Assembly: GCA_026413755.1 (NCBI GenBank)
Contig: JAOAKH010000003.1
Span: 1-64,000, forward strand
Origin: Acidilobaceae archaeon
GTDB taxonomy: Archaea > Thermoproteota > Thermoprotei_A > Sulfolobales > Acidilobaceae
Reading direction: 5' to 3'
DNA length: 64,000 bases
Position numbers and translations under genes: made by a program. The notes beneath the pieces were generated by a model, which had not been told where the DNA came from, did not search any database, and saw only the letters and a list, made by a program, of their open reading frames with translations. Below, piece by piece: positions 1 to 64,000 of the stretch (the stretch's first letter is position 1; every line of letters starts with the position of its first letter).

Positions 1-16
1 TGTGTATAAGAGACAG
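1..16. other. Nextera transposase mosaic-end adapter remnant
   Basis: The 16 bases TGTGTATAAGAGACAG are exactly the last 16 bases of the 19-base Nextera mosaic end used in library preparation. Genuine genomic sequence begins at about position 17. This is a sequencing artefact at a contig edge, not biology. Confidence 0.96.
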
Positions 17-17
17 G

Positions 18-434
18 TATAAGATAGAGAGGGACGTGATAGGGGGGGAGCTCAAGGTCTCAGAGCTCCCACGGTTGTGGGACGAAATGATGGAGGAGCT
101 GCTGGGCATAACGCCCTCTAGCCACTCTGAAGGGGTCCTCCAGGACATACACTGGTCCATAACTAGCGTGGGTTACTTCCCCACATATACAATAGGCAAC
201 CTTCTGGCAGCCCAGCTAAAGTACGCGCTGGAGAAGGAGCTAGGACGCCTTGGGGAGCTAATCAGGGCCAGAAGGTTTGCAGACATCACTGAGTTCATGA
301 TGAAGAAGGTACACAGGTATGGTAGGCTCTACCCGCCGAAGGAGCTCGTGATGAGGAGCCTTGGGGAGCCGATTAGCCCAGAGTACTTCGTAAGGTACCT
401 AGAGGAGAAGTATCTGAAGAGGGCCCTCGGCTAG
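18..434 (+). CDS. M32 family carboxypeptidase (Taq type), C-terminal fragment
   Basis: This is the C-terminal part of a zinc metallocarboxypeptidase of family M32, a thermostable enzyme that trims C-terminal residues from peptides. The frame is open leftwards to the adapter and reads YKIERDVIGGELKV before the first possible GTG at 36, so the gene is cut by the contig edge rather than starting there. The motifs GVLQDIHWS and GYFPTYTIGNLLAAQL are characteristic of the M32 C-terminal helical domain. The HEXXH zinc site lies upstream and is not in the window. The TAG stop shares the tetranucleotide CTAG with the stop of the converging oxidoreductase gene. Confidence 0.9.
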   Translation, partial: YKIERDVIGGELKVSELPRLWDEMMEELLGITPSSHSEGVLQDIHWSITSVGYFPTYTIGNLLAAQLKYALEKELGRLGELIRARRFADITEFMMKKVHRYGRLYPPKELVMRSLGEPISPEYFVRYLEEKYLKRALG

Positions 435-1468
435 TCCACAGGCTCCACAGGGGCTCCCGGCCTTAGCTCCCTTTTTGGGTCCAGCTGTAAGGGGATGGGC
501 GTCCCCCTGTCCAAATGATCTACGAGGAGCTCTGCCAGCGCGGGTGCTATAGAGAAGCCCACGCCGTTAAAGGCCGTAAGAAGGTAGAGCCCTTCCTCGA
601 GCTCGCCCACGAGAGGGAAGGAGTCGTTAGTTCCTATGCAAGGGGCAGACACATATCGTATTACCTCGTGCTCCCTCATAATGCCCCTCCTCATGGGCCT
701 CTTTAGCACATCAATCAACATCTCTCTGTCGGGCCACAGGGCGTCCTCTGGAACTTCTGTAACCACGTTCGCCCCGTCCCCCACGGCTGTTGTGCCGTCG
801 CGGGCGGCGTTGATATAGTAGTCGAGCACGTCGTCGATCACCATTACCTCCACCCTTGGGCTCTTGAGCCTAGCGGCCTGGCACTTGTAAATAGAGAGCC
901 CGCTTATGTCCAAGGACTCCTTGGCCCAAGCACCGTTAGCCACTATCACCTCGCCCTCCACCCTCTCGCTCCCCACGACCACGCCTCCCTTCGCGAGCTT
1001 CCCCCAGCCTTTCACAAAGGAGACGCCGGCTTCTGCAGCCCGCCGCGTAAAAGAGTCTATGAGGGCCTTAACGTCGAGCCTAAAGGCCTCTGCCACGAGG
1101 ACCTCCTCCCCGAATCTGTTCACGTCCCCGATCAGCTCCCTCGCCTTTTCCTCAGACCAGCCTGCCCTCAGGCCTCTCTCGGAGAGCCTCTCGGCGACCG
1201 CCTGCGCTAGCTCCCTGTCCTTAGTAAACCAAACGCTTTCCACCAACTCGAGCGCGCCCGTACCCTCGTATATCTCTGCCGTCCTGAGCGCCCACGAAAG
1301 GAAGGGCTCCCTCATGTGATAAGTAAGTATCCCCGAGGAGCTCCCCGCTACAAGGGAGGTGAGCTCTGGGAGGCCTACTAGGTATACCTTGTAGCCTCTC
1401 TCTGCAAGCATATACGACGCTGATAGCCCAGCTATGCCGGAACCCACGATCACAAAGTCTGCCCTCAA
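431..1468 (-). CDS. FAD-dependent oxidoreductase, DAO/glycine-oxidase type
   Basis: A 345-residue flavoprotein of the D-amino-acid oxidase superfamily, which oxidises amines or amino acids using FAD. The N-terminal Rossmann dinucleotide fold is clear: VIVGSGIAGLSASYMLAERG (residues about 6-25). The C-terminal GTNDSFPLVGELEEGLYL segment followed by FNGVGFSIAPALAELL is the usual FAD/substrate-lid end of this superfamily. The substrate cannot be read from the sequence; glycine oxidase, sarcosine oxidase and proline dehydrogenase beta subunits all look alike at this level. It stands alone, converging on the M32 gene with a 4-base stop overlap. The ATG at 1468 follows a short AT-rich intergenic region shared with the divergent coiled-coil gene. 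Confidence 0.8.
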   Translation of the reverse strand: MRADFVIVGSGIAGLSASYMLAERGYKVYLVGLPELTSLVAGSSSGILTYHMREPFLSWALRTAEIYEGTGALELVESVWFTKDRELAQAVAERLSERGLRAGWSEEKARELIGDVNRFGEEVLVAEAFRLDVKALIDSFTRRAAEAGVSFVKGWGKLAKGGVVVGSERVEGEVIVANGAWAKESLDISGLSIYKCQAARLKSPRVEVMVIDDVLDYYINAARDGTTAVGDGANVVTEVPEDALWPDREMLIDVLKRPMRRGIMREHEVIRYVSAPCIGTNDSFPLVGELEEGLYLLTAFNGVGFSIAPALAELLVDHLDRGTPIPLQLDPKRELRPGAPVEPVD

Positions 1469-1559
1469 GGCCTTGACCCCTTACTATGATCATCTAAAAG
1501 TTTAGACTTTTTCTATATCCGTAAACTAACTCCCCCACCTAGAATCTTTTCAATGAACA

Positions 1560-1571
1560 TATTTATATAAA
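1560..1571 (+). promoter_or_regulatory. TATA box for the RHH/coiled-coil gene
   Basis: The sequence TTTATATAA at 1562-1570 is a strong archaeal TATA element. Its centre is about 28 bases before the ATG at 1594, which predicts a leaderless or near-leaderless transcript. Confidence 0.7.
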
Positions 1572-1593
1572 CTTTGCTTACATTATTATATGT

Positions 1594-2262
1594 ATGGTGG
1601 GAACTATGTCAGAAGAGAAGAAGAGGTTGGAGAAGATCTCTGAAATAATAGAGAGGGCCTTTGAGGAGGCCTTCAGGGAACTGGAGGATTTGGAAAGGGA
1701 AGTAGAGAGGGGAGAGGTAAAGCCCAGAGAGCTCTACGAGGAGTTCGAGGAGGTGGCAGACGAGCTTAGAGAGGCATTGGGTAAGGCCGGCAGGGTGTTG
1801 GCAAGGATAAGGGAGGAAGCACAGGAGGAGGAGGTGAGAGAGAAGGCCAAGGAGCTGGAGAAGCTGATAGAGGAGAAGGCAAGGAGCTTCATAGCTAGGT
1901 ATGAGGAGGTTTTGAGGAAAGCTGAGAAAGCCGCAGAGAAGAGGAGGTTCGACATAGCTCCTCTCGTGAGCCTCTCGCAGAGGCTCGTCAGGAGCATAGA
2001 GAGGGAAGTGGAGGGGATACTGAGAGGGGAGGAGAGGGAGGCCTCCGGAGTGATATCTTCCATAAGGCTGAGGGAGGAGGAGCTGAAGGTAATAGACGAG
2101 CTCGTGGGCGCTGGCATATTCAGGAGCAGGAGCGAGGCGGTGGCCTTCTTCACAAAGAGGGGCATAGAGGCCTCTCGGGAGTGGCTAGAGAAGGCGAGGG
2201 AAAACATAAGGAAGATCAGGGAGCTCCAAGAGGAAGTGAGGAGGGAGATGGAGAAGACGTAA
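1594..2262 (+). CDS. Coiled-coil protein with C-terminal ribbon-helix-helix-like segment
   Basis: A very charged, Glu/Lys/Arg-rich protein of 222 residues. Residues about 5-160 are predicted long helices or coiled coil. The segment around VIDELVGAGIFRSRSEAVAFF (about 167-187) has the spacing and residues of a ribbon-helix-helix DNA-binding unit, where 'GIFRSRSEAV' is the typical turn into helix 2, but here it is near the C terminus. This suggests a DNA-associated, possibly architectural or regulatory protein. The TATA box 28 bases upstream supports a leaderless start at 1594; ATG 1606 is an alternative. No family name is assigned. A T-rich run just after the stop may terminate it. Confidence 0.7.
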   Translation: MVGTMSEEKKRLEKISEIIERAFEEAFRELEDLEREVERGEVKPRELYEEFEEVADELREALGKAGRVLARIREEAQEEEVREKAKELEKLIEEKARSFIARYEEVLRKAEKAAEKRRFDIAPLVSLSQRLVRSIEREVEGILRGEEREASGVISSIRLREEELKVIDELVGAGIFRSRSEAVAFFTKRGIEASREWLEKARENIRKIRELQEEVRREMEKT

Positions 2263-2263
2263 C

Positions 2264-3397
2264 CTAAGGCCTCTTTTTCTTTACCCTTAGTGCGTCGTAG
2301 CCCACGTCCTTTGGAGGCATCTTGAGGGCCAGGGCCGCAACTGCCATAGCTATGGCCGCCTTTGCCTCCCTAGTGTTCCCCCTTGCCTTGTGGCTCTCCT
2401 CCCCCACCATAATTATAGAAGCCCCCGCCTCTGCTGCGAGGAACGTGAGGACCGCCACCGAAGCGTGCGTGTCGACGTCCATGAGCTCCACGGCGTTGTT
2501 GAGGCCCATCATGATGGGGGCTCTCGCGGAGAGCTCGCGCGCGGCGAAGAAGGACTCGAGGGCGCCAGGATATACGGGGGGATTGACGACGGGGTCAAGG
2601 ATTATTTTCTCGTACCCCAGCTCCTTTGCCCTGACGAAAGCTCTCTCCAGGTCTTCCACCCTTTCCCTCCAGCCCCCCAGCCTCTCCGGTATGATCACGT
2701 AAGGCCTATCCCTTAGTCGCTTGGGGATCCTCTCGAGTAGGGAGTACGTCAAGCTCATGCCCACGTGAGCCCCCATCTCCATGGCCTTCACAAGCGTCTC
2801 CGTGTTCCCCGCGTCTGCAGCCACGGGGGCTACCTTCATGACTGCTTCTAGGGCCCTGAGGTAATCCCTCTCTTCCGCCTTCATGTCCGCACTAAGCACC
2901 ACCAGCTCTGCCCCCTCCGACGCCCTGTACCTAGCTTCCTCCACAGTCTCCTCTGGGCTCATACCCTCCTTGTGATATACGTCAGACGCGAGGATCAGGG
3001 GAGGGGGCCTCATGGGGACCTTCAGGCCCCCCACCTCGAAGGCCACCTCCATCCTCGCGGCCTTGAGGGCCTCCTCCGCTACTTCCCTCATCCTTTCCCC
3101 AGCCACCTTCTCTGCTTGCACTGCGGGGCTCAGCTCTGCTGGGGAGACCTTGCGCAGGAGGAACGGGAGAGCGGTTATGGAGAGGGTGCCCTTGACTACT
3201 CGGCGCAGCGAAGAGTAGTCGTAGGGGGAGGAGCCGGGCACCAGCGCGTAATCGTAGCTCACCCCCTCTAGAGCCCTTCTCACGGTCTCCGGCTTATAGT
3301 CGTTCACCCTGATCACTACTACCTCGTAGCCCAGAGCCTCTAACTCCTTCACCGCTTCCCCCACCTGCGGTAGGGCCGTGAGCAGTGCCAGCCTCAA
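2264..3397 (-). CDS. Dihydropteroate synthase-related TIM-barrel protein (TIGR00284-like)
   Basis: A 377-residue archaeal protein related to the pterin-binding domain of dihydropteroate synthase. The N-terminal part (about 1-120) is the extra Rossmann-like domain of this archaeal group. From about 133 onward LILASDVYH, VAADAGN, IILDPVVNPP and MMGLNNAVELMDVDTHAS follow the beta strands of the barrel. Archaeal relatives are usually longer, about 500 residues as I recall, so this is a short form. The family's exact reaction is unsettled; a role in methanopterin/folate-like C1 carrier metabolism is inferred. It is divergent from the Mrp gene, with about 64 bases of AT-rich shared promoter between them. 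Confidence 0.75.
   Translation of the reverse strand: MRLALLTALPQVGEAVKELEALGYEVVVIRVNDYKPETVRRALEGVSYDYALVPGSSPYDYSSLRRVVKGTLSITALPFLLRKVSPAELSPAVQAEKVAGERMREVAEEALKAARMEVAFEVGGLKVPMRPPPLILASDVYHKEGMSPEETVEEARYRASEGAELVVLSADMKAEERDYLRALEAVMKVAPVAADAGNTETLVKAMEMGAHVGMSLTYSLLERIPKRLRDRPYVIIPERLGGWRERVEDLERAFVRAKELGYEKIILDPVVNPPVYPGALESFFAARELSARAPIMMGLNNAVELMDVDTHASVAVLTFLAAEAGASIIMVGEESHKARGNTREAKAAIAMAVAALALKMPPKDVGYDALRVKKKRP
2268..2284 (+). terminator. T-rich terminator after the coiled-coil gene
   Basis: GGCCTCTTTTTCTTTAC lies a few bases after the TAA of the coiled-coil gene. It overlaps the 3' end of the converging DHPS-related gene. Poly-T tracts are the main intrinsic termination signal in archaea. 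Confidence 0.4.
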
Positions 3398-3461
3398 GGC
3401 ATCCCCCAGTATAATATCTCAAAATAAATCTTTGCGCGAAGAAGTGGAGAGGAGCTGAGAG

Positions 3462-4397
3462 TTGGGAGAGAAAGAAAAAGGCCTTAGGATGGACCACTAC
3501 AAGAAGGGCTCTGGGGGGAGCTACAAAGAGGTAGCGGAGAGGATGAAAGAGACAGCTAGGCAGCAGAGCATGGCGACGGCAAACATGCTGAAGATAAAGT
3601 ACAAGCTGCTGATCCTAAGCAGCAAGGGAGGGGTGGGCAAGTCCCTCGTCACGTCCAGCCTCGCCATATCTCTAGCCCTCATGGGTAAGAAGGTGGGGGT
3701 CCTCGACGCGGACTTTCACGGTCCTTCAGCGCATAAGATGCTTGGGGTCCCCACGGGCCGTGGTATGTCCGGTAGGCTTGATGGGACCGTGGATCCCGTG
3801 GAGGCCGCTGCGGGGGTGAAGTTGGCGTCAATAGGGCTGCTGATACCGAGGGATGACGTAGCGCTCATATGGAGGGGACCTATAAAGGCCGGGGCTATAA
3901 GGGAGCTGCTGGCCTACGTGAACTGGGGGCCTTTGGACTACCTCCTCATAGATCTGCCGCCCGGCACCGGAGATGAGCCCCTCACGCTGGTGCAGTCGAT
4001 CCCCAAGGTGACCGGCATAGTGCTAGTCACGATCCCCAGCGAGGTCTCCAAGTCTGTGGTGAAAAAGGCCATAGCCTTTGCCGCAAAGGTCAAGACGCCC
4101 ATAGTGGGTATAATAGAGAACATGAGCTACCTGCGCTGTCCCCATGGCGACGTGATATACGTCTTTGGCAAGGGCGCTGCGGAGGAGCTGTCGAAAGAGT
4201 ACAATATACCCTTCCTCGGCAGCATACCCCTCGACCCAAGGGTTAGGGAGGCTAGCGACAGGGGAAAGGCCTTCTTCCTCGAGTACCCTGACTCCGAGGC
4301 AGCTCAGGCCTTCAGGGAGATAGCTGCGAGGATAGTAGATATAGTAGAGGGAGGGAAGGCCATTATACCGGAGATACCCGAAGAGGAAGGGGGCTAG
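3462..4397 (+). CDS. Mrp/NBP35-type P-loop ATPase, Fe-S cluster carrier family
   Basis: A 311-residue deviant-Walker ATPase of the Mrp/ApbC/NBP35 family, which carries and transfers Fe-S clusters to apoproteins in the cytosol. Visible motifs are SSKGGVGKS (Walker A with the signature lysine), VGVLDADFHGPS and LLIDLPPGTGDEPLTLVQ. The usual C-terminal CPxC pair that bridges a cluster across the dimer is not intact: the sequence reads YLRCPHGD, with one cysteine. The TTG start is preferred because AGGAG lies seven bases upstream; ATG 3489 is the alternative. It converges on rpl23, sharing a CTAG in which both stops lie. Confidence 0.85.
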   Translation: MGEKEKGLRMDHYKKGSGGSYKEVAERMKETARQQSMATANMLKIKYKLLILSSKGGVGKSLVTSSLAISLALMGKKVGVLDADFHGPSAHKMLGVPTGRGMSGRLDGTVDPVEAAAGVKLASIGLLIPRDDVALIWRGPIKAGAIRELLAYVNWGPLDYLLIDLPPGTGDEPLTLVQSIPKVTGIVLVTIPSEVSKSVVKKAIAFAAKVKTPIVGIIENMSYLRCPHGDVIYVFGKGAAEELSKEYNIPFLGSIPLDPRVREASDRGKAFFLEYPDSEAAQAFREIAARIVDIVEGGKAIIPEIPEEEGG

Positions 4398-4639
4398 ACA
4401 GTCCCTAGCTTTACCGCGAGGTCCCTTGCATTGAACCCCGGCGCCAGCTTCACATAAGCCTTCTTCTCCCCTTTGCTGGTTATCAGCGTCCTGACCTCGA
4501 CCACCTTTACGCCGAGCCTCTCCTCCAGGAACCTCTTGATTTGATGTTTCGTGGCATTGCGCTCCACTATCAGTGTTATTACGTTCTCTTCCAACAGCCT
4601 GCTGGCCTTCTCGCTCGCATGAGCCCTTATGACCACCAT
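4394..4639 (-). CDS. rpl23: Ribosomal protein uL23
   Basis: An 81-residue 50S protein at the peptide exit tunnel rim, where SRP and other nascent-chain factors dock. The family pattern is clear: ASEKASRLLEENVITLIVERNATKHQIKRFLEE, then KVVEVRTLIT and KKAYVKLAPG. The start overlaps the rpl4 stop by one base, so it is translated as part of the rpl3-rpl4-rpl23 unit. Unusually, rpl2 does not follow; the next gene converges, and rpl2 is about 41 kb away. The S10-type operon has therefore been broken here. Confidence 0.96.
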   Translation of the reverse strand: MVVIRAHASEKASRLLEENVITLIVERNATKHQIKRFLEERLGVKVVEVRTLITSKGEKKAYVKLAPGFNARDLAVKLGTV

Positions 4640-5460
4640 CAGGGACTCACCTTGAACCTCTCCGCAAGCATTTGCAGAGAGCCGGAGGAGATGAGTGCCA
4701 GCCTTCCAGGCACGCCTCCTGGAGCCAAGTGAAGGACGCTGACCATGCGAGGCGTCACCACGTCCACCCCGGCGAGGTTCCTGAAGGCGAGGGCTGCTGG
4801 GCTCCTATGATCCTCTATTATTACCAGAGGCCCCTTGGGCTCTTTGTACCTCCTCCCCCTCATCTTCCCTTTCCCAGCCCTCCACCTGATGCGCTCGCGA
4901 GCTCTCTCCACGTCCTCGTAGAGCCCCAGCGCCTGTAACAGCTCCACTGCCTGCCTCGCCTTAGTTATGGAGCCCAGCTCAGAAGAGTCTACAACGACCG
5001 GAAGGGCCTCGGCAGAGAAGACGTGGCCCCTTCTCTTCACGAGCTCCACCACACTAGTCGCCGCTAGGGCGCTCATGGTGCCCAGCAGCTTCTCCTTCTT
5101 GTTAACCCTCTCATGGATCCTTGCCTCCACCCTTGGCGGGAACACCGCCATGCCGCCCACTGCAAAGCCTATGAAGGCAGCCCTCCTAGATCCCTTCTCC
5201 CTCGGCACCCTTGCTAGCCCATAGCCTATGCCCAGGCTCTCTGCAGAGGTCCTCTTGCCCGCCATGGGGTCTCTTCCCTTCGGCTGGAGCCTCATGGTGA
5301 ACTCGCTTAGGAAGACCCTCCTTATCAGGTCCTCCCTAATGGGGAACCTGAAGGGCAGCGGGAGCTCTACGCTAGAGACCTTCTCACCCTTCACGTTATA
5401 TATGGGCACAGATATAGGGGGCCTGAGATATAGCAGCATAGAGCTATACACTCTCATCAC
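4639..5460 (-). CDS. rpl4: Ribosomal protein uL4
   Basis: A 273-residue 50S protein whose extended loop lines the exit tunnel. Motifs include FPIREDLIRRVFLSE, RDPMAGKRTSAESLG, ARVPREKG, and the C-terminal GPLVIIEDHRSPAALAFRNLAGVDV. The annotated start is GTG 5460 with ATG 5457 directly after it. A GAGGTG sequence abuts these codons, which is too close for an ideal Shine-Dalgarno. ATG about seven codons further on (MLLYLRPPIS) fits the usual N terminus better and is a reasonable alternative. Tightly coupled to rpl3, with one base between the genes. Confidence 0.95.
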   Translation of the reverse strand: MMRVYSSMLLYLRPPISVPIYNVKGEKVSSVELPLPFRFPIREDLIRRVFLSEFTMRLQPKGRDPMAGKRTSAESLGIGYGLARVPREKGSRRAAFIGFAVGGMAVFPPRVEARIHERVNKKEKLLGTMSALAATSVVELVKRRGHVFSAEALPVVVDSSELGSITKARQAVELLQALGLYEDVERARERIRWRAGKGKMRGRRYKEPKGPLVIIEDHRSPAALAFRNLAGVDVVTPRMVSVLHLAPGGVPGRLALISSGSLQMLAERFKVSP

Positions 5461-5461
5461 C

Positions 5462-6499
5462 TCAGTTGCCCTGCTTGCTCTGCACGCTAATATGAACTAT
5501 CTTGGGCGTTAGGATGCCGTGCCTGAGGTACCAAGCAGGAGGCCTAATGGGCCACCTGAGCACTATGGGCCTCTTGACCGTCCCGGGGACGCTGCCGCTA
5601 AGGACTACGTACTCGCTCCTCACGAGCCCGTAGTGGAGGAAGCCGCCCGCTGGCGTGATGCCGTGGCCGTCCTGTGAGATCATGAGAATCCTCTTGTTGT
5701 AGTCCGTCCTCCTGTGGAAGCCCATCTGTCCTGCCTGCGGGGTTTCCCAGAAAGTGCCCACGGCAGAAGACCTGGCGCCCGGCCCGCTCCTGCTCCCCTT
5801 CCTGTGCTTGTGCCATCTCGGTAACTCCTTCACTCCCCACCTCTTCACTACCCCCTGGAAGCCCTTGCCCTTAGTTACCGCTATTACGTCGACAGGCTGG
5901 CCGGCCTGGAAGACCTCCTTCACGCTGACCTCCTTCCCCAGCTTGCTCACGGCGTAGGAGAAAAGCGACTTCACGTCCTCCACGCCGCCCACTGCTATCT
6001 CCAGCAGATCAGGGGCCTTCTTGCTGAGCCCACCAGTCAGCTTTGGCTGAGAGGCAGCTATGACCCTGACCTCCTCGACAAACTCAAGGCTCTCCTCCAG
6101 CTCCCTCAGCTTTACCTCAGCGTTGTATGAGCCGAGAGTGGGGATCCTCCTCTCTAGCTCCAGCTCCCTGGGGGGCTCCGCCCAGGCTTCGCCAAGAGTG
6201 TATAGCCCCCTATTCACGTCGAACCCGTATAGCCTGACCGCAAGCACGAACAGAGGAGGGGTCTCTAGCACGGTGACGGGGACAAATATTTCCCTGCCGC
6301 TCGTGGGGCTCTCGGGTATGTCGTCCACTACGTAGACGTGGGTCATCCCAACCTTGTAGCCCAGGAAGCCCAGGAGCATGGGCCTCCCGAGGTTCACCTC
6401 GGGCCACGACTTAACCCTAGGCACTAGCCTCTCTGCTCTTTTCCTGGGCGTGAACCCTAGGCTCCCTCTTTTTGGAGCGCTCTTCTTTCTAGCGCCCAA
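5462..6499 (-). CDS. rpl3: Ribosomal protein uL3
   Basis: A 345-residue 50S protein that reaches toward the peptidyl-transferase centre. The N terminus is basic (MGARKKSAPKRGSLGF), followed by GFLGYKVGMTHV, VDVIAVTKGKGFQGVVKRWG and the loop GFHRRTDYNKRIL. This is first in the rpl3-rpl4-rpl23 run. The sequence GCTTATTAG at about 6537-6545, upstream on the coding strand, could give it its own promoter although the SPOUT methyltransferase precedes it on the same strand. The methyltransferase-rpl3 linkage is conserved in many crenarchaea. Confidence 0.96.
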   Translation of the reverse strand: MGARKKSAPKRGSLGFTPRKRAERLVPRVKSWPEVNLGRPMLLGFLGYKVGMTHVYVVDDIPESPTSGREIFVPVTVLETPPLFVLAVRLYGFDVNRGLYTLGEAWAEPPRELELERRIPTLGSYNAEVKLRELEESLEFVEEVRVIAASQPKLTGGLSKKAPDLLEIAVGGVEDVKSLFSYAVSKLGKEVSVKEVFQAGQPVDVIAVTKGKGFQGVVKRWGVKELPRWHKHRKGSRSGPGARSSAVGTFWETPQAGQMGFHRRTDYNKRILMISQDGHGITPAGGFLHYGLVRSEYVVLSGSVPGTVKRPIVLRWPIRPPAWYLRHGILTPKIVHISVQSKQGN

Positions 6500-6544
6500 T
6501 ACCCTCTCCTTGGCTCTGAACTGGCCTCTTACGCCCTAATAAGC

Positions 6545-7381
6545 TTAGAGCAGGCCTGCGTTGGTGAGGGCGGAGAGTGTGGCGTAGAGGGCCTCCTCTG
6601 TCCTCACAGTAAATGTGCCCTGGAAGGGCACGGTGTTTACTGAGAGGTCGAAGATGTCGGGGGAATTTTCGTATGGACATATGCGGGGGCCCCCGAAGAC
6701 CACCAGCACCCCTTTAGCCTCCCTAGCTTTCTCTAACAATGAGCGCGCCACCTCCCCCATCCCTCTCCCGAGCCTAGAGGAGGCTACGGCGATGTAGCCT
6801 GCCCTCCTGAGCCTCTCCACCACCCCTTCTATGACCCCCTCCCTCCTCACCTCGAAGCCCACGTAGACGTCGCCCCAGGAGGAGGGCTCCAGCAGGAGGG
6901 GGCTCAGGGACTTGACCCTTACCGTTACCCTCGAGCGCTGCGCGGTCCTCCCGAGCAAGATCCCGCGACCCAGCCTCCCGAGGTAAACCTCGCAGGACTC
7001 CTCGTCGCAGGACTCCACGTAGCCTTCCAGCCTGTCCCCCACGGAGAGCTCCCTTGGGGCGTCGTGGGTGACGAGTCTCAGAGGGGGCAGAAGGCCTACT
7101 GCAGAGAGCTGGGGCGAGAGGGGGAAGAGCCTTTTCCTGAGGTGCGGCGGGGTTACCATGTAGTTCAGGAGGGCCTCCAGAAGGCGCAGGTCCTCCTCCC
7201 GCGTGTCCTGGTCTCTGTACACTATTGCCTCATCCACCCTGAATATAGCGAGGGCCCTCCCTATCATGCCCGCCTTTATGGTCTTCAGCTCCAGCGTCTC
7301 CTCTACGGAGAGAACGCTTGCGGGGAGTGCTACCGAGAGCCTCTTCTCCCTCCTAGGAGGGGGCCAGGGAGAGAGCATCAC
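6545..7381 (-). CDS. SPOUT RNA methyltransferase (archaeal DUF171 / Methyltrn_RNA_3 type)
   Basis: A 278-residue protein of the SPOUT superfamily found just upstream of rpl3 in many archaea. Features: MIGRALAIFRVDEAIVYRD near the N terminus, an OB-like insert (about 110-170), then GVLVVFGGPRICPYEN and a knot region ending VNTVPFQGTFTVRTEEALYATL. The family is predicted to methylate rRNA bases using S-adenosylmethionine; the exact target is not readable here. ATG (7378) and GTG (7381) are adjacent; the start overlaps the stop of the small upstream ORF in a TGATG arrangement, so translation is probably coupled. Confidence 0.8.
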   Translation of the reverse strand: MMLSPWPPPRREKRLSVALPASVLSVEETLELKTIKAGMIGRALAIFRVDEAIVYRDQDTREEDLRLLEALLNYMVTPPHLRKRLFPLSPQLSAVGLLPPLRLVTHDAPRELSVGDRLEGYVESCDEESCEVYLGRLGRGILLGRTAQRSRVTVRVKSLSPLLLEPSSWGDVYVGFEVRREGVIEGVVERLRRAGYIAVASSRLGRGMGEVARSLLEKAREAKGVLVVFGGPRICPYENSPDIFDLSVNTVPFQGTFTVRTEEALYATLSALTNAGLL

Positions 7382-7470
7382 TTCTTGCCCTTAGGGGTCT
7401 TCTTGGGCTGCTCCTCCTCCTTCTCCTTCTCCTTTACCATGAAGAGGGTGGTCTTCTGCCTCCCTCCCAT
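7378..7470 (-). CDS. Small Lys/Glu-rich protein of 30 residues
   Basis: A 30-codon ORF, starting MGGRQKTTLF and ending in a Lys/Pro/Gly tail. It sits between the lyase gene and the SPOUT methyltransferase on the same strand. Evidence for translation: a strong Shine-Dalgarno GGAGGGGTGA spans the end of the upstream gene at the right distance from the ATG, and its TGA overlaps the next start. The start 'MGG(K/R)' plus a Lys/Glu-rich stretch resembles the N-terminal tail of ribosomal protein eS25, but the winged-helix domain of eS25 is absent and the downstream frame does not supply it. It may be a truncated or very small ribosomal-type peptide, or a leader. Confidence 0.55.
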   Translation of the reverse strand: MGGRQKTTLFMVKEKEKEEEQPKKTPKGKK

Positions 7471-7475
7471 TCAGA

Positions 7476-8420
7476 TCACCCCTCCCTCCTTTCCTCGTGC
7501 TGCTTTAAGCGTTTCAGCACCTCCTCCACGCTCTTTGCTACCGCAGAGTCCCTCTCCTCGTACTCGGAGTAGCCTATCAGCTCGTAGAACTCCTTCCTGC
7601 TCATCATGTTCTCTAGCAAAGACCGCTGAGTTCCCTCCCTCCTTATGACCTCCAAGGCCCGAGCGGAGGCCCAGAGCGAGATGCGAAGGAGGGTGACAGG
7701 GAATATTACTATCTTGTAACCTGCCTCCGCGAACTCCCTAACCGTTATGTAAGGGGTCCTGCCGAATTCTGTCATGTTCGCCAGCAGCGGTGCCCTCACT
7801 TTCCTTGCGAACTCTGTGAACTCCTCTAGGCTCCTGAGGGCCTCGGGGAATATGACGTCGGCCCCTGCCTCTATATACATCTGAGCCCTCTCTATAGCCC
7901 CTTCCAGCCCCTCCACGTCCCTTGCGTCAGTGCGCGCTATTATCACGGTCTCCTTCCTCCTAGCCTCCGCCGCTGCCCTCACCTTCTTCATCATATCCTC
8001 CACGCTCACCAGGCTCTTGCCCGGCAGGTGGCCGCACTTCTTAGGCATGACCTGGTCCTCTATCTGTATCGCCGCCGCCCCCGCCTCCTCCAGCTCCCTC
8101 ACAGCTCTTACCACGTTGATCGCCTCGCCGAAGCCTGTGTCTGCATCCACTATGACGGGCAGCCTGGTTACCCTCGCGATGCTCCTGAGGGCCTGGGAGA
8201 GCTCTGAGAGCGTTATGAGCCCTATGTCCGGCATAGCGAGGAAGCCCGTAAGCGCGGCCCCAGAGAGGTACAGGGCCTCGAAACCTGCTTTCTCCGCAAG
8301 GAGCGCAAAGACTGGTCCGAAAATGCCGGGAGCCACCACCACCTCTCTCTCTTTCATGAGCTCCCTGAGGGCCCTCCCCGCGTCCAGCAGGGGCTCTCTG
8401 TATAAGTATGCCAACTCCAA
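7476..8420 (-). CDS. prpB: Methylisocitrate lyase-like enzyme (PEP mutase / isocitrate lyase superfamily)
   Basis: A 314-residue TIM-barrel lyase. VDADTGFGEAINVVRAV carries the Mg-binding aspartates; IQIEDQVMPKKCGHLPGK holds the catalytic loop with the conserved cysteine (about residue 129). ARTDA and EALRSLEEF follow as in 2-methylisocitrate lyase, which splits 2-methylisocitrate into pyruvate and succinate in propionate breakdown. The catalytic motif KKCGHLPGK is closer to PrpB than to isocitrate lyase (KKCGH with longer insertions) or PEP mutase. No methylcitrate synthase or dehydratase is nearby, so the pathway is inferred. TTG start at 8420, seven bases after the cedB stop. Confidence 0.82.
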   Translation of the reverse strand: MELAYLYREPLLDAGRALRELMKEREVVVAPGIFGPVFALLAEKAGFEALYLSGAALTGFLAMPDIGLITLSELSQALRSIARVTRLPVIVDADTGFGEAINVVRAVRELEEAGAAAIQIEDQVMPKKCGHLPGKSLVSVEDMMKKVRAAAEARRKETVIIARTDARDVEGLEGAIERAQMYIEAGADVIFPEALRSLEEFTEFARKVRAPLLANMTEFGRTPYITVREFAEAGYKIVIFPVTLLRISLWASARALEVIRREGTQRSLLENMMSRKEFYELIGYSEYEERDSAVAKSVEEVLKRLKQHEERREG

Positions 8421-8427
8421 CCCCTGC

Positions 8428-9921
8428 CTAGTAGGCGCGGGGAGTTAATAGCTCAGGCGCTTCTTCTCTAGCAAATATTGCCTTGTAGTTGTACACGCTC
8501 ACCAGAAGGGGAGGGCTATCGCCCACCTTCACGAAGGCCTCCCCCACGGGCATCTTCAGCAGGTGCTCGCTGCTCTCCAGCCCCAGCCGCCGGGCGAGCT
8601 CCACGTAGTTCCTCGTGAAGCCTCCGAAGACCACCATTACCCGAGTGTTGTCCAGCACAGCCTGCGGCACGTCTGAGGGGGACTGGGTAGCATATATGAC
8701 GTGAACCCCCTTGCTCCTCCCCTCCCTGAGTGCCATGATCAGGTGCTGCGCCGACCCCTGAGCCACTCTCCACGCCTCGTCCAGCACAACCGCTACCCTT
8801 CCTGGCAGGCCCTTCTCTGAGGCCTCTATGACTATGCTGGAGAGGATCATGCTAGCGGCTACGTTCCTGTCTTCATTAGGGAGGTCCGCGAGGTCGTACA
8901 GAACGAAGCCCCTCTCCAGCAGGGAGCCCTCGCAGGCCTTGACCTTGCTCTTCCCCCACCCCGTCTCCCTGCTAGACTTCACTAACTCTTCAGCTATTCC
9001 GTCAGTCCGAGGTACGGGCACGCAGCCCTCCACCCTTACCACCTTAGCTCCCGCCTTGGAGAGCAGGGCTTTGAGGTCCCCCTTCGGGTCTATGACGGCT
9101 ACCATATATGGGTCCAGCTGCGACTCGCTCTGGAAGCCGAGCTGGGACGAGAGGCCCGCCAACAGCACCGTCTTGCCCCTCCCCGTAGGGCCGAAGACTC
9201 CTAGGTGGGCTTCGAAGTCCTTAGGCCAGTCGAGGACGAAGAGCTCCTCCAAATCTATGCGCTTACCCACTATAATGCCCCTCTTGTCCGCTACATGCTT
9301 CTCAGATATCGCCAGGGGCTTCACGTTAAGGGAGGTCTCGAGGGGGGGCAGATGGGAGAGGAGCGACGCTATGCTCCCGTCGCTCTCCGTTCGTCTAAGC
9401 GTGACGCCCAGCTCTGCCTCTGCCAGCGTCCTAAAAGTCTCCACCGCCCTCGCCTCCTCAGGCCCCTCCGGCACCCAGAGGATCACTGCAAGGGAGCCCA
9501 CGTAGGCCTTGTGGTCCTTTGCTGCCCTCTTGTAGAGCTCCTGGAGAGCCCTAAGCCTCTCCGCATACTTCACGTGTTTTGTGGCAGCATAGGCTAGCTC
9601 GGCCTTCTTAATCTCCTCCTCCAGGTACTTCAGCAGCTTCCCTGCCTCCACCTTCAGCACCGTGGAGGCAAAGGTGGCGCTTATCCGCAGGGACTTGGCG
9701 AGCTCCACGAGCCTCTCAGAGGCCCCTTCGTCCCCTGCCGGCACCCTCTCTGCCACCAGCACGTAGCCCTTGAAAGACGTCCCTCCTATTTTCGCCTTCA
9801 GCCCGCTCGATGCCCGTACCCAGAGCGGCACCCTTAGATCGCCAGAGGCGATCATGTTTCGGACTATGAGCGCCACGGAGAGCAGGGCAAGGAAGGCTAT
9901 GAGAACGTCTATCGGCGACAT
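8428..9921 (-). CDS. cedB: CedB, VirB4/HerA-type ATPase of the crenarchaeal DNA import system
   Basis: A 497-residue motor ATPase. There is one N-terminal membrane helix (about 5-25, IDVLIAFLALLSVALIV), a middle domain, then a RecA-like core with Walker A GPTGRGKT (about 243-250), VIDPKGD, Walker B VAVVLDEAWR and IYATQSPSDVPQ. This matches the HerA/VirB4 class and the CedB subunit, which in Sulfolobus powers uptake of DNA from other cells and is related to conjugation ATPases. The assignment rests on the neighbours: it starts directly beside a polytopic CedA and a two-helix CedA1. The ATG at 9921 directly abuts the cedA stop. Confidence 0.85.
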   Translation of the reverse strand: MSPIDVLIAFLALLSVALIVRNMIASGDLRVPLWVRASSGLKAKIGGTSFKGYVLVAERVPAGDEGASERLVELAKSLRISATFASTVLKVEAGKLLKYLEEEIKKAELAYAATKHVKYAERLRALQELYKRAAKDHKAYVGSLAVILWVPEGPEEARAVETFRTLAEAELGVTLRRTESDGSIASLLSHLPPLETSLNVKPLAISEKHVADKRGIIVGKRIDLEELFVLDWPKDFEAHLGVFGPTGRGKTVLLAGLSSQLGFQSESQLDPYMVAVIDPKGDLKALLSKAGAKVVRVEGCVPVPRTDGIAEELVKSSRETGWGKSKVKACEGSLLERGFVLYDLADLPNEDRNVAASMILSSIVIEASEKGLPGRVAVVLDEAWRVAQGSAQHLIMALREGRSKGVHVIYATQSPSDVPQAVLDNTRVMVVFGGFTRNYVELARRLGLESSEHLLKMPVGEAFVKVGDSPPLLVSVYNYKAIFAREEAPELLTPRAY

Positions 9922-11274
9922 TTACGCCACCCTTATAGGTATCCTATCTCTCCCTCCCAGCAAGTATGCGAGGCCTGTTGTTATCAGGAAGAGGACAAAG
10001 GTATACATGGCCGGGACGGTAAGGTAGTAGAGGATGAAGCCTCTCATTATGTTGAGGTCAATGTAATGAACCTTCTGTAGAAGGACATCCATGTAGTCGG
10101 ACCCCTCCACAGGCCTCAGGGGGACGCTGCAGGGCCAGAGGGTTAGGCTCATCTCATGCCAGCCGCTCCTCTCTGCCTTTAGCGTGTACACCTTCAGCTC
10201 CACGTCCCTCCACTTTGCCCTGCCCTTGCTCACTGTTCCGTTGGCCTTCAGCTCGTGACGGCAGGCCTCGGGCACCTTGGCTTGCATGTACTCCCCTGCC
10301 TCTAGCCAGGCCCTCGCTGTATAGGAGTTCTCTTGGACCTGAAGGGAGGTGCGAGTAACTGAGCTCACAAAGATTACTGTCGAGGGCTGCCTGAAGAGTA
10401 TCACGTGGGGAGCCGTCAACGCCGCCTCCTTCCCTGCGCGTGATCGAGGGTCGAAGGGGGAGGGTTCTAAGGGGAAGAGGTGGCCCGCGTACTCTAACAC
10501 AGGCGTTAGAGGTTTCGCGGGGAGGGCTATTATCCTCTCAGCCAAGTATGGAGAGCTCGCGTACCCCTCCTCATCCAGCTCATGCGAGATCTCCTCCTCC
10601 GCTCCCCAGAAGTGTAAGATCCCCGAGGCCGCCGGATGACCGTAGGAGGAGGTCACTCTAACGCTGACCACCCTGTAGTCCAGGAGATCGACGCCGCCTG
10701 GAGGAGGGGCTATGAAGGAGAGGAAGAGCGGGAGGAGCTGGAGGCCCACAGTGAAGACCACCACGAAGGACATTAGCCACGCGCCGGCCCCCTTTGCTAT
10801 CCTGAAAGGGATAGAGTACAGCAGCAATCCCACCACTATTAGCTTCATGCCGTAGAGGAAGACTAGCAGGGCTATGCCGTGAAGGGTGGTGAGGAACGTC
10901 AAGGCTAGAGTTGCCATTCTGTCAAAGGGGACTATTATAGCCTGGAGGAAAGGGGAGACGCCGTACTTGAGCGGGAGGGCCTCTATGACGTTTGCCAGCA
11001 CCTTCACAGAAGCGGCCATGAAGTATGCCCCTTGCATCCAGTCTAGGAAGAGGGCCTCGGAGCCCCCCAGCATTACAGCTAGCCTCTCGCTCCCGTAGTA
11101 GAGGGCTCCGTGGATCATTACCAGCACGAAGGCGAAGAGTGAGTCTACTATGAGCAGCGGCGCCCACCTCTTTATTGAGGCGAGGGGAATGGGGAGGGCG
11201 TAGATCAGGACGCCTAAGTAGAAGGTGAGCAGCGATAGCTTCAGGGCAAGGAGGACGCTGTCACCTATGTCCAT
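9922..11274 (-). CDS. cedA: CedA, membrane channel protein of the DNA import system, with large ectodomain
   Basis: A 450-residue polytopic membrane protein. About six hydrophobic helices fill residues 8-205; a hydrophilic domain of about 190 residues (about 205-400) follows, then a last helix near 408-435 and a short basic tail. CedA is the VirB6-like pore component of the Ced system. The protein has only two cysteines, both in the hydrophilic domain (in PEACRHEL and LWPCSVPL), consistent with a disulfide on the cell exterior. The ectodomain appears larger than in the Sulfolobus protein as I remember it. It lies between cedA1 and cedB in one transcription unit. Confidence 0.8.
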   Translation of the reverse strand: MDIGDSVLLALKLSLLTFYLGVLIYALPIPLASIKRWAPLLIVDSLFAFVLVMIHGALYYGSERLAVMLGGSEALFLDWMQGAYFMAASVKVLANVIEALPLKYGVSPFLQAIIVPFDRMATLALTFLTTLHGIALLVFLYGMKLIVVGLLLYSIPFRIAKGAGAWLMSFVVVFTVGLQLLPLFLSFIAPPPGGVDLLDYRVVSVRVTSSYGHPAASGILHFWGAEEEISHELDEEGYASSPYLAERIIALPAKPLTPVLEYAGHLFPLEPSPFDPRSRAGKEAALTAPHVILFRQPSTVIFVSSVTRTSLQVQENSYTARAWLEAGEYMQAKVPEACRHELKANGTVSKGRAKWRDVELKVYTLKAERSGWHEMSLTLWPCSVPLRPVEGSDYMDVLLQKVHYIDLNIMRGFILYYLTVPAMYTFVLFLITTGLAYLLGGRDRIPIRVA

Positions 11275-11275
11275 A

Positions 11276-11530
11276 TCACACCGCGCCCGCTATTATCTTC
11301 ACCACGTAGCTGATGAACTTGAACACAGTACTCCCTATGGCGAGCCAGAAGGCAGCCCAAACGGAGTCCTCTACGAGGCTGCTGCCGGCCCTCTTCACCC
11401 TGTTAAAAGGTATAGGCGCTCCCCTCAGCGTCCAGCCTATACTCCAAGTGAGGAGGAAGAGCGCCCAAGCTAGCGCCATTACCCTCGTCGTCCACTCGTC
11501 CACTACCTGCACCAGGTCCACGTCTCTCAC
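11276..11530 (-). CDS. cedA1: CedA1, small two-helix membrane protein (pilin-like) of the DNA import system
   Basis: An 84-residue protein with two hydrophobic helices: MALAWALFLLTWSIGW (about 18-34) and AAFWLAIGSTVFKFISYVVKII (about 59-80), joined by a short basic hairpin (FNRVKR). This is the architecture of CedA1, which forms conjugation-like pili and is related to VirB2. It is first in a tight cedA1-cedA-cedB operon, with one base between cedA1 and cedA. No separate CedA2 is seen here. ATG 11530 follows a divergent promoter region of about 130 bases shared with the gene at 11664. Confidence 0.78.
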   Translation of the reverse strand: MRDVDLVQVVDEWTTRVMALAWALFLLTWSIGWTLRGAPIPFNRVKRAGSSLVEDSVWAAFWLAIGSTVFKFISYVVKIIAGAV

Positions 11531-11663
11531 CCGCCCTTCCTACAGTAAAGGAAGGGGTGCTCCCTCGTCTGGAGATGATCATGTAGGAGTGGAAGTGTTA
11601 CCCAACTAATACGAAGGCGGGGGGCTACAAGCCTCCAAGGCAAATAGAAGAACGAGGGGGCCC

Positions 11664-12149
11664 TTGAGCAGAACTGAGGAGCGCAGTAAGGGGAGGGAGG
11701 AGCTAGTGTTCTGGCTACGCGAAGAGATAAGGCTGCTCGAGCAGCGGCTGGAGACGCTAAAGGCGCTGCTGGCAATCATAGAGCAGCGAGAGCTCTCCCC
11801 GACGCTGGGCGAGCGCGTCGAGGAGGTCAAGGCAGGTAGGAGGAGGATAGCGAGGGTCATGACCGGCGAGGAATACGTGCGCGTGGTCTTCGACGAGCCG
11901 ATGAAGGTGCCCCAGGAAGTACTGACGTATCTCGGCACAATAGAGGAGGAGCTGAGGGCGCTGCAGGCAAGGACAGGCGAAGAGCAGCTAGTAAAGCTCA
12001 GCGTTAGGGAGGTCGACGGGGCCGTGGTCGAAATACGCTACGAGCCGCTGTACACGACAGTGGAAATGCTAAAAGCGAGAGCAGCGCTAAAGTATGCCGC
12101 GGAGGCTGCTTATCAGCTGCTAAAGGCTCGCGAAAGAGAGCAGGACTAA
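11664..12149 (+). CDS. Uncharacterised coiled-coil protein next to the Ced locus
   Basis: A 161-residue protein of unknown family. Residues about 8-45 form an amphipathic helix (LVFWLREEIRLLEQRLETLKAL), the middle is mixed alpha/beta (RVMTGEEYVRVVFDEPMKVPQEVL), and the end is helical (LKARAALKYAAEAAYQLLKA). No cysteines, signal peptide or membrane helix. TTG 11664 has GAGGGGG four bases upstream, making it a credible start. It is divergent from cedA1, so it may share regulation with the Ced operon, but there is no direct evidence that it takes part in DNA import. It converges on the next gene with a 4-base stop overlap. Confidence 0.65.
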   Translation: MSRTEERSKGREELVFWLREEIRLLEQRLETLKALLAIIEQRELSPTLGERVEEVKAGRRRIARVMTGEEYVRVVFDEPMKVPQEVLTYLGTIEEELRALQARTGEEQLVKLSVREVDGAVVEIRYEPLYTTVEMLKARAALKYAAEAAYQLLKAREREQD

Positions 12150-12583
12150 ATGGAGATGGCTGGACCTCTTCTCTCCCTCTCCTCTCCTCTCGACTGAGGC
12201 CCGAGGTCCTGCAGCTGTGCAAGCAGTGGGCTCAGTTGCCCCTCCTTTGCTGCCTTCTCTATTATGCCCTTCACGTCAGAGGTGTGCTTTATGTCCAGCT
12301 TCAGGAGCTCTTCTGCCAACTCAAGCGATGTGGACCAGACCTCCAAGAGGAGGTCCCTAGGTATGTTGCTCGAGATGAATGGGTCCTGGAGCCAGTTGTC
12401 AAAGGCCTTTAGGGTCTTGATCATGTAGTCGAAAACTAGCCTCGTGTGTATAATGATCTCTAATCTGTCAGAATTCCGCACACGAGCATCGGCGTTCTTG
12501 AGAGTCTCCAGCATCATTTTTTGCCTCGCTATCCATTCTTCGAGGTTCCTAGAGAACCTCACTATGTCCCTTGAGTGAGCCAC
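12146..12583 (-). CDS. DUF2153-like archaeal helical protein
   Basis: A 145-residue, mostly helical protein resembling the archaeal DUF2153 family. It has a long N-terminal helix (IVRFSRNLEEWIARQKMML), a central motif LVFDYMIKTLKAFDNWLQDP, and a second helical part (LELAEELLKLDIKHTSDVKGI). The 'AFDxWLQDP' motif is what I recall as typical of that family. Function is unknown; no catalytic residues are evident. The C-terminal tail is Arg/Glu-rich and low complexity. ATG 12583. Its TAG overlaps the TAA of the converging coiled-coil gene by four bases. Confidence 0.65.
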   Translation of the reverse strand: MAHSRDIVRFSRNLEEWIARQKMMLETLKNADARVRNSDRLEIIIHTRLVFDYMIKTLKAFDNWLQDPFISSNIPRDLLLEVWSTSLELAEELLKLDIKHTSDVKGIIEKAAKEGQLSPLLAQLQDLGPQSRGEERERRGPAISI

Positions 12584-12647
12584 GTTGCCTCCCTAGGGAT
12601 AGGGGGTCTTCAGCTCTTTTATCCTTGACCTATATTATTGACCTACA

Positions 12648-13031
12648 TTATTCCAGGACGCGGGGTATTTTCATGAGTTTCAGGAGCTCCTGAGGTATTT
12701 TCTCTATGTTCCTCCTAACGAACGCCTCGTCTTCCCGTGGGTTTCTGTACTTGTCTACCAACATAACTGGAATACCCTCTAATATGGGATACCACCTCCC
12801 GCAGTTGGAGCAAACGATCACTCCCTCAACTACCTCCCTATGGACACAGGAGGAGCACTCACTTAGGGGCACTTCCTGGGCTGGCTTGCCGTAAAGGCTG
12901 CAGAACCTCTTACACTTAACCCTCTCCACCTCTACCCTTACTTCCCTCCTCTCCTCAACTATCGAGCGTAGGAGGAGGGTGGAGTTCTTGCACACGGGGC
13001 ACGCAAGGAGCTCGAAGAAGTAGTACCTCAA
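12648..13031 (-). CDS. Trm112-like zinc-binding methyltransferase activator
   Basis: A 127-residue protein with the Trm112 layout: ELLACPVCKNSTLLL at the N terminus and VIVCSNCGRWYPILEGIPVML in the C-terminal half. Trm112 is a small zinc-binding platform that stabilises and activates several methyltransferases acting on tRNA, rRNA and release factor. An insert between the two halves carries two additional cysteine pairs (CKRFC and CSSC), more than the usual four cysteines, which could bind a second metal. TTG start at 13031 overlaps the TGA stop of the mutase gene as TTGA, implying coupled translation. The methyltransferase partner is not evident next door. Confidence 0.78.
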   Translation of the reverse strand: MRYYFFELLACPVCKNSTLLLRSIVEERREVRVEVERVKCKRFCSLYGKPAQEVPLSECSSCVHREVVEGVIVCSNCGRWYPILEGIPVMLVDKYRNPREDEAFVRRNIEKIPQELLKLMKIPRVLE

Positions 13032-14401
13032 GCTCTCCCACCCTTACATCTATCAGAGATCACCTTTAGTACTGCGTTTACCACCTCGTTAAGCCTCCCC
13101 TCTTCCCTTGCCTCGGCCATGACCCTCACCACCGGCTCGGTGCCGCTGGGCCTCACCAACACCCAGAAGTCCTCCCCGAATACCTTCACGCCGTCTATAG
13201 TTATCTGCCTGTAACCCGCGAAGAGTTCCTTCACGCTCTCCACAGCGCATGCTGCCTCCTCCGGCGTTACCCTTACTTTAGTCTTCCTGCTGAAATAGCG
13301 GGGAAGCCTCGAGAACAGTTCACTCGCGCTAGCCCTCTCCGAGGTCATGAGGTCCAGCATAAGGGCAAGCTTCATGGCTCCGTCCCGCACACACTGATGC
13401 GGGTAATGTATGTAGCCACCGTTCTCCTCAAAGCCCGCAATGCCTCTCTCCCTCCAGAGGGTCCTCGCGATGGTGACGGAGCCTACAGGCGTCCACACTA
13501 CGTCGATCCCTTGGGGCTTGAGGAACTCCTCTACGAGCATGCTGCTAGAGACTCCTGTGAAGACTCTCTTTGGGGCATCCCACTTCCTGGAGGCGTGGAG
13601 TGCCAACAGCGCGCCAGACCTGTCGCCCCAGTAGGCAACGCCCCTCTCGTCTATAAAAATAGCCCTATCCGCATCCCCGTCGTGACCGACGCCGAGGATT
13701 GCCTTCGAGGAGACGACGAGGCTTGCTGCCTCCCTCAGGCTGTCGGGGGTGGGTTCGGGCTCCCTGCCCGGGAACTCGGGGTCTAGGTGACAATTTATAG
13801 AGAGGGCCTTCAGGCCCAGCCTCCTCAGGAGCAGGGGAGTGGCGAGGGAGCCCACGCTGTTCGCACAGTCCACCACGACCTTTCCGTCGAGCCTAGCTAT
13901 GGAGTCCCTATCTACCTGCTCGGCTATTGCCTCCACGTACTCTTCTATCACTCCGTGCCTCAGCTCCACGGACTCTGTGAGAGATCTCCACCCGAGCCTG
14001 CTAGCATGGGCAGAGAAGTAGTGGTCCTCGACCACTTTTTCCTCCTCCCTTGAGAGCTCTATCCCTTCTGGCCCGATCACTTTCACTCCGTTGTACTCAG
14101 GGGGGTTGTGGCTGGCGGTGACCATTATACCCCCGTCATAGCCGCCTCTCCGCACTGCCAGCTGCACAGCAGGCGTGGGGGCGAGGCCTGCATAGTAGAC
14201 CTTCACGCCCTCTGCCAACAGCCCTGCCATTACAGAGCTCAGTATCATGTCCCCGCCTGCCCTCACGTCTCTGCCTGCCAGCAGCCTGCTGCCCTTGCCG
14301 AAGAAGGCTCCTATGGCTCTCCCGAGCCTTAGGCCCATCTCAGGAGTGAAGTCCGTGCCAGTAACGCCCCTAACGCCGTCCGTCCCGAAGAGCCTCCCCA
14401 T
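13028..14401 (-). CDS. glmM: Phosphoglucosamine/phosphohexose mutase
   Basis: A 457-residue alpha-D-phosphohexomutase. The four family motifs are in order: catalytic TASHNP with the phosphorylated serine at 97, metal loop DGDADR (about 239), sugar loop FEENGG (about 320) and phosphate loop RPSGTEP (about 424). The N terminus LFGTDGVRG is typical of the GlmM group, which interconverts glucosamine 6- and 1-phosphate for UDP-GlcNAc synthesis. Archaeal members may also act as phosphomannomutase or phosphoglucomutase, so substrate is inferred. It is upstream of and coupled to the Trm112 gene and divergent from the DUF354 gene. Confidence 0.9.
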   Translation of the reverse strand: MGRLFGTDGVRGVTGTDFTPEMGLRLGRAIGAFFGKGSRLLAGRDVRAGGDMILSSVMAGLLAEGVKVYYAGLAPTPAVQLAVRRGGYDGGIMVTASHNPPEYNGVKVIGPEGIELSREEEKVVEDHYFSAHASRLGWRSLTESVELRHGVIEEYVEAIAEQVDRDSIARLDGKVVVDCANSVGSLATPLLLRRLGLKALSINCHLDPEFPGREPEPTPDSLREAASLVVSSKAILGVGHDGDADRAIFIDERGVAYWGDRSGALLALHASRKWDAPKRVFTGVSSSMLVEEFLKPQGIDVVWTPVGSVTIARTLWRERGIAGFEENGGYIHYPHQCVRDGAMKLALMLDLMTSERASASELFSRLPRYFSRKTKVRVTPEEAACAVESVKELFAGYRQITIDGVKVFGEDFWVLVRPSGTEPVVRVMAEAREEGRLNEVVNAVLKVISDRCKGGRA

Positions 14402-14472
14402 GCCCTTCGCCTACCGTCATAGGGATCTCACAGCTTAATAGGTTAAGGAGCCGCGGCGCGAGGGGAGAATCT

Positions 14473-15519
14473 GTGGGAAGGGCCACGGTCTGGCTCGACG
14501 CCTCCACTGCAAAGAGGGCCATGCTCTCAGCATACATAGCCAGAGCGCTGAGGGAGAAGGGCTATGAGACCATCATAACGGCGAGGGGCTACGACTACGC
14601 TGTGAAGGTGCTCGAGTTGCTAGAGGAGAACTACCTGCCCACGGGAGTGCACGGAGGGGGGAGCCTGAGGGGGAAGCTGCTGGCGGACCTGGGAAGGGCG
14701 CTGGACCTCGACGTGGTAGTGGAAGAGTGGAGTCCCAGGGTCCTAATATCTTATCCTTCTCCTCCTGCAGCTAGGGTGGCCTTCGGAAGGGGCATACCAT
14801 ACATAGCCATGGGCGACACGCCACACGGGGAGGCCATGAACAGGCTCTCATATCCCCTCGCCTCAGTAGCCGTTTTCAGCGACTTCGTCGTGAACGAGAT
14901 GGAGAGGTTCATATTGAGAGGGTTCACGACGATCGAAACGTTTAGGGGGGTGGACGAGCTATTGTACATCAAGGGCTACACGCCGAGGGAGGAGAACGTC
15001 AGGGCCCTCGGGCTAGAGCCCTTCACATATATGGTCTTCAGGCCCGAAGAGTTCAAGGCTCATTACTACGAGCATATAGAGCAGAGCCTTGTGCTGGCCC
15101 TTGCGAAGAGGGCATCAGAGCTGGGGGTAAAGGCAGTAGTAGTGCCGAGGTACAGGGAGCACGTGGAGGAAGCAAAGAAGATGGCCGGCGCTGTGATCCT
15201 GGAGAAGCCCTTCATAGGCCTTGACCTGGCCTTCTTCTCGCTTGCAGTGGTCACAGGCGGCATAAGCATGGCGAGGGAGGCAGCGCTGCTGGGCGTCCCT
15301 GGAATATCGGTCTTCAGGGAGGTGATCAGCATAGACAGAGCCCTCATGTCCCTCGGCTTCCCCATAAGATATGTGAGGAGCAGGGAGGAGGGAGAGGAGT
15401 TACTGACGGAGATAGCGAGAGATCCGGACGCCCACAGGGTGAGGACTTGGGAGGCCTTAGAGAGGCTGGAGTCGCCCCTCCCCCTCTTGGAGAAGTGGGT
15501 GAGGAGGCTCGCAGGCTAG
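14473..15519 (+). CDS. DUF354 protein, glycosyltransferase-B-like fold
   Basis: A 348-residue archaeal DUF354 protein. The fold is like that of UDP-GlcNAc 2-epimerase and GT-B glycosyltransferases: two Rossmann-type halves. Features: VWLDASTAKRAML at the N terminus, GIPYIAMGDTPHGEAMNRLSY in the middle, and VTGGISMAREAALLGVPGISVF in the C-terminal half, where GT-B enzymes bind the nucleotide sugar. It is suggested to act in surface glycan synthesis, but no activity is proven for the family. GTG start at 14473. Its stop is one base before the first codon assigned to RNase HII, so the two are likely cotranscribed. Confidence 0.72.
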   Translation: MGRATVWLDASTAKRAMLSAYIARALREKGYETIITARGYDYAVKVLELLEENYLPTGVHGGGSLRGKLLADLGRALDLDVVVEEWSPRVLISYPSPPAARVAFGRGIPYIAMGDTPHGEAMNRLSYPLASVAVFSDFVVNEMERFILRGFTTIETFRGVDELLYIKGYTPREENVRALGLEPFTYMVFRPEEFKAHYYEHIEQSLVLALAKRASELGVKAVVVPRYREHVEEAKKMAGAVILEKPFIGLDLAFFSLAVVTGGISMAREAALLGVPGISVFREVISIDRALMSLGFPIRYVRSREEGEELLTEIARDPDAHRVRTWEALERLESPLPLLEKWVRRLAG

Positions 15520-15520
15520 G

Positions 15521-16186
15521 CTCCTCATAGGGGTAGACGAGGCGGGCAGAGGGAGCCTAGTCGGAGAGCTTGTCGTGGTGGCCATAGCCATACCGGCAGA
15601 GAACGCGGAGGAGCTGAAGGCAGCCGGGGTAAAAGACAGCAAGGAGCTAAGCCCGGCGAGGCGGCGGGAACTCTATGGTTTCCTGAAGGGCTTCCCCTTC
15701 TTTGCAGTGCCCATAAGCCCTCGGGAGATAGACAGGTATAACATCAACGTCCTGGAGGAGAGGGCCATAATCAGGGCCCTGAAGGGGCTCAAAGGGATAG
15801 TAGGTCCTAGCTTCAGCACCTCCAGGATCGTCATAGACAAGTTTGGGCAACCCCGGATGCTGAGACAAGAGCTGAGGGACATGGGCTTCAGAGGGGAACT
15901 CGTGGTGACGGCGGGCGCGGACGAGAGTTACGTAGAGGTCGCAGCTGCTAGCATAGTAGCTAAGTACCTGAGAGACGCAAGGATAAGGGTCCTCAGCTCC
16001 CTCTACGGCATCGAGGGGAGCGGCTACCCCCATGACCATAAGACTCTGGAATGGCTGCGCCGCACGATAGCTTCCGGTAAGAAGCCGGAGATCATAAGGT
16101 ATTCGTGGTCTACCTTAGAGCTCTTCGGTATAAAGGTCCCGAAAAAGGGGGAGAGCAGCCGTAAAACCCTTGATGAGTTCATGTAG
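15521..16186 (+). CDS. rnhB: Ribonuclease HII (start codon not canonical)
   Basis: RNase HII cuts RNA within RNA:DNA hybrids and removes single ribonucleotides from DNA. Motifs: GVDEAGRGS (catalytic Asp-Glu), VKDSKELSPARR, IVIDKFG, and GADESYVEVAAASIVAKYLRDARI with the last catalytic aspartate, then GSGYPHDHKT. The problem is the start: the frame is open from 15503, but there is no ATG, GTG or TTG before GTG 15575, which lies after the essential DEAGRG motif. The family N terminus would begin near CTC 15521 or ATA 15527. A non-standard start, frameshift coupling from the preceding gene, or a sequence error would explain this. The rest of the protein is intact. Confidence 0.85.
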   Translation, partial: LLIGVDEAGRGSLVGELVVVAIAIPAENAEELKAAGVKDSKELSPARRRELYGFLKGFPFFAVPISPREIDRYNINVLEERAIIRALKGLKGIVGPSFSTSRIVIDKFGQPRMLRQELRDMGFRGELVVTAGADESYVEVAAASIVAKYLRDARIRVLSSLYGIEGSGYPHDHKTLEWLRRTIASGKKPEIIRYSWSTLELFGIKVPKKGESSRKTLDEFM

Positions 16187-16205
16187 AGGGAGGTAGGAGA
16201 GAGGG

Positions 16206-17249
16206 GTGAAGTTGGGCTACGCGGAGAGGCCTAGGGAGGCTCTGCTGGAGCTCCTGTACTCTCGGGGGCTACACTCGCTAGGGTTGAAACACTTCTTAGA
16301 GAAGAGGAGGGTGCAGGAGCTCGGACACCAGTATATAGCGGTGGAGATGCTGGTGAGGGAGCAGTACCTCCTCTACGACCCATCCTTTAGGGGCTCAGCG
16401 CTCAGGGAGGAGGTCTACAGGGGAGCCAGGTTCAGGCTCCTCTCGCCGAGAGGAGATGAGAGGGCAGACGCTATACTCTCCCGCTCGGAGAGCTCTGCCT
16501 CCCTCGTCTCCTGGAAGGAGCTCCTGGGACTACTCCCTAGCCCTCCTCTACCACTAATTACCGTAGACCTCAGCGCGCTCGCCCTCTCGAGCGAGGACCC
16601 GGGGATACTGAAGGTGCAGGTGAAGGAGGTGATAGAGAGGGCAAGGGAGTACCTCTGGGACCCACATGTGGCAATAACGAGCGCAGACAAGGGCTTCGTA
16701 GAGTGGATAAACATGATAGTGGGGAGGAACAAGGTGACTACGACCCAGAGCAGGCCCAGCGAGCTCCTCTGGAGCATGGACGCTGACAAAGTGATCATTC
16801 TTAGGCAGGACGCGCCCTATGCCCTCACTCCCCACGACGTACTCTCCGCGGAGGCCTTCCTCGTGGGGATCCCCGCGGAAAGGGGGCTGTCGTCCGTGCA
16901 GAGCAGACTCATAGACAGCCTCGTCCCCTGGGGGCTTCCTAGGCGGATAGAGCTTAGGGGCTCTGTAGTAGGAGTGCCGGATAGCGTGAACAAGATGGCA
17001 GAGATTGTGCTCAAGGCACGTTATAAGTATGGCGGCGATATAGACAAGGCCGTCCTCTCTAGCATGACCCGTAAGAACGTCGTCTCAAGGCTATACTACG
17101 AGATAGAAAAAGGGGTGAGGAGGGGCATGGGGGCTCCCTCTGTGAGCTGGGAGCTCTACGAGGAGCTCGCTAGTTGGCTTCCCATAACGAAGGAGGACTT
17201 CGAGAGCGTGGCCGGCAAGCTGGGAGTAAGAATAAAGGACGCAATGTAA
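16206..17249 (+). CDS. trm10: Trm10-family tRNA N1-purine-9 methyltransferase
   Basis: A 347-residue SPOUT methyltransferase of the Trm10 family. In archaea it makes m1A9 and/or m1G9 in tRNA with S-adenosylmethionine. The knot region reads AFLVGIPAERGLSSVQSRL, then PRRIELRGSVVGVPDSVNKMAEIVLKAR; the end (LASWLPITKEDF) also aligns with what I recall of the Sulfolobus enzyme. VWDPHVAITSADKGFVEW-type sequence in the middle precedes the cofactor site. It is somewhat longer than the Sulfolobus protein through its N terminus. GTG start at 16206, about 20 bases after rnhB on the same strand. Confidence 0.82.
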   Translation: MKLGYAERPREALLELLYSRGLHSLGLKHFLEKRRVQELGHQYIAVEMLVREQYLLYDPSFRGSALREEVYRGARFRLLSPRGDERADAILSRSESSASLVSWKELLGLLPSPPLPLITVDLSALALSSEDPGILKVQVKEVIERAREYLWDPHVAITSADKGFVEWINMIVGRNKVTTTQSRPSELLWSMDADKVIILRQDAPYALTPHDVLSAEAFLVGIPAERGLSSVQSRLIDSLVPWGLPRRIELRGSVVGVPDSVNKMAEIVLKARYKYGGDIDKAVLSSMTRKNVVSRLYYEIEKGVRRGMGAPSVSWELYEELASWLPITKEDFESVAGKLGVRIKDAM

Positions 17250-17266
17250 TTACAGAGGTGCCAACT

Positions 17267-18412
17267 GTGAGCCTCAGAGCTAGGTCTCAGATCAGGCTAC
17301 TGGAGAAATATGTGTACCTCGACAACGCCAGCGCTGGCCCTCTTCCTGAGCCCGTGGTCGCTAGGGTGGGGGAGTTCGTTAGAGAGTGGGAAAAGAAAGG
17401 GGAGCCGTGGGAGGAGGGGATACATGGCATAGAAGGGGTTAGGAGGCTCTTCGCAAAAATGGTCAATGCGAAACCTGACGAGGTGGCATGCTTTCCTGGC
17501 GTGACGTACGGGCTAGGCATAATACTCTCCTCCCTCCCTCTGCGAAAGGGCAATGTGATCGTGGGGGACCACAACTTCCCCACGAGCATCTTCCTAGCTA
17601 GGTCCCTCCAAGCAAGAGGGCTAGTGAAGGATGTGAGGACGGTGAAGTTGAGCGAGGCAGAGGAGGCCATAGACGACGAGACGGCTCTCGTCATGATAGA
17701 CTACGTGGGCTGGCTCTCAGGAGAGGTGGCGGACCTCAGGGCCCTCGCAGAAGAGGCCCACAAACACGGAGCACTGCTCGTAGTGGACGCCTTCCACGCT
17801 GCCGGCGTCATGCCAATAGACGTGAAGGGCCTAGAGGTGGACGTCCTCGTAACGGGCTCATATAAGTGGCTAATGAGCATTCACGGAGCGGCGGTAGCAT
17901 ACATAAGGGAGGAGCTGGTGAACTCTCTGGAGCCCGTGTTTGCAGGGTGGCTTTCTGTGGAGGACTCTGTGGTGGCGCGGATGTTGCGCGGAGAGCCCGA
18001 GTTCTCCAGGCCTATAGACACATCGAGACTAGAGCTTCTGAAGGGCGCTAGGAAGCTGGAGCCGGGCACCCTGCCCCTTCTCTCCTTTGTGGCCCTGGAA
18101 GAGGCGCTCAAGTTCGTGCTCGACAACGACGCGCTCGGCCATTACCCCCACACCTGGAAGCTGGCAGAGAAGATCGCAGAGGAGGCCGAGGCTCTCGGCC
18201 TCGAGGTCTACACCCCTCGTAAGAGGCACGCAGCAATAGTCTCCTTGCGCCTCAAGGACCCCATGAGGATCGCGGAAGCCCTCGAGAGGAGAAAGATCAG
18301 GGTAGCAGCCAGGCCGGGGCTCATTAGGGTGTCGCCGCACTTCTACAACTCCAAGGAGGACGTGGAGATTTTTGCAGAGGGGCTTAGGGGAGCCCTGAGA
18401 GAGTCGTTATGA
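17267..18412 (+). CDS. Class V PLP aminotransferase / cysteine desulfurase-like protein
   Basis: About 381 residues of the fold-type I, class V PLP family, which includes cysteine desulfurases, isopenicillin-N epimerases and kynureninase. YVYLDNASAGPLPEPV opens the domain; VVDAFHAAGVMPIDV has the PLP aspartate and VTGSYKWLMSIHGAA the Schiff-base lysine (about 200). The active-site cysteine loop of a clear cysteine desulfurase cannot be picked out, so the substrate is open. GTG 17267 is preferred over the earlier in-frame start at 17174 because AGAGGTG precedes it and the longer form would overlap trm10 by 76 bases. It overlaps the next gene by four bases (ATGA). Confidence 0.8.
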   Translation: MSLRARSQIRLLEKYVYLDNASAGPLPEPVVARVGEFVREWEKKGEPWEEGIHGIEGVRRLFAKMVNAKPDEVACFPGVTYGLGIILSSLPLRKGNVIVGDHNFPTSIFLARSLQARGLVKDVRTVKLSEAEEAIDDETALVMIDYVGWLSGEVADLRALAEEAHKHGALLVVDAFHAAGVMPIDVKGLEVDVLVTGSYKWLMSIHGAAVAYIREELVNSLEPVFAGWLSVEDSVVARMLRGEPEFSRPIDTSRLELLKGARKLEPGTLPLLSFVALEEALKFVLDNDALGHYPHTWKLAEKIAEEAEALGLEVYTPRKRHAAIVSLRLKDPMRIAEALERRKIRVAARPGLIRVSPHFYNSKEDVEIFAEGLRGALRESL

Positions 18413-19158
18413 AGTGCGACCTCTGCGGCGCTAGGGCAGTATTCTACAGGACATCCAGCGGCCACAGGCTCTGCCTGAGGTGTCTAGAGAGGGCGCTGGA
18501 GAGGGCCGTGCGTAGGCGTCTCTCCCGCCTCAGAGTTCTCGCCCCCGGCAGCAGGGTCCTCGTGCCCATAACCTGCTACAACCCGCTCTCCTCGCTGGGC
18601 CTGGCGCTCCTCTCCAGTCAGATGAGGAGAGGCTACAAATCGGAGGTGGTGGCGGCAATCCCTAGCTCCGTGGAGGCCCGCATAGAGGGCGTGAGGGCCT
18701 TCAAGGTGAGGGTGAGTCCCAGGCACAAGAAGGGCTACCTGGAGGCCTTCCTGTACGACAGGGCGTGGAGCGTGGAAACAGCGAGAAAGGCGGGCTTTGG
18801 GGCAGTTCTTTTCCCCCTTACAGCCACAGAGAGCCTGCTCTTGACGCTGGAGGCCTTGCTGAGCGAAAGAGAAGGCGTGCTGCCGCTTCTGAGAGAGGTC
18901 AGAGAGGAGGGAGGGGTTATTGTGGTGAACGCGCTGCTGAGCGTGGAGGCCTCTGCTATAACATCATATGCAGCACTGAAGGGTCTCGACGGGAGGTGCC
19001 TAGAGGCAGAGTGGGAGAGGGGCCCGAAGGGCTTCATGAGGACGCTGAGGGGGCTGGGGCCGGAGGTAGAGTTCGCGCACCTCAGGTTAACGGAGGCGTG
19101 GAAGGTAGACGTGGAGGAAAAGTATTCTGTGGAGGTAGAGATAGAGGACGGCGTGTAG
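18409..19158 (+). CDS. Ncs6/TtuA-like protein with zinc site but no PP-loop
   Basis: A 249-residue protein. The N terminus has a four-cysteine zinc site (C3, C6, C22, C25) followed by LERALERAVRRRL, closely resembling the start of Ncs6/TtuA tRNA thiolases. In those enzymes a PP-loop ATP site SGGKDS follows 'GDRVLVALSGG'; here the corresponding stretch is APGSRVLVPITCYNPLSS, so the nucleotide-binding motif is gone. The rest (about 60-249) is Rossmann-like with no evident second cysteine set. It may be a catalytically silent partner, like eukaryotic Ncs2, or a protein with a new job. It is translationally coupled (ATGA) to a PLP enzyme of the cysteine desulfurase class, consistent with sulfur transfer, but that is inference. 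Confidence 0.5.
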   Translation: MKCDLCGARAVFYRTSSGHRLCLRCLERALERAVRRRLSRLRVLAPGSRVLVPITCYNPLSSLGLALLSSQMRRGYKSEVVAAIPSSVEARIEGVRAFKVRVSPRHKKGYLEAFLYDRAWSVETARKAGFGAVLFPLTATESLLLTLEALLSEREGVLPLLREVREEGGVIVVNALLSVEASAITSYAALKGLDGRCLEAEWERGPKGFMRTLRGLGPEVEFAHLRLTEAWKVDVEEKYSVEVEIEDGV

Positions 19159-19190
19159 TTTATAAGCAGCCCTCGCGTCCACTGGGCGGT

Positions 19191-19202
19191 TCTTTTATAT
19201 AG
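19191..19202 (+). promoter_or_regulatory. TATA box for gar1-tfb
   Basis: TTTTATATA at 19193-19201 is a good archaeal TATA element. Transcription would start near 19223, giving a leader of about 17 bases before the ATG of gar1. Confidence 0.6.
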
Positions 19203-19239
19203 GGCCCTTCCCGGTAGTACCCAGAGGGCCTGAGCGTAG

Positions 19240-19527
19240 ATGAGGGGACGGGACATAAAACCTCTTGGTAAGGTCGTGAGGTCGACCATAGGCGGTCAGC
19301 TGATAGTTGCCATGGAGAGGAAAAAGCCCATCCCCTTGGGCTCAAAGGTGTACCGCGAGAAGGAGGGGAGAATAGAGGAAGTGGGGAAGGTGGTAGACAT
19401 AATTGGAAGCGTGAGGAGGCCCTATGCTGTGGTGAAGCTAGAGGGAGAACTAGCAGAGGAGCCCAGGGAACTTTACTTCAAGTTCTGGAGGCCAGGGAGG
19501 GAGAGGGGCAGGTGGAGGAGGAAGTGA
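19240..19527 (+). CDS. gar1: Gar1, H/ACA ribonucleoprotein subunit
   Basis: A 95-residue archaeal Gar1, part of the H/ACA RNP that makes pseudouridine in rRNA with guide RNAs; Gar1 binds the catalytic Cbf5 subunit and helps product release. The beta-barrel core reads LGKVVRSTIGGQLIVA, PLGSKVY, VGKVVDIIGSVRRPYAVVKLEG, and the protein ends with an Arg/Gly-rich tail (GRERGRWRRK). It overlaps the start of tfb by 16 bases, so the pair is one unit; gar1-tfb linkage is a well-known archaeal arrangement. Confidence 0.92.
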   Translation: MRGRDIKPLGKVVRSTIGGQLIVAMERKKPIPLGSKVYREKEGRIEEVGKVVDIIGSVRRPYAVVKLEGELAEEPRELYFKFWRPGRERGRWRRK

Positions 19528-20450
19528 GAGAACCTCCCCGTTGTCCGGGGAGGATCGTCCTGACTCAGGAGGGGTATAGGGTATGTGAAGAGACTGGAGA
19601 GATTATTGAAGAAATGATCATAGCAGACGAGCCAGAGAGGGTCTTGAGGGACGACCCGCGGAGCCTGCCGCGAATAGGAGGTCCCATTACCTACAGAAGG
19701 CACGATCTTGGCATGGGGGCGGTGCTGGAGAGAAGGAAACAATCGAACCCCCTCAAGAGATCTGCGGCCGTGGCCAGAAGGATTAGGGAGGGTAGGGTAT
19801 CCAAAAAGGACGCAGCCCGCGTGTCTGCCCTAATGCTGGCCAACTCCCTTGCAGCAAGGCTAGGCCTGCCAAGGACAGCTAGCGAGGACATAGGCTACAT
19901 AATCAACGCCTTCTTCGTTAACGACAGGGTCAGCGGCGATATAGGAAGGAGGTGCCTAGTTGCCGCCGCGACCTTGAAGGTAATACAGGCGCGAAACCTA
20001 GGGATTCCAAGGAACGAGGTTCTAGATCTCCTCGGGGTAACAGAGGACTGCGTGTGGAAGGCCACAAATAAGCTGTACAAGAGAGGGGTCGTGAAGGAGC
20101 TGAACAAGAACGTATATAGACAGGGAGGGCACAAGCGCCTCTTGGAGAGGGTAGAAACGTACGTCAGCAGCCTTGTCAACGAGATAGGCATTGAGGAGCC
20201 CTCCATGAGAGAGCTCGTGAGAAGGGACTCCATGAGGTTCGTGGAGACGGCCATAAAGATAGGAAAGAACCTGTACGGTAAGAGGCCTGAGACCATAGCT
20301 GCCGCATCCGTATACCTTGTTGCAAGGCTACACGGCTACGATAACGTAAACCAGGCGCTAGTAGCGGAGAAGATGAAAATACGGGAATCCAACGTGAGGA
20401 AGATATACAGGTACTTGATCGACGGCATGGTAGTTCTCGTGCCCCTCTAG
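19512..20450 (+). CDS. tfb: Transcription initiation factor B, divergent
   Basis: A 312-residue TFB, which bridges TBP-bound promoter DNA and RNA polymerase. The order is zinc-ribbon-like segment (about 10-35), B-reader/linker region (RIGGPITYRRHDLGMGAVL), and two cyclin repeats (about 75-180 and 190-312) ending ESNVRKIYRYLIDGM. Only two of the four ribbon cysteines are present (C11 and C25, in RCPGRIV and RVCEETG); the partner positions are Gly/Arg and Glu/Thr. From memory, crenarchaeal TFBs such as Sulfolobus TFB1 show a similar reduced ribbon, so this alone does not mean it is inactive. The cyclin repeats are also divergent. It converges on the next gene with a shared CTAG. Confidence 0.85.
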   Translation: MEEEVREPPRCPGRIVLTQEGYRVCEETGEIIEEMIIADEPERVLRDDPRSLPRIGGPITYRRHDLGMGAVLERRKQSNPLKRSAAVARRIREGRVSKKDAARVSALMLANSLAARLGLPRTASEDIGYIINAFFVNDRVSGDIGRRCLVAAATLKVIQARNLGIPRNEVLDLLGVTEDCVWKATNKLYKRGVVKELNKNVYRQGGHKRLLERVETYVSSLVNEIGIEEPSMRELVRRDSMRFVETAIKIGKNLYGKRPETIAAASVYLVARLHGYDNVNQALVAEKMKIRESNVRKIYRYLIDGMVVLVPL

Positions 20451-20932
20451 CTCAGCTTCCTGAAGGCCCTGGCCTCATAGTATGATATCACGCCCGCCTT
20501 GTCCACCACCGCCACTATCGGCACGTGCTCTAAGGCCTGAACAGACTTCACCCAGTCTGCAAGCTCTTCCAGACTCTTCTCATCCCCCTCCTCCAGCACC
20601 AGCACCTCACCTATCTTCCCGGAAGGGAGCTGAACAAGGAGGCTATCTCTCCTGGCTCCACGCCTGGGCGCCCTCCCCTTTTTCCTGAGGTCTTGGTACG
20701 TCAAGAAGAGGCCAAAGCTAATGGAGAGCTCTCTTAAGGCCCACAGCAGCGCCTCCCATCCCTTGAGGCCCTCGAGCTCCACGCTCTCCTGCGAGAGCTG
20801 ATAGGCTAGCTCTAGGGGTTCCAGCTCCCCATCATTTAGATACCCATGCCTCTCCAGCCCCCGGCAGAACTCCGCGTCGAGGCACTCTAGCAGAGCCTTC
20901 CCTCCCACTACTTTAGCCAGCGCCTTCGCCAT
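20447..20932 (-). CDS. tRNA-splicing endonuclease-like structural (beta) subunit
   Basis: A 161-residue EndA-family protein. The N-terminal half shows PLELAYQLSQESVELEG and the family turn FLTYQDLRKKGRAPRRG. The C-terminal half matches the nuclease fold (EVLVLEEGDEKSLEELADWVKSV, then VVDKAGVISYYEARAF). The catalytic Tyr-His-Lys set is not evident; in particular no histidine sits where the active-site His of the catalytic subunit should be. Crenarchaeal splicing endonuclease is an alpha2-beta2 complex, so this is most likely the non-catalytic subunit, working on intron-bearing tRNAs such as the tRNA-Thr in this window. A distant paralog is possible. Confidence 0.65.
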   Translation of the reverse strand: MAKALAKVVGGKALLECLDAEFCRGLERHGYLNDGELEPLELAYQLSQESVELEGLKGWEALLWALRELSISFGLFLTYQDLRKKGRAPRRGARRDSLLVQLPSGKIGEVLVLEEGDEKSLEELADWVKSVQALEHVPIVAVVDKAGVISYYEARAFRKLS

Positions 20933-21000
20933 GGCTCCGAGAGAGCACTATAAAGAAGCTATAAAGGGCTCCTGGGGGGAAGCACTGCGGGTGTAGCTTG

Positions 21001-21735
21001 GTGAGAAGATTTTACTACCTCGACCTCTCAGAGGAGTTCAGAAGAGACTTAGAGGAGACGCTGGCCGGCATGGTAAGGCCAGTTACTGCAGAGGTCTTCG
21101 TGGGGAGCCTATGTGAGGCCTGCTCTGACACGGTGGCCATGATGGAGTTCTTCAAGAGGGCCAGCCCGGTGAGGGGAGGCTCGAGGCTGCTGGAGGTGAG
21201 GGTCTTCGATTATGAGAGGGGAGAGCATGTGGCGGAGTTCAAGAAGAAGGGCGTCTCGCGAATACCTACCGTGAGTTTTGTGGAGGGCTACGTGAGGTGG
21301 ACGGGCATCCCTGCGGGAGAGGAGATCAGGGCCCTCGTGGAGACCATAATGAGAATAAGCGAGGACGAGTCGGGGCTAGAGGAGGAGACCAAGAAGACTT
21401 TGGCCTCGCTCAAGGGGAGAGTTCACATAGAGACTATAGTGACCCCCTCCTGCCCCTACTGCCCCTACGCAGTCCTGCTGGCCCACATGATAGCTTTCGA
21501 GGCTTTCAAGCAGGGGAACCCCGTAGTCCTCTCAGAGGCAGTGGAAGCATACGAGAACCCGGACATAGCCGACAAGTACGGCGTGATGACCGTGCCCGCT
21601 GTAGCGATCAATGGGCAGCTCTCCTTCGTAGGAGTGCCCTACGAGGAGGACTTCGTTCAGTATATAAAGTCAGCCGCAGAGGGGAGGAAGCATCCCAAGA
21701 GGGGCAGGTCTTATGGCGAGCTCTCAGACTTCTAG
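21001..21735 (+). CDS. Protein disulfide oxidoreductase (tandem thioredoxin fold)
   Basis: About 244 residues of the archaeal PDO family, with two fused thioredoxin/glutaredoxin folds each carrying a CXXC. The first is CEAC (about 38-41), the second CPYC (about 151-154, in TPSCPYCPYAVLL); each fold has its cis-proline (SRIPTVSF and MTVPAVAIN). PDO makes or shuffles disulfides in the cytosol of hyperthermophiles, many of whose proteins contain disulfides. GTG 21001 is preferred; TTG 20998 directly precedes it. TATA-like CTATAAAGAAGCTATAAAG (about 20949-20967) lies upstream and could serve this gene. Confidence 0.88.
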   Translation: MRRFYYLDLSEEFRRDLEETLAGMVRPVTAEVFVGSLCEACSDTVAMMEFFKRASPVRGGSRLLEVRVFDYERGEHVAEFKKKGVSRIPTVSFVEGYVRWTGIPAGEEIRALVETIMRISEDESGLEEETKKTLASLKGRVHIETIVTPSCPYCPYAVLLAHMIAFEAFKQGNPVVLSEAVEAYENPDIADKYGVMTVPAVAINGQLSFVGVPYEEDFVQYIKSAAEGRKHPKRGRSYGELSDF

Positions 21736-22250
21736 AGTCTCAGGAGCCTACTAAAGCTCAGCTCCGAGAGCCCTACAAAGCCCCCTACGCTAGCCATGAC
21801 GTCCTTCACGGATGACGTATCCATGGACTTTCCGGGGGTCCTCAGCGTTGAGGAGCTGAGCGGGTAGCGAGATCTGAGCCCCGCTGCCCCTTCTTTATGA
21901 AGTCTAGGTCAGAAAAGGAGACGAAGTCCCCGGGAGAGTGAACAGTACCCCCCGACGTCTCAGCCCTCGGAGAGGGGGCAAGCGAGAGTGCTAGCTAAAG
22001 GCATTAGCTATCTCCTAAATTCGGAAGCCCTCGTCGAAGGCTTCTTCCGGCCTCGCGCTTCTAACGCGCCGCCTGCGGGGGGATCGGCATGACAGAGCAG
22101 GAAGACGCTGCCGTTCATTCTCACCTCTACCTTGAGTGCTTCTAAGTGAGGAGCTCCAGCCCTTTACCATCAGCTCCTCTATGCCCATATGGCGCAGCGC
22201 TGCGAGAGCCCCACAGGCCTTCAAGGGGGTCTCCTACCGCGCTCCCCCGC
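21733..22250 (-). pseudogene. Decayed or frameshifted coding region, unidentified
   Basis: No intact gene spans 21736-22386. On the minus strand, successive stretches look protein-like but lie in different frames. From about 22233 one frame reads TPLKACGALAALRHMGIEEL and continues. A second frame (from about 22160) reads LEALKVEVRMNGSVFLLCHA and continues to a stop near 22012. A third (from about 21995) reads LAPSPRAETSGGTVHSPGDF with FVSFSDLDFIKK. A fourth ends MDTSSVKDVMASVGGFVGLS and closes at 21733. One or two proteins with at least two frameshifts, or several sequence errors, would explain the pattern. I could not identify the parent family. Chance coding-like frames in GC-rich DNA remain possible. 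Confidence 0.4.
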
Positions 22251-22295
22251 TCTGCGGCGCTCGCTAGCATGCAGCTCCCCATAGAGAGGGCTGAG

Positions 22296-22305
22296 AGTTA
22301 TAGCC
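22296..22305 (+). promoter_or_regulatory. TATA box for the candidate C/D sRNA
   Basis: AGTTATAGCC; its centre is about 26 bases upstream of the predicted 5' end of the candidate C/D sRNA at about 22327. The spacing is that of an archaeal TATA promoter. Confidence 0.45.
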
Positions 22306-22326
22306 TCCCTCGGCTATGATACGTCC

Positions 22327-22387
22327 TGGCGGATGAGGACGCTTGCCCCCAAAGGAGCGGTGAAGAGATTACCGCGACCTGACGCCT
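22327..22387 (+). ncRNA. Candidate C/D box sRNA (2'-O-methylation guide)
   Basis: The elements are ordered as in an archaeal C/D sRNA. A 4-bp terminal stem GGCG (22328-22331) and CGCC (22383-22386) directly flanks a C-box core GATGA (22332-22336) and a D box CTGA (22379-22382). A C'-like GTGAAGA lies at 22360-22366; a clear D' box is missing. The stretch before D, ATTACCGCG (22368-22376), is complementary to CGCGGTAAT in the universally conserved 530 loop of 16S rRNA. The base five before D would face the cytosine I count as E. coli 528, with one mismatch two bases from D. A TATA box lies at the right distance. It ends just before the stop of the converging pilus platform gene. Confidence 0.5.
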
Positions 22388-23769
22388 CACAAGAGCTCAG
22401 TCACGGCCATGGCCACTCCTTGGGAGATCAGCGGGTAGACGGGCGACAGGAACCACCCCCTCTGAAGGGCAGCGGCGGGCAGAGCTACTAGTGGCGAAGT
22501 TGAGAGGAGAAGCCTGGTGAGCTCTTCTATGAGGCCTTCAGACCCAGAGCCGAGACCGGGCATAGAGGCAGCAGCCGGCTTAAGAAGGGAAAGGCTGTAA
22601 ATGGCTACAGGTATAGAGAAGGCCGCAACGATGCCGAGCACGGCTGCCTGCATGGAAGCAGACCTGGCGTGCCTCCTTGCCTCCTCCACTAAGTCGTAGA
22701 GACGAGCCAGCGCCTCACCGAGGCCTGCAGTGCCTGCCACTTTTGCTGCAGAGATCACTGACCTTATTACCTCCGGCGCCAGCCTTTCAGCCCTAGAGAG
22801 CCTCTCTTCTGGCAAGTATCCCAACCTCGCCTCTTCCGCCGCGGCCCTCAGCTCTGCCAGCGCCCTCTCCGAGAGCCTCCTGTAGCCCACGTTCATTATC
22901 TCAACCGCTACAGTCGCTCCCAGGAGGAAGGCGAGGCCTGCCGCAGGGGAGACCTTGAAGTTTATTGCTGCTGCAGCGAGAGGGACGGAGAAGGTAAGTA
23001 GCGACTCGAGGTAGCCAAGCCTGTACTCGCCTATGGAGGGCCTTGTGAGGAGCATAGCTATTGCTCCCGCAGGCGCCATCGCGAGCGGTAGGGTCACTAA
23101 GGCCATGGGAAGGGAACCGCCAAGGAGGGCGACGGGCGTTATGGCAACTACGGAGACTATGGCCGCAACTATTCCTTCAGCCACCACCCTCCCGAACTCC
23201 ACGTGACCCCTCCACTGCTCCCCCACTGCATCGATGGCCCTCCTGAAGAGGAGCATGCTGAGCTGGGTGCGGGAGGCTCCCATTGTCTGCGCGTTTACGT
23301 AATCCCTCATGACCTCTCCGAACTTGCCCGCGGGCGTTGTCTCCGCGAGCCGCTTCAGGGCAGAGATAGGGTCCTTTCCTGCGTCCAGCAGCAACCTTAG
23401 GCGGGCTATCTCGAACCTGGTCCAGCGGAAGCCTTCCCCCTCTGCTCTCAGGAGCAGGTCCGCCACGTGAACAGGACTCTTTGAGTAAACGAGGAGGTAG
23501 GCGAGCAGCGCGGGGAGCTCCCTGTCTACGCCGCGACCTACGAGATATCTCCAGATCGTTGGCGCAAAGGCTATGGTCAACAAGGGGAGAGGAAGGAGGA
23601 GGAGCGCGGCGCGGAAGAAGAGGGAGAGGGCTAGCAGGAGAGGCAGGGAGAGCAGGGAGGCGAGGAGGAGTGCACTAAACAGCTTCACAGCGTGGGGCCC
23701 GTAGAGCTCCAACTCCCAGCCAAAATAAAGCCAGGCCCTCTTTACTGCGAGGAGGAGGCTGTCCCTCAA
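22387..23769 (-). CDS. Type IV pilus / T2SSF-type membrane platform protein
   Basis: A 460-residue polytopic inner-membrane protein of the TadC/GspF class. Two hydrophobic blocks near the N terminus (about 30-75), a cytoplasmic helical domain (LRLLLDAGKDPISALKRLAE and following, about 115-180), several more helices (about 205-290), a second T2SSF domain (about 300-370) and C-terminal helices. It anchors the assembly ATPase and draws pilin subunits from the membrane. Its GTG/ATG start overlaps the stop of the ATPase gene by four bases. With the pilin and ATPase it makes a minimal archaeal pilus set; whether it is for adhesion, aggregation or secretion cannot be told. Confidence 0.85.
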   Translation of the reverse strand: MRDSLLLAVKRAWLYFGWELELYGPHAVKLFSALLLASLLSLPLLLALSLFFRAALLLLPLPLLTIAFAPTIWRYLVGRGVDRELPALLAYLLVYSKSPVHVADLLLRAEGEGFRWTRFEIARLRLLLDAGKDPISALKRLAETTPAGKFGEVMRDYVNAQTMGASRTQLSMLLFRRAIDAVGEQWRGHVEFGRVVAEGIVAAIVSVVAITPVALLGGSLPMALVTLPLAMAPAGAIAMLLTRPSIGEYRLGYLESLLTFSVPLAAAAINFKVSPAAGLAFLLGATVAVEIMNVGYRRLSERALAELRAAAEEARLGYLPEERLSRAERLAPEVIRSVISAAKVAGTAGLGEALARLYDLVEEARRHARSASMQAAVLGIVAAFSIPVAIYSLSLLKPAAASMPGLGSGSEGLIEELTRLLLSTSPLVALPAAALQRGWFLSPVYPLISQGVAMAVTELL

Positions 23770-25181
23770 GCCCTTATCGCCTCTCCGTATGAGCTCATGT
23801 AGAACCTCGCTATGGCCTTATGGAAGTCCTCCGGCGACAGGCCCACGAGCTTCTCCAGCAACTCCGCCCTACCCTCCAGCTCCCTTGCCAGCTCCCTGTG
23901 GGGCGCTCCAAGCTTCTGCCAAGCCTCTTCTATCCTCGCGCTCCTCTTGATCACCTCTTCCGCGCTATGTGGGGAGAAAGAGTCGTCTATTGCGTTCCAG
24001 GAGAAGACCTTCACTATCTCGTCCTCGTAGATCTCGGCCACACCACTAACCCTCCTCCTAGCCTTGCCGCCGTAGACAGGCATCTTTCTCACATGAACCA
24101 TCACTGCCAGGAGCCTGAGGAAGAGCTGAGGCAGGCCTATGGGCTCCATCTGGAGCCTCAGGACGGCTCCCTCGGGGCTGTCTGCATGAAAAGTGGTCAT
24201 GACGCCGTGGCCCAGCGCGGCTGCCTGAGCCAAAATCCTGGCCTCCCTCCCCCTTACCTCCCCTACAATGATGTACTCCGCCCTCCTCCTCAGGGAGAAC
24301 TTGAGGAGGGCCTCCAGGTCTACCTCCGTTAGGGCCTCCCCTGGCATGGAGGGCCTGGTTATGAGGGAGTCCCAGTGCGGCGTCAGGAGCCTCAATTCTG
24401 GCGTATCCTCTATGGTGATCACCCTATAGTAAGGAGGTATGAAGCCCGTGAGTGCCTGGAGCAGAGTGGTCTTCCCGGCCCCCATGCTCCCTATGACCAT
24501 CGTGAAGAGCTGGGCTTCCACCATTAGCCAGAGGTACGAGGCCATGAGAGGAGAGAGGATCCTGCTGGCTATCATGTCCCCTATGGTGGTCGGCTTCTCC
24601 GGATACTTCCTTAGCACGAAGCTGCTACCGAACCGGGAGATCTCCTTCATAAAGGTGACGGCCACCCTGAACCCTTCTGTGGTCAGCCCCTCCGCGTAGG
24701 GGGAGGCGATGCTGACCAGCCTACCTGCCTTCCTTGCAAGCTGTACTGCCAGCGAATCCACGGTAGCTGCATTGAGGACGAGATCTACGTCAACCCAGCG
24801 GGCCGGCACTAGCCTATGTATCACTGAGACGTTCTTGCCAGCCCCCTCTACAGCTATCTCCTCCACGTTAGGGTCGGCGACGAGGGGGTATATGGGCCCG
24901 TAGCCGCTGAGGGCCTTCTTTACATGGTACTCCTCCGCCTCCCCCTCTGGCTTAGAGAGCCCCGAGAGCACCTCCTTTACTCTCTCCTCCGGGACCTGGG
25001 GCTCCACGAACCTCAGCCTCACGAGGCCCATGTCGTCAGAGTACAGGTAGTACCTCACGGGGCCCACGCCGTAGTGAGCTAGTATCCTCCACTCTTCCGG
25101 CGGGGCCTGGAGCTCCTCCCTCCTCTCCTCCTTCTTCGGGGACCTCAGGACCTCCATAAGAGCTTCAAGCATAAAAACCAC
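23766..25181 (-). CDS. Type II/IV secretion (pilus assembly) ATPase
   Basis: A 471-residue GspE/PilB-like ATPase powering pilus assembly at the membrane. The N-terminal domain (about 1-200) is followed by a RecA core: VIGSMGAGKTTLL (Walker A, about 230-242), IEDTPELRLLTPHWDSL (Asp box), EYIIVGEVRGREA (Walker B) and MTTFHADSPEGAV (His box). Archaeal members work with one T2SSF platform and class III-signal pilins, both adjacent here. ATG 25181 lies 20 bases after the pilin stop, so the three genes form an operon pilin-ATPase-platform. Confidence 0.9.
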   Translation of the reverse strand: MVFMLEALMEVLRSPKKEERREELQAPPEEWRILAHYGVGPVRYYLYSDDMGLVRLRFVEPQVPEERVKEVLSGLSKPEGEAEEYHVKKALSGYGPIYPLVADPNVEEIAVEGAGKNVSVIHRLVPARWVDVDLVLNAATVDSLAVQLARKAGRLVSIASPYAEGLTTEGFRVAVTFMKEISRFGSSFVLRKYPEKPTTIGDMIASRILSPLMASYLWLMVEAQLFTMVIGSMGAGKTTLLQALTGFIPPYYRVITIEDTPELRLLTPHWDSLITRPSMPGEALTEVDLEALLKFSLRRRAEYIIVGEVRGREARILAQAAALGHGVMTTFHADSPEGAVLRLQMEPIGLPQLFLRLLAVMVHVRKMPVYGGKARRRVSGVAEIYEDEIVKVFSWNAIDDSFSPHSAEEVIKRSARIEEAWQKLGAPHRELARELEGRAELLEKLVGLSPEDFHKAIARFYMSSYGEAIRA

Positions 25182-25201
25182 CTTTGAAGAAAGGGGGGAG
25201 G

Positions 25202-25612
25202 TTAGCCCAGGTTCACGGCCCTCCTCATGACCTGCTCCTTTGACCTATACTCTATTATCACTACCTTTGCCTCTGCAGGCACTATGAGGACGTAAGAGTG
25301 TTTTGCCCCCGGCGCTAGGGTCGTGCCTGCGCCTTCCCCTACCGTCCTAGCCTGCAGCAGCTCGCCGTTCCTGCCAAGGTAATATATGCCGCTTATCGTC
25401 ACGTCGTTCCTGAAACCGTTCACCACGTCGACCTGCACAAGAGCCCTGGTAGAGTTAATGGCTGAACGGTAAGCGGTGACTATGAGCTGATCGCCAGAAC
25501 TCATAATGGTCTCTGAGGTCCTGGCAAAGTACTCGTACACCAGCATGCCTCCTATTACGGTGAAGGCTATTAGCACGAGGGTAGCCACCAGCGGCGACAG
25601 GCCTTTCCTCAC
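25202..25612 (-). CDS. Archaeal type IV pilin-like protein
   Basis: A 136-residue pilin precursor. The N terminus MRKGLSPLVATLVLIAFTVI is a class III signal: short basic head, KG|LS cleavage region and a hydrophobic core that becomes the filament spine. The mature part is a beta-rich head (QVDVVNGFRNDVTISGIYY; LAPGAKHSYVLIVP) with an NST sequon (INSTRAL) for N-glycosylation. First gene of the pilus operon. The prepilin peptidase is not in the window. Other pilins normally accompany it, and none is seen, so this may be the sole or a minor subunit. Confidence 0.82.
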   Translation of the reverse strand: MRKGLSPLVATLVLIAFTVIGGMLVYEYFARTSETIMSSGDQLIVTAYRSAINSTRALVQVDVVNGFRNDVTISGIYYLGRNGELLQARTVGEGAGTTLAPGAKHSYVLIVPAEAKVVIIEYRSKEQVMRRAVNLG

Positions 25613-25707
25613 GCTCTCACCTCACGCTCCTCTAAGCTGCGCAGGGAGTTTGGCTTTCGATCTTCAAATCCTAATAAGGCGGGAGCACGGGGGAGGCAGG
25701 GAGCCCT

Positions 25708-26619
25708 TTGGAGAAGGTGAAGGACGTTAGAGTAGGGCCCAACATGAAAGTGTGCGAGTTAGTGGAGGCCTTCGGCGCCATGCACGGCTTCACCGCAGCG
25801 AGCATCTACGAGGCCGTTAACGTGTTGAGGGAGGGGCTTAAGGAGAGCGACCTGAGGGTCCTCTCGTTCACTGGAAACCTGGTAGCCACAGGATTGAGGG
25901 GCGTCATAGCCCAGCTGCTGAGAGAGGGGCGCTTCAATGTAGTGTTCACCACTACTGGGGCAGTGGATCACGATATAGCTAGGAGCATGGGAGGGAGGTA
26001 CCTCAAGGGGCGGTTTGAAGCGGACGACTCCAAGCTCAGAGAGCTGGACGTCTACAGGCTGGGCAACGTCTTCATACCTTCCGACTCATATGGGGAGCTT
26101 ATAGAAGCATTCGTAACCAGGCTCGTGGAGAAGGCCATAGAAAGGAAGGGGAGGTGGGGCACTTACGAGCTCCTGAGGCTCGCCGGAGAGATGATAAGCG
26201 ATGAGGACAGCTTCCTCCGTGCGGCGAGGCTTGCCGGGGCAGAGGTCTTCGTGCCCGGGTGGCCTGACGGAGCCTTCGGCACCGCGCTGTTCATGGAGAG
26301 GCAGAAGGGGAAGCAGATAGAGGTGGACTACTTTGCAGATATGTTGAGGCTCTCAGGGCTGTTCTTCACCTCAAAGAGGGCCGCAGGGCTCATAGTTGGG
26401 GGAGGCATAAGCAAGCACCACGCCCTCTGGTGGTCGCAGTTCAAAGGGGGGCTGGACTACGCCGTTTACATAACTACTGCCCATGAGGGCGACGGGAGCC
26501 TTAGCGGCGCGCGGCCGAGGGAGGCAGTTAGCTGGGGAAAGATAGGCGTGGGCGCCAGGGTAGCGACGGTACAAGGAGACGCGACGGTGATCTTGCCGAT
26601 GATCGCGGCCTGCATATAG
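25708..26619 (+). CDS. dys: Deoxyhypusine synthase
   Basis: A 303-residue NAD-dependent enzyme that transfers the aminobutyl group of spermidine to a lysine of translation factor aIF5A, the first step to hypusine. FTGNLVATGLRGVIAQLLREG, VFTTTGAVDHD, VFVPGWPDGAFG, GLIVGGGISKHH and AHEGDGSLSGARPREAVSWGKI include the NAD and spermidine sites; the lysine in SWGKI (about 285) is the catalytic one. TTG start at 25708 after an AT-poor leader. Monocistronic between the pilus operon (divergent) and top6B. Confidence 0.92.
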   Translation: MEKVKDVRVGPNMKVCELVEAFGAMHGFTAASIYEAVNVLREGLKESDLRVLSFTGNLVATGLRGVIAQLLREGRFNVVFTTTGAVDHDIARSMGGRYLKGRFEADDSKLRELDVYRLGNVFIPSDSYGELIEAFVTRLVEKAIERKGRWGTYELLRLAGEMISDEDSFLRAARLAGAEVFVPGWPDGAFGTALFMERQKGKQIEVDYFADMLRLSGLFFTSKRAAGLIVGGGISKHHALWWSQFKGGLDYAVYITTAHEGDGSLSGARPREAVSWGKIGVGARVATVQGDATVILPMIAACI

Positions 26620-26695
26620 AGTTATAAGGGGCAGTGAGAGATAGAAAGAGGTCCAGAGCTTTTGAGCCCTCAGGGGAGAAGGGGGTAGAGGGCTT

Positions 26696-28351
26696 ATGAG
26701 TGAGGAGAAGAAGTATAAAGAGATGGGGATAGCGAGGTTCTTCGCTAGGTACCCAGAGCTAACAGGCTACTCCAGCCCCCAGAAGGCCCTTTATCAAACG
26801 ATCAGGGAGCTAGTGGAGAACTCTCTAGATGCGATAGACGGCCACGAGGAGGGCAGGCAAGTAGCCCTGCCGCTCATAAAGGTAGTCATAGAGGAGGTCG
26901 CCATTGTGCACGATGAGGAGGGGAAGAAGGTCATGTGTAGAGTGACCGCGGAGGACAACGGGGTAGGAGTCCCTCCTACGGTAATCGCTAACGCCTTTGC
27001 GAAGGTGCTATACAGTAGCAAGTACGTGACAAAGCAGACTAGAGGCATGTACGGCATTGGAGTGAAGGCCGCCGTAATGTACTCCCAGGCCACCGGCGGA
27101 AGCGGCGTGGACGTGATCTCCACCACCTCCTCGCTGGAGGACGTCTACTGGAGGAGGCTGAAGATAGACCTAGAGAAGAACGAGCCCATAGTGCTTGGCA
27201 CCGGCAGCTGGAGAAAGCAGGGTAGCTGGCGGGGGACTCGAGTCTCGATGACAATGGAGTGCGACTGGCCTAGGGCTAGGCAAAAGATCATAGAGTACTT
27301 CCAGAAGACGTCTATAATAGCACCGTATGTCCAGATGCTCTTCCTTACGCCCGAAAAGGAGCTCTACGTTTTCCCAAAGCGCGCAGAGAAGATCCCTGAT
27401 CCCCCTAGGGAAGCAAAACCCCACCCTCACGGTGTGGACGTGGAGACCTTCAAGCTAATGCTTAGGGAGACAAAGGCAAGGACTTTCAAGCAGTTCCTCA
27501 TGAAGGAGTTCCAGTCTGTGGGGGAGAAGAGCGCGAGGGCTATCATAAGGGAGGCCAAGAAAAGGATAAAGGATAAGGATATAAGCGGTGATATCTCCCC
27601 CGCGGATCTTCTCCAGGCCTCCGACGGTTCCCTTGCGGCGATAGTGGACATAATGAAGACCCTGAGGTTCCAGCCGCCAAAGAGCAAATACCTCAGCCCC
27701 TTGGGGGAGGACCTCGTGAAGGCGAGCCTGATCTCCACCTTCAATCCCGAATGGGCAGACGCGATAAGGAGGTCACCCAGATCCTACCAGGGCCACCCCT
27801 TCATCGTGGAGCTCGGGATGGCATATGGAGGTCATATAGAGCCCATGAATGAGCCCCTGCTGCTAAGGTACGCCAACAAGGTCCCTCTGCTCTCCGCAGA
27901 AAAAGAGGACGTATCATATAAGGTCATGATGGGAGTGGACTGGAAGCAGTACAAGGTAACCTTTCCGGCCCCCCTAGTGATCCTCGTCCACGTAGTGAGC
28001 ACCAAGATACCTTACAAGAGTATGGGGAAGGAGAGCATTAGCGAGGTGCCGGAGATAGAGCAGGAGATCAGATACGGCCTGCTAGAGCTGGGGAGGAGGC
28101 TAAGGGAGTATCTATCTGAGAAGGAGAGGAGGGAGGAGGCCATGAACAGGGCGCTCGCTATATCGAAGTACTTACCAGAAATAGCAAGGGGCCTGAAGAT
28201 CTTAGAAAAGGAGCCGCGCTCCTGGACTCCTCTGGAGCCAGGGGAGGAGAGGGATTTGCTGGAGGATCTCATAAAGCTGGTCTCTAGGCACGTCCATCTG
28301 CGTGACCAGCAGGGAGAGGAGGTGGTGAGGAAGATACTGAGGGTGAAGTGA
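26696..28351 (+). CDS. top6B: DNA topoisomerase VI subunit B
   Basis: A 551-residue ATPase subunit of topoisomerase VI, a type IIB enzyme that relaxes and decatenates DNA. It has a GHKL ATP fold (LVENSLDAIDG with the Mg-binding asparagine, DNGVGVPP, GMYGIGVKAAVMYSQ), an H2TH-like middle (about 255-310), and a transducer domain with the switch lysine region (about 400-440). It is immediately followed by subunit A with one base between, the normal arrangement for the heterotetramer. Confidence 0.96.
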   Translation: MSEEKKYKEMGIARFFARYPELTGYSSPQKALYQTIRELVENSLDAIDGHEEGRQVALPLIKVVIEEVAIVHDEEGKKVMCRVTAEDNGVGVPPTVIANAFAKVLYSSKYVTKQTRGMYGIGVKAAVMYSQATGGSGVDVISTTSSLEDVYWRRLKIDLEKNEPIVLGTGSWRKQGSWRGTRVSMTMECDWPRARQKIIEYFQKTSIIAPYVQMLFLTPEKELYVFPKRAEKIPDPPREAKPHPHGVDVETFKLMLRETKARTFKQFLMKEFQSVGEKSARAIIREAKKRIKDKDISGDISPADLLQASDGSLAAIVDIMKTLRFQPPKSKYLSPLGEDLVKASLISTFNPEWADAIRRSPRSYQGHPFIVELGMAYGGHIEPMNEPLLLRYANKVPLLSAEKEDVSYKVMMGVDWKQYKVTFPAPLVILVHVVSTKIPYKSMGKESISEVPEIEQEIRYGLLELGRRLREYLSEKERREEAMNRALAISKYLPEIARGLKILEKEPRSWTPLEPGEERDLLEDLIKLVSRHVHLRDQQGEEVVRKILRVK

Positions 28352-28352
28352 G

Positions 28353-29501
28353 GTGGACAAGGTAGACGCGGAGGCGAGGAAGAGGGCTGCGGCTATCCTC
28401 AGGGAGAAGCTCATACCGCTAATAAAGGACCTTAAGGCCGGGGAGCCCCTGAAGCTGGTCATACCCAAGAGGACCCTCTCAAACACTATGCTAGACCCAG
28501 AGAAGGGAATACTGATCCTAAAGGATGAGAAGCTGGAGAGGCACCTGCTGGACGCAGGAGAGGCAAGGAGGTTCATGCAGACTATACTCATGGCATCGAT
28601 AATATACCAAGCACTAGTGGAAAACGAGTACCCGACCATAAGGGACCTCTACTACAGAGGAAAACACACTTTACAGTATCGGGACCTTGAGGGAAAGGTG
28701 AGGGAGGAGAACACTTGGGACGAGCAGCAAGAGAGCGACGCAGTGCTCAGGGACATAGAAGTCATGACTAACCTGCTGAGAGAGGAGATGCTCATACTCA
28801 GCAAGGAGAAAGGAAAGATGGTGGGGGACATGAGGATAAGGAGTGGGCCCGACGTCATAGACCTATCGAAGCTCGGCCACGGCGCCTATGCGATCGAGTC
28901 CACCCCGGATTTCATAGAGTTCCTAGACTATAACGCAGAGTTCGTGCTAGTGGTTGAGAAGGACGCCGTGTTCCAGCAGCTCCACAGGATAGGCTTCTGG
29001 AGGCAGTACAAGTGCCTCCTCATCACAGGAGCAGGACAGCCAGACAGAGCTACCAGGAGGCTCGTCAGGAGGCTTAACGAGGAGCTGGGGCTCCCAGTAT
29101 ATGTGCTCACCGACAGCGACCCGTATGGGTGGAACATATATTCAGTCTTCAAGGTGGGGAGCATAACGCTGAGCTATGAGAGCGAGAGGCTGGCTACGCC
29201 GAAGGCCCGCTTCCTGGGGGTCTCCATGACAGACATATTCGGGGACAAGAAGAAGAAGCCCTACCTCACGGAGGAAGAGAGGAAGAACTTCATAATAAAG
29301 GCAAAGGACGAAGACATAAAGAGGGCTCAGGACCTCCAGAAGTACTCCTGGTTCCAGACGCCAAAGTGGAAGAAGGAAATAGATTTGTTCCTCGAAAAGA
29401 GGGCAAAGCTAGAAATAGAGGCCCTGGTGGGCAAAGGTCTGAAGTTCCTAGCTTACAAGTACCTTCCAGAGAAGATTCAGACAGGAGACTGGATAGAGTA
29501 G
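28353..29501 (+). CDS. top6A: DNA topoisomerase VI subunit A (Spo11-like)
   Basis: A 382-residue cleavage subunit homologous to Spo11. The winged-helix domain holds the catalytic tyrosine in DLYYRGKHTLQ (about residue 100), which forms the covalent DNA link. The Toprim domain has VVEKDAVFQ and the acidic pair in VLTDSDPYGWNIY. GTG start one base after the top6B stop. A candidate antisense C/D sRNA overlaps its stop codon at the 3' end. Confidence 0.96.
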   Translation: MDKVDAEARKRAAAILREKLIPLIKDLKAGEPLKLVIPKRTLSNTMLDPEKGILILKDEKLERHLLDAGEARRFMQTILMASIIYQALVENEYPTIRDLYYRGKHTLQYRDLEGKVREENTWDEQQESDAVLRDIEVMTNLLREEMLILSKEKGKMVGDMRIRSGPDVIDLSKLGHGAYAIESTPDFIEFLDYNAEFVLVVEKDAVFQQLHRIGFWRQYKCLLITGAGQPDRATRRLVRRLNEELGLPVYVLTDSDPYGWNIYSVFKVGSITLSYESERLATPKARFLGVSMTDIFGDKKKKPYLTEEERKNFIIKAKDEDIKRAQDLQKYSWFQTPKWKKEIDLFLEKRAKLEIEALVGKGLKFLAYKYLPEKIQTGDWIE

Positions 29502-29560
29502 GCCTCAGCTGGGAGTTCGTTGCATCACCCCTCAGCAGCGGTAGATGACCTCATCGACCA
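29501..29560 (-). ncRNA. Candidate C/D box sRNA antisense to the end of top6A
   Basis: On the minus strand the order C - guide - D' - C' - guide - D is complete. Terminal stem GGTC (29559-29556) pairs with GGCC (29504-29501, one G-U). C-box core GATGA lies at 29555-29551, D' CTGA at 29535-29532, C' GTGATGC at 29528-29522, D CTGA at 29508-29505. The two guides are 15 and 13 bases. A TATA-like ATATTAAG about 26 bases upstream would start transcription at about 29560. The C box lacks the conserved U before GATGA, a weakness. I did not find a clear rRNA or tRNA target from memory for the guides (CATCTACCGCTG before D' and AACGAACTCCCAG before D). Confidence 0.55.
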
Positions 29561-29580
29561 GAGAGACATATAGGGGGAGA

Positions 29581-29591
29581 GCTTAATATGC
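29581..29591 (-). promoter_or_regulatory. TATA box for the minus-strand C/D sRNA
   Basis: On the minus strand the sequence reads GCATATTAAGC, a TATA-like element whose centre is about 26 bases before the predicted sRNA 5' end at 29560. Confidence 0.45.
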
Positions 29592-29687
29592 GGGGGAGCG
29601 CTGCTGGAGGTCTACTACGAGTTCATAGCCTTTCCCTGCGGGGAGAGGCTCAGCTCTCCTCTTGGCCTATTCGGCAGAGAGTTTAAA

Positions 29688-30179
29688 GTGTACCGCGGGA
29701 GCTCCCTCTCGAGGGCTGTCCCTAGGGCGCGCCAGATCCTCCTCCTCTCGCCGCAAGATCCCCTAGCTTACTATTTGAGCGTAAGGCATGAGCTAGAGCG
29801 TCGGGTGGAGTGGGAGGGAGACTGCCCGAGGGCAAGGGAGGAGGCGGGCGCATGGTTCCTCTGCAGGCACAGCCTGAAGGAGAGGGGAGAGCTGTACGAC
29901 CTCTACGAGTGCGAGGAGCTAGTTCACCTGGCCGGCAGCCCGCCGCCTTACTCGCGCGTTACCGGCTGCCTTGTGGAGCTCCTCCTGCTCCTCACAAAGG
30001 CGAGGGCAGGGGCCGTGAGGGGTTACGTGGAGCACGCCCGCTGGCTGCTCTGGTGCGTAGAAAGGGCCTCGAGAGGCAACGCTAAGTATGTGGGGGCCGC
30101 AAGGGATGTGCTGCAGGAGCTTGAAGCTCTTGAGGGAGAGGGCAAGGGAAGTAAGGAGGCTGTACTACGAGATAGTTGA
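29688..30179 (+). CDS. Uncharacterised protein upstream of MptE; N terminus uncertain
   Basis: At least 163 residues, Cys-rich for this genome (about six cysteines), mostly helical (LSVRHELERRVEWEG; LVELLLLLTKARAGAVRGYV), with no recognised family. The canonical start is GTG 29688, but the same frame is open back to 29574 and reads convincingly (ALLEVYYEFIAFPCGERL, then GLFGREFKVYRG), with no ATG, GTG or TTG. CTG 29601 or 29604 or ATA 29586 are possible. A TATA-like CATATAG at 29567-29573 suggests the transcript begins near 29596, which would favour CTG. It overlaps mptE by about 74 bases in another frame. Confidence 0.55.
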   Translation: MYRGSSLSRAVPRARQILLLSPQDPLAYYLSVRHELERRVEWEGDCPRAREEAGAWFLCRHSLKERGELYDLYECEELVHLAGSPPPYSRVTGCLVELLLLLTKARAGAVRGYVEHARWLLWCVERASRGNAKYVGAARDVLQELEALEGEGKGSKEAVLRDS

Positions 30180-30825
30180 GCCCCTGTTCTCATATCCGCG
30201 TCACAAGGAGAGCCTCGCCTCCCTGCTAGGGCCTCAGACGTGTTATGAGGAGTGCCTCTCTGCGCAGGAGCTCTCGGAGGCACTGGAGAGCAGACACGTC
30301 TGCGTCCTGGGCCCCCTGCCCTCCAGGCCAGAGGGCTGCGAGGTCTACGGCGCCCCTGAAGGGGGGCTCGGGAGGGCTCTGGAGCTAGGCGTGAGGCTGA
30401 CTTACGTGACTGGCGATATGGATGCGGAGGAGGGGCTTGCCTCGCTCGCCCTCCTAACCGTGCCCTTTCTGCTGATCCACCTACATGGCGACAACAGAGA
30501 GAGGGTGCTGCTCTTCAGCTCGCTCCTTAGGAGGAGGGGGGTGCTATACACATCCCAAGTAGACGCTGTGGGCTGCGTGCTCCCCTTGGGGGGCTTCACC
30601 GACGGCGACAGGGCAGTCATAGCAGCTATGCTAATGGGGGCGGAGGCGGTGAAGGCGTACGGCTACGACTTCTCCGCACCCTTCAGAGGCCGTAAGCCCG
30701 AGGCAGCCATGAGGGACAAGGGCCTGAAGCTCCTCGCGGCCCGGGAGATCCTCTTTAGGTCCGCCGTCCTCCTAGGGTACTCTGTGGAAGAGGGCACTCA
30801 CATGACTTTCTTGCGCAGGCGCTAA
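30106..30825 (+). CDS. mptE: MptE-like 6-hydroxymethyldihydropterin diphosphokinase (DUF115)
   Basis: About 240 residues of the archaeal DUF115/MptE family, which adds pyrophosphate to 6-hydroxymethyl-7,8-dihydropterin in folate/methanopterin synthesis. It is unrelated to bacterial FolK. Motifs: VCVLGPLPSRPEG, YGAPEGGLGRALELGVRLTYVTGDMD, LLIHLHGDNRERV, and GGFTDGDRAVIAAMLMGAE, then YGYDFS. An in-frame ATG at 30088 gives a slightly longer form; 30106 has GGGGG nine bases upstream and reduces overlap with the preceding gene. It could act with the DHPS-related protein at 2264-3397 in the same pathway. Confidence 0.82.
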   Translation: MCCRSLKLLRERAREVRRLYYEIVEPLFSYPRHKESLASLLGPQTCYEECLSAQELSEALESRHVCVLGPLPSRPEGCEVYGAPEGGLGRALELGVRLTYVTGDMDAEEGLASLALLTVPFLLIHLHGDNRERVLLFSSLLRRRGVLYTSQVDAVGCVLPLGGFTDGDRAVIAAMLMGAEAVKAYGYDFSAPFRGRKPEAAMRDKGLKLLAAREILFRSAVLLGYSVEEGTHMTFLRRR

Positions 30826-30864
30826 AACATAAGCTCTCGAAGGGGAGAGCTGCGGGGAGAGAGG

Positions 30865-31668
30865 GTGGAGAGAGGGCTAGTCCCGGTAGCCCTAATAGTG
30901 GGGCTTCGCAGCTTCTCAGTAAGCCCCGAGGAGCCTATAGAGGCAGTGAGGAAGATCATGAGGGACTACGGCACGAGGGTGGTAGCAGTAACTGAGGGCA
31001 AGAGGCTGCTGGGAGTGGTGGAGAGGGCAGATGTGCTCGCCGTAACCTCTACTAGGAGCGAGGCCAAAGCAAAAGACCTAGCTGCGGTCCCCAAGGTGAC
31101 GCTTAGCGCAGAGGACGACCTCCAGAAGTCCCTCAGGGCCATGCTCAGCGCAGGAGAGTGGTATGCGCCCGTCCTGGAGGGAGGGGCCTTTCTCGGCTTC
31201 CTCGGCCTTGAGGACGCGATAGCCTACGGCGTGAAGGTGATGAAGGAGGCCCTACGGGGGGTGAGGCTGGAGGAAATAATGAAGGAGGCAAGGGCTGTAA
31301 GAGAGGATGAGCCGGTGAGCAGCATATGGAGGCTCATGAGGGAGCTCAGGCACACGGGGATCCCCGTGGTGAACGAGAAGGGAGCCATAGTGGGCATCGT
31401 CACGCAGTACGACCTCCTCCGGAAGGGCTATGCAAGGATCCACCTTGAGGCGGCGAGGGGGCCTGCTAAGGCACCGAGGGCTAGAACGATTATGACAAGG
31501 CCCTGCACCTACTTGTACCCCCACAGCACCGCCCTGGAGGCGGCCGGCATAATGATTAGCAGGAACATAGCTAGGGTCCCTGTAGCTCACGACGAAAAGA
31601 GCAGGAGGTTAGTGGGAGTAGTAGATAGGGAGAGTATAGCTCGCCTCATCCTGAAGTCCTTGGGCTAG
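30865..31668 (+). CDS. Protein of four CBS domains
   Basis: A 267-residue protein built from four CBS motifs (two Bateman modules) and little else: about 15-70, 75-130, 140-200 and 205-265. Recognisable strands include TRVVAVTEGKRLLGVVERADVL, HTGIPVVNEKGAIVGIVTQYDL and IARVPVAHDEKSRRLVGVVDRESI. Such free-standing proteins bind adenine nucleotides and tune other enzymes or transporters. Its partner is not evident from neighbours. Its 3' end overlaps the converging rpo8 by 23 bases. Confidence 0.85.
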   Translation: MERGLVPVALIVGLRSFSVSPEEPIEAVRKIMRDYGTRVVAVTEGKRLLGVVERADVLAVTSTRSEAKAKDLAAVPKVTLSAEDDLQKSLRAMLSAGEWYAPVLEGGAFLGFLGLEDAIAYGVKVMKEALRGVRLEEIMKEARAVREDEPVSSIWRLMRELRHTGIPVVNEKGAIVGIVTQYDLLRKGYARIHLEAARGPAKAPRARTIMTRPCTYLYPHSTALEAAGIMISRNIARVPVAHDEKSRRLVGVVDRESIARLILKSLG

Positions 31669-32005
31669 CGTGCTTTATGCAAACATAGTACTTCTTCTCC
31701 ATTTCCAGCCCCAGCGGCGGGCTGAACTTGAAGATTATCCCCCAGAGGGAGAGTATAGTCTCCTTGTACGCGTCCTCGGGGGCTATCAGGTAGCCGTGGC
31801 CACAGAACTCAAACTCCTCCAAGTTTTTCGGCCTCTTGGTCATGACGTGGATCTCTAGCAGGTCCCCCTTCTTCACCTCCAGCGTCTTCTTGATCACGTC
31901 AAAGATCACTTTTCTCCCCTCCGCGTCGGCCCTTGCTATGCTCTGCCCCTGTATGTTCCCGGGCTTAACGTCCTCCACGGTTGCCAGCAGGGCTATGTGC
32001 TCCAT
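31646..32005 (-). CDS. rpo8: RNA polymerase subunit Rpo8 (RpoG, RPB8 homologue)
   Basis: A 119-residue OB-fold protein matching the archaeal RPB8 homologue, which occurs in Crenarchaeota and Korarchaeota and caps the polymerase near the funnel. Matching elements: LLATVEDVKPGNIQGQSI, KGDLLEIHVMTKRP, FCGHGYLIAPED, and the signature ILSLWGIIFKFSPPLGLEM. Assignment rests on this pattern and the size; sequence identity in the family is low. ATG 32005. It lies apart from the main polymerase operon (about 24 kb away), convergent with the CBS gene and divergent from the Sm-like gene. Confidence 0.72.
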   Translation of the reverse strand: MEHIALLATVEDVKPGNIQGQSIARADAEGRKVIFDVIKKTLEVKKGDLLEIHVMTKRPKNLEEFEFCGHGYLIAPEDAYKETILSLWGIIFKFSPPLGLEMEKKYYVCIKHASPRTSG

Positions 32006-32084
32006 GAACAGCTCCCCCGAGAGCCTGGCGGCCGTGGGCTTAAAGATTTAGGGCATAGCAGTTGGGCTCATAGGGGGAGCCGCT

Positions 32085-32531
32085 GTGGCCATTGCCACTG
32101 AGCCCTCGAGGAGGTTTGTGGCGAAGCTCAACAGCCTCCTAGACAAAAACGTGGTGGTGAGGTTATCAGATGGGAGGAAATACAGGGGAAAGCTGGTCGG
32201 CTTTGACGCAGGTAGCCTGAGCATGATGCTGGAAGCCGCGGAGGACTCGGAGGGCAGAAGGTGGCCTCTGGTGATGATTGGGGGGAGCGCCCTGTCGGAG
32301 GTAGTGCTAGAGGAGGGCTCTGTCTTCGACGCAAAAGAGTTCGCTGAGTTCCTCGTCACGCAGGGCAACGTGGGAAGGCACCTGATCAAGGTTTACGAGG
32401 ACGTTAACGTGGTGGAGGTTGGCAAGATAGTGAGGGTTACGGACAGCGGCGTGGAGGGCACAGGCCCTATGGCCCAGAAGGTCCACACGCTATATATGGA
32501 GTACCTGCGCTCTAAGGGGGTAAAGGTATAG
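32085..32531 (+). CDS. Sm-like archaeal protein with C-terminal extension (SmAP3-type)
   Basis: A 148-residue protein. The first 75 residues are an Sm fold (FVAKLNSLLDKNVVVRLSDGRKYRGKLVGFDAGSLSMMLEAA), followed by GSALSEVVLEEGSVF as Sm2-like motif. Residues about 85-148 are an additional alpha/beta domain. This architecture matches crenarchaeal SmAP3, which forms heptameric rings that bind U-rich RNA. GTG start with GGGGGAG five bases upstream. Its stop is followed immediately by the PAC2 gene stop on the other strand (0-base gap). Confidence 0.82.
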   Translation: MAIATEPSRRFVAKLNSLLDKNVVVRLSDGRKYRGKLVGFDAGSLSMMLEAAEDSEGRRWPLVMIGGSALSEVVLEEGSVFDAKEFAEFLVTQGNVGRHLIKVYEDVNVVEVGKIVRVTDSGVEGTGPMAQKVHTLYMEYLRSKGVKV

Positions 32532-33275
32532 TTACATGAACATTCCCTTAGACTCGTGGTCTTCCCTCTCTGCCTCCTTCTCTATCATCTGAATGATCCT
32601 CTCCACCTCTGCCCTCTGTATGCTTGCCCTCGTCTCTAGCTCCTCTGGGCTCACGTCCAGCTTCAACAGGTTCTTGGAAATGACCCTAATGGCCACTAGG
32701 GAGGCGTCGTAGTCTACCCCCTCCACGAAGGAGTAGGGGAGCAGCATGATGGCGGGCACCTTCATGTAGTCTAGGTAGACGTACAGGAGAGCCAGGGGCC
32801 CCATGACCCCAAGGCCCACCTCCAACTGGGGGGCCTCAAGCATGGGCCCTTTGTACAGCCTGTTGCTGGCCCACCTGTAGCCGTGCTCGTCGCCGGCAGG
32901 CTTGAACTCCCTGCTGAGCCCGCCCACGAGAGTCACGTACTGGAAGCCTACTCTCGAGGCCCACCTGGCTATACCGAGAGCGTACTCGTCCACGAACTCT
33001 CTCTCCGGCAGTGCTCTGTTTACGAGCACGGTAACCCTCGCGGAGTCTGAATAGTATATGTCGAATGGGAACCCAAGCCCGTCCTCCTCCACCACTATGA
33101 AGGGGGGCAGGAAGTCCGTGAGCACGTAGCCCACCTTCTTGGCCTTCAGCGCTAGAGCTAGGTACTTGGAGGTCGTGTAGCCGACCATGCCAAAGCCCCT
33201 GAAGCCGGTGATGAGCACCGAGTCCGCCAGCTCCCTCCTGCTCACCTCCTTCAGTACTATCTTCACCTTTGCCAC
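32532..33275 (-). CDS. PAC2 family protein (proteasome-assembly-chaperone-like)
   Basis: About 247 residues of the PAC2/DUF75 family. Motifs: LITGFRGFGMVGYTTSKYLALAL, GYVLTDFLPPFIVVEEDGLGFPF, YVTLVGGLSREF, and the helical C-terminus (SPEELETRASIQRAEVERI). Eukaryotic PAC2 helps assemble proteasome alpha rings; the archaeal role is not firmly shown. The frame is open further upstream, but GTG 33275 is the likely start: a TATA box CTATAAG near 33302 on this strand places the transcription start at that codon (leaderless). Confidence 0.8.
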   Translation of the reverse strand: MAKVKIVLKEVSRRELADSVLITGFRGFGMVGYTTSKYLALALKAKKVGYVLTDFLPPFIVVEEDGLGFPFDIYYSDSARVTVLVNRALPEREFVDEYALGIARWASRVGFQYVTLVGGLSREFKPAGDEHGYRWASNRLYKGPMLEAPQLEVGLGVMGPLALLYVYLDYMKVPAIMLLPYSFVEGVDYDASLVAIRVISKNLLKLDVSPEELETRASIQRAEVERIIQMIEKEAEREDHESKGMFM

Positions 33276-33296
33276 CAGAGGGTATCGAAGAAGTGG

Positions 33297-33307
33297 AGGC
33301 TTATAGC
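33297..33307 (-). promoter_or_regulatory. TATA box for the PAC2 gene, leaderless
   Basis: On the minus strand GGCTATAAGCC, centre about 27 bases before GTG 33275. This spacing decides the start over the longer open frame. Confidence 0.6.
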
Positions 33308-33370
33308 CAAGAGGGATTACCGAGCTCCAGCCGTTAAGCCTGGAGAAACATAAAGGTAGCGAGGGGGAAC

Positions 33371-33664
33371 ATGAAGCTAGTAGCATATCTGGGCGTTGAC
33401 TGGAGGAGCAGGCTCACCGAGAGGGTGCTGAAGGACCTCTCTGTATACCTTGCTAGCCACTACGGCCTCGGCATGGAGCTGGACTTCGTGGAGCTCCCTC
33501 TGGGAGATATGGACGAGGAGGAGCTCCCCCTGGTCATCCTCGAGGGAGAGGTGATAAGCAAGGGCGAAGTGCCCTCCATGAGCTACCTCGTGGAAGCCGT
33601 CTTCGAGAGGCTCGGCTCTCAAGTAAGGACGAAACTACTGGGCTTTCCGGAGCTCGAGGCCTAG
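33371..33664 (+). CDS. Small uncharacterised acidic protein
   Basis: A 97-residue soluble protein of unknown family, acidic (GDMDEEELPLVILEGE), with alternating strands and helices (KLVAYLGVDWRSRLTERVL; VELPLGDMDEEELPLV) reminiscent of a thioredoxin-like fold but without CXXC or any cysteine. ATG 33371 with GAGGGGG three bases upstream. It is divergent from the PAC2 gene and followed at 60 bases by another small protein of unknown function. Confidence 0.65.
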   Translation: MKLVAYLGVDWRSRLTERVLKDLSVYLASHYGLGMELDFVELPLGDMDEEELPLVILEGEVISKGEVPSMSYLVEAVFERLGSQVRTKLLGFPELEA

Positions 33665-33723
33665 CCTTACTTTTAAGCCCTAGAGGGAACCCCTTAAGAG
33701 CGAGGCCCCTGGGGCTGGTAACA

Positions 33724-33999
33724 ATGGTAGAGGACGCGGAGAGGAGATGGATAGCCCTTATGTATAAGACGGCGAAGAAGTACCACAAGCTCTGCCCCTA
33801 CTTCGATAAGAAGGCAGTGCAGTGCCTCCTCATGGCCACGCTTGAGGGGAAGATGGGGAGGTGCGACAGGGATGGCAAGTTCGAGGGCTGCCCTGTGTTT
33901 ACGAAGATGCTTGAGAAGCTCTACAGGCACTACACTGAGAACAGGAAGGCTCTGCCCAGGGACTTCCAGGACGTTATTAGCCAGGCCTTCACCCTCTAG
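33724..33999 (+). CDS. Small four-cysteine protein, possible metal binder
   Basis: A 91-residue basic helical protein with four cysteines in KLCPYFDKKAVQCLL and GRCDRDGKFEGCPVF. The spacing (C-x9-C-x12-C-x8-C) could hold a zinc ion or an Fe-S cluster. I do not recognise the family. ATG 33724 just after the preceding gene's GC-rich palindromic spacer. Its stop is followed directly by the GTG of the next gene (adjacent, zero gap), so they are coupled. Confidence 0.65.
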   Translation: MVEDAERRWIALMYKTAKKYHKLCPYFDKKAVQCLLMATLEGKMGRCDRDGKFEGCPVFTKMLEKLYRHYTENRKALPRDFQDVISQAFTL

Positions 34000-34455
34000 G
34001 TGGTGGCAGTGGAGGTCCTGCCCGTTATTCATAACGTGAGCAGCGCGCAGAGGCTACTCGACTTCGCAAGGCTGGCATACTCTCTCGGGGCAGAGCACGT
34101 GATCGCTACCAAGGTCTATGGCGCTGCTGCCCAGAGCGGAGTCCCGGACGTGATGAGGTTAGCGCTAAAGCTCGGGAGGAGCTTTGCCGTCCTGCCGGAC
34201 CTGCAGGACATGATAGACATCTATAGACCGGACAGCGTCCTGCTCATATACGGCGGCGCGGAGGAGAGGCTGGACCCGTTTAACCCCCCGGTTTACAGCG
34301 GCAGAATTGCCGTGGTGTTTAATGGGGGCGAGCCGGATTTCTCGCCAGCGGAACTGAAGTATGGCTCCTCAATATACGTTAAGGGGGCCTCCCAAAGGCT
34401 GGGGGCTATAGCTGAGGCCGCGATAATCTTATATTTCTTAAGAATGAGATCGTAG
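34000..34455 (+). CDS. Crenarchaeal 'RecB-family nuclease'-annotated protein, SPOUT-like
   Basis: A 151-residue protein of a family usually labelled RecB-family nuclease in crenarchaeal genomes. The pattern VLPVIHNVSSAQRLLDFARLAYSLG, VIATKVYGAAAQSGVPDVMRLALKLGRSFAVLPDLQDMIDIY, and a final SSIYVKGASQRLGAIAEAA is diagnostic of the group. The nuclease label is not convincing: I see no PD-(D/E)XK motif. The arrangement of the last strand and loop is more like a SPOUT methyltransferase knot. Function should be treated as unknown. GTG start directly after the preceding stop. Confidence 0.65.
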   Translation: MVAVEVLPVIHNVSSAQRLLDFARLAYSLGAEHVIATKVYGAAAQSGVPDVMRLALKLGRSFAVLPDLQDMIDIYRPDSVLLIYGGAEERLDPFNPPVYSGRIAVVFNGGEPDFSPAELKYGSSIYVKGASQRLGAIAEAAIILYFLRMRS

Positions 34456-34474
34456 TAGGAGGAAAAGAGGGGGC

Positions 34475-35611
34475 TTGGCTAAGCCCAGGAGGGCTTCCCT
34501 TAGAGATCTGCTTGTAGGGCTCAGGCTGTATTCTAGCGTTTCCATAGACTTATCCATGTACACCCTTGCCTTCGGGGACAGGACAGCTGCTGTGGAGGTC
34601 CTGAGGATAGAGGAGGACATAGACGAACTCTTCAAGGAGGTCATAGCGAAACTGATACTGGCCTTCAGGGACCGCTCAAGGGAGCCCGAAGCTATAGGCC
34701 TCGTGGACCTAGCCTCTGCGCTAGACACGATAAGCAACGCCGCGGGGGACTTAGCTTCAGTAGCCTTGAGGGGCTACCCGCCGCACCCCTATGTCACGGC
34801 AGCCATATGTCACGGCGAGTCGGTGGGCCTCATAAAGAGCAGGAAGGGGATCGACAGAGTGCCCGCCAGGGTGGACGTGCTGCTGCTCAAGAGGGGGGAG
34901 AGCTACGAGATAGCCCCGCCGAGCGTGAAGGTGATGCCCGGGGATGTGATAGTAGCTAGAGGGCCTCTCGAAGAGCTGGCGAAGCTAGCTATAGAGCTCG
35001 GTGAGGAAGGGTATGCGGGGGAGAAGTGCGTTATAGAGGCGCGGCTCCAGGCCTCCGCAGGGGACCAACTGGCCTCAATGATCTTGTCTCTCAAGGCCCT
35101 CTCCCGCTCCATGCTAGACCTAGCCTTCTACTCGCTGCTCCACAACGACATGAGCATAGCCGAGACTGTGAAGGAGATGAAGGACTATGCGAACAAGGCT
35201 TACTTCGAGCTCCTGGAGACTGTGCTGAACTCCTCCTACCCTGGAAGGGCCCACGAGATGGTTTCGCTCGTGGTCTTCGTTAAGGGCATGGAGGAGATCT
35301 CCGACGCAGCCCTCAGGATAGCTAACGTGGTGAGGATGAAGCACCACTCCCCTGTCCTCAGCCAGGTGATGAGGGAAGGGGAAGAAGCATACTTGAGGGT
35401 TAAGGTGATGAGGAGGGCCTCGCTAGGGGAGCTAGGGCTGGAGGAGAGGGGCTTCATACCAATTGCCGTGGGCAGAGGAGGAGACTGGAGCGCCCCCCTC
35501 CTGCCAGAGAGCAGCATAGAGGAGGGCGATGAGCTGATCCTTAAGTACTACAGGACGGGGGGTGAGGCGGAGGAGCTCAGGAGCCTTGGACTGGTGGTAA
35601 GGCACACATGA
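34475..35611 (+). CDS. PhoU and TrkA-C domain protein, internally duplicated
   Basis: A 378-residue soluble protein with the order PhoU (about 12-105), TrkA-C/RCK-C (about 120-185), PhoU (about 190-290), TrkA-C (about 295-375). The TrkA-C segments show VDVLLLKRGESYEIAPPSVKVMPGDVIVARG and a matching EGDELILKYY near the end; PhoU parts are long acidic helices. PhoU proteins associate with membrane transporters; TrkA-C domains bind nucleotides in K+ channels and transporters. The channel subunit is not next door. TTG start at 34475. Overlaps nreA by four bases (ATGA). Confidence 0.78.
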   Translation: MAKPRRASLRDLLVGLRLYSSVSIDLSMYTLAFGDRTAAVEVLRIEEDIDELFKEVIAKLILAFRDRSREPEAIGLVDLASALDTISNAAGDLASVALRGYPPHPYVTAAICHGESVGLIKSRKGIDRVPARVDVLLLKRGESYEIAPPSVKVMPGDVIVARGPLEELAKLAIELGEEGYAGEKCVIEARLQASAGDQLASMILSLKALSRSMLDLAFYSLLHNDMSIAETVKEMKDYANKAYFELLETVLNSSYPGRAHEMVSLVVFVKGMEEISDAALRIANVVRMKHHSPVLSQVMREGEEAYLRVKVMRRASLGELGLEERGFIPIAVGRGGDWSAPLLPESSIEEGDELILKYYRTGGEAEELRSLGLVVRHT

Positions 35612-36837
35612 TCATACCGCCTGAGCTCTGCACGAGGTGCAAGGGCTATAAGAAGCTCTGCGGGCTCTCGCGCTGCCCCATTCTCGAGAGCTTCCAGGCG
35701 CAGGTGAGGACTTACATGAAGCTCTCAGGGCTTACGGCAGAGGGCTCCACGCCGCCCTCCGTTATTGTAGGTGAGGGAGGGTACCCCAACGTAAACGTGC
35801 ACTTCATGGTCCCCGTGGGCATCCACGGCGAGGAGGCGAGGCAGTTTGAGGACCCCGTGGGCTGGAGCAAGAGGGGCGTGGGGATGAACGTCATCATTAG
35901 GTACAGGAGCGAGCTTCTCTCCGGCCTGCTCAGGGTGAGGGTCGACAGGCCTGAGGTGCTGTACGAGAAGGAGCTGGGCCTCGTAGCCCTCTCGGAGAGG
36001 CCCGTGGACTCGGAGGTGAAGCTGAAGAGGCCCCCTGTGCCGGTGTTGAGGTTTGATAGCGTCACGAAGCCTATAGGCCCCCGGGCGCTTGCAGAGGAGA
36101 TCAAGGTCACCGGCAACCCCTCCCTGCCAGCAGCCGTGGAGAAAGCCATTTGGGAGGACGTGAAGGCAGAGGAGGGCGTTAAGGAGCTATACTTCAGGGG
36201 GCTGGATGTGTACCCCATCCAGCGCCTCCTGAGCCTCGGCTTCATGGGGAAGAAGGGGAGGAAGAGGGTAGTGCCTACGCGCTGGGCCATAACGGCTACG
36301 GACGACATGATCTCTAGGGCGATCAGGGAGAAGCTCAGGGACGCGCCTGAGGGGAGCTCCGCGGAGGTCCACTTCAACGAGTACCTCGGCGACCGCTTCT
36401 TCATAATCCTCAAGCCGGGGGCGGGGAGGTTTGAGTGGATAGAGGTCTGGCAGCCCAGGAGCTTTTGGGCCACGAGCTCCCCGAGGCCGGTGATCTGGAA
36501 AGTAGAGGAGAGCGCGCGAGGAGTAGCTACAGCCACCGACGGCGGCTTCTCTGCTGCGAGGCTAGCCGTCCTTGAGTTCATGCTGAGGGAGAAGAGGAGG
36601 TGGGACGTGGTGGTCCTGAGGGAGATAACGCCCGCATACTATGCGCCCGTAGGGAGCTGGCACATAAGGGAGACCGTGAGGAGGGCCATGGAGCTCCCGC
36701 CCATTTTGAAGGAGCCCACCCTGCAGGAGATCGCGCAGGAGGTGGAGAAGAGGATGAGCCCAGAGATGGTAGGCTACCTGTCCCAGTTCAAGCTGCTGAA
36801 GAGAGAGCGGAAGCTCACGGAGTTCATTGAGCCTTAA
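35608..36837 (+). CDS. nreA: NreA-type archaeal DNA repair protein
   Basis: A 409-residue Nre family protein, which in haloarchaea helps repair mitomycin-C-type DNA damage. The N-terminal metal site reads CTRCKGYKKLCGLSRC; then VGEGGYPNVNVHFMVPVG, DPVGWSKRGVGMN, RWAITATDDMISRAIREKL, the strand core FFIILKPG, and a C-terminal region ending RKLTEFIEP. Nre proteins usually end with a PCNA-interacting peptide; RKLTEFIE is a plausible degenerate one but lacks the first glutamine. The TAA stop is part of a palindrome also seen 1 kb downstream. ATG overlaps the PhoU gene stop. Confidence 0.82.
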   Translation: MIIPPELCTRCKGYKKLCGLSRCPILESFQAQVRTYMKLSGLTAEGSTPPSVIVGEGGYPNVNVHFMVPVGIHGEEARQFEDPVGWSKRGVGMNVIIRYRSELLSGLLRVRVDRPEVLYEKELGLVALSERPVDSEVKLKRPPVPVLRFDSVTKPIGPRALAEEIKVTGNPSLPAAVEKAIWEDVKAEEGVKELYFRGLDVYPIQRLLSLGFMGKKGRKRVVPTRWAITATDDMISRAIREKLRDAPEGSSAEVHFNEYLGDRFFIILKPGAGRFEWIEVWQPRSFWATSSPRPVIWKVEESARGVATATDGGFSAARLAVLEFMLREKRRWDVVVLREITPAYYAPVGSWHIRETVRRAMELPPILKEPTLQEIAQEVEKRMSPEMVGYLSQFKLLKRERKLTEFIEP

Positions 36838-36849
36838 CCCCCCGGTTAA
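36834..36849. repeat. Palindrome TTAACC-CCCC-GGTTAA, copy 1
   Basis: A 16-base element with 6-base inverted arms (TTAACC/GGTTAA) around CCCC. It includes the nreA stop codon. The reverse complement of the whole element is identical to copy 2 at 37814-37829. The pair brackets the winged-helix gene. Confidence 0.85.
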
Positions 36850-36949
36850 TGCCAGCGTAACTCCCAGCTAATACTGCTCCTTCCCCCGAAAGGGCTCCGG
36901 GAGGCGAAAGGCCTGAGGGGCTGGGCTGGAGGAGGAAGCGAGGAGAGTA

Positions 36950-37648
36950 GTGGAGGCGCTGAGGAGGGAGAGGAGGGGAGGCCCGAGGAGCAGGCTGGTA
37001 GATGCTATATTCCTTCTCCTCCTCTCCCGCCCGATGAGGTCTGGGGAGATAGCGGGCTTGCTCGAGAAGAACTCCCAGTACGTCTCGAGCTACCTCTCCT
37101 ACTGGAAGGCCAGAGGGTACGTGGAGTACGAGGCGGGCCTCTGGCGCCTCACGCCGAAAGGAGAAACATATGCGAGAGAGATATACGAGAGGGAGAGCAG
37201 GGAGGAGGACGAGTACGCCGCGTTGGCCTATAAGGTCCTCGGCTTACACGTAAAGCCTGCAAAGAAAGGCAAAAGGGAGGAGGCCTCGTCGGGAGGCTCT
37301 GGGGGGGCCTTGCAGTTTCTTGCAGAGCAAAAAGGTAAGGGTAGCAATAAACTACAAGAGAGGGTTGCCGCCTCTACTTGTGCGCTGAATGCAATGAAAG
37401 AGCATGTGAGCGAGGGCGAATTGGAGGTAATCATGAGCCTCTTCTCTCACTACGTCAGGTGGGGCACTACGTACATGTACGTAGATCAGCTGCAGGAGCG
37501 CATGGGGGCCGACTTTGCGTGGCTCATGAGGACCTTGAGGGAGCTGCAGAGTAAGGGTTTAGTGTACCTATACACAGACCCCAGGCTGGGTATGAGGGTG
37601 GGCTTCTCTAAGGGCCTCAAGGCCCAGATAGAGAGGTGCCAAGAATAA
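36950..37648 (+). CDS. Winged-helix protein with two HTH units; WhiP-like candidate
   Basis: A 232-residue DNA-binding protein. The N-terminal winged helix (about 15-75) reads SRLVDAIFLLLLSRPMRSGEIAGLLEKNSQYVSSYLSYW with a wing (GYVEYEAGLWRLTPKG). After a flexible Gly/Ser/Lys linker (about 100-125) comes a second winged helix (about 160-225, QLQERMGADFAWLMRTLRELQ, GLVYLYT). Two winged helices joined by a linker resemble the crenarchaeal initiator-type protein WhiP (Cdt1-like) or a simple regulator. The context (palindrome on each side, AT-rich spacer downstream) is what makes an initiator worth considering. GTG start at 36950; CTG 36926 in frame is a possible upstream start. Confidence 0.65.
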   Translation: MEALRRERRGGPRSRLVDAIFLLLLSRPMRSGEIAGLLEKNSQYVSSYLSYWKARGYVEYEAGLWRLTPKGETYAREIYERESREEDEYAALAYKVLGLHVKPAKKGKREEASSGGSGGALQFLAEQKGKGSNKLQERVAASTCALNAMKEHVSEGELEVIMSLFSHYVRWGTTYMYVDQLQERMGADFAWLMRTLRELQSKGLVYLYTDPRLGMRVGFSKGLKAQIERCQE

Positions 37649-37872
37649 CTACTACTTCGTGTGAGTATTACAACGGCAGCGAATGAAGGGGGAGCAGAGA
37701 GATAAGAGATTGTTGGAAAAAGGTTTGTAGAATAGGTAGCGGTAGTACAGTTCAATAATTTCACAAAAGATCCGAAGAGCCTAAGACTACAAGTAGTAGT
37801 AGGTCTTCTCCTGTTAACCGGGGGGTTAAAAGAGCTATAAGCCCAGCGAAGAGGAACGAGCGAGGGAAGAAG
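37649..37872. other. AT-rich spacer, candidate replication origin or regulatory region
   Basis: These 224 bases carry no gene and are clearly richer in A+T than the surroundings (for example TGTTGGAAAAAGG and CAATAATTTCACAAAAG). They include a weak inverted repeat (AAGACTAC against GTAGGTCTT, about 37779-37806), palindrome copy 2, and a TATA box at 37833-37840 for the next gene. An AT-rich unwinding region next to a winged-helix gene is what a crenarchaeal origin could look like. I see no recognisable origin recognition box, so origin status is inference. Confidence 0.35.
37814..37829. repeat. Palindrome TTAACC-GGGG-GGTTAA, copy 2
   Basis: A 16-base element, exact reverse complement of the one at 36834-36849. 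It lies just upstream of the TATA box (CTATAAG, 37834-37840) of the DUF4443-like gene, a position suited to an operator. Confidence 0.85.
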
Positions 37873-38472
37873 GTGAGGGCCCAGGAGGCAGCAGAGCTCC
37901 TCCTGAAGGCCAGCGAGCCAATAAGGGGCGGCAGCCTCGGCTACTCTGCGTACCACGTCCTCCTGGCCCTGAGGCTCTCCTCTTCTTCCCCTGTGGGCAG
38001 GATAAGGCTCTCGCAGGCCCTCAGGATAGGAGAGGCCTCGGCCAAGACGCTTATAGCTAGATTGAAGGAGCTGGGGCTCGTGGAGGCCTTCCCAGAAGGC
38101 ATAAGGGCAAGCAAGAGGGGAGAGGAGGTCTTGAAGGTCATAGAGGCCTCGATAGAGATCAGCCAGGCTAGCCTACCCTTCAAGGGTTGGGAAAGCGCTG
38201 TAGCCGTAACTATTATCTCTCTCCCTCCTCCGAAGGACCTAGTGGGGGTGTACACGGTAAGGGACAAGGTCGTCAGAGAGGGGTGCGAGAAAGTCATAGT
38301 AGGGGGTAGGGAAGGGGGCGAAACCTTTTACCCAGGGCTGCCGAGCGACGTCAAAGCCCTCATAGACGCTGGGCTCTCAAGCAAGGGAGAGGGCACCCTC
38401 ATAATAGTTCCAGAGGAGTGCAGACAGCTTCTCATAAACGCCTCCCTCCGCCTGCTCTCCACAACGAAGTAA
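37873..38472 (+). CDS. HTH protein, DUF4443-like
   Basis: A 199-residue protein. The N-terminal winged helix (about 20-80) reads SAYHVLLALRLSSSSPVGRIRLSQALRIGEASAKTLIARLKELGLVE. The C-terminal domain (about 95-199) is alpha/beta, including VAVTIISLPPPKDLVGVYTVRDKVVREGC and LIDAGLSSKGEGTLIIVPEE, resembling the archaeal DUF4443 family. It is probably a transcription factor with a ligand-binding domain; the ligand is unknown. GTG start, about ten bases after the predicted transcription start. The palindrome before its promoter may be its own operator. Confidence 0.65.
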   Translation: MRAQEAAELLLKASEPIRGGSLGYSAYHVLLALRLSSSSPVGRIRLSQALRIGEASAKTLIARLKELGLVEAFPEGIRASKRGEEVLKVIEASIEISQASLPFKGWESAVAVTIISLPPPKDLVGVYTVRDKVVREGCEKVIVGGREGGETFYPGLPSDVKALIDAGLSSKGEGTLIIVPEECRQLLINASLRLLSTTK

Positions 38473-38521
38473 GGGTATAGAGGGCAACTATAAGAGCGCC
38501 GCAGCCTACGCGGGAGGGAGA

Positions 38522-41500
38522 GTGTTGAGGCAACAGTCCCTCTTCTTAGTGCTGCTTATCCTCCTGCCTCTGCCGGGGGCGCTCGTAGGGGGCGCCTCGC
38601 ATGATAGCGAGGAGCTATATATAGTTTTCGCGCCCCTCTTCAGCAAAGAAGGCCTGGGGCCTCTCAAGTCCTCTGCAGAGCTGTTTGGAGGGGAGGTGAT
38701 GGATGAGTTCCCAACGCTAGGGGCGGCTCTCGTGAAGGGGCCTCGCGAGCTGGCCCGCGCCCTGAGGCAGCTGGGTTATATAGTGTCTCCTAACTTGCAG
38801 CTCCAGCTAATCTCTCCTCTCTCGTCTGAGGAGGTCTCTCTGCGTTACAGCGTTCCCAGCATAGGCGCCCCTGGCGCGTGGGCGCTTGGGCTAAATGGGA
38901 GCGGCGTGAGGGTGGCAGTAATAGATACAGGCATAGAGAACAGCCATCCCTGGCTAATGAGGGGTAACAGGAGCGTGGTGGTTTGGGAGGTAGATGCTAC
39001 GGAGAGCGGGGAGGTGGACTACTGTGGCAAGGGAACTCGGCATGCCAGCATCCACGGAACCCACGTGGCAGGCATAATAGCTAGCCAGAGCCCCGACCGC
39101 AGAGGGGTTGCTCCTGGCGCCCTGCTGTATGATATTATAGCTTTCTCAAAGAGATCTGACTGCATTTCTACTGACGAGTCAACGCTCCTAAGGGCTCTGG
39201 AGCACGCGCTGAGGGGTCCCGATGGGAGGCCGAACTCAGGGGACGAGGCCGACGTGATAAACCTAAGCGTGGGCGCCCTATTCAGCCCTGAGCTGATCTA
39301 CCCAGCAGTGAGAGGCTTCCTCTCAAGGCCCGCTATCGTTGAGGCCCTGGAGAGGGCGGCAGCTATGAACAAGGTGATCGTGGTCGCAGCAGGTAACTGG
39401 TACGGCATAAACCTGTACAACCTCCTCTGCCTCGCTGCCGGCGTCATCTGCGTGGGCGCTGCGGACGACGGGAGAAGCGCAGGGGCAGGGGACGACTCGC
39501 TGGCCCCCTTCACCTCCAGGGGCCCAGGGTTCCCGGGCATAATGGTGCCGCACCTCGTGGCTCCAGGGGTTTTAGTTGAGTCCTCTGTACCCACGGAAAC
39601 GGGACGCCTCTCGTATCCTCTCTCTGGCACCTCCATGGCCGCGCCCCACGTGGCGGGGGCCGCTGCTATCATAGTTCAGCAGGCAAAGAGGGAGGGGGCC
39701 GTTAGCCCGCACGAGGTGCTCAGGGCCCTGGCGCAGACAGCGAGAGACGTGAAGGGGTACAAGTATACCTTCTGGGGCCAGAGGGCTGTGATACCCATAG
39801 AGGCGACCACAGTTTCCGACCAGGGGGCAGGCCTCCTAAACGTCTCTGCTGCGGTGAGGAGAGAAGTAATCATAGATCTGGGCGGGAGGCCCTTCGCGCA
39901 CCTCCTAGCCTCTAGATCTGGGAAGCTGGAGCTGAGGGTGGTTAGCCTCTCAGATAGGCCGCTGGAGTTCACGCTTAGCGTGGTTGCGAAAGAGGAGCAC
40001 AGCCTGCGCGAGGTCTCAGGCTTCTCCCTAAACGTCTCTAGGCTGCTCTTACCTCCCCGCTCCTCTGCCTCCGTGGAGCTCACCTTCAAGGACCTCCCAG
40101 TGGGGACCTACGGAGGCTACGTGATGCTCAGGGGAGACTCCGCCACATACAGGTTCCCCTTCCTCCTCACAGTTCCCGTGGAGCTGCCGCCCGAGGGAGG
40201 GCTTTTGGCCCAGAGCATAAACCTCAGGGTCATCTCCAGGAGCCTAAGGGACGTGCCCATGCTATACGTTAACGTGAAGAGCCCCTTCCCCGACCCCCTC
40301 TTCCTCAGCGCGGCCGTGCGCTCAGAGCTCTACTACAGCGTGGCGCCAGAGATAGCTGTGATCTCCCCCTTCGGCACCGTGAGCTCCTCCTACGACTACA
40401 ACCACTTCTACCTGTTCCTTGAGCCAGAGCTATACCTCCTGATCCCCCGCGTGTACTCGCTCGTGGCCTCTCCCGTGGAGCTAAGGCTCCTCATGGGCGC
40501 GGTCTCCCCTGCAGAGGGAGTTCGCAGGGCCCTTGAAGCTGTCTCCTCCCTCTCTGCTAGGCTAGAGGCCCTCGAGCTAGAGGTGAGGAACCTGCAGGCC
40601 TCTGTGACGAACCTCCATGCTTCCCTCGTGAACCTAGAGGCAGCCTTAAGGGCCCTCAAGGCAGAGGCCAGGAGGCTAAACCAATCCATAGAGGCCCTCC
40701 AGCGCTCTGTCGGAGAGCTAGAGAGGAGCCTCAGGGCGCTCAGGCAAGAGCTGCAGCAGGAGTCCGAAGCGCGGAAGGCGGACGTGGCGCGCTTAGAGCA
40801 GTCCATAAGGGCCCTCGGCCAGTCCCTCTCGGCGCTTGAGGAGAGCCTAAAGGCCCTCAGGCGCGAGCTCCAGAGGGAGGTAGAGGAGAGGAAGGCCGAG
40901 GTGGCGAGGCTCGAGCAGCTCTTAAAGCAGGAGTCAGCCACGCTGGAGAGGCTTGTACAGCAGGAGTCGGACCTGCGCAGGGCTGACGCGGCGCGCCTGA
41001 ACCAGAGCATAGGGCTGCTGGAGAGGGCCCTGAGGGCAGTGGAGGAAGCAGTCAGAGCTCTACGAGGAGACCTCCAGCGTGAGGCAGAAGCTAGGAGGGC
41101 TGAGGACGCCAGGCTGGAGAGGCTAATAGTTAACGAATCAGAAGCCAGGAGGGCCGAGATAGCCAGGCTTGAGGGCGCCCTCAGGGGTCTTCAGCAAGTA
41201 GTAGCTTCCCTCGAGGGCAGCCTGAGGGCCCTCAGAGTGAGCCTCGACTCTCTTGAGAAAAGGGCAGCCCTCGTCAATGAGAGCCTGAGGGCAGCTATAA
41301 GGGCTGAGGCGGAGAGGATATCTAGGCTTGAGGCGGAGGCGAGGGCGCTGAGGGCCGGCTTGGAGGAAGCTTCTAGGGATCTCGGCGAGAGGCTGAGCGC
41401 CCTGAACAAGGAGCTAGAGAGGAGGTCAGCGGAGCTCTCCCAGCTTGCAAGGAGTCACGAGGATCTCTCCATTAAGATGGAGGCAGAGGTGCACAGGCTG

Positions 41501-41593
41501 AGGGAGGAACTGGACCTATACAAGCTCGTCGCAATAGGCAGCTTGCTGTTGGCCTTGCTCTCCATAGGCATCGCGTTCCGTCGCAGACAGTAG
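38522..41593 (+). CDS. Membrane-anchored subtilisin-like protease with coiled-coil stalk, copy 1
   Basis: A 1023-residue secreted S8 protease. Signal peptide at about 1-25 (SLFLVLLILLPLPGALVGGA); inhibitor-like propeptide (about 31-100); catalytic domain with Asp135 (VIDTG), His181 (HGTHVAG) and Ser371 (GTSMAAPHVAG). Beta-rich domains span about 440-660. A coiled coil of about 300 residues (about 675-985) is rich in ALR, LERS and ARLE units. A C-terminal membrane helix (about 1000-1018) and the tail FRRRQ complete it. It should sit outside the membrane with the protease held away by the stalk. A TATA box (CTATAAG, about 38489) and GGGAGGGAG precede GTG 38522. Tandem paralog downstream. Confidence 0.9.
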   Translation: MLRQQSLFLVLLILLPLPGALVGGASHDSEELYIVFAPLFSKEGLGPLKSSAELFGGEVMDEFPTLGAALVKGPRELARALRQLGYIVSPNLQLQLISPLSSEEVSLRYSVPSIGAPGAWALGLNGSGVRVAVIDTGIENSHPWLMRGNRSVVVWEVDATESGEVDYCGKGTRHASIHGTHVAGIIASQSPDRRGVAPGALLYDIIAFSKRSDCISTDESTLLRALEHALRGPDGRPNSGDEADVINLSVGALFSPELIYPAVRGFLSRPAIVEALERAAAMNKVIVVAAGNWYGINLYNLLCLAAGVICVGAADDGRSAGAGDDSLAPFTSRGPGFPGIMVPHLVAPGVLVESSVPTETGRLSYPLSGTSMAAPHVAGAAAIIVQQAKREGAVSPHEVLRALAQTARDVKGYKYTFWGQRAVIPIEATTVSDQGAGLLNVSAAVRREVIIDLGGRPFAHLLASRSGKLELRVVSLSDRPLEFTLSVVAKEEHSLREVSGFSLNVSRLLLPPRSSASVELTFKDLPVGTYGGYVMLRGDSATYRFPFLLTVPVELPPEGGLLAQSINLRVISRSLRDVPMLYVNVKSPFPDPLFLSAAVRSELYYSVAPEIAVISPFGTVSSSYDYNHFYLFLEPELYLLIPRVYSLVASPVELRLLMGAVSPAEGVRRALEAVSSLSARLEALELEVRNLQASVTNLHASLVNLEAALRALKAEARRLNQSIEALQRSVGELERSLRALRQELQQESEARKADVARLEQSIRALGQSLSALEESLKALRRELQREVEERKAEVARLEQLLKQESATLERLVQQESDLRRADAARLNQSIGLLERALRAVEEAVRALRGDLQREAEARRAEDARLERLIVNESEARRAEIARLEGALRGLQQVVASLEGSLRALRVSLDSLEKRAALVNESLRAAIRAEAERISRLEAEARALRAGLEEASRDLGERLSALNKELERRSAELSQLARSHEDLSIKMEAEVHRLREELDLYKLVAIGSLLLALLSIGIAFRRRQ

Positions 41594-41687
41594 CTAGCCC
41601 ATTTGGGCCATAGCTAGAGGGCCAGAACCTCTTTAGAGAAAACCATATAAGTTCGCATTTAGCGGTGAAGGAGTGAGGTAAGTCAAG

Positions 41688-44600
41688 TTGCTTAGAACTT
41701 TCATGGGAGCTCTAGTTCTCCTAATGATGTTGCTGAGCACGTTCCCCGTTCATGCGTTCTCTAAGAGCCCTAAGGGCGAAGAGGCAGAGTTCCTCGTCTT
41801 CGGCCCATACCCCTCTAGCAAGGAGAGTATGGAGTCTCTCAAGTCCGCGGTTAGGTCTGCAGGAGGGGCAGTTCTCGAGGAGTTCCCACTGCTAGGCGGC
41901 GTCCTGATCAGAGCCTCCCAGGAGGCCGTTAGGAGGCTCTCCTCCCTTGGATACGAGGTCTACATTAACTCTCAGCTCCAGCTCATAGAACCCAGAGAAG
42001 AGCCGACGGCGTCCCTGGAGCCCATGGTGAGAGTAAGCGTTCCCAGCATAGGCGCCCCCTCTGCTTGGGCAATGGGGCTGAACGGGAGCGGCGTTAGGGT
42101 GGCAGTCATAGATACCGGTATTTTCGACTCTCACCCGTGGTTCATGAGAGGCGGGAGGAGCATAGTCGTGTGGGAGTACAACGCCACTGATGCGCGCGAG
42201 GTGGACTACTGCGGCAAAGGCACAGCTGATGCATCAGATCACGGAACTCACGTCGCGGGCATAATAGCTAGCCAGAACGTTACGTCCAGGGGCGTTGCTC
42301 CAGGCGTAGTTCTCTACGACATAATAGTCTTCGCCCGTCCATGTCGTACTACTACCGATGCAATTATTGCCAGGGGAGTGGAGAGAGCGCTGCTGGGCCC
42401 GGACAACCAGCCTGGCAGCGGCGATGAGCCACACATAATTACCATGAGCCTAGGCGCGGTAGTTCATCCCTCGACTCAGTATGCTATATACGTTGGCGCA
42501 GTACCCAAGCCCGCTGTTATTGAGGTGTTGGAGAGGGCGGCCTCGAGAGCCGTAGTGACGGTCGCTGCAGGGAACAACTACGGGATTAATTACTTCAACT
42601 ACCTCTGCCTTGCTAGCGGCGTCATATGCGTTGGAGCTACTGACGACCGGAGGACCTTGACCGCTGCGGACGACAGGATGGCTAGCTTCAGCTCCAGAGG
42701 CCCAGGCCTCCCAGGCATGATGGTGCCCCTAGTCTCTGCGCCAGGGGTGTCCATAGTCTCTGCCTCAGTTCCAGAGAGGGCTGCTGGCCGTGTGCCCACT
42801 AGGGCTCTCAGCGGCACCTCGATGGCGACTCCTCATGCTGCCGGGGCAGCCGCTATAATAATCCAACAGTTCCTGAGCCAAGGCAGGCCTCTGGACCCAG
42901 CGGAGGTCGCTAAGGCCCTAGCGCACACTGCAAGGGACGTGCTAGTGGGCAACTACAACCCAGGGCTTACCGTGAGCACCATCACAGATCATGGGGCAGG
43001 ACAGATCAACTTAACGGCTGCAGTGTCCAGGCTGGTGAGCATGGACTCAGGAGGCAGGCCTTTCGTGCACATGTTCTCCCCTGTCCCCTCCGGCTCCTTC
43101 TCGTTCAGGGTCATTAACATAGCGGGCTCTGCCGTGGATCTGGAGGTGAGCATAGTAGCTAGATACGAGTACGATCCAGATTTAGTGAACTTAACTGACC
43201 GATTCTCCGTTAGCCACTCGAGACTCTCCCTGCCGCCAGGGGGTTCTGCAAGCATAACGGTGAGCTTTAGGGACCTTCCGCCTGGGGTAGCGGGGGGCTA
43301 CGTGGTCCTGAGAGGCCACGGGATTACCCACAGGTTCCCATTCCTCATAACTGTTCCCGTAGACGTTAGGCCTGACCTTCCGTGGAACGGTGGAATTGCC
43401 GTAATGAGGCTCAACTCACGGGACAACGTTTACGATCACCCCGTTCTGTTCGTGAACGTGCGCAGTGCAGCCATAGAGCCCCTGTTTGTGGTGCTACAGA
43501 CAGGCGGCGGAACTGTGTTTACGATATCCGAGTCTAGAATTGTTCTCACATCTCCCACCTTCCTCAACTCTGCTGGCAGGGTGCACTACGTTAGCGAACA
43601 GGGCCTCTACATGCTAACGCTGAACCCAAGCGGCTCAATTACTACTCCTGTGGGCATAGCTATTGTAGTGGGTTCCGTCACCAGTAACATAGAGAGGCTC
43701 GACATGGCCGTCGAGGAGCTCCGGGGCTCTGTATGGATCCTGGAGATTACCGCGAGCTTCCTAAGGTATTCGCTGGAGGTCCTGAGGCAGGAGCTGCAGA
43801 GTAGCACCTCTAGGCTAGAGCAGATGATAAGGCAGGAGTCGGAGCAGAGAAAGGCGGAGATAGAGAGGCTAGAGAGAGCTATCAGCGGCGTTCAGAGCTC
43901 CCTTTCCTCCCTAGAGCAGAGCGTGAGGTCCCTAGCTCAGCAGCTACAGAGCGAGGTAGAGGCCAGAAAGAGAGAGATAGCGAGGCTAGATGAAGCGATC
44001 AACAGCCTAGCTCAGCAGCTACAGAGCGAGGTAGAGGCCAGAAAGAGAGAGATAGCGAGGCTGGAGGAGTCCATTAGAAACCTCCAACAGTCCGTTCAGT
44101 CGCTTGAGAGGAGCCTCTCTATCCTGAGGATGGAGCTACAGAGAGAGATAGCTGCGAGAAGGGCAGAAATAGAGAGGCTAGAGCAGCTACTGAGGCAGGA
44201 GTCAGAGGCTAGAAGAGCTGAGGACGCCAGGCTAGAGAGGCTAATAGTCAGCGAGTCAGAGGACAGGAAAGCAGAAATAAGGCGCTTGAACCAGAGCATA
44301 GGGCTGCTGGAGAGGGCCCTGAGGGCAGTAGAGGAAGCAGTCAGAGCTCTGCGAGGAGACCTCCAGCGCGAGTCAGAGGCTAGGAGAGCTGAGGACGCCA
44401 GGCTAGAGAGGCTAATAGTCAGCGAGGCAGAAGCTAGAAGAGCTGAGATAGCCAGGCTCGAGGGTGCCCTCAGGGGCGTCCAGCAGGCCGTAGCTTCTCT
44501 TGAGGGCAGCCTGAGGGCCCTCAGAGTGAGCCTTGAGTCCCTCGAGAGGAGGGCCGTCCTCATGAACGAGAGCCTGAGGGCAGCAATAAGGGCTGAGGCG

Positions 44601-44906
44601 GAGAGGATATCTAGGCTCGAAGCGGAGGCGAGGGCGCTGAGGGCCAGCATAGAGGCGGCCTCTAGGGAGCTCAGCGAGAGGCTGAGCGCCCTGAACAGGG
44701 AGCTAGAGAGGAGGTCAGCAGAGCTCTCCCGGCAGATAGAGGCTACCTCTTCAGAGCTAGAGAGGGAGCTAGGAGAGAGGGCCTCAGAGATCCAGAGCCT
44801 CAGGCAGGAGCACGACACTACCCGTGCTATTAGCCTGGGCAGCACTTTGCTGGCACTGATAGCGCTGTTGCTGGCAGCCTACCAGGTCTTCCTCAGGCGC
44901 TTCTAG
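41688..44906 (+). CDS. Membrane-anchored subtilisin-like protease with coiled-coil stalk, copy 2
   Basis: A 1072-residue paralog of the preceding protease with the same order: signal peptide (about 1-25, ALVLLMMLLSTFPVHAF), propeptide, S8 domain with Asp142 (VIDTG), His188 (HGTHVAG) and Ser378 (GTSMATPHAAG). Beta-rich domains follow, then a longer coiled coil (about 665-1045), a membrane helix (about 1047-1067) and the tail QVFLRRF. The stalk carries internal DNA repeats. Near the stalk ends the two genes are almost identical in DNA, while their catalytic domains differ much more. Own TATA box (ATATAAG, about 41645) and GAGGT nine bases before TTG 41688. Confidence 0.9.
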   Translation: MLRTFMGALVLLMMLLSTFPVHAFSKSPKGEEAEFLVFGPYPSSKESMESLKSAVRSAGGAVLEEFPLLGGVLIRASQEAVRRLSSLGYEVYINSQLQLIEPREEPTASLEPMVRVSVPSIGAPSAWAMGLNGSGVRVAVIDTGIFDSHPWFMRGGRSIVVWEYNATDAREVDYCGKGTADASDHGTHVAGIIASQNVTSRGVAPGVVLYDIIVFARPCRTTTDAIIARGVERALLGPDNQPGSGDEPHIITMSLGAVVHPSTQYAIYVGAVPKPAVIEVLERAASRAVVTVAAGNNYGINYFNYLCLASGVICVGATDDRRTLTAADDRMASFSSRGPGLPGMMVPLVSAPGVSIVSASVPERAAGRVPTRALSGTSMATPHAAGAAAIIIQQFLSQGRPLDPAEVAKALAHTARDVLVGNYNPGLTVSTITDHGAGQINLTAAVSRLVSMDSGGRPFVHMFSPVPSGSFSFRVINIAGSAVDLEVSIVARYEYDPDLVNLTDRFSVSHSRLSLPPGGSASITVSFRDLPPGVAGGYVVLRGHGITHRFPFLITVPVDVRPDLPWNGGIAVMRLNSRDNVYDHPVLFVNVRSAAIEPLFVVLQTGGGTVFTISESRIVLTSPTFLNSAGRVHYVSEQGLYMLTLNPSGSITTPVGIAIVVGSVTSNIERLDMAVEELRGSVWILEITASFLRYSLEVLRQELQSSTSRLEQMIRQESEQRKAEIERLERAISGVQSSLSSLEQSVRSLAQQLQSEVEARKREIARLDEAINSLAQQLQSEVEARKREIARLEESIRNLQQSVQSLERSLSILRMELQREIAARRAEIERLEQLLRQESEARRAEDARLERLIVSESEDRKAEIRRLNQSIGLLERALRAVEEAVRALRGDLQRESEARRAEDARLERLIVSEAEARRAEIARLEGALRGVQQAVASLEGSLRALRVSLESLERRAVLMNESLRAAIRAEAERISRLEAEARALRASIEAASRELSERLSALNRELERRSAELSRQIEATSSELERELGERASEIQSLRQEHDTTRAISLGSTLLALIALLLAAYQVFLRRF
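43931..44062 (+). repeat. 57-base direct repeat, period 75, in the stalk of protease 2
   Basis: Positions 43931-43987 and 44006-44062 are identical over 57 bases, 75 bases (25 codons) apart. They encode LAQQLQSEVEARKREIARL twice. This is a recent in-frame duplication that lengthens the coiled coil. Confidence 0.9.
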
Positions 44907-44936
44907 AGGTTTTAGATTTTTCAGCTTTTTATCTAT
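44907..44936 (+). terminator. Poly-T terminator after protease 2
   Basis: Right after the stop, three T runs occur in a row (TTTTAG, TTTTTCAG, TTTTTATC). They fit archaeal intrinsic termination and separate the protease from the tRNA-Gly gene on the other strand. Confidence 0.6.
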
Positions 44937-44968
44937 CTCTTTCTAGCACGTTGACATAAGGAAAGAGG

Positions 44969-45044
<76 letters not shown>

Positions 45045-45083
45045 CCACTCGCTTATACCTCCTAGAGCTTTTATAGAGCGGAG

Positions 45084-45632
45084 ATGAGCGGCGCATACGT
45101 AATAGTTTCCCCCACGGGGGCGACGAAACCTTTCGCGCTAAGGGGCTACGCGGGCTCTAGCGGGAGACTCGACGTGGTAGCTAGGTGTATAATAGCCTCC
45201 TCCATAGAGCCCTCCGCTGCCGTATATGCCCTCCTCCTAGGCCCCCCTAACCCCCCTAAGCTCCTCGTGGCGCCCGCAGGCTGCTGCGCCGGGCTGAGGG
45301 AGCTGGAGCTCATGGCAGACATGAGCAGGGCGTTGAAGAGGGGGGAGGGCGAGTGGTTACACGTAAGGGATCAAGGCCTGGAGGAGCTCCTAGGCTGGCT
45401 CTCGAGAGATCACGAGATAGTGCTCCTGGAAGAGAGGGGGAAGAACGCCCTGCTCTACAGGGAGCTGGTCCTAGGGAGGAAGGCCATGTTCTTGGGCTCA
45501 CATCTGGACATGCCGCCGGAGGCGCTCTCGCTGGTGAGGAGGTATGCGAAGGCCTCTGTCTCCGTGGGCCCCAGGAGCCTACACGCAGATCACGTAGTGG
45601 CCTTCCTCGCTTGGCTCCGCTCTCAAGCTTAA
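45084..45632 (+). CDS. TrmY-like tRNA pseudouridine-54 N1-methyltransferase (SPOUT)
   Basis: A 182-residue SPOUT methyltransferase resembling TrmY (DUF358), which N1-methylates pseudouridine 54 in the T loop of archaeal tRNA. Features: AGSSGRLDVVARCIIASS near the N terminus, VYALLLGPPNPPKLL, SRALKRGEGEWLHVRDQGLEELL, then the knot MFLGSHLDMPPEALSLVRRYAKASVSVGPRSLHADH. A TATA-like CTTATAC (45051-45057) about 30 bases before ATG 45084 suggests a leaderless transcript. It is divergent from tRNA-Gly. Confidence 0.8.
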   Translation: MSGAYVIVSPTGATKPFALRGYAGSSGRLDVVARCIIASSIEPSAAVYALLLGPPNPPKLLVAPAGCCAGLRELELMADMSRALKRGEGEWLHVRDQGLEELLGWLSRDHEIVLLEERGKNALLYRELVLGRKAMFLGSHLDMPPEALSLVRRYAKASVSVGPRSLHADHVVAFLAWLRSQA

Positions 45633-45666
45633 TAGCCCTCAGGCTGCGCGAGGGCAGGGAGCATAG

Positions 45667-46398
45667 GTGGGCAAAAGCCTAATACAGCAGAGAGCAGGCA
45701 GAGGGGGCATAAACTTCAGGAACCCCGATCACATTCACCCGGGGCCAGCGAGGTACCCGCCGCTCTCGGAAGAAACGAAGAGAGGAGAGGTTAAGGAGCT
45801 TCTCCACGATCCGGGCAGATATGTGCCGCTAGCTAGGGTGAAGCTGGAGGACGGCGCCGAGTTCCTCATGCCGGCTGCAGAGGGAGTTAGGGTAGGGCAG
45901 GTGGTGGAGGTAGGCCCGCAGGCCAAGCCTGAGGTGGGGAACGTGCTGCCGTTGGGAAGAGTTCCCGAGGGGACCATGGTGTTTAACGTGGAGCTGAGGC
46001 CCGGCGACGGCGGTAGGGTAGCTAGGCAGGCCGGCAGCTATGCGCTAGTCATAGGCAAGAGCGGCGACCGAGTTATGGTGCAGCTGCCCAGCGGGGAGCA
46101 GAAGGAGTTCAGCGCAGACTGCAGGGCAACGATAGGGGTCCCTGCCGGCGCCGGGAGGGTGGAGAAGCCGCTGGTTAAGGCAGGCGATGCGTTCCACAAG
46201 TGGAAGGTGAAGGCCAGGAAGTGGCCTAGGAGCAGGGGAGTGGCGAGGGTAGCAGCAAGCCACCCCTTCGGCGGCGGGAGGCACAAGAGGAAGAGCAAGC
46301 CCTCCACGATCTCCCGCGGAGCGCCGCCTGGGAGAAAGGTAGGGCACATAGCAGCGAGGAGGACCGGCAGAAGGAAGGGCGCCTCCTCGAAGGCCTAG
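45667..46398 (+). CDS. rpl2: Ribosomal protein uL2
   Basis: A 243-residue 50S protein close to the peptidyl-transferase centre. It shows GKSLIQQRAGRGG at the N terminus, VGEVLPL-type strands (VGNVLPLGRVPEGTMVFNVELRPGDGG), and the C-terminal ASHPFGGGRHKRKSKPSTI with the conserved histidine region, then GAPPGRKVGHIAARRTGRRKG. GTG start at 45667. Normally next to rpl23; here it heads a separate run with rps7, tuf and rps10. Confidence 0.96.
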   Translation: MGKSLIQQRAGRGGINFRNPDHIHPGPARYPPLSEETKRGEVKELLHDPGRYVPLARVKLEDGAEFLMPAAEGVRVGQVVEVGPQAKPEVGNVLPLGRVPEGTMVFNVELRPGDGGRVARQAGSYALVIGKSGDRVMVQLPSGEQKEFSADCRATIGVPAGAGRVEKPLVKAGDAFHKWKVKARKWPRSRGVARVAASHPFGGGRHKRKSKPSTISRGAPPGRKVGHIAARRTGRRKGASSKA

Positions 46399-46407
46399 CT
46401 TTTTAAG
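46398..46407 (+). promoter_or_regulatory. TATA box for rps7
   Basis: GCTTTTTAAG around 46397-46406 places transcription start near 46430. This is just before the GGTGATC Shine-Dalgarno and the predicted ATA start at 46441. Confidence 0.5.
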
Positions 46408-46440
46408 GAGCTGAGCCCATTTCTGCCCGGGTGATCTCGG

Positions 46441-47019
46441 ATAGAGCCAGAGTTCAACGCCCCGCTGCTCTTCGGCAAGTGGAGCTACGTGGGGGTAGAG
46501 GTGAGGGACCCCAGCCTGAAGAAGTACATTAGCCTGAAGCCAGTCATCCTGCCGCACACGGGCGGGAGGCACGAGCACAGGCGCTTTGGGAAGGCAGAGG
46601 TGCCCATAGTTGAGAGGCTCATGAACATGCTCATGAGGCCTGGCAGGAGCGGGGGGAAGAAGCAGCTGGCGTATAACATCGTGAAGACTGCCTTTGACAT
46701 AATCCACCTCGAGACGGGCGAAAACCCGCTCCAGGTGCTGGTGAGGGCAATAGAGAAGGCAGCCCCTAGGGAGGAGACGACAAGGATCATGTACGGCGGC
46801 ATAACGTACAGGGTCTCCGTGGACGTCTCGCCGCAGAGGAGAGTGGACCTGGCCCTCAGGTTCATAGCGGAGGGCGCTAGGCAGGCAGCTTTCAACAACC
46901 CCAAGCCGATAGAGGAATGCCTTGCAGAGGAGATCATAAAGGCTTCCAGAGGGGATCCGCAGAGCTATGCCATAAGGCAGAAGGAGGAGATCGAGAGAAT
47001 AGCCCTGAGCTCAAGGTAA
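46441..47019 (+). CDS. rps7: Ribosomal protein uS7, apparently starting at ATA
   Basis: A 30S head protein, 192 residues from ATA 46441. Core motifs: [84 protein letters not shown] and the C-terminal [17 protein letters not shown]. The first ATG/GTG/TTG in frame is GTG 46489, inside the conserved N-terminal segment. A TGA lies just before (46432-46434), so the true start is between 46435 and 46489. ATA 46441 has GGTGATC, a perfect anti-Shine-Dalgarno match, ending four bases upstream, and gives the N-terminal length expected for crenarchaeal uS7. CTG 46465 is less well placed. One-base sequence error is the alternative. Confidence 0.9.
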
Positions 47020-47061
47020 GTATTAAAGGGCCGGCCTATGATGTTTTGCAGGTGAGCGGAA

Positions 47062-48375
47062 GTGCCCGAGAAGCCCCACCTGAACCTGGTGGTAATAGGC
47101 CACGTGGATCATGGGAAGAGCACGCTAGTGGGCCACTTGCTCTGGAGGCTCGGGTTCATTGACGAGAAGAAGTTCAAGGAGGTGGAGGAGCTAGCGAGGA
47201 GCAGGGGCAAAGAGGACAACAAGTTCGCTTGGCTGCTCGACAAAATGAAGGAGGAGAGGGAGAGGGGAATCACCATAGACCCTGCCTTCGTGAAGTTCGA
47301 GACGAAGAAATACTACTTCACTATAATTGACGCCCCTGGCCACAGGGACTTCGTGAAGAACATGATCACCGGCGCAAGCCAGGCAGACGCTGCGCTAGTG
47401 GTGGTCTCTGCCAGGAAGGGAGAGTTTGAGGCGGGCATGAGCCTCGAGGGCCAGACGAGGGAGCACCTGCTGCTAGCTAAGACCCTGGGGCTAGATCAGG
47501 TCATAGTCTCCATAAACAAGATGGACGCGCCAGAGGTCAACTACGACAAGAAGAGGTACGATGAGATGGTCGCGGTCCTCAAGAAGTTCATGAAGGGCAT
47601 TGGCTACAACCCGGACGTGGTGCCCTTCATACCTACCAGCGGCTGGCTGGGGGAGAACCTAATAGAGAGGAGCCCCAACATGCCTTGGTACACAGGGCCT
47701 ACTATCGTTGAGGCACTAGATCAGCTTAAGCCCCCGCAGAAGCCCATAGACAAGCCCCTGAGGATCCCCATCTCTGGCGTGTACTCCATCTCCGGAGCTG
47801 GTACGGTGCCGGTAGGCAGGGTGGAGACCGGAGTGCTGCGAGTGGGCGACAAGGTCGTCATCATGCCCTCTGGCATAGTGGCAGAGGTGAGGAGCATACA
47901 GATGCACTACCAGGACCTACCGAAGGCAGAGCCAGGGGACAACATCGGCTTCGCGCTGAGAGGAGTTTCCAAGGAGGACGTAAAGAGGGGCGATGTGGTG
48001 GGCAGTGTTGATAACCCGCCCACCGTTGCAGAGGAGTTCACGGCAAGGATCTTCGTCGTCTGGCACCCTACTGCCATAGCGCTTGGCTACACGCCTGTAG
48101 TACATGTGCACACCGCTAGCGTAAGTGCTAGGATGACCGAGATCACGGCTAAGCTTGACCCCAGGACGGGCAAGGTGATGGAGGAGAAGCCGCAGATACT
48201 CAAGCCGGGAGAGTCTGCCATAGTTAAGTTCAAGCCCGTCAAGCCGCTAGTAGTGGAGAAGTTCAGCGAGTTCCCGCCGCTGGGCAGGTTCGCCATGAGG
48301 GACATGAACAAGACCATAGGCATAGGCATAGTTACGGACGTAGTTAAGTCAAAGGTAGAGGTAAAGGCGAGGTAA
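47062..48375 (+). CDS. tuf: Translation elongation factor 1-alpha
   Basis: A 437-residue GTPase that delivers aminoacyl-tRNA to the ribosome. G1 GHVDHGKST (13-21), effector region RERGITIDPAF, G3 DAPGHRDFVKNMI, G4 NKMD (in SINKMDAPE) and domains II-III are complete, ending IGIGIVTDVVKSKVEVKAR. GTG 47062 gives MPEKPHLNLVVIGH. A Shine-Dalgarno-like GGTGAGCGGA lies upstream. Followed by rps10 with three bases between, the usual archaeal tuf-rps10 pair. Confidence 0.97.
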   Translation: MPEKPHLNLVVIGHVDHGKSTLVGHLLWRLGFIDEKKFKEVEELARSRGKEDNKFAWLLDKMKEERERGITIDPAFVKFETKKYYFTIIDAPGHRDFVKNMITGASQADAALVVVSARKGEFEAGMSLEGQTREHLLLAKTLGLDQVIVSINKMDAPEVNYDKKRYDEMVAVLKKFMKGIGYNPDVVPFIPTSGWLGENLIERSPNMPWYTGPTIVEALDQLKPPQKPIDKPLRIPISGVYSISGAGTVPVGRVETGVLRVGDKVVIMPSGIVAEVRSIQMHYQDLPKAEPGDNIGFALRGVSKEDVKRGDVVGSVDNPPTVAEEFTARIFVVWHPTAIALGYTPVVHVHTASVSARMTEITAKLDPRTGKVMEEKPQILKPGESAIVKFKPVKPLVVEKFSEFPPLGRFAMRDMNKTIGIGIVTDVVKSKVEVKAR

Positions 48376-48378
48376 ACG

Positions 48379-48690
48379 ATGTTTAAGATAAGGATATGGC
48401 TCTGGAGCACAAACGTGCAAAGCCTTAACGAAGTGGCCTTTCAGATAAAGGACATAGCGGAAAAGTCAGGCGTCAAGGTAAAGGGACCTGTGCCTCTGCC
48501 TACCACGCGTTTTGAGATGCCCGTCTTCAAACTCCCTCACGGCGAGGGGTCCAAGTACTGGGAGCACTGGGACATGAGGGTTCACAAGAGGCTGATAGAC
48601 ATAGAGGCGGACGAGAGGGTGCTAAGGAAGCTCATGAGGCTCCAGGTGCCCCAGGACGTTTACATAGAGATCAAGCAGATCTCCCGCTGA
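48379..48690 (+). CDS. rps10: Ribosomal protein uS10
   Basis: A 103-residue 30S head protein. [44 protein letters not shown], and the C-terminal [29 protein letters not shown] are typical of the archaeal form. ATG start three bases after tuf, so cotranscribed. Confidence 0.96.
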
Positions 48691-48692
48691 GG

Positions 48693-48703
48693 TCCTTTAT
48701 AAG
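48693..48703 (+). promoter_or_regulatory. TATA box for tRNA-Ser
   Basis: CCTTTATAAGC at about 48693-48703, roughly 30 bases before the 5' end of tRNA-Ser. Spacing suits an archaeal tRNA promoter. Confidence 0.6.
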
Positions 48704-48729
48704 CTTCTCGTAAGTCTCTATGTTTCTGG

Positions 48730-48815
48730 GCCGGGGTGGCCGAGCGGTCCAAGGCGGCGGGCTTGAGACCCGTTGTCCCTGCGGGGACGCGCGGGTTCGA
48801 ATCCCGCCCCCGGCG
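48730..48815 (+). tRNA. tRNA-Ser (TGA)
   Basis: An 86-base class II tRNA: acceptor GCCGGGG/CCCCGGC, anticodon loop CTTGAGA (anticodon TGA) on GCGGG/CCCGT, a long variable arm GTCCC-TGC-GGGGAC, T arm GCGGGTTCGAATCCCGC and discriminator G. No intron. Only CC of CCA follows in the genome. Confidence 0.93.
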
Positions 48816-48816
48816 C

Positions 48817-49452
48817 CTAGAAGTACACTATGGTGGTCTCCTTTGGTAAGAGCTCCCTCCTCACCTCTAAGGCCCCCTCCGCTTTTACTGCCCTCTCCAC
48901 GAACCTCAGGAACTCCGAGAGAGGGCTCAGTGGGAGGAAAGATCCGGGGACCCAGTAGTGCATGGGTATGGCTATCTTTGGCGAGAGCTGAGATATGACC
49001 TCGAGTGCCTCCCTTGGGCCTATGGTGTAGGTCCCTCCCACGGGCACCATTAGCACGTCCACGCTGCCTATGGACTCTATGTGATCTCTCTCCAGCCTGT
49101 GCCCCAGGTCGCCTAGGTGAGCTACCCTGAGGCCCTCTGCCTCTATCACGTAAGCCACGCTGATCCCTCTTCTCGCCCCCCTCTCCTTGTCGTGGAACAG
49201 CTTCACCCCTTTGACCTTCACTCCCTTGACGAGGAACTCTCCTGCCCTCTCTTTGATGACCCTCGACTCCCTCTTTGCAGCCATCTCCACAGCGTTGTGA
49301 TCATAGTGGTCGTGGGTGATTAGGATCAGGTCTGCCCCCTCTCTACACGTCCCCAGCCCTGCCCCTATGCTCTCCCCGTCGTGGGGGTCTATGGCTATCT
49401 TAACGTTAGTCTCTAAAATGAAGTAAGAGTGGCCGCACCACTTGATTAGCAA
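48817..49452 (-). CDS. Metallo-beta-lactamase fold hydrolase (UPF0173-like)
   Basis: A 211-residue MBL-fold protein. The metal motif THDHYDHNAV (about 45-54), a downstream aspartate in AHLGDLGH, and the C-terminal histidine in AIPMHYW are all present, so two-zinc binding is likely. The N terminus IKWCGHSYFILE matches UPF0173-type hydrolases. Substrate is unknown. TTG start at 49452. Its stop lies two bases from the 3' end of tRNA-Ser, on the opposite strand. Confidence 0.85.
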   Translation of the reverse strand: MLIKWCGHSYFILETNVKIAIDPHDGESIGAGLGTCREGADLILITHDHYDHNAVEMAAKRESRVIKERAGEFLVKGVKVKGVKLFHDKERGARRGISVAYVIEAEGLRVAHLGDLGHRLERDHIESIGSVDVLMVPVGGTYTIGPREALEVISQLSPKIAIPMHYWVPGSFLPLSPLSEFLRFVERAVKAEGALEVRRELLPKETTIVYF

Positions 49453-49523
49453 ATCGTCTCCCGCCGCGCGAGCGCCCTAACATTTATATTGTTTGGCCTC
49501 TGCGTATTGCCAGTGGTAGCTAG

Positions 49524-50768
49524 TTGATAACTTATTTGGGCAAAAAGATAGCGACCATGGACGACGTGGACCTCTCGGGCAAGAAAGTCCTGCTGCGCGT
49601 GGACATGAACTCGCCAGTAGATCCAAAGACGGGGAGGCTTCTGGACGTATCAAGGATAGTGGAGCACTCGGCAACAGTGAGGGAGCTCGTAGAGAGGGGG
49701 GCCTCGGTCGTCGTCATGAGTCACCAAGGAAGGCCTCTAGACTCCGACTACGTGGACCTGAGGGGTCATGCAGAAGCGCTGGCCAAGCTGCTGGGAGCGG
49801 AGGTGAAGTTCGCGGAGGACGTCGCTGGGCCCCACGCAAGGGCCCTTATAGAGAGTGCAAGGCCGGGAGAGGTTGTGATGTTAGATAACAGCAGGTTCAT
49901 GGCAGAGGACAACGTGGAGGCGCCGCCAGAAAAGCACGCAAACGGCTACCTGGTGACGAGGCTCTCGCCGCTCTTCTCCTACTTCGTTAACGACGCGTTC
50001 GCCACCTCCCATAGATCTCAGGCGAGCATAGTGGGCTTCCCGCTGAGGATCCCCGGCGTGGCAGGTAGGGTGATGGAGAGGGAGCTCAGGGCTCTCAACA
50101 GGGTATTGGAGATAGCGGAGAGGCCGAAGGTGTTCGTGCTTGGAGGCGCTAAGCTGGACGATACGCTCAAGGTAGTAAAGCACGTGGTGGAGAGCGGCAT
50201 AGCGGACGAGGTGCTCACTACCGGCCTCGTGGCGGTTATGTTCCTCATGGCGAGGGGGACGAGCGTGCCGAAGGACGTGGAGGCAAAGGTCATGAGCAAG
50301 ATCTCGTCGGATCTCTTCCAAGAGGCAAAGGAGCTAGCAAAGAGGCAGGAGGTGAAGACCCCTGTCGACTTCGTTGTGGAGAGAGAGGGGGAGGTAAGCG
50401 TGGCACATACCTCAAGCATCAGCGGGGCCCCAAAGGACATAGGGCCCTCCACGGTGGAATACTACAAAGACAAGTTGGCCAGGGCAAAGCTGATCGTAAT
50501 GAGGGGACCCGCGGGCGTCATAGAGGACCCGAGGTTCAGGGCGGGCACTGAGGCCCTCGTGAGGACTGCCCTCGCGAGTAAGGCCTTTACCATATTCGGC
50601 GGGGGGCACTTCATATCCATGGCCTCCTCCCTACCCCCAGAGGAGAGATCAAAGGTAGGTCATGTGAGCACTGGGGGCGGCGCCCTGCTCTACTTCCTAT
50701 CCGGCAGCGTGCTGCCGGGCCTAGAGGCTCTCGCGAAGTCAAACGAGAAGTTTAAAATAGTGCAATAA
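49524..50768 (+). CDS. pgk: Phosphoglycerate kinase
   Basis: A 414-residue two-domain kinase that interconverts 1,3-bisphosphoglycerate and 3-phosphoglycerate. LLRVDMNSPVDPKTGRLLDVSRI, VVMSHQGRPLDSDY, SYFVNDAFATSHRSQASIVGFP, VLGGAKLDDTLKVV and the C-terminal GGGHFISMASSLPPEERSKVGHVSTGGGALLYFLSG are diagnostic. TTG start; TATA-like TTTATATT at about 49483-49490. With gap 21 bases downstream it forms the archaeal pgk-gap unit, used mainly for gluconeogenesis in hyperthermophilic archaea. Confidence 0.96.
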   Translation: MITYLGKKIATMDDVDLSGKKVLLRVDMNSPVDPKTGRLLDVSRIVEHSATVRELVERGASVVVMSHQGRPLDSDYVDLRGHAEALAKLLGAEVKFAEDVAGPHARALIESARPGEVVMLDNSRFMAEDNVEAPPEKHANGYLVTRLSPLFSYFVNDAFATSHRSQASIVGFPLRIPGVAGRVMERELRALNRVLEIAERPKVFVLGGAKLDDTLKVVKHVVESGIADEVLTTGLVAVMFLMARGTSVPKDVEAKVMSKISSDLFQEAKELAKRQEVKTPVDFVVEREGEVSVAHTSSISGAPKDIGPSTVEYYKDKLARAKLIVMRGPAGVIEDPRFRAGTEALVRTALASKAFTIFGGGHFISMASSLPPEERSKVGHVSTGGGALLYFLSGSVLPGLEALAKSNEKFKIVQ

Positions 50769-50789
50769 CTAGAAGCCGGAGGTGGGATC

Positions 50790-51815
50790 TTGAGGCTCAA
50801 GGTGGGCGTTAACGGTTATGGGGTCATTGGGAAGAGGGTGGCCGCAGCGGTAATGAAGCAGGACGACATGGAGCTAGTGGGGATAGTGAAGAAGAGTTAC
50901 GACTTCTCCGTAGAGCAGGCGAGGGCCGCGGGGATCAGGGTATATGTGCCCGGCGAGGAGGACATGAAGGCCTTTGAGGCGGCGGGCTTCAGCGTGGCGG
51001 GCACGCTGAAGGACCTCCTGGCCTCCGTTAACGTTATCGTGGACGCAACGCCGGGCGGCGTGGGAGCTCAGTACAAGCCGGTGTACTCTGCCGCAGGGGT
51101 GAGGCAGGTATACCAGGGAGGGGAGAAGAAGGATGTGGCGCAGCTCTCCTTCAGCTCCCTCTGCAACTATGTCCAGGCGCTAGGCGCGGTTAGCGCTAGG
51201 GTTGTCTCTTGCAACACGACGGGCCTCCTGAGGCTTATATGTGGGGTTAACAGCAAGGTCGGGGTAAGGAGGGCGAGGGCAGTAATCGTTAGGAGGGGCG
51301 CGGACCCCAGGGAGGTTAAGAGAGGGCCAATAAACTCTATAGAGCTAGATCCCCCCAAGGCCCCCAGCCACCACGCTCTCGACGTGCAGTCGGTAATCCC
51401 GATAGACATAGTTACAGTGGCAGTAGCCGTGCCGACGACGCTCATGCATGTGCACCACGTAACGCTTAGGCTGGAGAGGAGCGTTACGAGGGCAGACGTG
51501 ATCTCAATACTCGAGTCCACGCCCAGGATAATGCTCGTGAACGCGGAAAGGTCCGGCATTACCGGCACCGCGGGCATAATAGAGGCTGCGAGGGAGGCAA
51601 GGCTAAGGTACGACGTGCCGGAGCTGGTGATCTTTGAGGACTCCATACGTGTGGACGGCGACGAGGTAATGCTGTTCCAGGCCATTCACCAAGAGTCAAT
51701 AGTGGTTCCGGAGAACGTGGACGCCATAAGGGCCTTAGCGAAGCTAGAGGAAGATCCCATGAGGTCCATAACTAAGACGGACGAGAGTCTCGGCCTAAGC
51801 AAGAGGCTATGGTAA
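50790..51815 (+). CDS. gap: Glyceraldehyde-3-phosphate dehydrogenase, archaeal type II
   Basis: A 341-residue phosphorylating GAPDH of the archaeal class. The N terminus VGVNGYGVIGKRVAAAV is the NAD(P) fold; SCNTTGLLRLI carries the catalytic cysteine (about 140), and VVPTTLMHVHH contains the conserved histidine region. TTG start preceded by GGAGGTG at ideal spacing. Paired with pgk. Confidence 0.96.
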   Translation: MRLKVGVNGYGVIGKRVAAAVMKQDDMELVGIVKKSYDFSVEQARAAGIRVYVPGEEDMKAFEAAGFSVAGTLKDLLASVNVIVDATPGGVGAQYKPVYSAAGVRQVYQGGEKKDVAQLSFSSLCNYVQALGAVSARVVSCNTTGLLRLICGVNSKVGVRRARAVIVRRGADPREVKRGPINSIELDPPKAPSHHALDVQSVIPIDIVTVAVAVPTTLMHVHHVTLRLERSVTRADVISILESTPRIMLVNAERSGITGTAGIIEAAREARLRYDVPELVIFEDSIRVDGDEVMLFQAIHQESIVVPENVDAIRALAKLEEDPMRSITKTDESLGLSKRLW

Positions 51816-51837
51816 TATTGGTGCTGGGTGACGCATA

Positions 51838-53055
51838 ATGGTTGGGATGCATATGGATAGATATATGAAATTCCTGGCAGAGAGGACCTCTAGCCTAGCG
51901 GCCTCTGAGATAAGGGAGCTGCTGAAGCTCACAGAGGGCAAGGACGTAATAAGCTTTGCAGGAGGACTCCCTGATCCCTCCGTGTTCCCCAAGAAGGAGC
52001 TGGGGGAGATAGCGAGGGAAGTTATCATCTCTGTGGGCGAGAGGGCCCTGCAGTACTCCCCTACGAGGGGCGTGACGGCCTTCATTGAGGCCTTGAAGGG
52101 CTTCGCCGCAAAGCATAACGTAAAGGTGAGGGGGGAGGACGACGTAGTCGTCACTACGGGTGCCCAGGAGGCCATATATCTAGCCTCAAAGGTCCTCTTC
52201 GACGAGAAGGACGTGGTGGCAGTAGAGGAGCCCACTTACCTTGCTGCCCTAAACGTCATAAAGTTCTTCAAGGCCAAGCCGCTGGCAATCCCGGTAGATC
52301 ACGAGGGCATGAGGGTAGACCTTCTCGAAGAGGCTTTGAGGAGAGGGGTTAAGGTCAAGGCGCTGTACACTAACGCCACTGCACAGAACCCGAGCGGCAC
52401 TACTATGAGCCTAGAGAGGAGGAAGCATTTGCTAGAGCTTGCGTCAAGCTATGACTTCCTCATCCTCGAGGACGACCCATACGGCTACTTTGTCTTCGAG
52501 GGGGAGAGCCCCACGCCCATAAAAACCCTAGACGAGGAGGGCAGAGTCATTTACATATCCACCTTCAGCAAGATCCTCGCGCCGGGCCTTAGGATAGGAT
52601 GGATGCTGGGCCCGAAGGAGCTCATGAACTACGCAGAGCTGGCAAAGCAGAACGTGGATCTACACTCTAGCACGCTGTCCCAATTTATAGTCATGGAGGC
52701 CATAAGAAGGGGCACAGTGGAGGCCACGATAGAGAAGGCCAAGTCCTTGTACAGGGTAAAGAGGGATTACATGCTGCAGGCCCTTGAGGAGAACATGGGA
52801 GGCCTGGCCTCATGGACGAAGCCCATAGGGGGGCTCTTCGTCCTCGTGAGCCTCAAGGAAAGGGTAGACACGAGGAAGATGCTCTACAAGGCCATAGAGC
52901 GTGGTGTGGCCTACGTGCCAGGCGCTTCCTTCTTCGTCTCACGCGATGGCTCTCACACCATGAGGCTCAACTACAGCTACCCGAGCCTGGAACAGATAAG
53001 GGAAGGAGTAAGGAGGCTAGCCGCCACTGTAAAGGAGGAGGTACGACAGGCTTAA
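51838..53055 (+). CDS. PLP aminotransferase, class I (LysN / aminoadipate type)
   Basis: A 405-residue fold-type I aminotransferase. The N terminus ISFAGGLPDPSVFP is typical of the 2-aminoadipate aminotransferase (LysN) subgroup. NATAQNPSGTTMS, ILEDDPYGYFVF and the Schiff-base lysine (about 245) in YISTFSKILAPGLRIGW follow. Specificity could be aromatic or branched amino acids or lysine precursors. ATG 51838; GGGTGA a few bases upstream. About 22 bases after gap, possibly cotranscribed. Confidence 0.85.
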   Translation: MVGMHMDRYMKFLAERTSSLAASEIRELLKLTEGKDVISFAGGLPDPSVFPKKELGEIAREVIISVGERALQYSPTRGVTAFIEALKGFAAKHNVKVRGEDDVVVTTGAQEAIYLASKVLFDEKDVVAVEEPTYLAALNVIKFFKAKPLAIPVDHEGMRVDLLEEALRRGVKVKALYTNATAQNPSGTTMSLERRKHLLELASSYDFLILEDDPYGYFVFEGESPTPIKTLDEEGRVIYISTFSKILAPGLRIGWMLGPKELMNYAELAKQNVDLHSSTLSQFIVMEAIRRGTVEATIEKAKSLYRVKRDYMLQALEENMGGLASWTKPIGGLFVLVSLKERVDTRKMLYKAIERGVAYVPGASFFVSRDGSHTMRLNYSYPSLEQIREGVRRLAATVKEEVRQA

Positions 53056-53083
53056 TAGCCTGGGAACTCCCTCTTTCTCCTGT

Positions 53084-53160
53084 GGGCCCGTAGCTCAGCC
53101 TGGTGGAGCGGCGGGCTCTTAACCCGTAGGTCCCGGGTTCAAATCCCGGCGGGCCCGCCA
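53084..53160 (+). tRNA. tRNA-Lys (CTT)
   Basis: Acceptor GGGCCCG/CGGGCCC, anticodon loop CTCTTAA (anticodon CTT) on GCGGG/CCCGT, T arm CCCGGGTTCAAATCCCGG, discriminator G and an encoded CCA (53158-53160). No intron. A TATA-like CTTAATAG lies about 30 bases upstream. Confidence 0.95.
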
Positions 53161-53175
53161 CGCCCTCCGGGGCTC

Positions 53176-53547
53176 CTACCTTATCGTTATTCTGCCTCTC
53201 TTCGGAAGGGAGGCGGAGACCCTCGAGCTCAAGGAGTCTAGCCTTTCTGCCATCTCCCTCTCCAGAACGCCCTTCTGCACGGCCCACTCAATGAACTCTA
53301 GGAAGCCCGAATAAAGGTCGTAGAATATGACCCTCGCGGCCTCCCCCAGCTCTTCTTCTTCCATAGCCTTGAGGGCCCTCGCCAACGTCTCATCGCTGGG
53401 GTGCATCGCACCGTACCTGTACTTGCTGATCGAGGCCGGGGTCACGCCCAGCAGCGCCGAGGTTTCGCGTAGACCCCTCCTCTCCAGCAGTATTTCGATC
53501 AACCTCTTCCTCGCCTCCTTGCTTAGCAGATGAACGAATCTTTCCAA
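53176..53547 (-). CDS. HTH transcriptional regulator (XRE-like), probably autoregulated
   Basis: About 123 residues from TTG 53547. The HTH (about 15-50) reads LLERRGLRETSALLGVTPASISKYRYG followed by SDETLARALKAM; the rest is helical (ARVIFYDLYSGFLEFIEWAVQKGVLE). The open frame continues to 53607, but the TTG at 53547 has AGGAG five bases upstream and lies downstream of the predicted transcription start near 53580, so the shorter form is preferred. Three GGGGGCAC repeats surround its TATA box. No obvious cofactor-binding motif. Confidence 0.7.
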   Translation of the reverse strand: MERFVHLLSKEARKRLIEILLERRGLRETSALLGVTPASISKYRYGAMHPSDETLARALKAMEEEELGEAARVIFYDLYSGFLEFIEWAVQKGVLEREMAERLDSLSSRVSASLPKRGRITIR

Positions 53548-53582
53548 CTTCGCTCCTAGCCAGTTTGGGGAGGTAAACGTTA

Positions 53583-53640
53583 TAACGGGGGCACCGCGCG
53601 AGAGCAATTAAAGGGGGCACTTAACGGGGGCACCGGGCGA
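53583..53640. promoter_or_regulatory. Three operator-like GGGGGCAC repeats around the regulator's TATA box
   Basis: Cores GGGGGCAC at 53587-53594, 53613-53620 and 53626-53633. The first and third extend to TAACGGGGGCACCG(C/G)GCGA over 19 bases. On the minus strand the TATA-like TTTAATTG (53612-53605) lies between copies 1 and 2. Bound protein would cover the TATA box and start site. Confidence 0.6.
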
Positions 53641-53674
53641 AGATATAGGTTTTCGGGAAACGATAAAGACGGGA

Positions 53675-53761
53675 GCCGCCGTAGCTCAGTCGGTAGAGCG
53701 CCGGCCTCGTAACGGCGCGCGGGAAAGCCGGTGGTCGCGGGTTCAAATCCCGCCGGCGGCT
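53675..53761 (+). tRNA. tRNA-Thr (CGT) with a 14-base intron
   Basis: Acceptor GCCGCCG/CGGCGGC, discriminator T, encoded CCA after it (53762-53764), T arm GCGGGTTCAAATCCCGC. The anticodon stem CCGGC/GCCGG encloses 21 bases: a normal loop CTCGT-A-A plus 14 extra bases at 53712-53725, directly after position 37, the usual archaeal intron site. Removing them gives a standard 73-base tRNA with anticodon CGT. The exact splice points may differ by a base or two. Confidence 0.88.
53712..53725 (+). other. tRNA-Thr intron
   Basis: Predicted 14-base intron (ACGGCGCGCGGGAA) at the canonical 37/38 site, a substrate for the archaeal splicing endonuclease. It can base-pair with the exon through GGC/GCC to form a bulge-helix-bulge-like structure. 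Confidence 0.7.
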
Positions 53762-54207
53762 CCAGAGAGCTCTCTCTTAGTCCCTTCTACCACTTCCTCC
53801 ATTATTCTCCTTGCCACTCTCTCCACGACGCTCTCCCCTACCATGGCTACGAGGCCGCTTAGGGTACCCTCTATGTTCCACTTTATGATGGAGCCTGAGG
53901 GCGCCTCTCTCACCTCTAACTTAAGTACGTAGTCGAAGGAGCTGTTCAGCCCCGTGACCTTGCCCCTGTAGACTACCTCCCTCTCCCCCTTTTCCTGAGT
54001 CCCTGCGAGCACTATGTCGCCGCTGAGGGGGCCTACCGTTATCTCGAGGTCTATCTCGAACTCCCTCTCTCCCTTCATCCTCACCCTCCCCTTGTAGCCT
54101 GGCAGGGCTCTGGCGAACTGCCTCGGGTCAGATATGAACTCCATGGCCCTCCTCGGGCTGGCAGGGACCTCTGCCGAGCCTTCGTACTTTAGCATCAAGG
54201 TCCTCAC
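53743..54207 (-). CDS. CoxG/SRPBCC-like protein
   Basis: A 154-residue START-like fold protein of the CoxG/polyketide-cyclase type, with a hydrophobic ligand pocket. Motifs: VPASPRRAMEFISDPRQFARALPGYKGRV, EIDLEITVGPLSGDIVLAGT, and the C-terminal long helix (MVGESVVERVARRIMEEVVEG). CO-dehydrogenase assembly is known for some family members, but no CODH genes are here, so function is open. Its last six codons are antisense to the 3' end of tRNA-Thr. It overlaps the RuvBL stop by four bases and is cotranscribed with it. Confidence 0.75.
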   Translation of the reverse strand: MRTLMLKYEGSAEVPASPRRAMEFISDPRQFARALPGYKGRVRMKGEREFEIDLEITVGPLSGDIVLAGTQEKGEREVVYRGKVTGLNSSFDYVLKLEVREAPSGSIIKWNIEGTLSGLVAMVGESVVERVARRIMEEVVEGTKRELSGAAGGI

Positions 54208-55547
54208 CCGTATATCATGAGGTCCTTGTACTTCTCTACTAGCTCCACGCTCCTCTTCAGGTCGGCGAAGAGCTCTGCCGCCTCCTTCACGTCCCTGGCT
54301 TCTACCTTCTGAGATTTCCTCCTCAACGCTATGGTCCTCGCGGGCTCCAGCAGCTGAACAGCATATCTCACGCTCCTCTCCGCGCCCAGCTTTGTGAGCA
54401 GCTCCAGGGCGTCCTCGGAAAGCGGCACCTCCTCCTCATCTGCCCTAATGGCTATGATCTCCCTGATCTCCTCCAGACTATATGGCTGGGTAGTTACTAT
54501 GAGGAGCCTGTCCAGTAGGTCCCTCGGCATGCCGTGAGGAGACTCTATGTCTGTGCCCCTGATCTTTGCCATCCCCCTGTTGGTGGCAAGGATGAGCAGC
54601 GGCGCAAAGTCGCTCTCCATAGCCTTCGTGAGGAAGGAGAAGCTCTCGAGATCTAACATGTGAGCGTCGTCTATGAATAGCACGCCAGGCACAAGCTCGG
54701 CCCTCCTCTCGTCTATCATCTTCTTCACTATCTCGTTCGCCTGCTTCCTGTCCTCGTCGCTTATCTCCCTTTCCGTCTCGAGCAGCGCCAGTAGGCCTGA
54801 GAAGGCCACCCTTCTAGCCGCAACGCTAAGGTCCACGTCGTGGAAAGTGAGCACCCTCACGAACTCCTTCTTTTTCCTCACCGGCCCAGAAGGCATCTCC
54901 ACCTGCCGCTCTACCCCTATGTCGTACCAGCGCTCCGCCTTCTCCTTCACCCTGCCCACCCTCCTTACTGCCCCAGTCTCCACGTCTATCGTCACCAGGT
55001 CGCCCTTTCTCACGTTTAGGCCCATGAGCTGCTCTGCTATTTCAGGCCCTACGCTAAAGGAGGAGGACTCGTCCTTCGTTTCAAGCGTTACCTTCGCTCC
55101 CCCGAGGGTTGGATAGGGGGAGAAGGGGCTCTGTCTTCTAAGGTACTTGATGTCGGCGATCACTCCTTCCACCACTTCTCTCTCTTCCCTTATCCTGATC
55201 CCCATGGCCTTACGGAGGGCTTGTAGGAGGACTTCGGTCTTCTTCTGAAGGCCCGTAACCTCTCCCGCGTCTATGGCTACGAAGGGGGTGTCTGCGCCCA
55301 GCTCTTTCGAAACGGCGAAAGCTATGGCTGTCTTGCCCGTCCCTGGCGGGCCCACTATCAGTACCCCCCTCCCTCCCAGCTTGCCTTCCTTGACCAGCTG
55401 CACTATGATGCCTGCTGCCTCCCTTGCTTTCTCCTGCCCTACCAGCCCCCCGCCTATCCTCTTTGCCTTCCCCCTCTCGTCCAGCCCGAGGCCTGTTATG
55501 TGGCTGTGTACGCTCCTCCTGGATGGCCTAGGGAGGGCCATCTCCAC
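54204..55547 (-). CDS. RuvBL/TIP49-like AAA+ ATPase
   Basis: A 447-residue archaeal member of the RuvBL1/2 (TIP49, Rvb, pontin/reptin) family, which forms hexameric rings in chromatin remodelling and RNP assembly in eukaryotes. Features: VGQEKAREAAGIIVQLVKEGK, Walker A GPPGTGKT (about 66-73), an OB-type insertion domain (about 125-240, typical of RuvBL), Walker B LFIDDAHMLDLESF, ATNRGM (sensor) and the lid EIREIIAIRADEEEV with the C-terminal arginine region. Well preserved. Divergent from rpoH, whose promoter it shares. Confidence 0.93.
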   Translation of the reverse strand: MEMALPRPSRRSVHSHITGLGLDERGKAKRIGGGLVGQEKAREAAGIIVQLVKEGKLGGRGVLIVGPPGTGKTAIAFAVSKELGADTPFVAIDAGEVTGLQKKTEVLLQALRKAMGIRIREEREVVEGVIADIKYLRRQSPFSPYPTLGGAKVTLETKDESSSFSVGPEIAEQLMGLNVRKGDLVTIDVETGAVRRVGRVKEKAERWYDIGVERQVEMPSGPVRKKKEFVRVLTFHDVDLSVAARRVAFSGLLALLETEREISDEDRKQANEIVKKMIDERRAELVPGVLFIDDAHMLDLESFSFLTKAMESDFAPLLILATNRGMAKIRGTDIESPHGMPRDLLDRLLIVTTQPYSLEEIREIIAIRADEEEVPLSEDALELLTKLGAERSVRYAVQLLEPARTIALRRKSQKVEARDVKEAAELFADLKRSVELVEKYKDLMIYG

Positions 55548-55587
55548 CCCTGATCACCCGCCCACGTATCGCATAACTAAAAGCTCT

Positions 55588-55598
55588 CAGCTTTTTAA
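55588..55598 (+). promoter_or_regulatory. TATA box for the RNA polymerase operon
   Basis: CTTTTTAAGCC at about 55589-55599 is centred about 36 bases before the rpoH start. Transcription would begin near 55618, leaving a short leader with a weak Shine-Dalgarno (AGGG). Confidence 0.5.
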
Positions 55599-55629
55599 GC
55601 CCGAGGAGGAGCTAATCATAGGGACCTTT

Positions 55630-55893
55630 GTGTCTGCGAGGAAGCCTAGTAGGAAGATATTGGAGCATAGGCTGGTCCCCCAGCATAGGAAGCTCAGTGC
55701 AGAAGAGGCACTCGAGGTCTTCGAGAGCCTCGGCGTCAAGCCGTGGCAGTTGCCGCAGATCAGCGTTAACGACCCAATCGTGAGGCTCCTGGGGGCAAAG
55801 CCAGGGGACGTGATAGAGATAAAGAGACGCTCCCCCACGGGCGGCATATCCTTGGCTTATAGGGTCGTGGTAGCGCTGGAGAGGAGGGCGTGA
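55630..55893 (+). CDS. rpoH: RNA polymerase subunit H (Rpo5)
   Basis: An 87-residue protein equal to the C-terminal domain of eukaryotic RPB5; it forms the lower jaw gripping downstream DNA. Motifs: ILEHRLVPQHRKLSAEEALEVF, LPQISVNDPIVRLLGAKPGDVIEIKRRSPTGG and YRVVVAL. The frame is open far upstream, but GTG 55630 gives the standard short archaeal form; the longer version would be antisense to RuvBL. One base separates it from rpoB. Confidence 0.95.
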   Translation: MSARKPSRKILEHRLVPQHRKLSAEEALEVFESLGVKPWQLPQISVNDPIVRLLGAKPGDVIEIKRRSPTGGISLAYRVVVALERRA

Positions 55894-55894
55894 A

Positions 55895-58800
55895 ATGGGA
55901 GCAGCGCTAACCCCTGAAGACCTCTGGAAGGTCTTTAGGAGCTACGTCAATACTATGGGCCTTGCCAGGCAGCACCTGGACTCCTACAACGACTTCGTTT
56001 CGAAGCGCCTGAGAGAAATTGTAGAGTCTATGGGAGAAGTGAAGGTCTCGTGGAGGCCTAGGGGGAAGCAAGAGCTCCCACCAGGCACGGAGCCGGAGGT
56101 GAAGATAATCATAAAGATCCCTCAAAAGCTCGAAGAGGCGTACTCCAAGCCCTTAGTGAGGGAAGCTGAGGGCTACGTTCATCCCACAACCCCCTTCGAG
56201 TGTAGGTCACGAGACATAACCTATGCGGCTTCTCTCTTCGCTGACTTCACGCTGGTATACGACGACGGGAGGGAGGAGAGGAAAAGGCTTAAAATGGCAG
56301 AGATCCCCGTAATGATCAAGTCAGTGATCGACCCGCTGAGCAGAATGAACGAGAGGGAGCTCATAGCCATAGGAGAGGACCCGAAGGACCCCGGGGGCTA
56401 CTTCATAATTAACGGCAACGAGAAGGTGATCGTAGCCCAGGAGGACCTGGCCGTCAACAGGATCATAGTGGGTAAAGCGGCCACTGGAACAGCGAAGATA
56501 ACTCACTCCGCAAAGGTAGTCTCTACGAAGCGCGGCATCAGGAGGCAAGTGATTGTGGACAGAATGAGCGATGGGACCCTGGAAGTTACCGTCTCTAAGC
56601 TGAGCTTCAGGATCCCCTTCGTGGTACTCATGAGGGCCCTTGGCTTTGAGAAGGACATAGAAATAGCTTATGCGGTGTCTCATGATCCAGAGATCCACAG
56701 GGAGCTCCTGCTTAGCTTCGAGATTGTCAGGGATCTTGCACCGGACAGAACGAAGGCCCTGGAGTTCTTGGGCAACAGGTTAGCGCTGGGTCAGCCGGTG
56801 CAGATAAGGATACAAAGGGCAGAGGAGTTCCTTGACAATCAACTCCTACCTCACATAGGCACAAGGCCAGAGGACAGGATAAAGAAGGCCTTCTACCTAG
56901 CAGAAATGGCAAACAGGGTGCTTCAGCTGTACCTGGGCAAGAGGGCCGAGGACGACAAGGACCACTACTCCAACAAGAGGGTGAGGCTGGCAGGGGACCT
57001 CCTGGCTGAGATCTTCAGGGAGGCCATGGAGGTGTTCGTGAGGAGCCTCCAGTCGCAGCTCGAAGAGCACCTAGCTCAGATGAGCTATAGGGACAGACTA
57101 AAGCTCGTGGCGCTCGTGAGGAGCGACATAATAACGGAGAGGCTGAAGACCGCCATAGCTACTGGCAACTGGGGCCAGGATAGGACGGGCATAAGCCAGG
57201 CGCTGGACAGAACTAACTGGACTAGCCTTCTCAGCCACTTAAGAAGAGTCATATCTATGCTTAGCAGGGGTCAAGCGCACTTCGAGGCAAGGGACCTACA
57301 CGGCACCCACTGGGGGAGACTCTGCCCCTTCGAGACCCCGGAGGGCGCTAACGTCGGCCTCGTGAAGAACCTGGCGCTCACCGCCTACATTTCTGTGGGC
57401 ACAAGCGAGGAGATGGTGGAGAAGATGCTATACGAGGAGTTCGGCGTCGTGCCCATAGGTAAAATACTCAAGGAAATAGTGGAGACAGGCCAGGTTCCTG
57501 AGGTAGTCCTTGCGGGCTCAAAGGTCTTCCTGAACGGCAGGCCCGTGGGCTACCACGAGGACGGGGAGAGGCTGACAAGGGAAATCAGGGAGAGGAGGAG
57601 GGCTAACAAGCTCTGCGAGGGGAGGGCGGAGGATCACAGGTGCTTCGAGATAAGCGTGGCCCACATTAGGACGGGGGTCGCGGACGAGGTATACGTTAAC
57701 GCCGACGAGGGCAGGCTCCTGAGGCCCGTCATTGTAGTGAAGGAAGGGAAGCCGCTGCTAACGAAGGAGTGGGCGGAGAAGCTCTCTTCGGGAGAGGCGA
57801 GCTTCTGGGACCTCGTGGAGAATGGTATAGTAGAGTTCTTAGATCCTGACGAGGAAGAGAACGCATACGTAGCAGAGCTCCTCCAGGACCTTAACGAGAA
57901 GCACACCCACTTGGAGATATGGCCTGCAGGCATTCTGGGCGTGGGCGCAAGCACCATCCCCTACGCGGAGCACAACCAGAGCCCGAGGAACACCTACCAG
58001 TCCGCCATGGCAAAGCAGGCCTTAGGGCTATACGCATCTAACTTCAAGTTCAGGAACGACACCCATGCCTACGTGCTCCAGTATCCACAGAGGCCCATCG
58101 TGCAGGTGAGGAACCTCGAGGTGGTGGGATACAACGACAGGCCTTCGGGGCAGAACCTGGTGGTGGCGATAATGGCATATACTGGGTACAACATCGAAGA
58201 TGCCGTTATATTCAACAAAACCTCCATAGACTACGGGTTAGCCCGAGCGTACTTCTTCAGGACCTACATTGCGCAGGAGCAGGACTACCCAGGAGGACTG
58301 AGCGACAAGATAGGCATCCCCTCGCCGAAGCTCTACGACCACAAGGGAGATCAGTACTACAAGAAGCTGGCGCCAGACGGCATAGTGTACCCAGAGGTCG
58401 AGGTGGAGAGCGGAGACGTGTTAATAGGCAGGGAGAGCCCGCCGAGGTTCATGGGAGAGGAGAGGGTAGTTTCGGTGTCTCTCATCTCCAACAGAGACAC
58501 GAGCGTCCAGCTGAGGTACGGCGAGTCGGGCATAGTCGACTCGGTGCTCCTCATGAGGACCCTTGAGAGGAACAGGCTCGTCAAGGTAAGGGTCAGGGAC
58601 CTAAGGATACCTGAGATAGGGGACAAGTTTGCCAGCAGGCACGGCCAGAAAGGCGTCATAGGCATGACGCTGAGGGCCTACGACATGCCCTACAGCGAGG
58701 ACGGCATAGCCCCCGACCTCATACTTAACCCCCACGCTATACCTTCTAGGATGACAGTGGGCCAGCTGCTCGAGGAGATAGCAGGGAAGCTAGGGGCCCT

Positions 58801-59410
58801 TAAGGGGAGGTATGTGGACGCTACTCCCTTCTACAAGGAGAGCATAGATAGCATAAGGTTAGAGCTGTTGAAGCTCGGCTATGATCCGGATGCGAGGGAA
58901 GTAATGTACGACGGCAGGACTGGCGACCTGATTCAGAGACCTATTGTTATGGGTATTGTGTTCTACCAGAGGCTCTACCACATGGTCTCGAGCAAAATGC
59001 ATGCGAGGGCCACCGGAAAGGTGCAGCTGCTCACCAGACAGCCCACGGAGGGCAAGGCTAAGCAAGGAGGCCTCAGGTTCGGCGAGATGGAGAGGGACAG
59101 CCTCGTGGGCCACGGAGCAGCAATGGTGCTGAGAGACAGGATGATGGAGGCAAGCGATATATACACAATATACGTCTGCAACATCTGTGGTCACATAGGC
59201 TGGTACAATAGGAAGAAGCAGCTCTACGAGTGCCCCATTCATGGCGCCGAGGGCGACCTCAGGCCCGTGAAGGTGCCCTACGCTTTCAAGCTCCTGCTAC
59301 AAGAGCTATTGAGCATGGCCATAAAGCCGGAGATAAAGGTGACGGATAAAATAGCCCTTATATCGCCTCTCTTCCAGAAAAGGGAGAAAGGGTCTGAGGA
59401 AGGTAGCTAG
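55895..59410 (+). CDS. rpoB: RNA polymerase subunit B, undivided
   Basis: A 1171-residue beta-like subunit forming the catalytic cleft with A'. It is in one piece, as in crenarchaea (split B'/B'' in many euryarchaea). Markers: SRDITYAASLFADFTLVY, GYFIINGNEKVIVAQED, GRLCPFETPEGANVGLVKNL (fork loop region), YNIEDAVIFNKTSID, GDKFASRHGQKGVIG (hybrid-binding region), and the C-terminal zinc site CNICGHIGWYNRKKQLYECP. ATG 55895. Confidence 0.98.
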   Translation: MGAALTPEDLWKVFRSYVNTMGLARQHLDSYNDFVSKRLREIVESMGEVKVSWRPRGKQELPPGTEPEVKIIIKIPQKLEEAYSKPLVREAEGYVHPTTPFECRSRDITYAASLFADFTLVYDDGREERKRLKMAEIPVMIKSVIDPLSRMNERELIAIGEDPKDPGGYFIINGNEKVIVAQEDLAVNRIIVGKAATGTAKITHSAKVVSTKRGIRRQVIVDRMSDGTLEVTVSKLSFRIPFVVLMRALGFEKDIEIAYAVSHDPEIHRELLLSFEIVRDLAPDRTKALEFLGNRLALGQPVQIRIQRAEEFLDNQLLPHIGTRPEDRIKKAFYLAEMANRVLQLYLGKRAEDDKDHYSNKRVRLAGDLLAEIFREAMEVFVRSLQSQLEEHLAQMSYRDRLKLVALVRSDIITERLKTAIATGNWGQDRTGISQALDRTNWTSLLSHLRRVISMLSRGQAHFEARDLHGTHWGRLCPFETPEGANVGLVKNLALTAYISVGTSEEMVEKMLYEEFGVVPIGKILKEIVETGQVPEVVLAGSKVFLNGRPVGYHEDGERLTREIRERRRANKLCEGRAEDHRCFEISVAHIRTGVADEVYVNADEGRLLRPVIVVKEGKPLLTKEWAEKLSSGEASFWDLVENGIVEFLDPDEEENAYVAELLQDLNEKHTHLEIWPAGILGVGASTIPYAEHNQSPRNTYQSAMAKQALGLYASNFKFRNDTHAYVLQYPQRPIVQVRNLEVVGYNDRPSGQNLVVAIMAYTGYNIEDAVIFNKTSIDYGLARAYFFRTYIAQEQDYPGGLSDKIGIPSPKLYDHKGDQYYKKLAPDGIVYPEVEVESGDVLIGRESPPRFMGEERVVSVSLISNRDTSVQLRYGESGIVDSVLLMRTLERNRLVKVRVRDLRIPEIGDKFASRHGQKGVIGMTLRAYDMPYSEDGIAPDLILNPHAIPSRMTVGQLLEEIAGKLGALKGRYVDATPFYKESIDSIRLELLKLGYDPDAREVMYDGRTGDLIQRPIVMGIVFYQRLYHMVSSKMHARATGKVQLLTRQPTEGKAKQGGLRFGEMERDSLVGHGAAMVLRDRMMEASDIYTIYVCNICGHIGWYNRKKQLYECPIHGAEGDLRPVKVPYAFKLLLQELLSMAIKPEIKVTDKIALISPLFQKREKGSEEGS

Positions 59411-59420
59411 GGGGATCTAT

Positions 59421-63610
<4,190 letters not shown>

Positions 63611-63619
63611 GGGTGGACT

Positions 63620-64000
63620 ATGAGCGAGGACAGGATCACCGTGGAGGAGCTCAAGTTCATGTCAATATTCAGCGAGGTGACAGGAGCGACTCCGATCAGG
63701 TGCATAGTGGAGGAGGAGAGCGGAAAACTGCTCTTCTTGGTGAACAAGGGGGAGCTGGGCAAGGCCGTTGGGAGGAACGGCGCGAACATAAGGGTGCTGG
63801 GCGAGCTCTTCAAGAGGTCCGTGGAGGTCTTCGAGTACTCTGATAATGTGGAAGAAATGGTGAGGAACCTCTTCCCAGCAGTGAGAATACTAGAGGTGAG
63901 CGTTTCAGAGAGGGGCGAAGAGAAGTTGATTAGCGTTAGGGTTAGAGAGGAAGACAAGGGGAGGGCCATAGGGAGGAACGGCAGGAACGTTAAGAGGGCC
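63620..64000 (+). CDS. nusA: NusA-like KH-domain transcription factor, cut by the window edge
   Basis: The first 127 residues of archaeal NusA, which runs past the right end. Two KH domains are seen: GELGKAVGRNGANIRVLGELF (about 49-69) and REEDKGRAIGRNGRNVKRA (about 109-127, incomplete). Unlike bacterial NusA it has no N-terminal polymerase-binding or S1 domain. ATG 63620 follows rpl30e by nine bases, the typical rpl30e-nusA pair; rps12 would be expected next. Confidence 0.93.
   Translation, partial: MSEDRITVEELKFMSIFSEVTGATPIRCIVEEESGKLLFLVNKGELGKAVGRNGANIRVLGELFKRSVEVFEYSDNVEEMVRNLFPAVRILEVSVSERGEEKLISVRVREEDKGRAIGRNGRNVKRA

Follow-up and report, generated by a model that had tools for sequence, protein, structure and literature searches.

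The window, a 64,000-nucleotide stretch of DNA from an uncultured, hyperthermophilic archaeon, holds two large subtilase genes in tandem on the same strand, which we call copy A and copy B and whose ORF coordinates leave a gap of 94 bp between them. The genes and their parts, with positions in the window and the evidence in brackets, are as follows:

38522..41593, + strand: copy A, stalked subtilase, 1023 aa, GTG start (ORF, Pfam, catalytic motifs, periodicity)
38522..38596, + strand: predicted signal peptide of copy A, ~aa 1-25 (hydrophobic N-terminal segment)
38897..39751, + strand: Peptidase_S8 domain of copy A, aa 126-410, with Asp135, His178, the oxyanion Asn and the GTS serine (motif from 369) (Pfam, motifs)
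39752..40510, + strand: beta-rich region of copy A, aa 411-663 (alignment to the modelled copy B)
40511..41521, + strand: coiled-coil-type stalk of copy A, aa 664-1000, 337 aa, period 3.55 (periodicity)
41042..41491, + strand: block of the copy A stalk homogenised with copy B, aa 841-990 (identity, codon use)
41522..41578, + strand: predicted C-terminal membrane helix of copy A, ~aa 1001-1019, followed by an Arg-rich tail (hydrophobic segment)
41688..44906, + strand: copy B, stalked subtilase, 1072 aa, TTG start (ORF, Pfam, catalytic motifs, periodicity)
41784..42002, + strand: propeptide-like domain of copy B, aa 33-105, beta-alpha-beta-beta-alpha-beta (AlphaFold2 model, pro-subtilisin matches)
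42084..42941, + strand: Peptidase_S8 domain of copy B, aa 133-418, with Asp142, His185, Asn296 and Ser378 and conserved Cys175, 219, 307 and 314 (Pfam, alignment)
43035..43670, + strand: two beta domains of copy B, aa 450-661 (AlphaFold2 model)
43689..44825, + strand: coiled-coil-type stalk of copy B, ~aa 668-1046, period 3.56 (periodicity, AlphaFold2 model)
44331..44780, + strand: block of the copy B stalk homogenised with copy A, aa 882-1031 (identity, codon use)
44826..44891, + strand: predicted C-terminal membrane helix of copy B, ~aa 1047-1068 (hydrophobic segment)

The first-pass annotation had proposed that each gene encodes, in one chain, an exported subtilase, a stalk of 300-380 residues and a C-terminal membrane anchor. 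The ORFs, the Pfam matches, the hydrophobic segments and the stalk period agree on this architecture, and the stalks measure 337 aa in copy A and ~380 aa in copy B. The C-terminal hydrophobic segments begin at ~1001 (A) and ~1047 (B), each with an Arg-containing tail behind it; export, topology and the coiled-coil state of both proteins are predictions. An HTH protein (CggR_N-like; window 37873-38472) is encoded on the same strand 49 bp upstream of copy A, and a gene of similar size holds the same place beside the stalked subtilase in a sister species (G001); a role for this protein as regulator of the subtilase pair is possible.

The catalytic domains were matched to Peptidase_S8 (PF00082) with E values of 7e-38 in copy A and 4e-40 in copy B, and alignment showed the catalytic Asp, His and Ser and the oxyanion Asn to be intact in both. 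The triad, the oxyanion Asn and four Cys positions are kept in all 17 aligned members of the clade to which the two proteins belong. The Pfam scan of both copies returned neither a propeptide domain nor a thermopsin domain. An AlphaFold2 model of copy B, computed as a single chain from a 12-row alignment, contained a beta-alpha-beta-beta-alpha-beta domain (33-93), the S8 domain and beta domains at 450-556 and 570-661, with good confidence in most blocks of the head. The best PDB matches of this model were Vpr, ProN-Tk-SP and unprocessed pro-subtilisins. These matches support the view that the protein is a zymogen carrying a propeptide; the order of the modelled elements and the matches to pro-subtilisin structures are those of a subtilase-type propeptide fold. 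Tk-SP, Vpr, pernisine and similar secreted subtilases share with copies A and B the propeptide and the S8 domain, in several cases with a beta domain after it, but unlike them they do not combine a coiled-coil stalk with a C-terminal membrane helix.

The stalks lie in proline-free C-terminal stretches of ~340-390 aa, which start at residue 664 in copy A and 655 in copy B and extend to the end of the protein. Their hydrophobic periodicity peaks at 3.55-3.56 with a power of 6.6-7.0, a value that none of 2000 shuffles attained (99.9% quantile of the shuffles, ~2.0-2.2), and the coiled coil that had been proposed for the helical region withstands this check, with a handedness that probably differs from that of tetrabrachion. 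The latter is the separate S-layer stalk chain to which the protease STABLE binds in Staphylothermus marinus (PMC5744192). Tetrabrachion has a right-handed, tetrameric stalk built on 11-residue repeats, whereas the period in copies A and B is 3.56; the power at 11/3 (period 3.67) is 0.04 and 0.55, compared with 6.6 and 7.0 at the peak, and the periodicity test found no 11-residue period of the tetrabrachion type in either stalk. The measured period is longer than 7/2 and shorter than 18/5, compatible with a mixture of 7- and 11-residue repeats (25/7 or 32/9), and on the strength of this hydrophobic period the stalk is likely to be a nearly straight, slightly left-handed coiled coil. Two near-identical 25-aa units occur within the stalk of copy B. 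The AlphaFold2 model of copy B placed helices at 684-728, 739-860 and 876-1069, with a stalk pLDDT of only ~45-70 in this single-chain prediction.

At 0.1485 nm per residue, the calculated stalk length is ~50 nm for copy A and ~56-58 nm for copy B. Among related proteins, the protease stalks of the Aeropyrum-genus members have ~318-352 aa, compared with 380-387 aa in Aeropyrum S-layer candidates, and short-stalked family members (136-165 aa) are common; in the genome G004, for instance, the protease stalk has 160 aa against ~306-318 aa in its S-layer candidates. Such short-stalked copies rule out that stalk length always matches that of the S-layer stalk; long-stalked copies may reach the S-layer canopy where short-stalked ones may not. 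The stalks of some members, such as G064 and G066, are interrupted by proline, and their lengths were read individually, apart from the proline-free measurement. The trimer motif RhxxhE was counted 11, 7, 12 and 8 times in Aeropyrum-branch members versus 0.2-0.5 expected; it occurs twice in copy A (p 0.10) and once in copy B (p 0.50), which is not significant. Because of these counts, and because the predicted stalk core of both copies is rich in Glu and Arg, a single regular core is uncertain; by analogy with SlaB, parallel trimers are our best guess for the two stalks.

The source genome (G000) is a 1.12-Mb assembly in 51 contigs, 90% complete, which was searched by query sequence and in targeted stretches. 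It holds four S8 genes: copies A and B, a stalked paralogue on contig C8 (858 aa, with a 155-aa stalk of ~23 nm) and a stalkless one of 1344 aa on contig C22. Of 214 genomes of the order, 15 contain a match to the stalked-subtilase profile at E <= 1e-60, one of these only partial; when 398 genomes were sampled across the phylum, only two weak partial matches lay outside the order. One of the six genomes of the source organism's own genus is without a family match. The one-chain stalked subtilases (n=17, from two GTDB families) form one clade with support of 100/100, and the STABLE-like proteins (n=14) form a separate one with the same support; short (~440 aa) Aeropyrum subtilases branch outside the stalked clade. 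Since stalk and C-terminal membrane helix are present in all complete clade members, the fusion appears to be an inherited feature of the clade. Generic subtilases returned by a contig scan with active-site motif patterns were used as outgroups only; a profile built from the stalks mainly reflected one of its input sequences and listed only some of the coiled-coil proteins. An apparent split between stalk and protease in G033 proved to be a run of N in the contig and is not real. A second stalked-type subtilase in G004 (G004:C37:28428-29332) carries TAG and TAA stops and is a probable pseudogene. Another genome, G035, encodes a 1679-aa S8 protein with carboxypeptidase-regulatory repeats, a coiled coil (period 3.63) and a C-terminal helix (L046:10062-15101), which may have arisen as a stalked subtilase independently. 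The literature that we searched contained no description of the subtilase version of a one-chain stalked protease, which does not prove that none exists.

The contrast that the first-pass annotation drew with Staphylothermus, where protease and stalk are separate, is real and extends to a gene pair conserved across the order. In two single-contig genomes (G017 and G026), which we take to be Aeropyrum pernix K1 and A. camini, a stalkless subtilase of 1331 aa lies directly downstream of a tetrabrachion-like S-layer candidate of 1554 or 1621 aa (L176:3393-12294 in A. pernix; L177:3390-12497), the latter with a signal peptide, a beta-rich region, a ~380-aa stalk and a C-terminal helix. The S-layer gene pair that was to be looked for elsewhere is also present in several further genomes, including G053, presumably Staphylothermus hellenicus. 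A second such pair, consisting of a 1374-aa S8 protein and a 533-aa stalk protein, was noted at L213:5159-10970. STABLE identity was assigned to these subtilases by length, neighbourhood and relatedness, independently of S. marinus sequences, and 'tetrabrachion-like' is used of architecture only, because comparison of the Staphylothermus-like neighbour protein with the solved tetrabrachion fragment turned up no match. The STABLE-like proteins have ~1310-1345 aa, no stalk, ~200 extra residues between Asp and His and, in most cases, the motif GTSEATP. Copies A and B fall outside this group, from which they are divided by the separate 100/100 clades and by having no long Asp-His insert. The stalkless gene on C22 (L149:2989-7023) is STABLE-like and distinct from copies A and B, and no S-layer-type gene adjoins it; in its product, HGS replaces HGT at the catalytic His. 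STABLE on tetrabrachion resembles copies A and B in that a coiled-coil stalk holds a subtilase tens of nm above the membrane of a hyperthermophilic relative, but it consists of two chains, whereas in copies A and B protease and stalk are one.

A further comparison is offered by SlaB, the S-layer anchor of Sulfolobales, which has a signal peptide, beta domains, a coiled coil and a C-terminal membrane helix and forms a trimer (PMC10903991). Its likeness to copies A and B is one of topology only, in the succession of beta domains, coiled coil and C-terminal membrane helix; unlike them, it is without an enzyme and has, in S. acidocaldarius, a C-terminal helix of 132 aa. The SlaB model NF040788 matched only the coiled coil of copies A and B, at 26.5 bits against a cut-off of 700. 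SlaB-like proteins of 447 and 531 aa, each with a beta domain, a ~230-aa coiled coil and a C-terminal helix, are encoded in G059 and G048 (L142:2210-3553 and L141:2206-3801). The Sulfolobus protein M164_1049 is a SlaB paralogue that serves as a secondary stalk, and its homologue SSO1175 is a protease (PMC6712394). SSO1175/M164_1049 (SsMTP-1) combines an extracellular protease and a membrane anchor in one chain, as copies A and B do, and helps to hold the S-layer (PMC6712394, PMC3958906); in contrast to these subtilases, however, it is a thermopsin-like acid protease of ~600 aa, with no long coiled coil reported in the cited passages. One-chain stalked proteases are therefore not wholly new, with SSO1175/M164_1049 as the closest precedent, which lowers the novelty of copies A and B and leaves a role in the S-layer as the main rival to the function proposed below.

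The source genome encodes an S-layer candidate of its own on contig C11 (~40594-44415; L223:6595-10416), a 1273-aa protein with a signal peptide, a long beta-rich-looking region, a proline-free stalk at 943-1249 (307 aa, ~46 nm) and a C-terminal membrane helix. It has no Pfam family outside the coiled coil, and it was missed by the A. pernix S-layer query and found with a closer one. Because its stalk is similar in length, copies A and B probably stand among S-layer stalks. The same contig encodes a 1006-aa SBP_bac_5-like protein with a coiled coil at 866-985 and a C-terminal helix, and the genes after it encode two permeases and an ATPase of the oligopeptide type (L043:6100-12901). This stalked binding protein and the S-layer candidate suggest that a coiled-coil stalk with an anchor is a shared means of surface display and is not specific to proteases. 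The subtilase pair is adjacent to neither the transporter nor the S-layer gene. Related genomes encode binding proteins on an N-terminal anchor and a coiled coil, at the opposite end from the protease stalk (L138:3020-4492, L139:1636-3132, L140:3497-4936 and L169:11333-12793), and Peripla_BP_2 was found in the one that was scanned with Pfam.

We consider it probable, on balance, that copies A and B are nutritional proteases, anchored in the membrane and positioned at defined heights either below the S-layer or level with it, and the self-standing surface degradation system of the first-pass annotation is plausible. Both genes would encode secreted, membrane-anchored subtilisin zymogens, in which the signal peptide would export the chain, the propeptide, as is usual in the family, would assist the folding of the catalytic domain and then be removed, and the C-terminal helix would remain in the membrane. 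The stalk would be a parallel coiled coil, probably a trimer like that of SlaB, and would raise the heads by ~50-58 nm, about as far as or a little farther than the 46 nm calculated for the organism's S-layer candidate; the C8 paralogue with its 155-aa stalk would work at ~23 nm. The substrates of the proteases would be proteins that come into contact with the S-layer or pass it, and the stalked oligopeptide-binding protein may catch the resulting peptides for import. This mode would be like that of tetrabrachion-bound STABLE, the difference being that here the stalk is part of the protease itself. The nutritional role is suggested by the example of STABLE (PMC5744192), by the stalked peptide-binding protein and by the thermopsin-like proteases of Sulfolobus, which are made in peptide-rich media (PMC3958906).

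The alternative that survives best, although we think it unlikely, is that the two proteins are secondary S-layer stalks with a role in maturation, which tether or process the S-layer or trim its precursors. Such a role would agree with that of the SlaB paralogue and thermopsin-like protease M164_1049/SSO1175, for which genetics suggests it (PMC6712394), with the suggestion that STABLE cleaves the tetrabrachion precursor (PMC5744192) and with the closeness of the stalk lengths of A and B to that of the organism's S-layer candidate, but it fits less well with a family that is not fixed, being missing from one of six genomes of the genus and with copy A lost in the sister species. The family is moreover confined to 15 of the 214 genomes of the order, most of which presumably have S-layers, and the source genome retains a separate STABLE-like gene. 

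The history of the two copies bears on the importance of the stalk. Their heads are roughly 50% identical, with a same-codon use of 0.46, and a stalk block of ~150 aa is 83-97% identical at the amino-acid level; same-codon use rises to 0.75 in the windows covering copy A aa 839-958 (Fisher p 2e-7 against the heads), which we read as a sign of gene conversion between the stalks. In similarity to the homogenised block of copy A, the B copies of G000 and G001 hardly differ, so the conversion predates the species split. In G001, which is of the same genus, copy B has survived intact at the corresponding position with 85% identity, and the gap upstream of it contains a decayed remnant of copy A (a 177-bp stretch at 87% that takes in the membrane tail, with further shorter pieces at ~74%). 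A single stalked copy without a tandem partner is common in other related genomes. Since no complete clade member has lost the stalk, which is lineage-specific in length and has been homogenised between A and B, it seems to matter to these proteins, and this makes it quite improbable that anchoring is only temporary and that the head is freed by cleavage above the stalk and acts in the medium, as might be supposed from Sulfolobus SsMTP and SsMTP-1, which are predicted membrane proteins yet were found in the medium (PMC3958906); nor was any cleavage site recognised in the sequence. The hetero-oligomers of A and B that had been suggested do not hold up as an obligate complex, which we regard as very improbable because copy A has been lost in the sister species, and which partnerless paralogues and a difference of ~40-55 aa in stalk length also speak against, despite the tandem genes and the stalk blocks with largely matching codons; occasional mixing is possible, given the recently shared stalk sequence.

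A bolder extension of the nutritional reading, to which we attach only a small chance, is that the genus sets active subtilases at two heights, with the stalk as a ruler, and that these feed the stalked peptide receptor. If true, this would amount to layered digestion and uptake, in which the long copies would be level with the S-layer canopy and the short copy about halfway down. The analysis provides stalk lengths that can be tested and S-layer gene candidates from Aeropyrum and an uncultured relative. The one-chain stalked subtilases represent a small family that was previously without a name, and together with the gene pairs they suggest that S-layer-type stalked proteases are widespread in the order and arose by at least two routes, either as a gene pair or by fusion into one chain; Sulfolobus has a thermopsin version.
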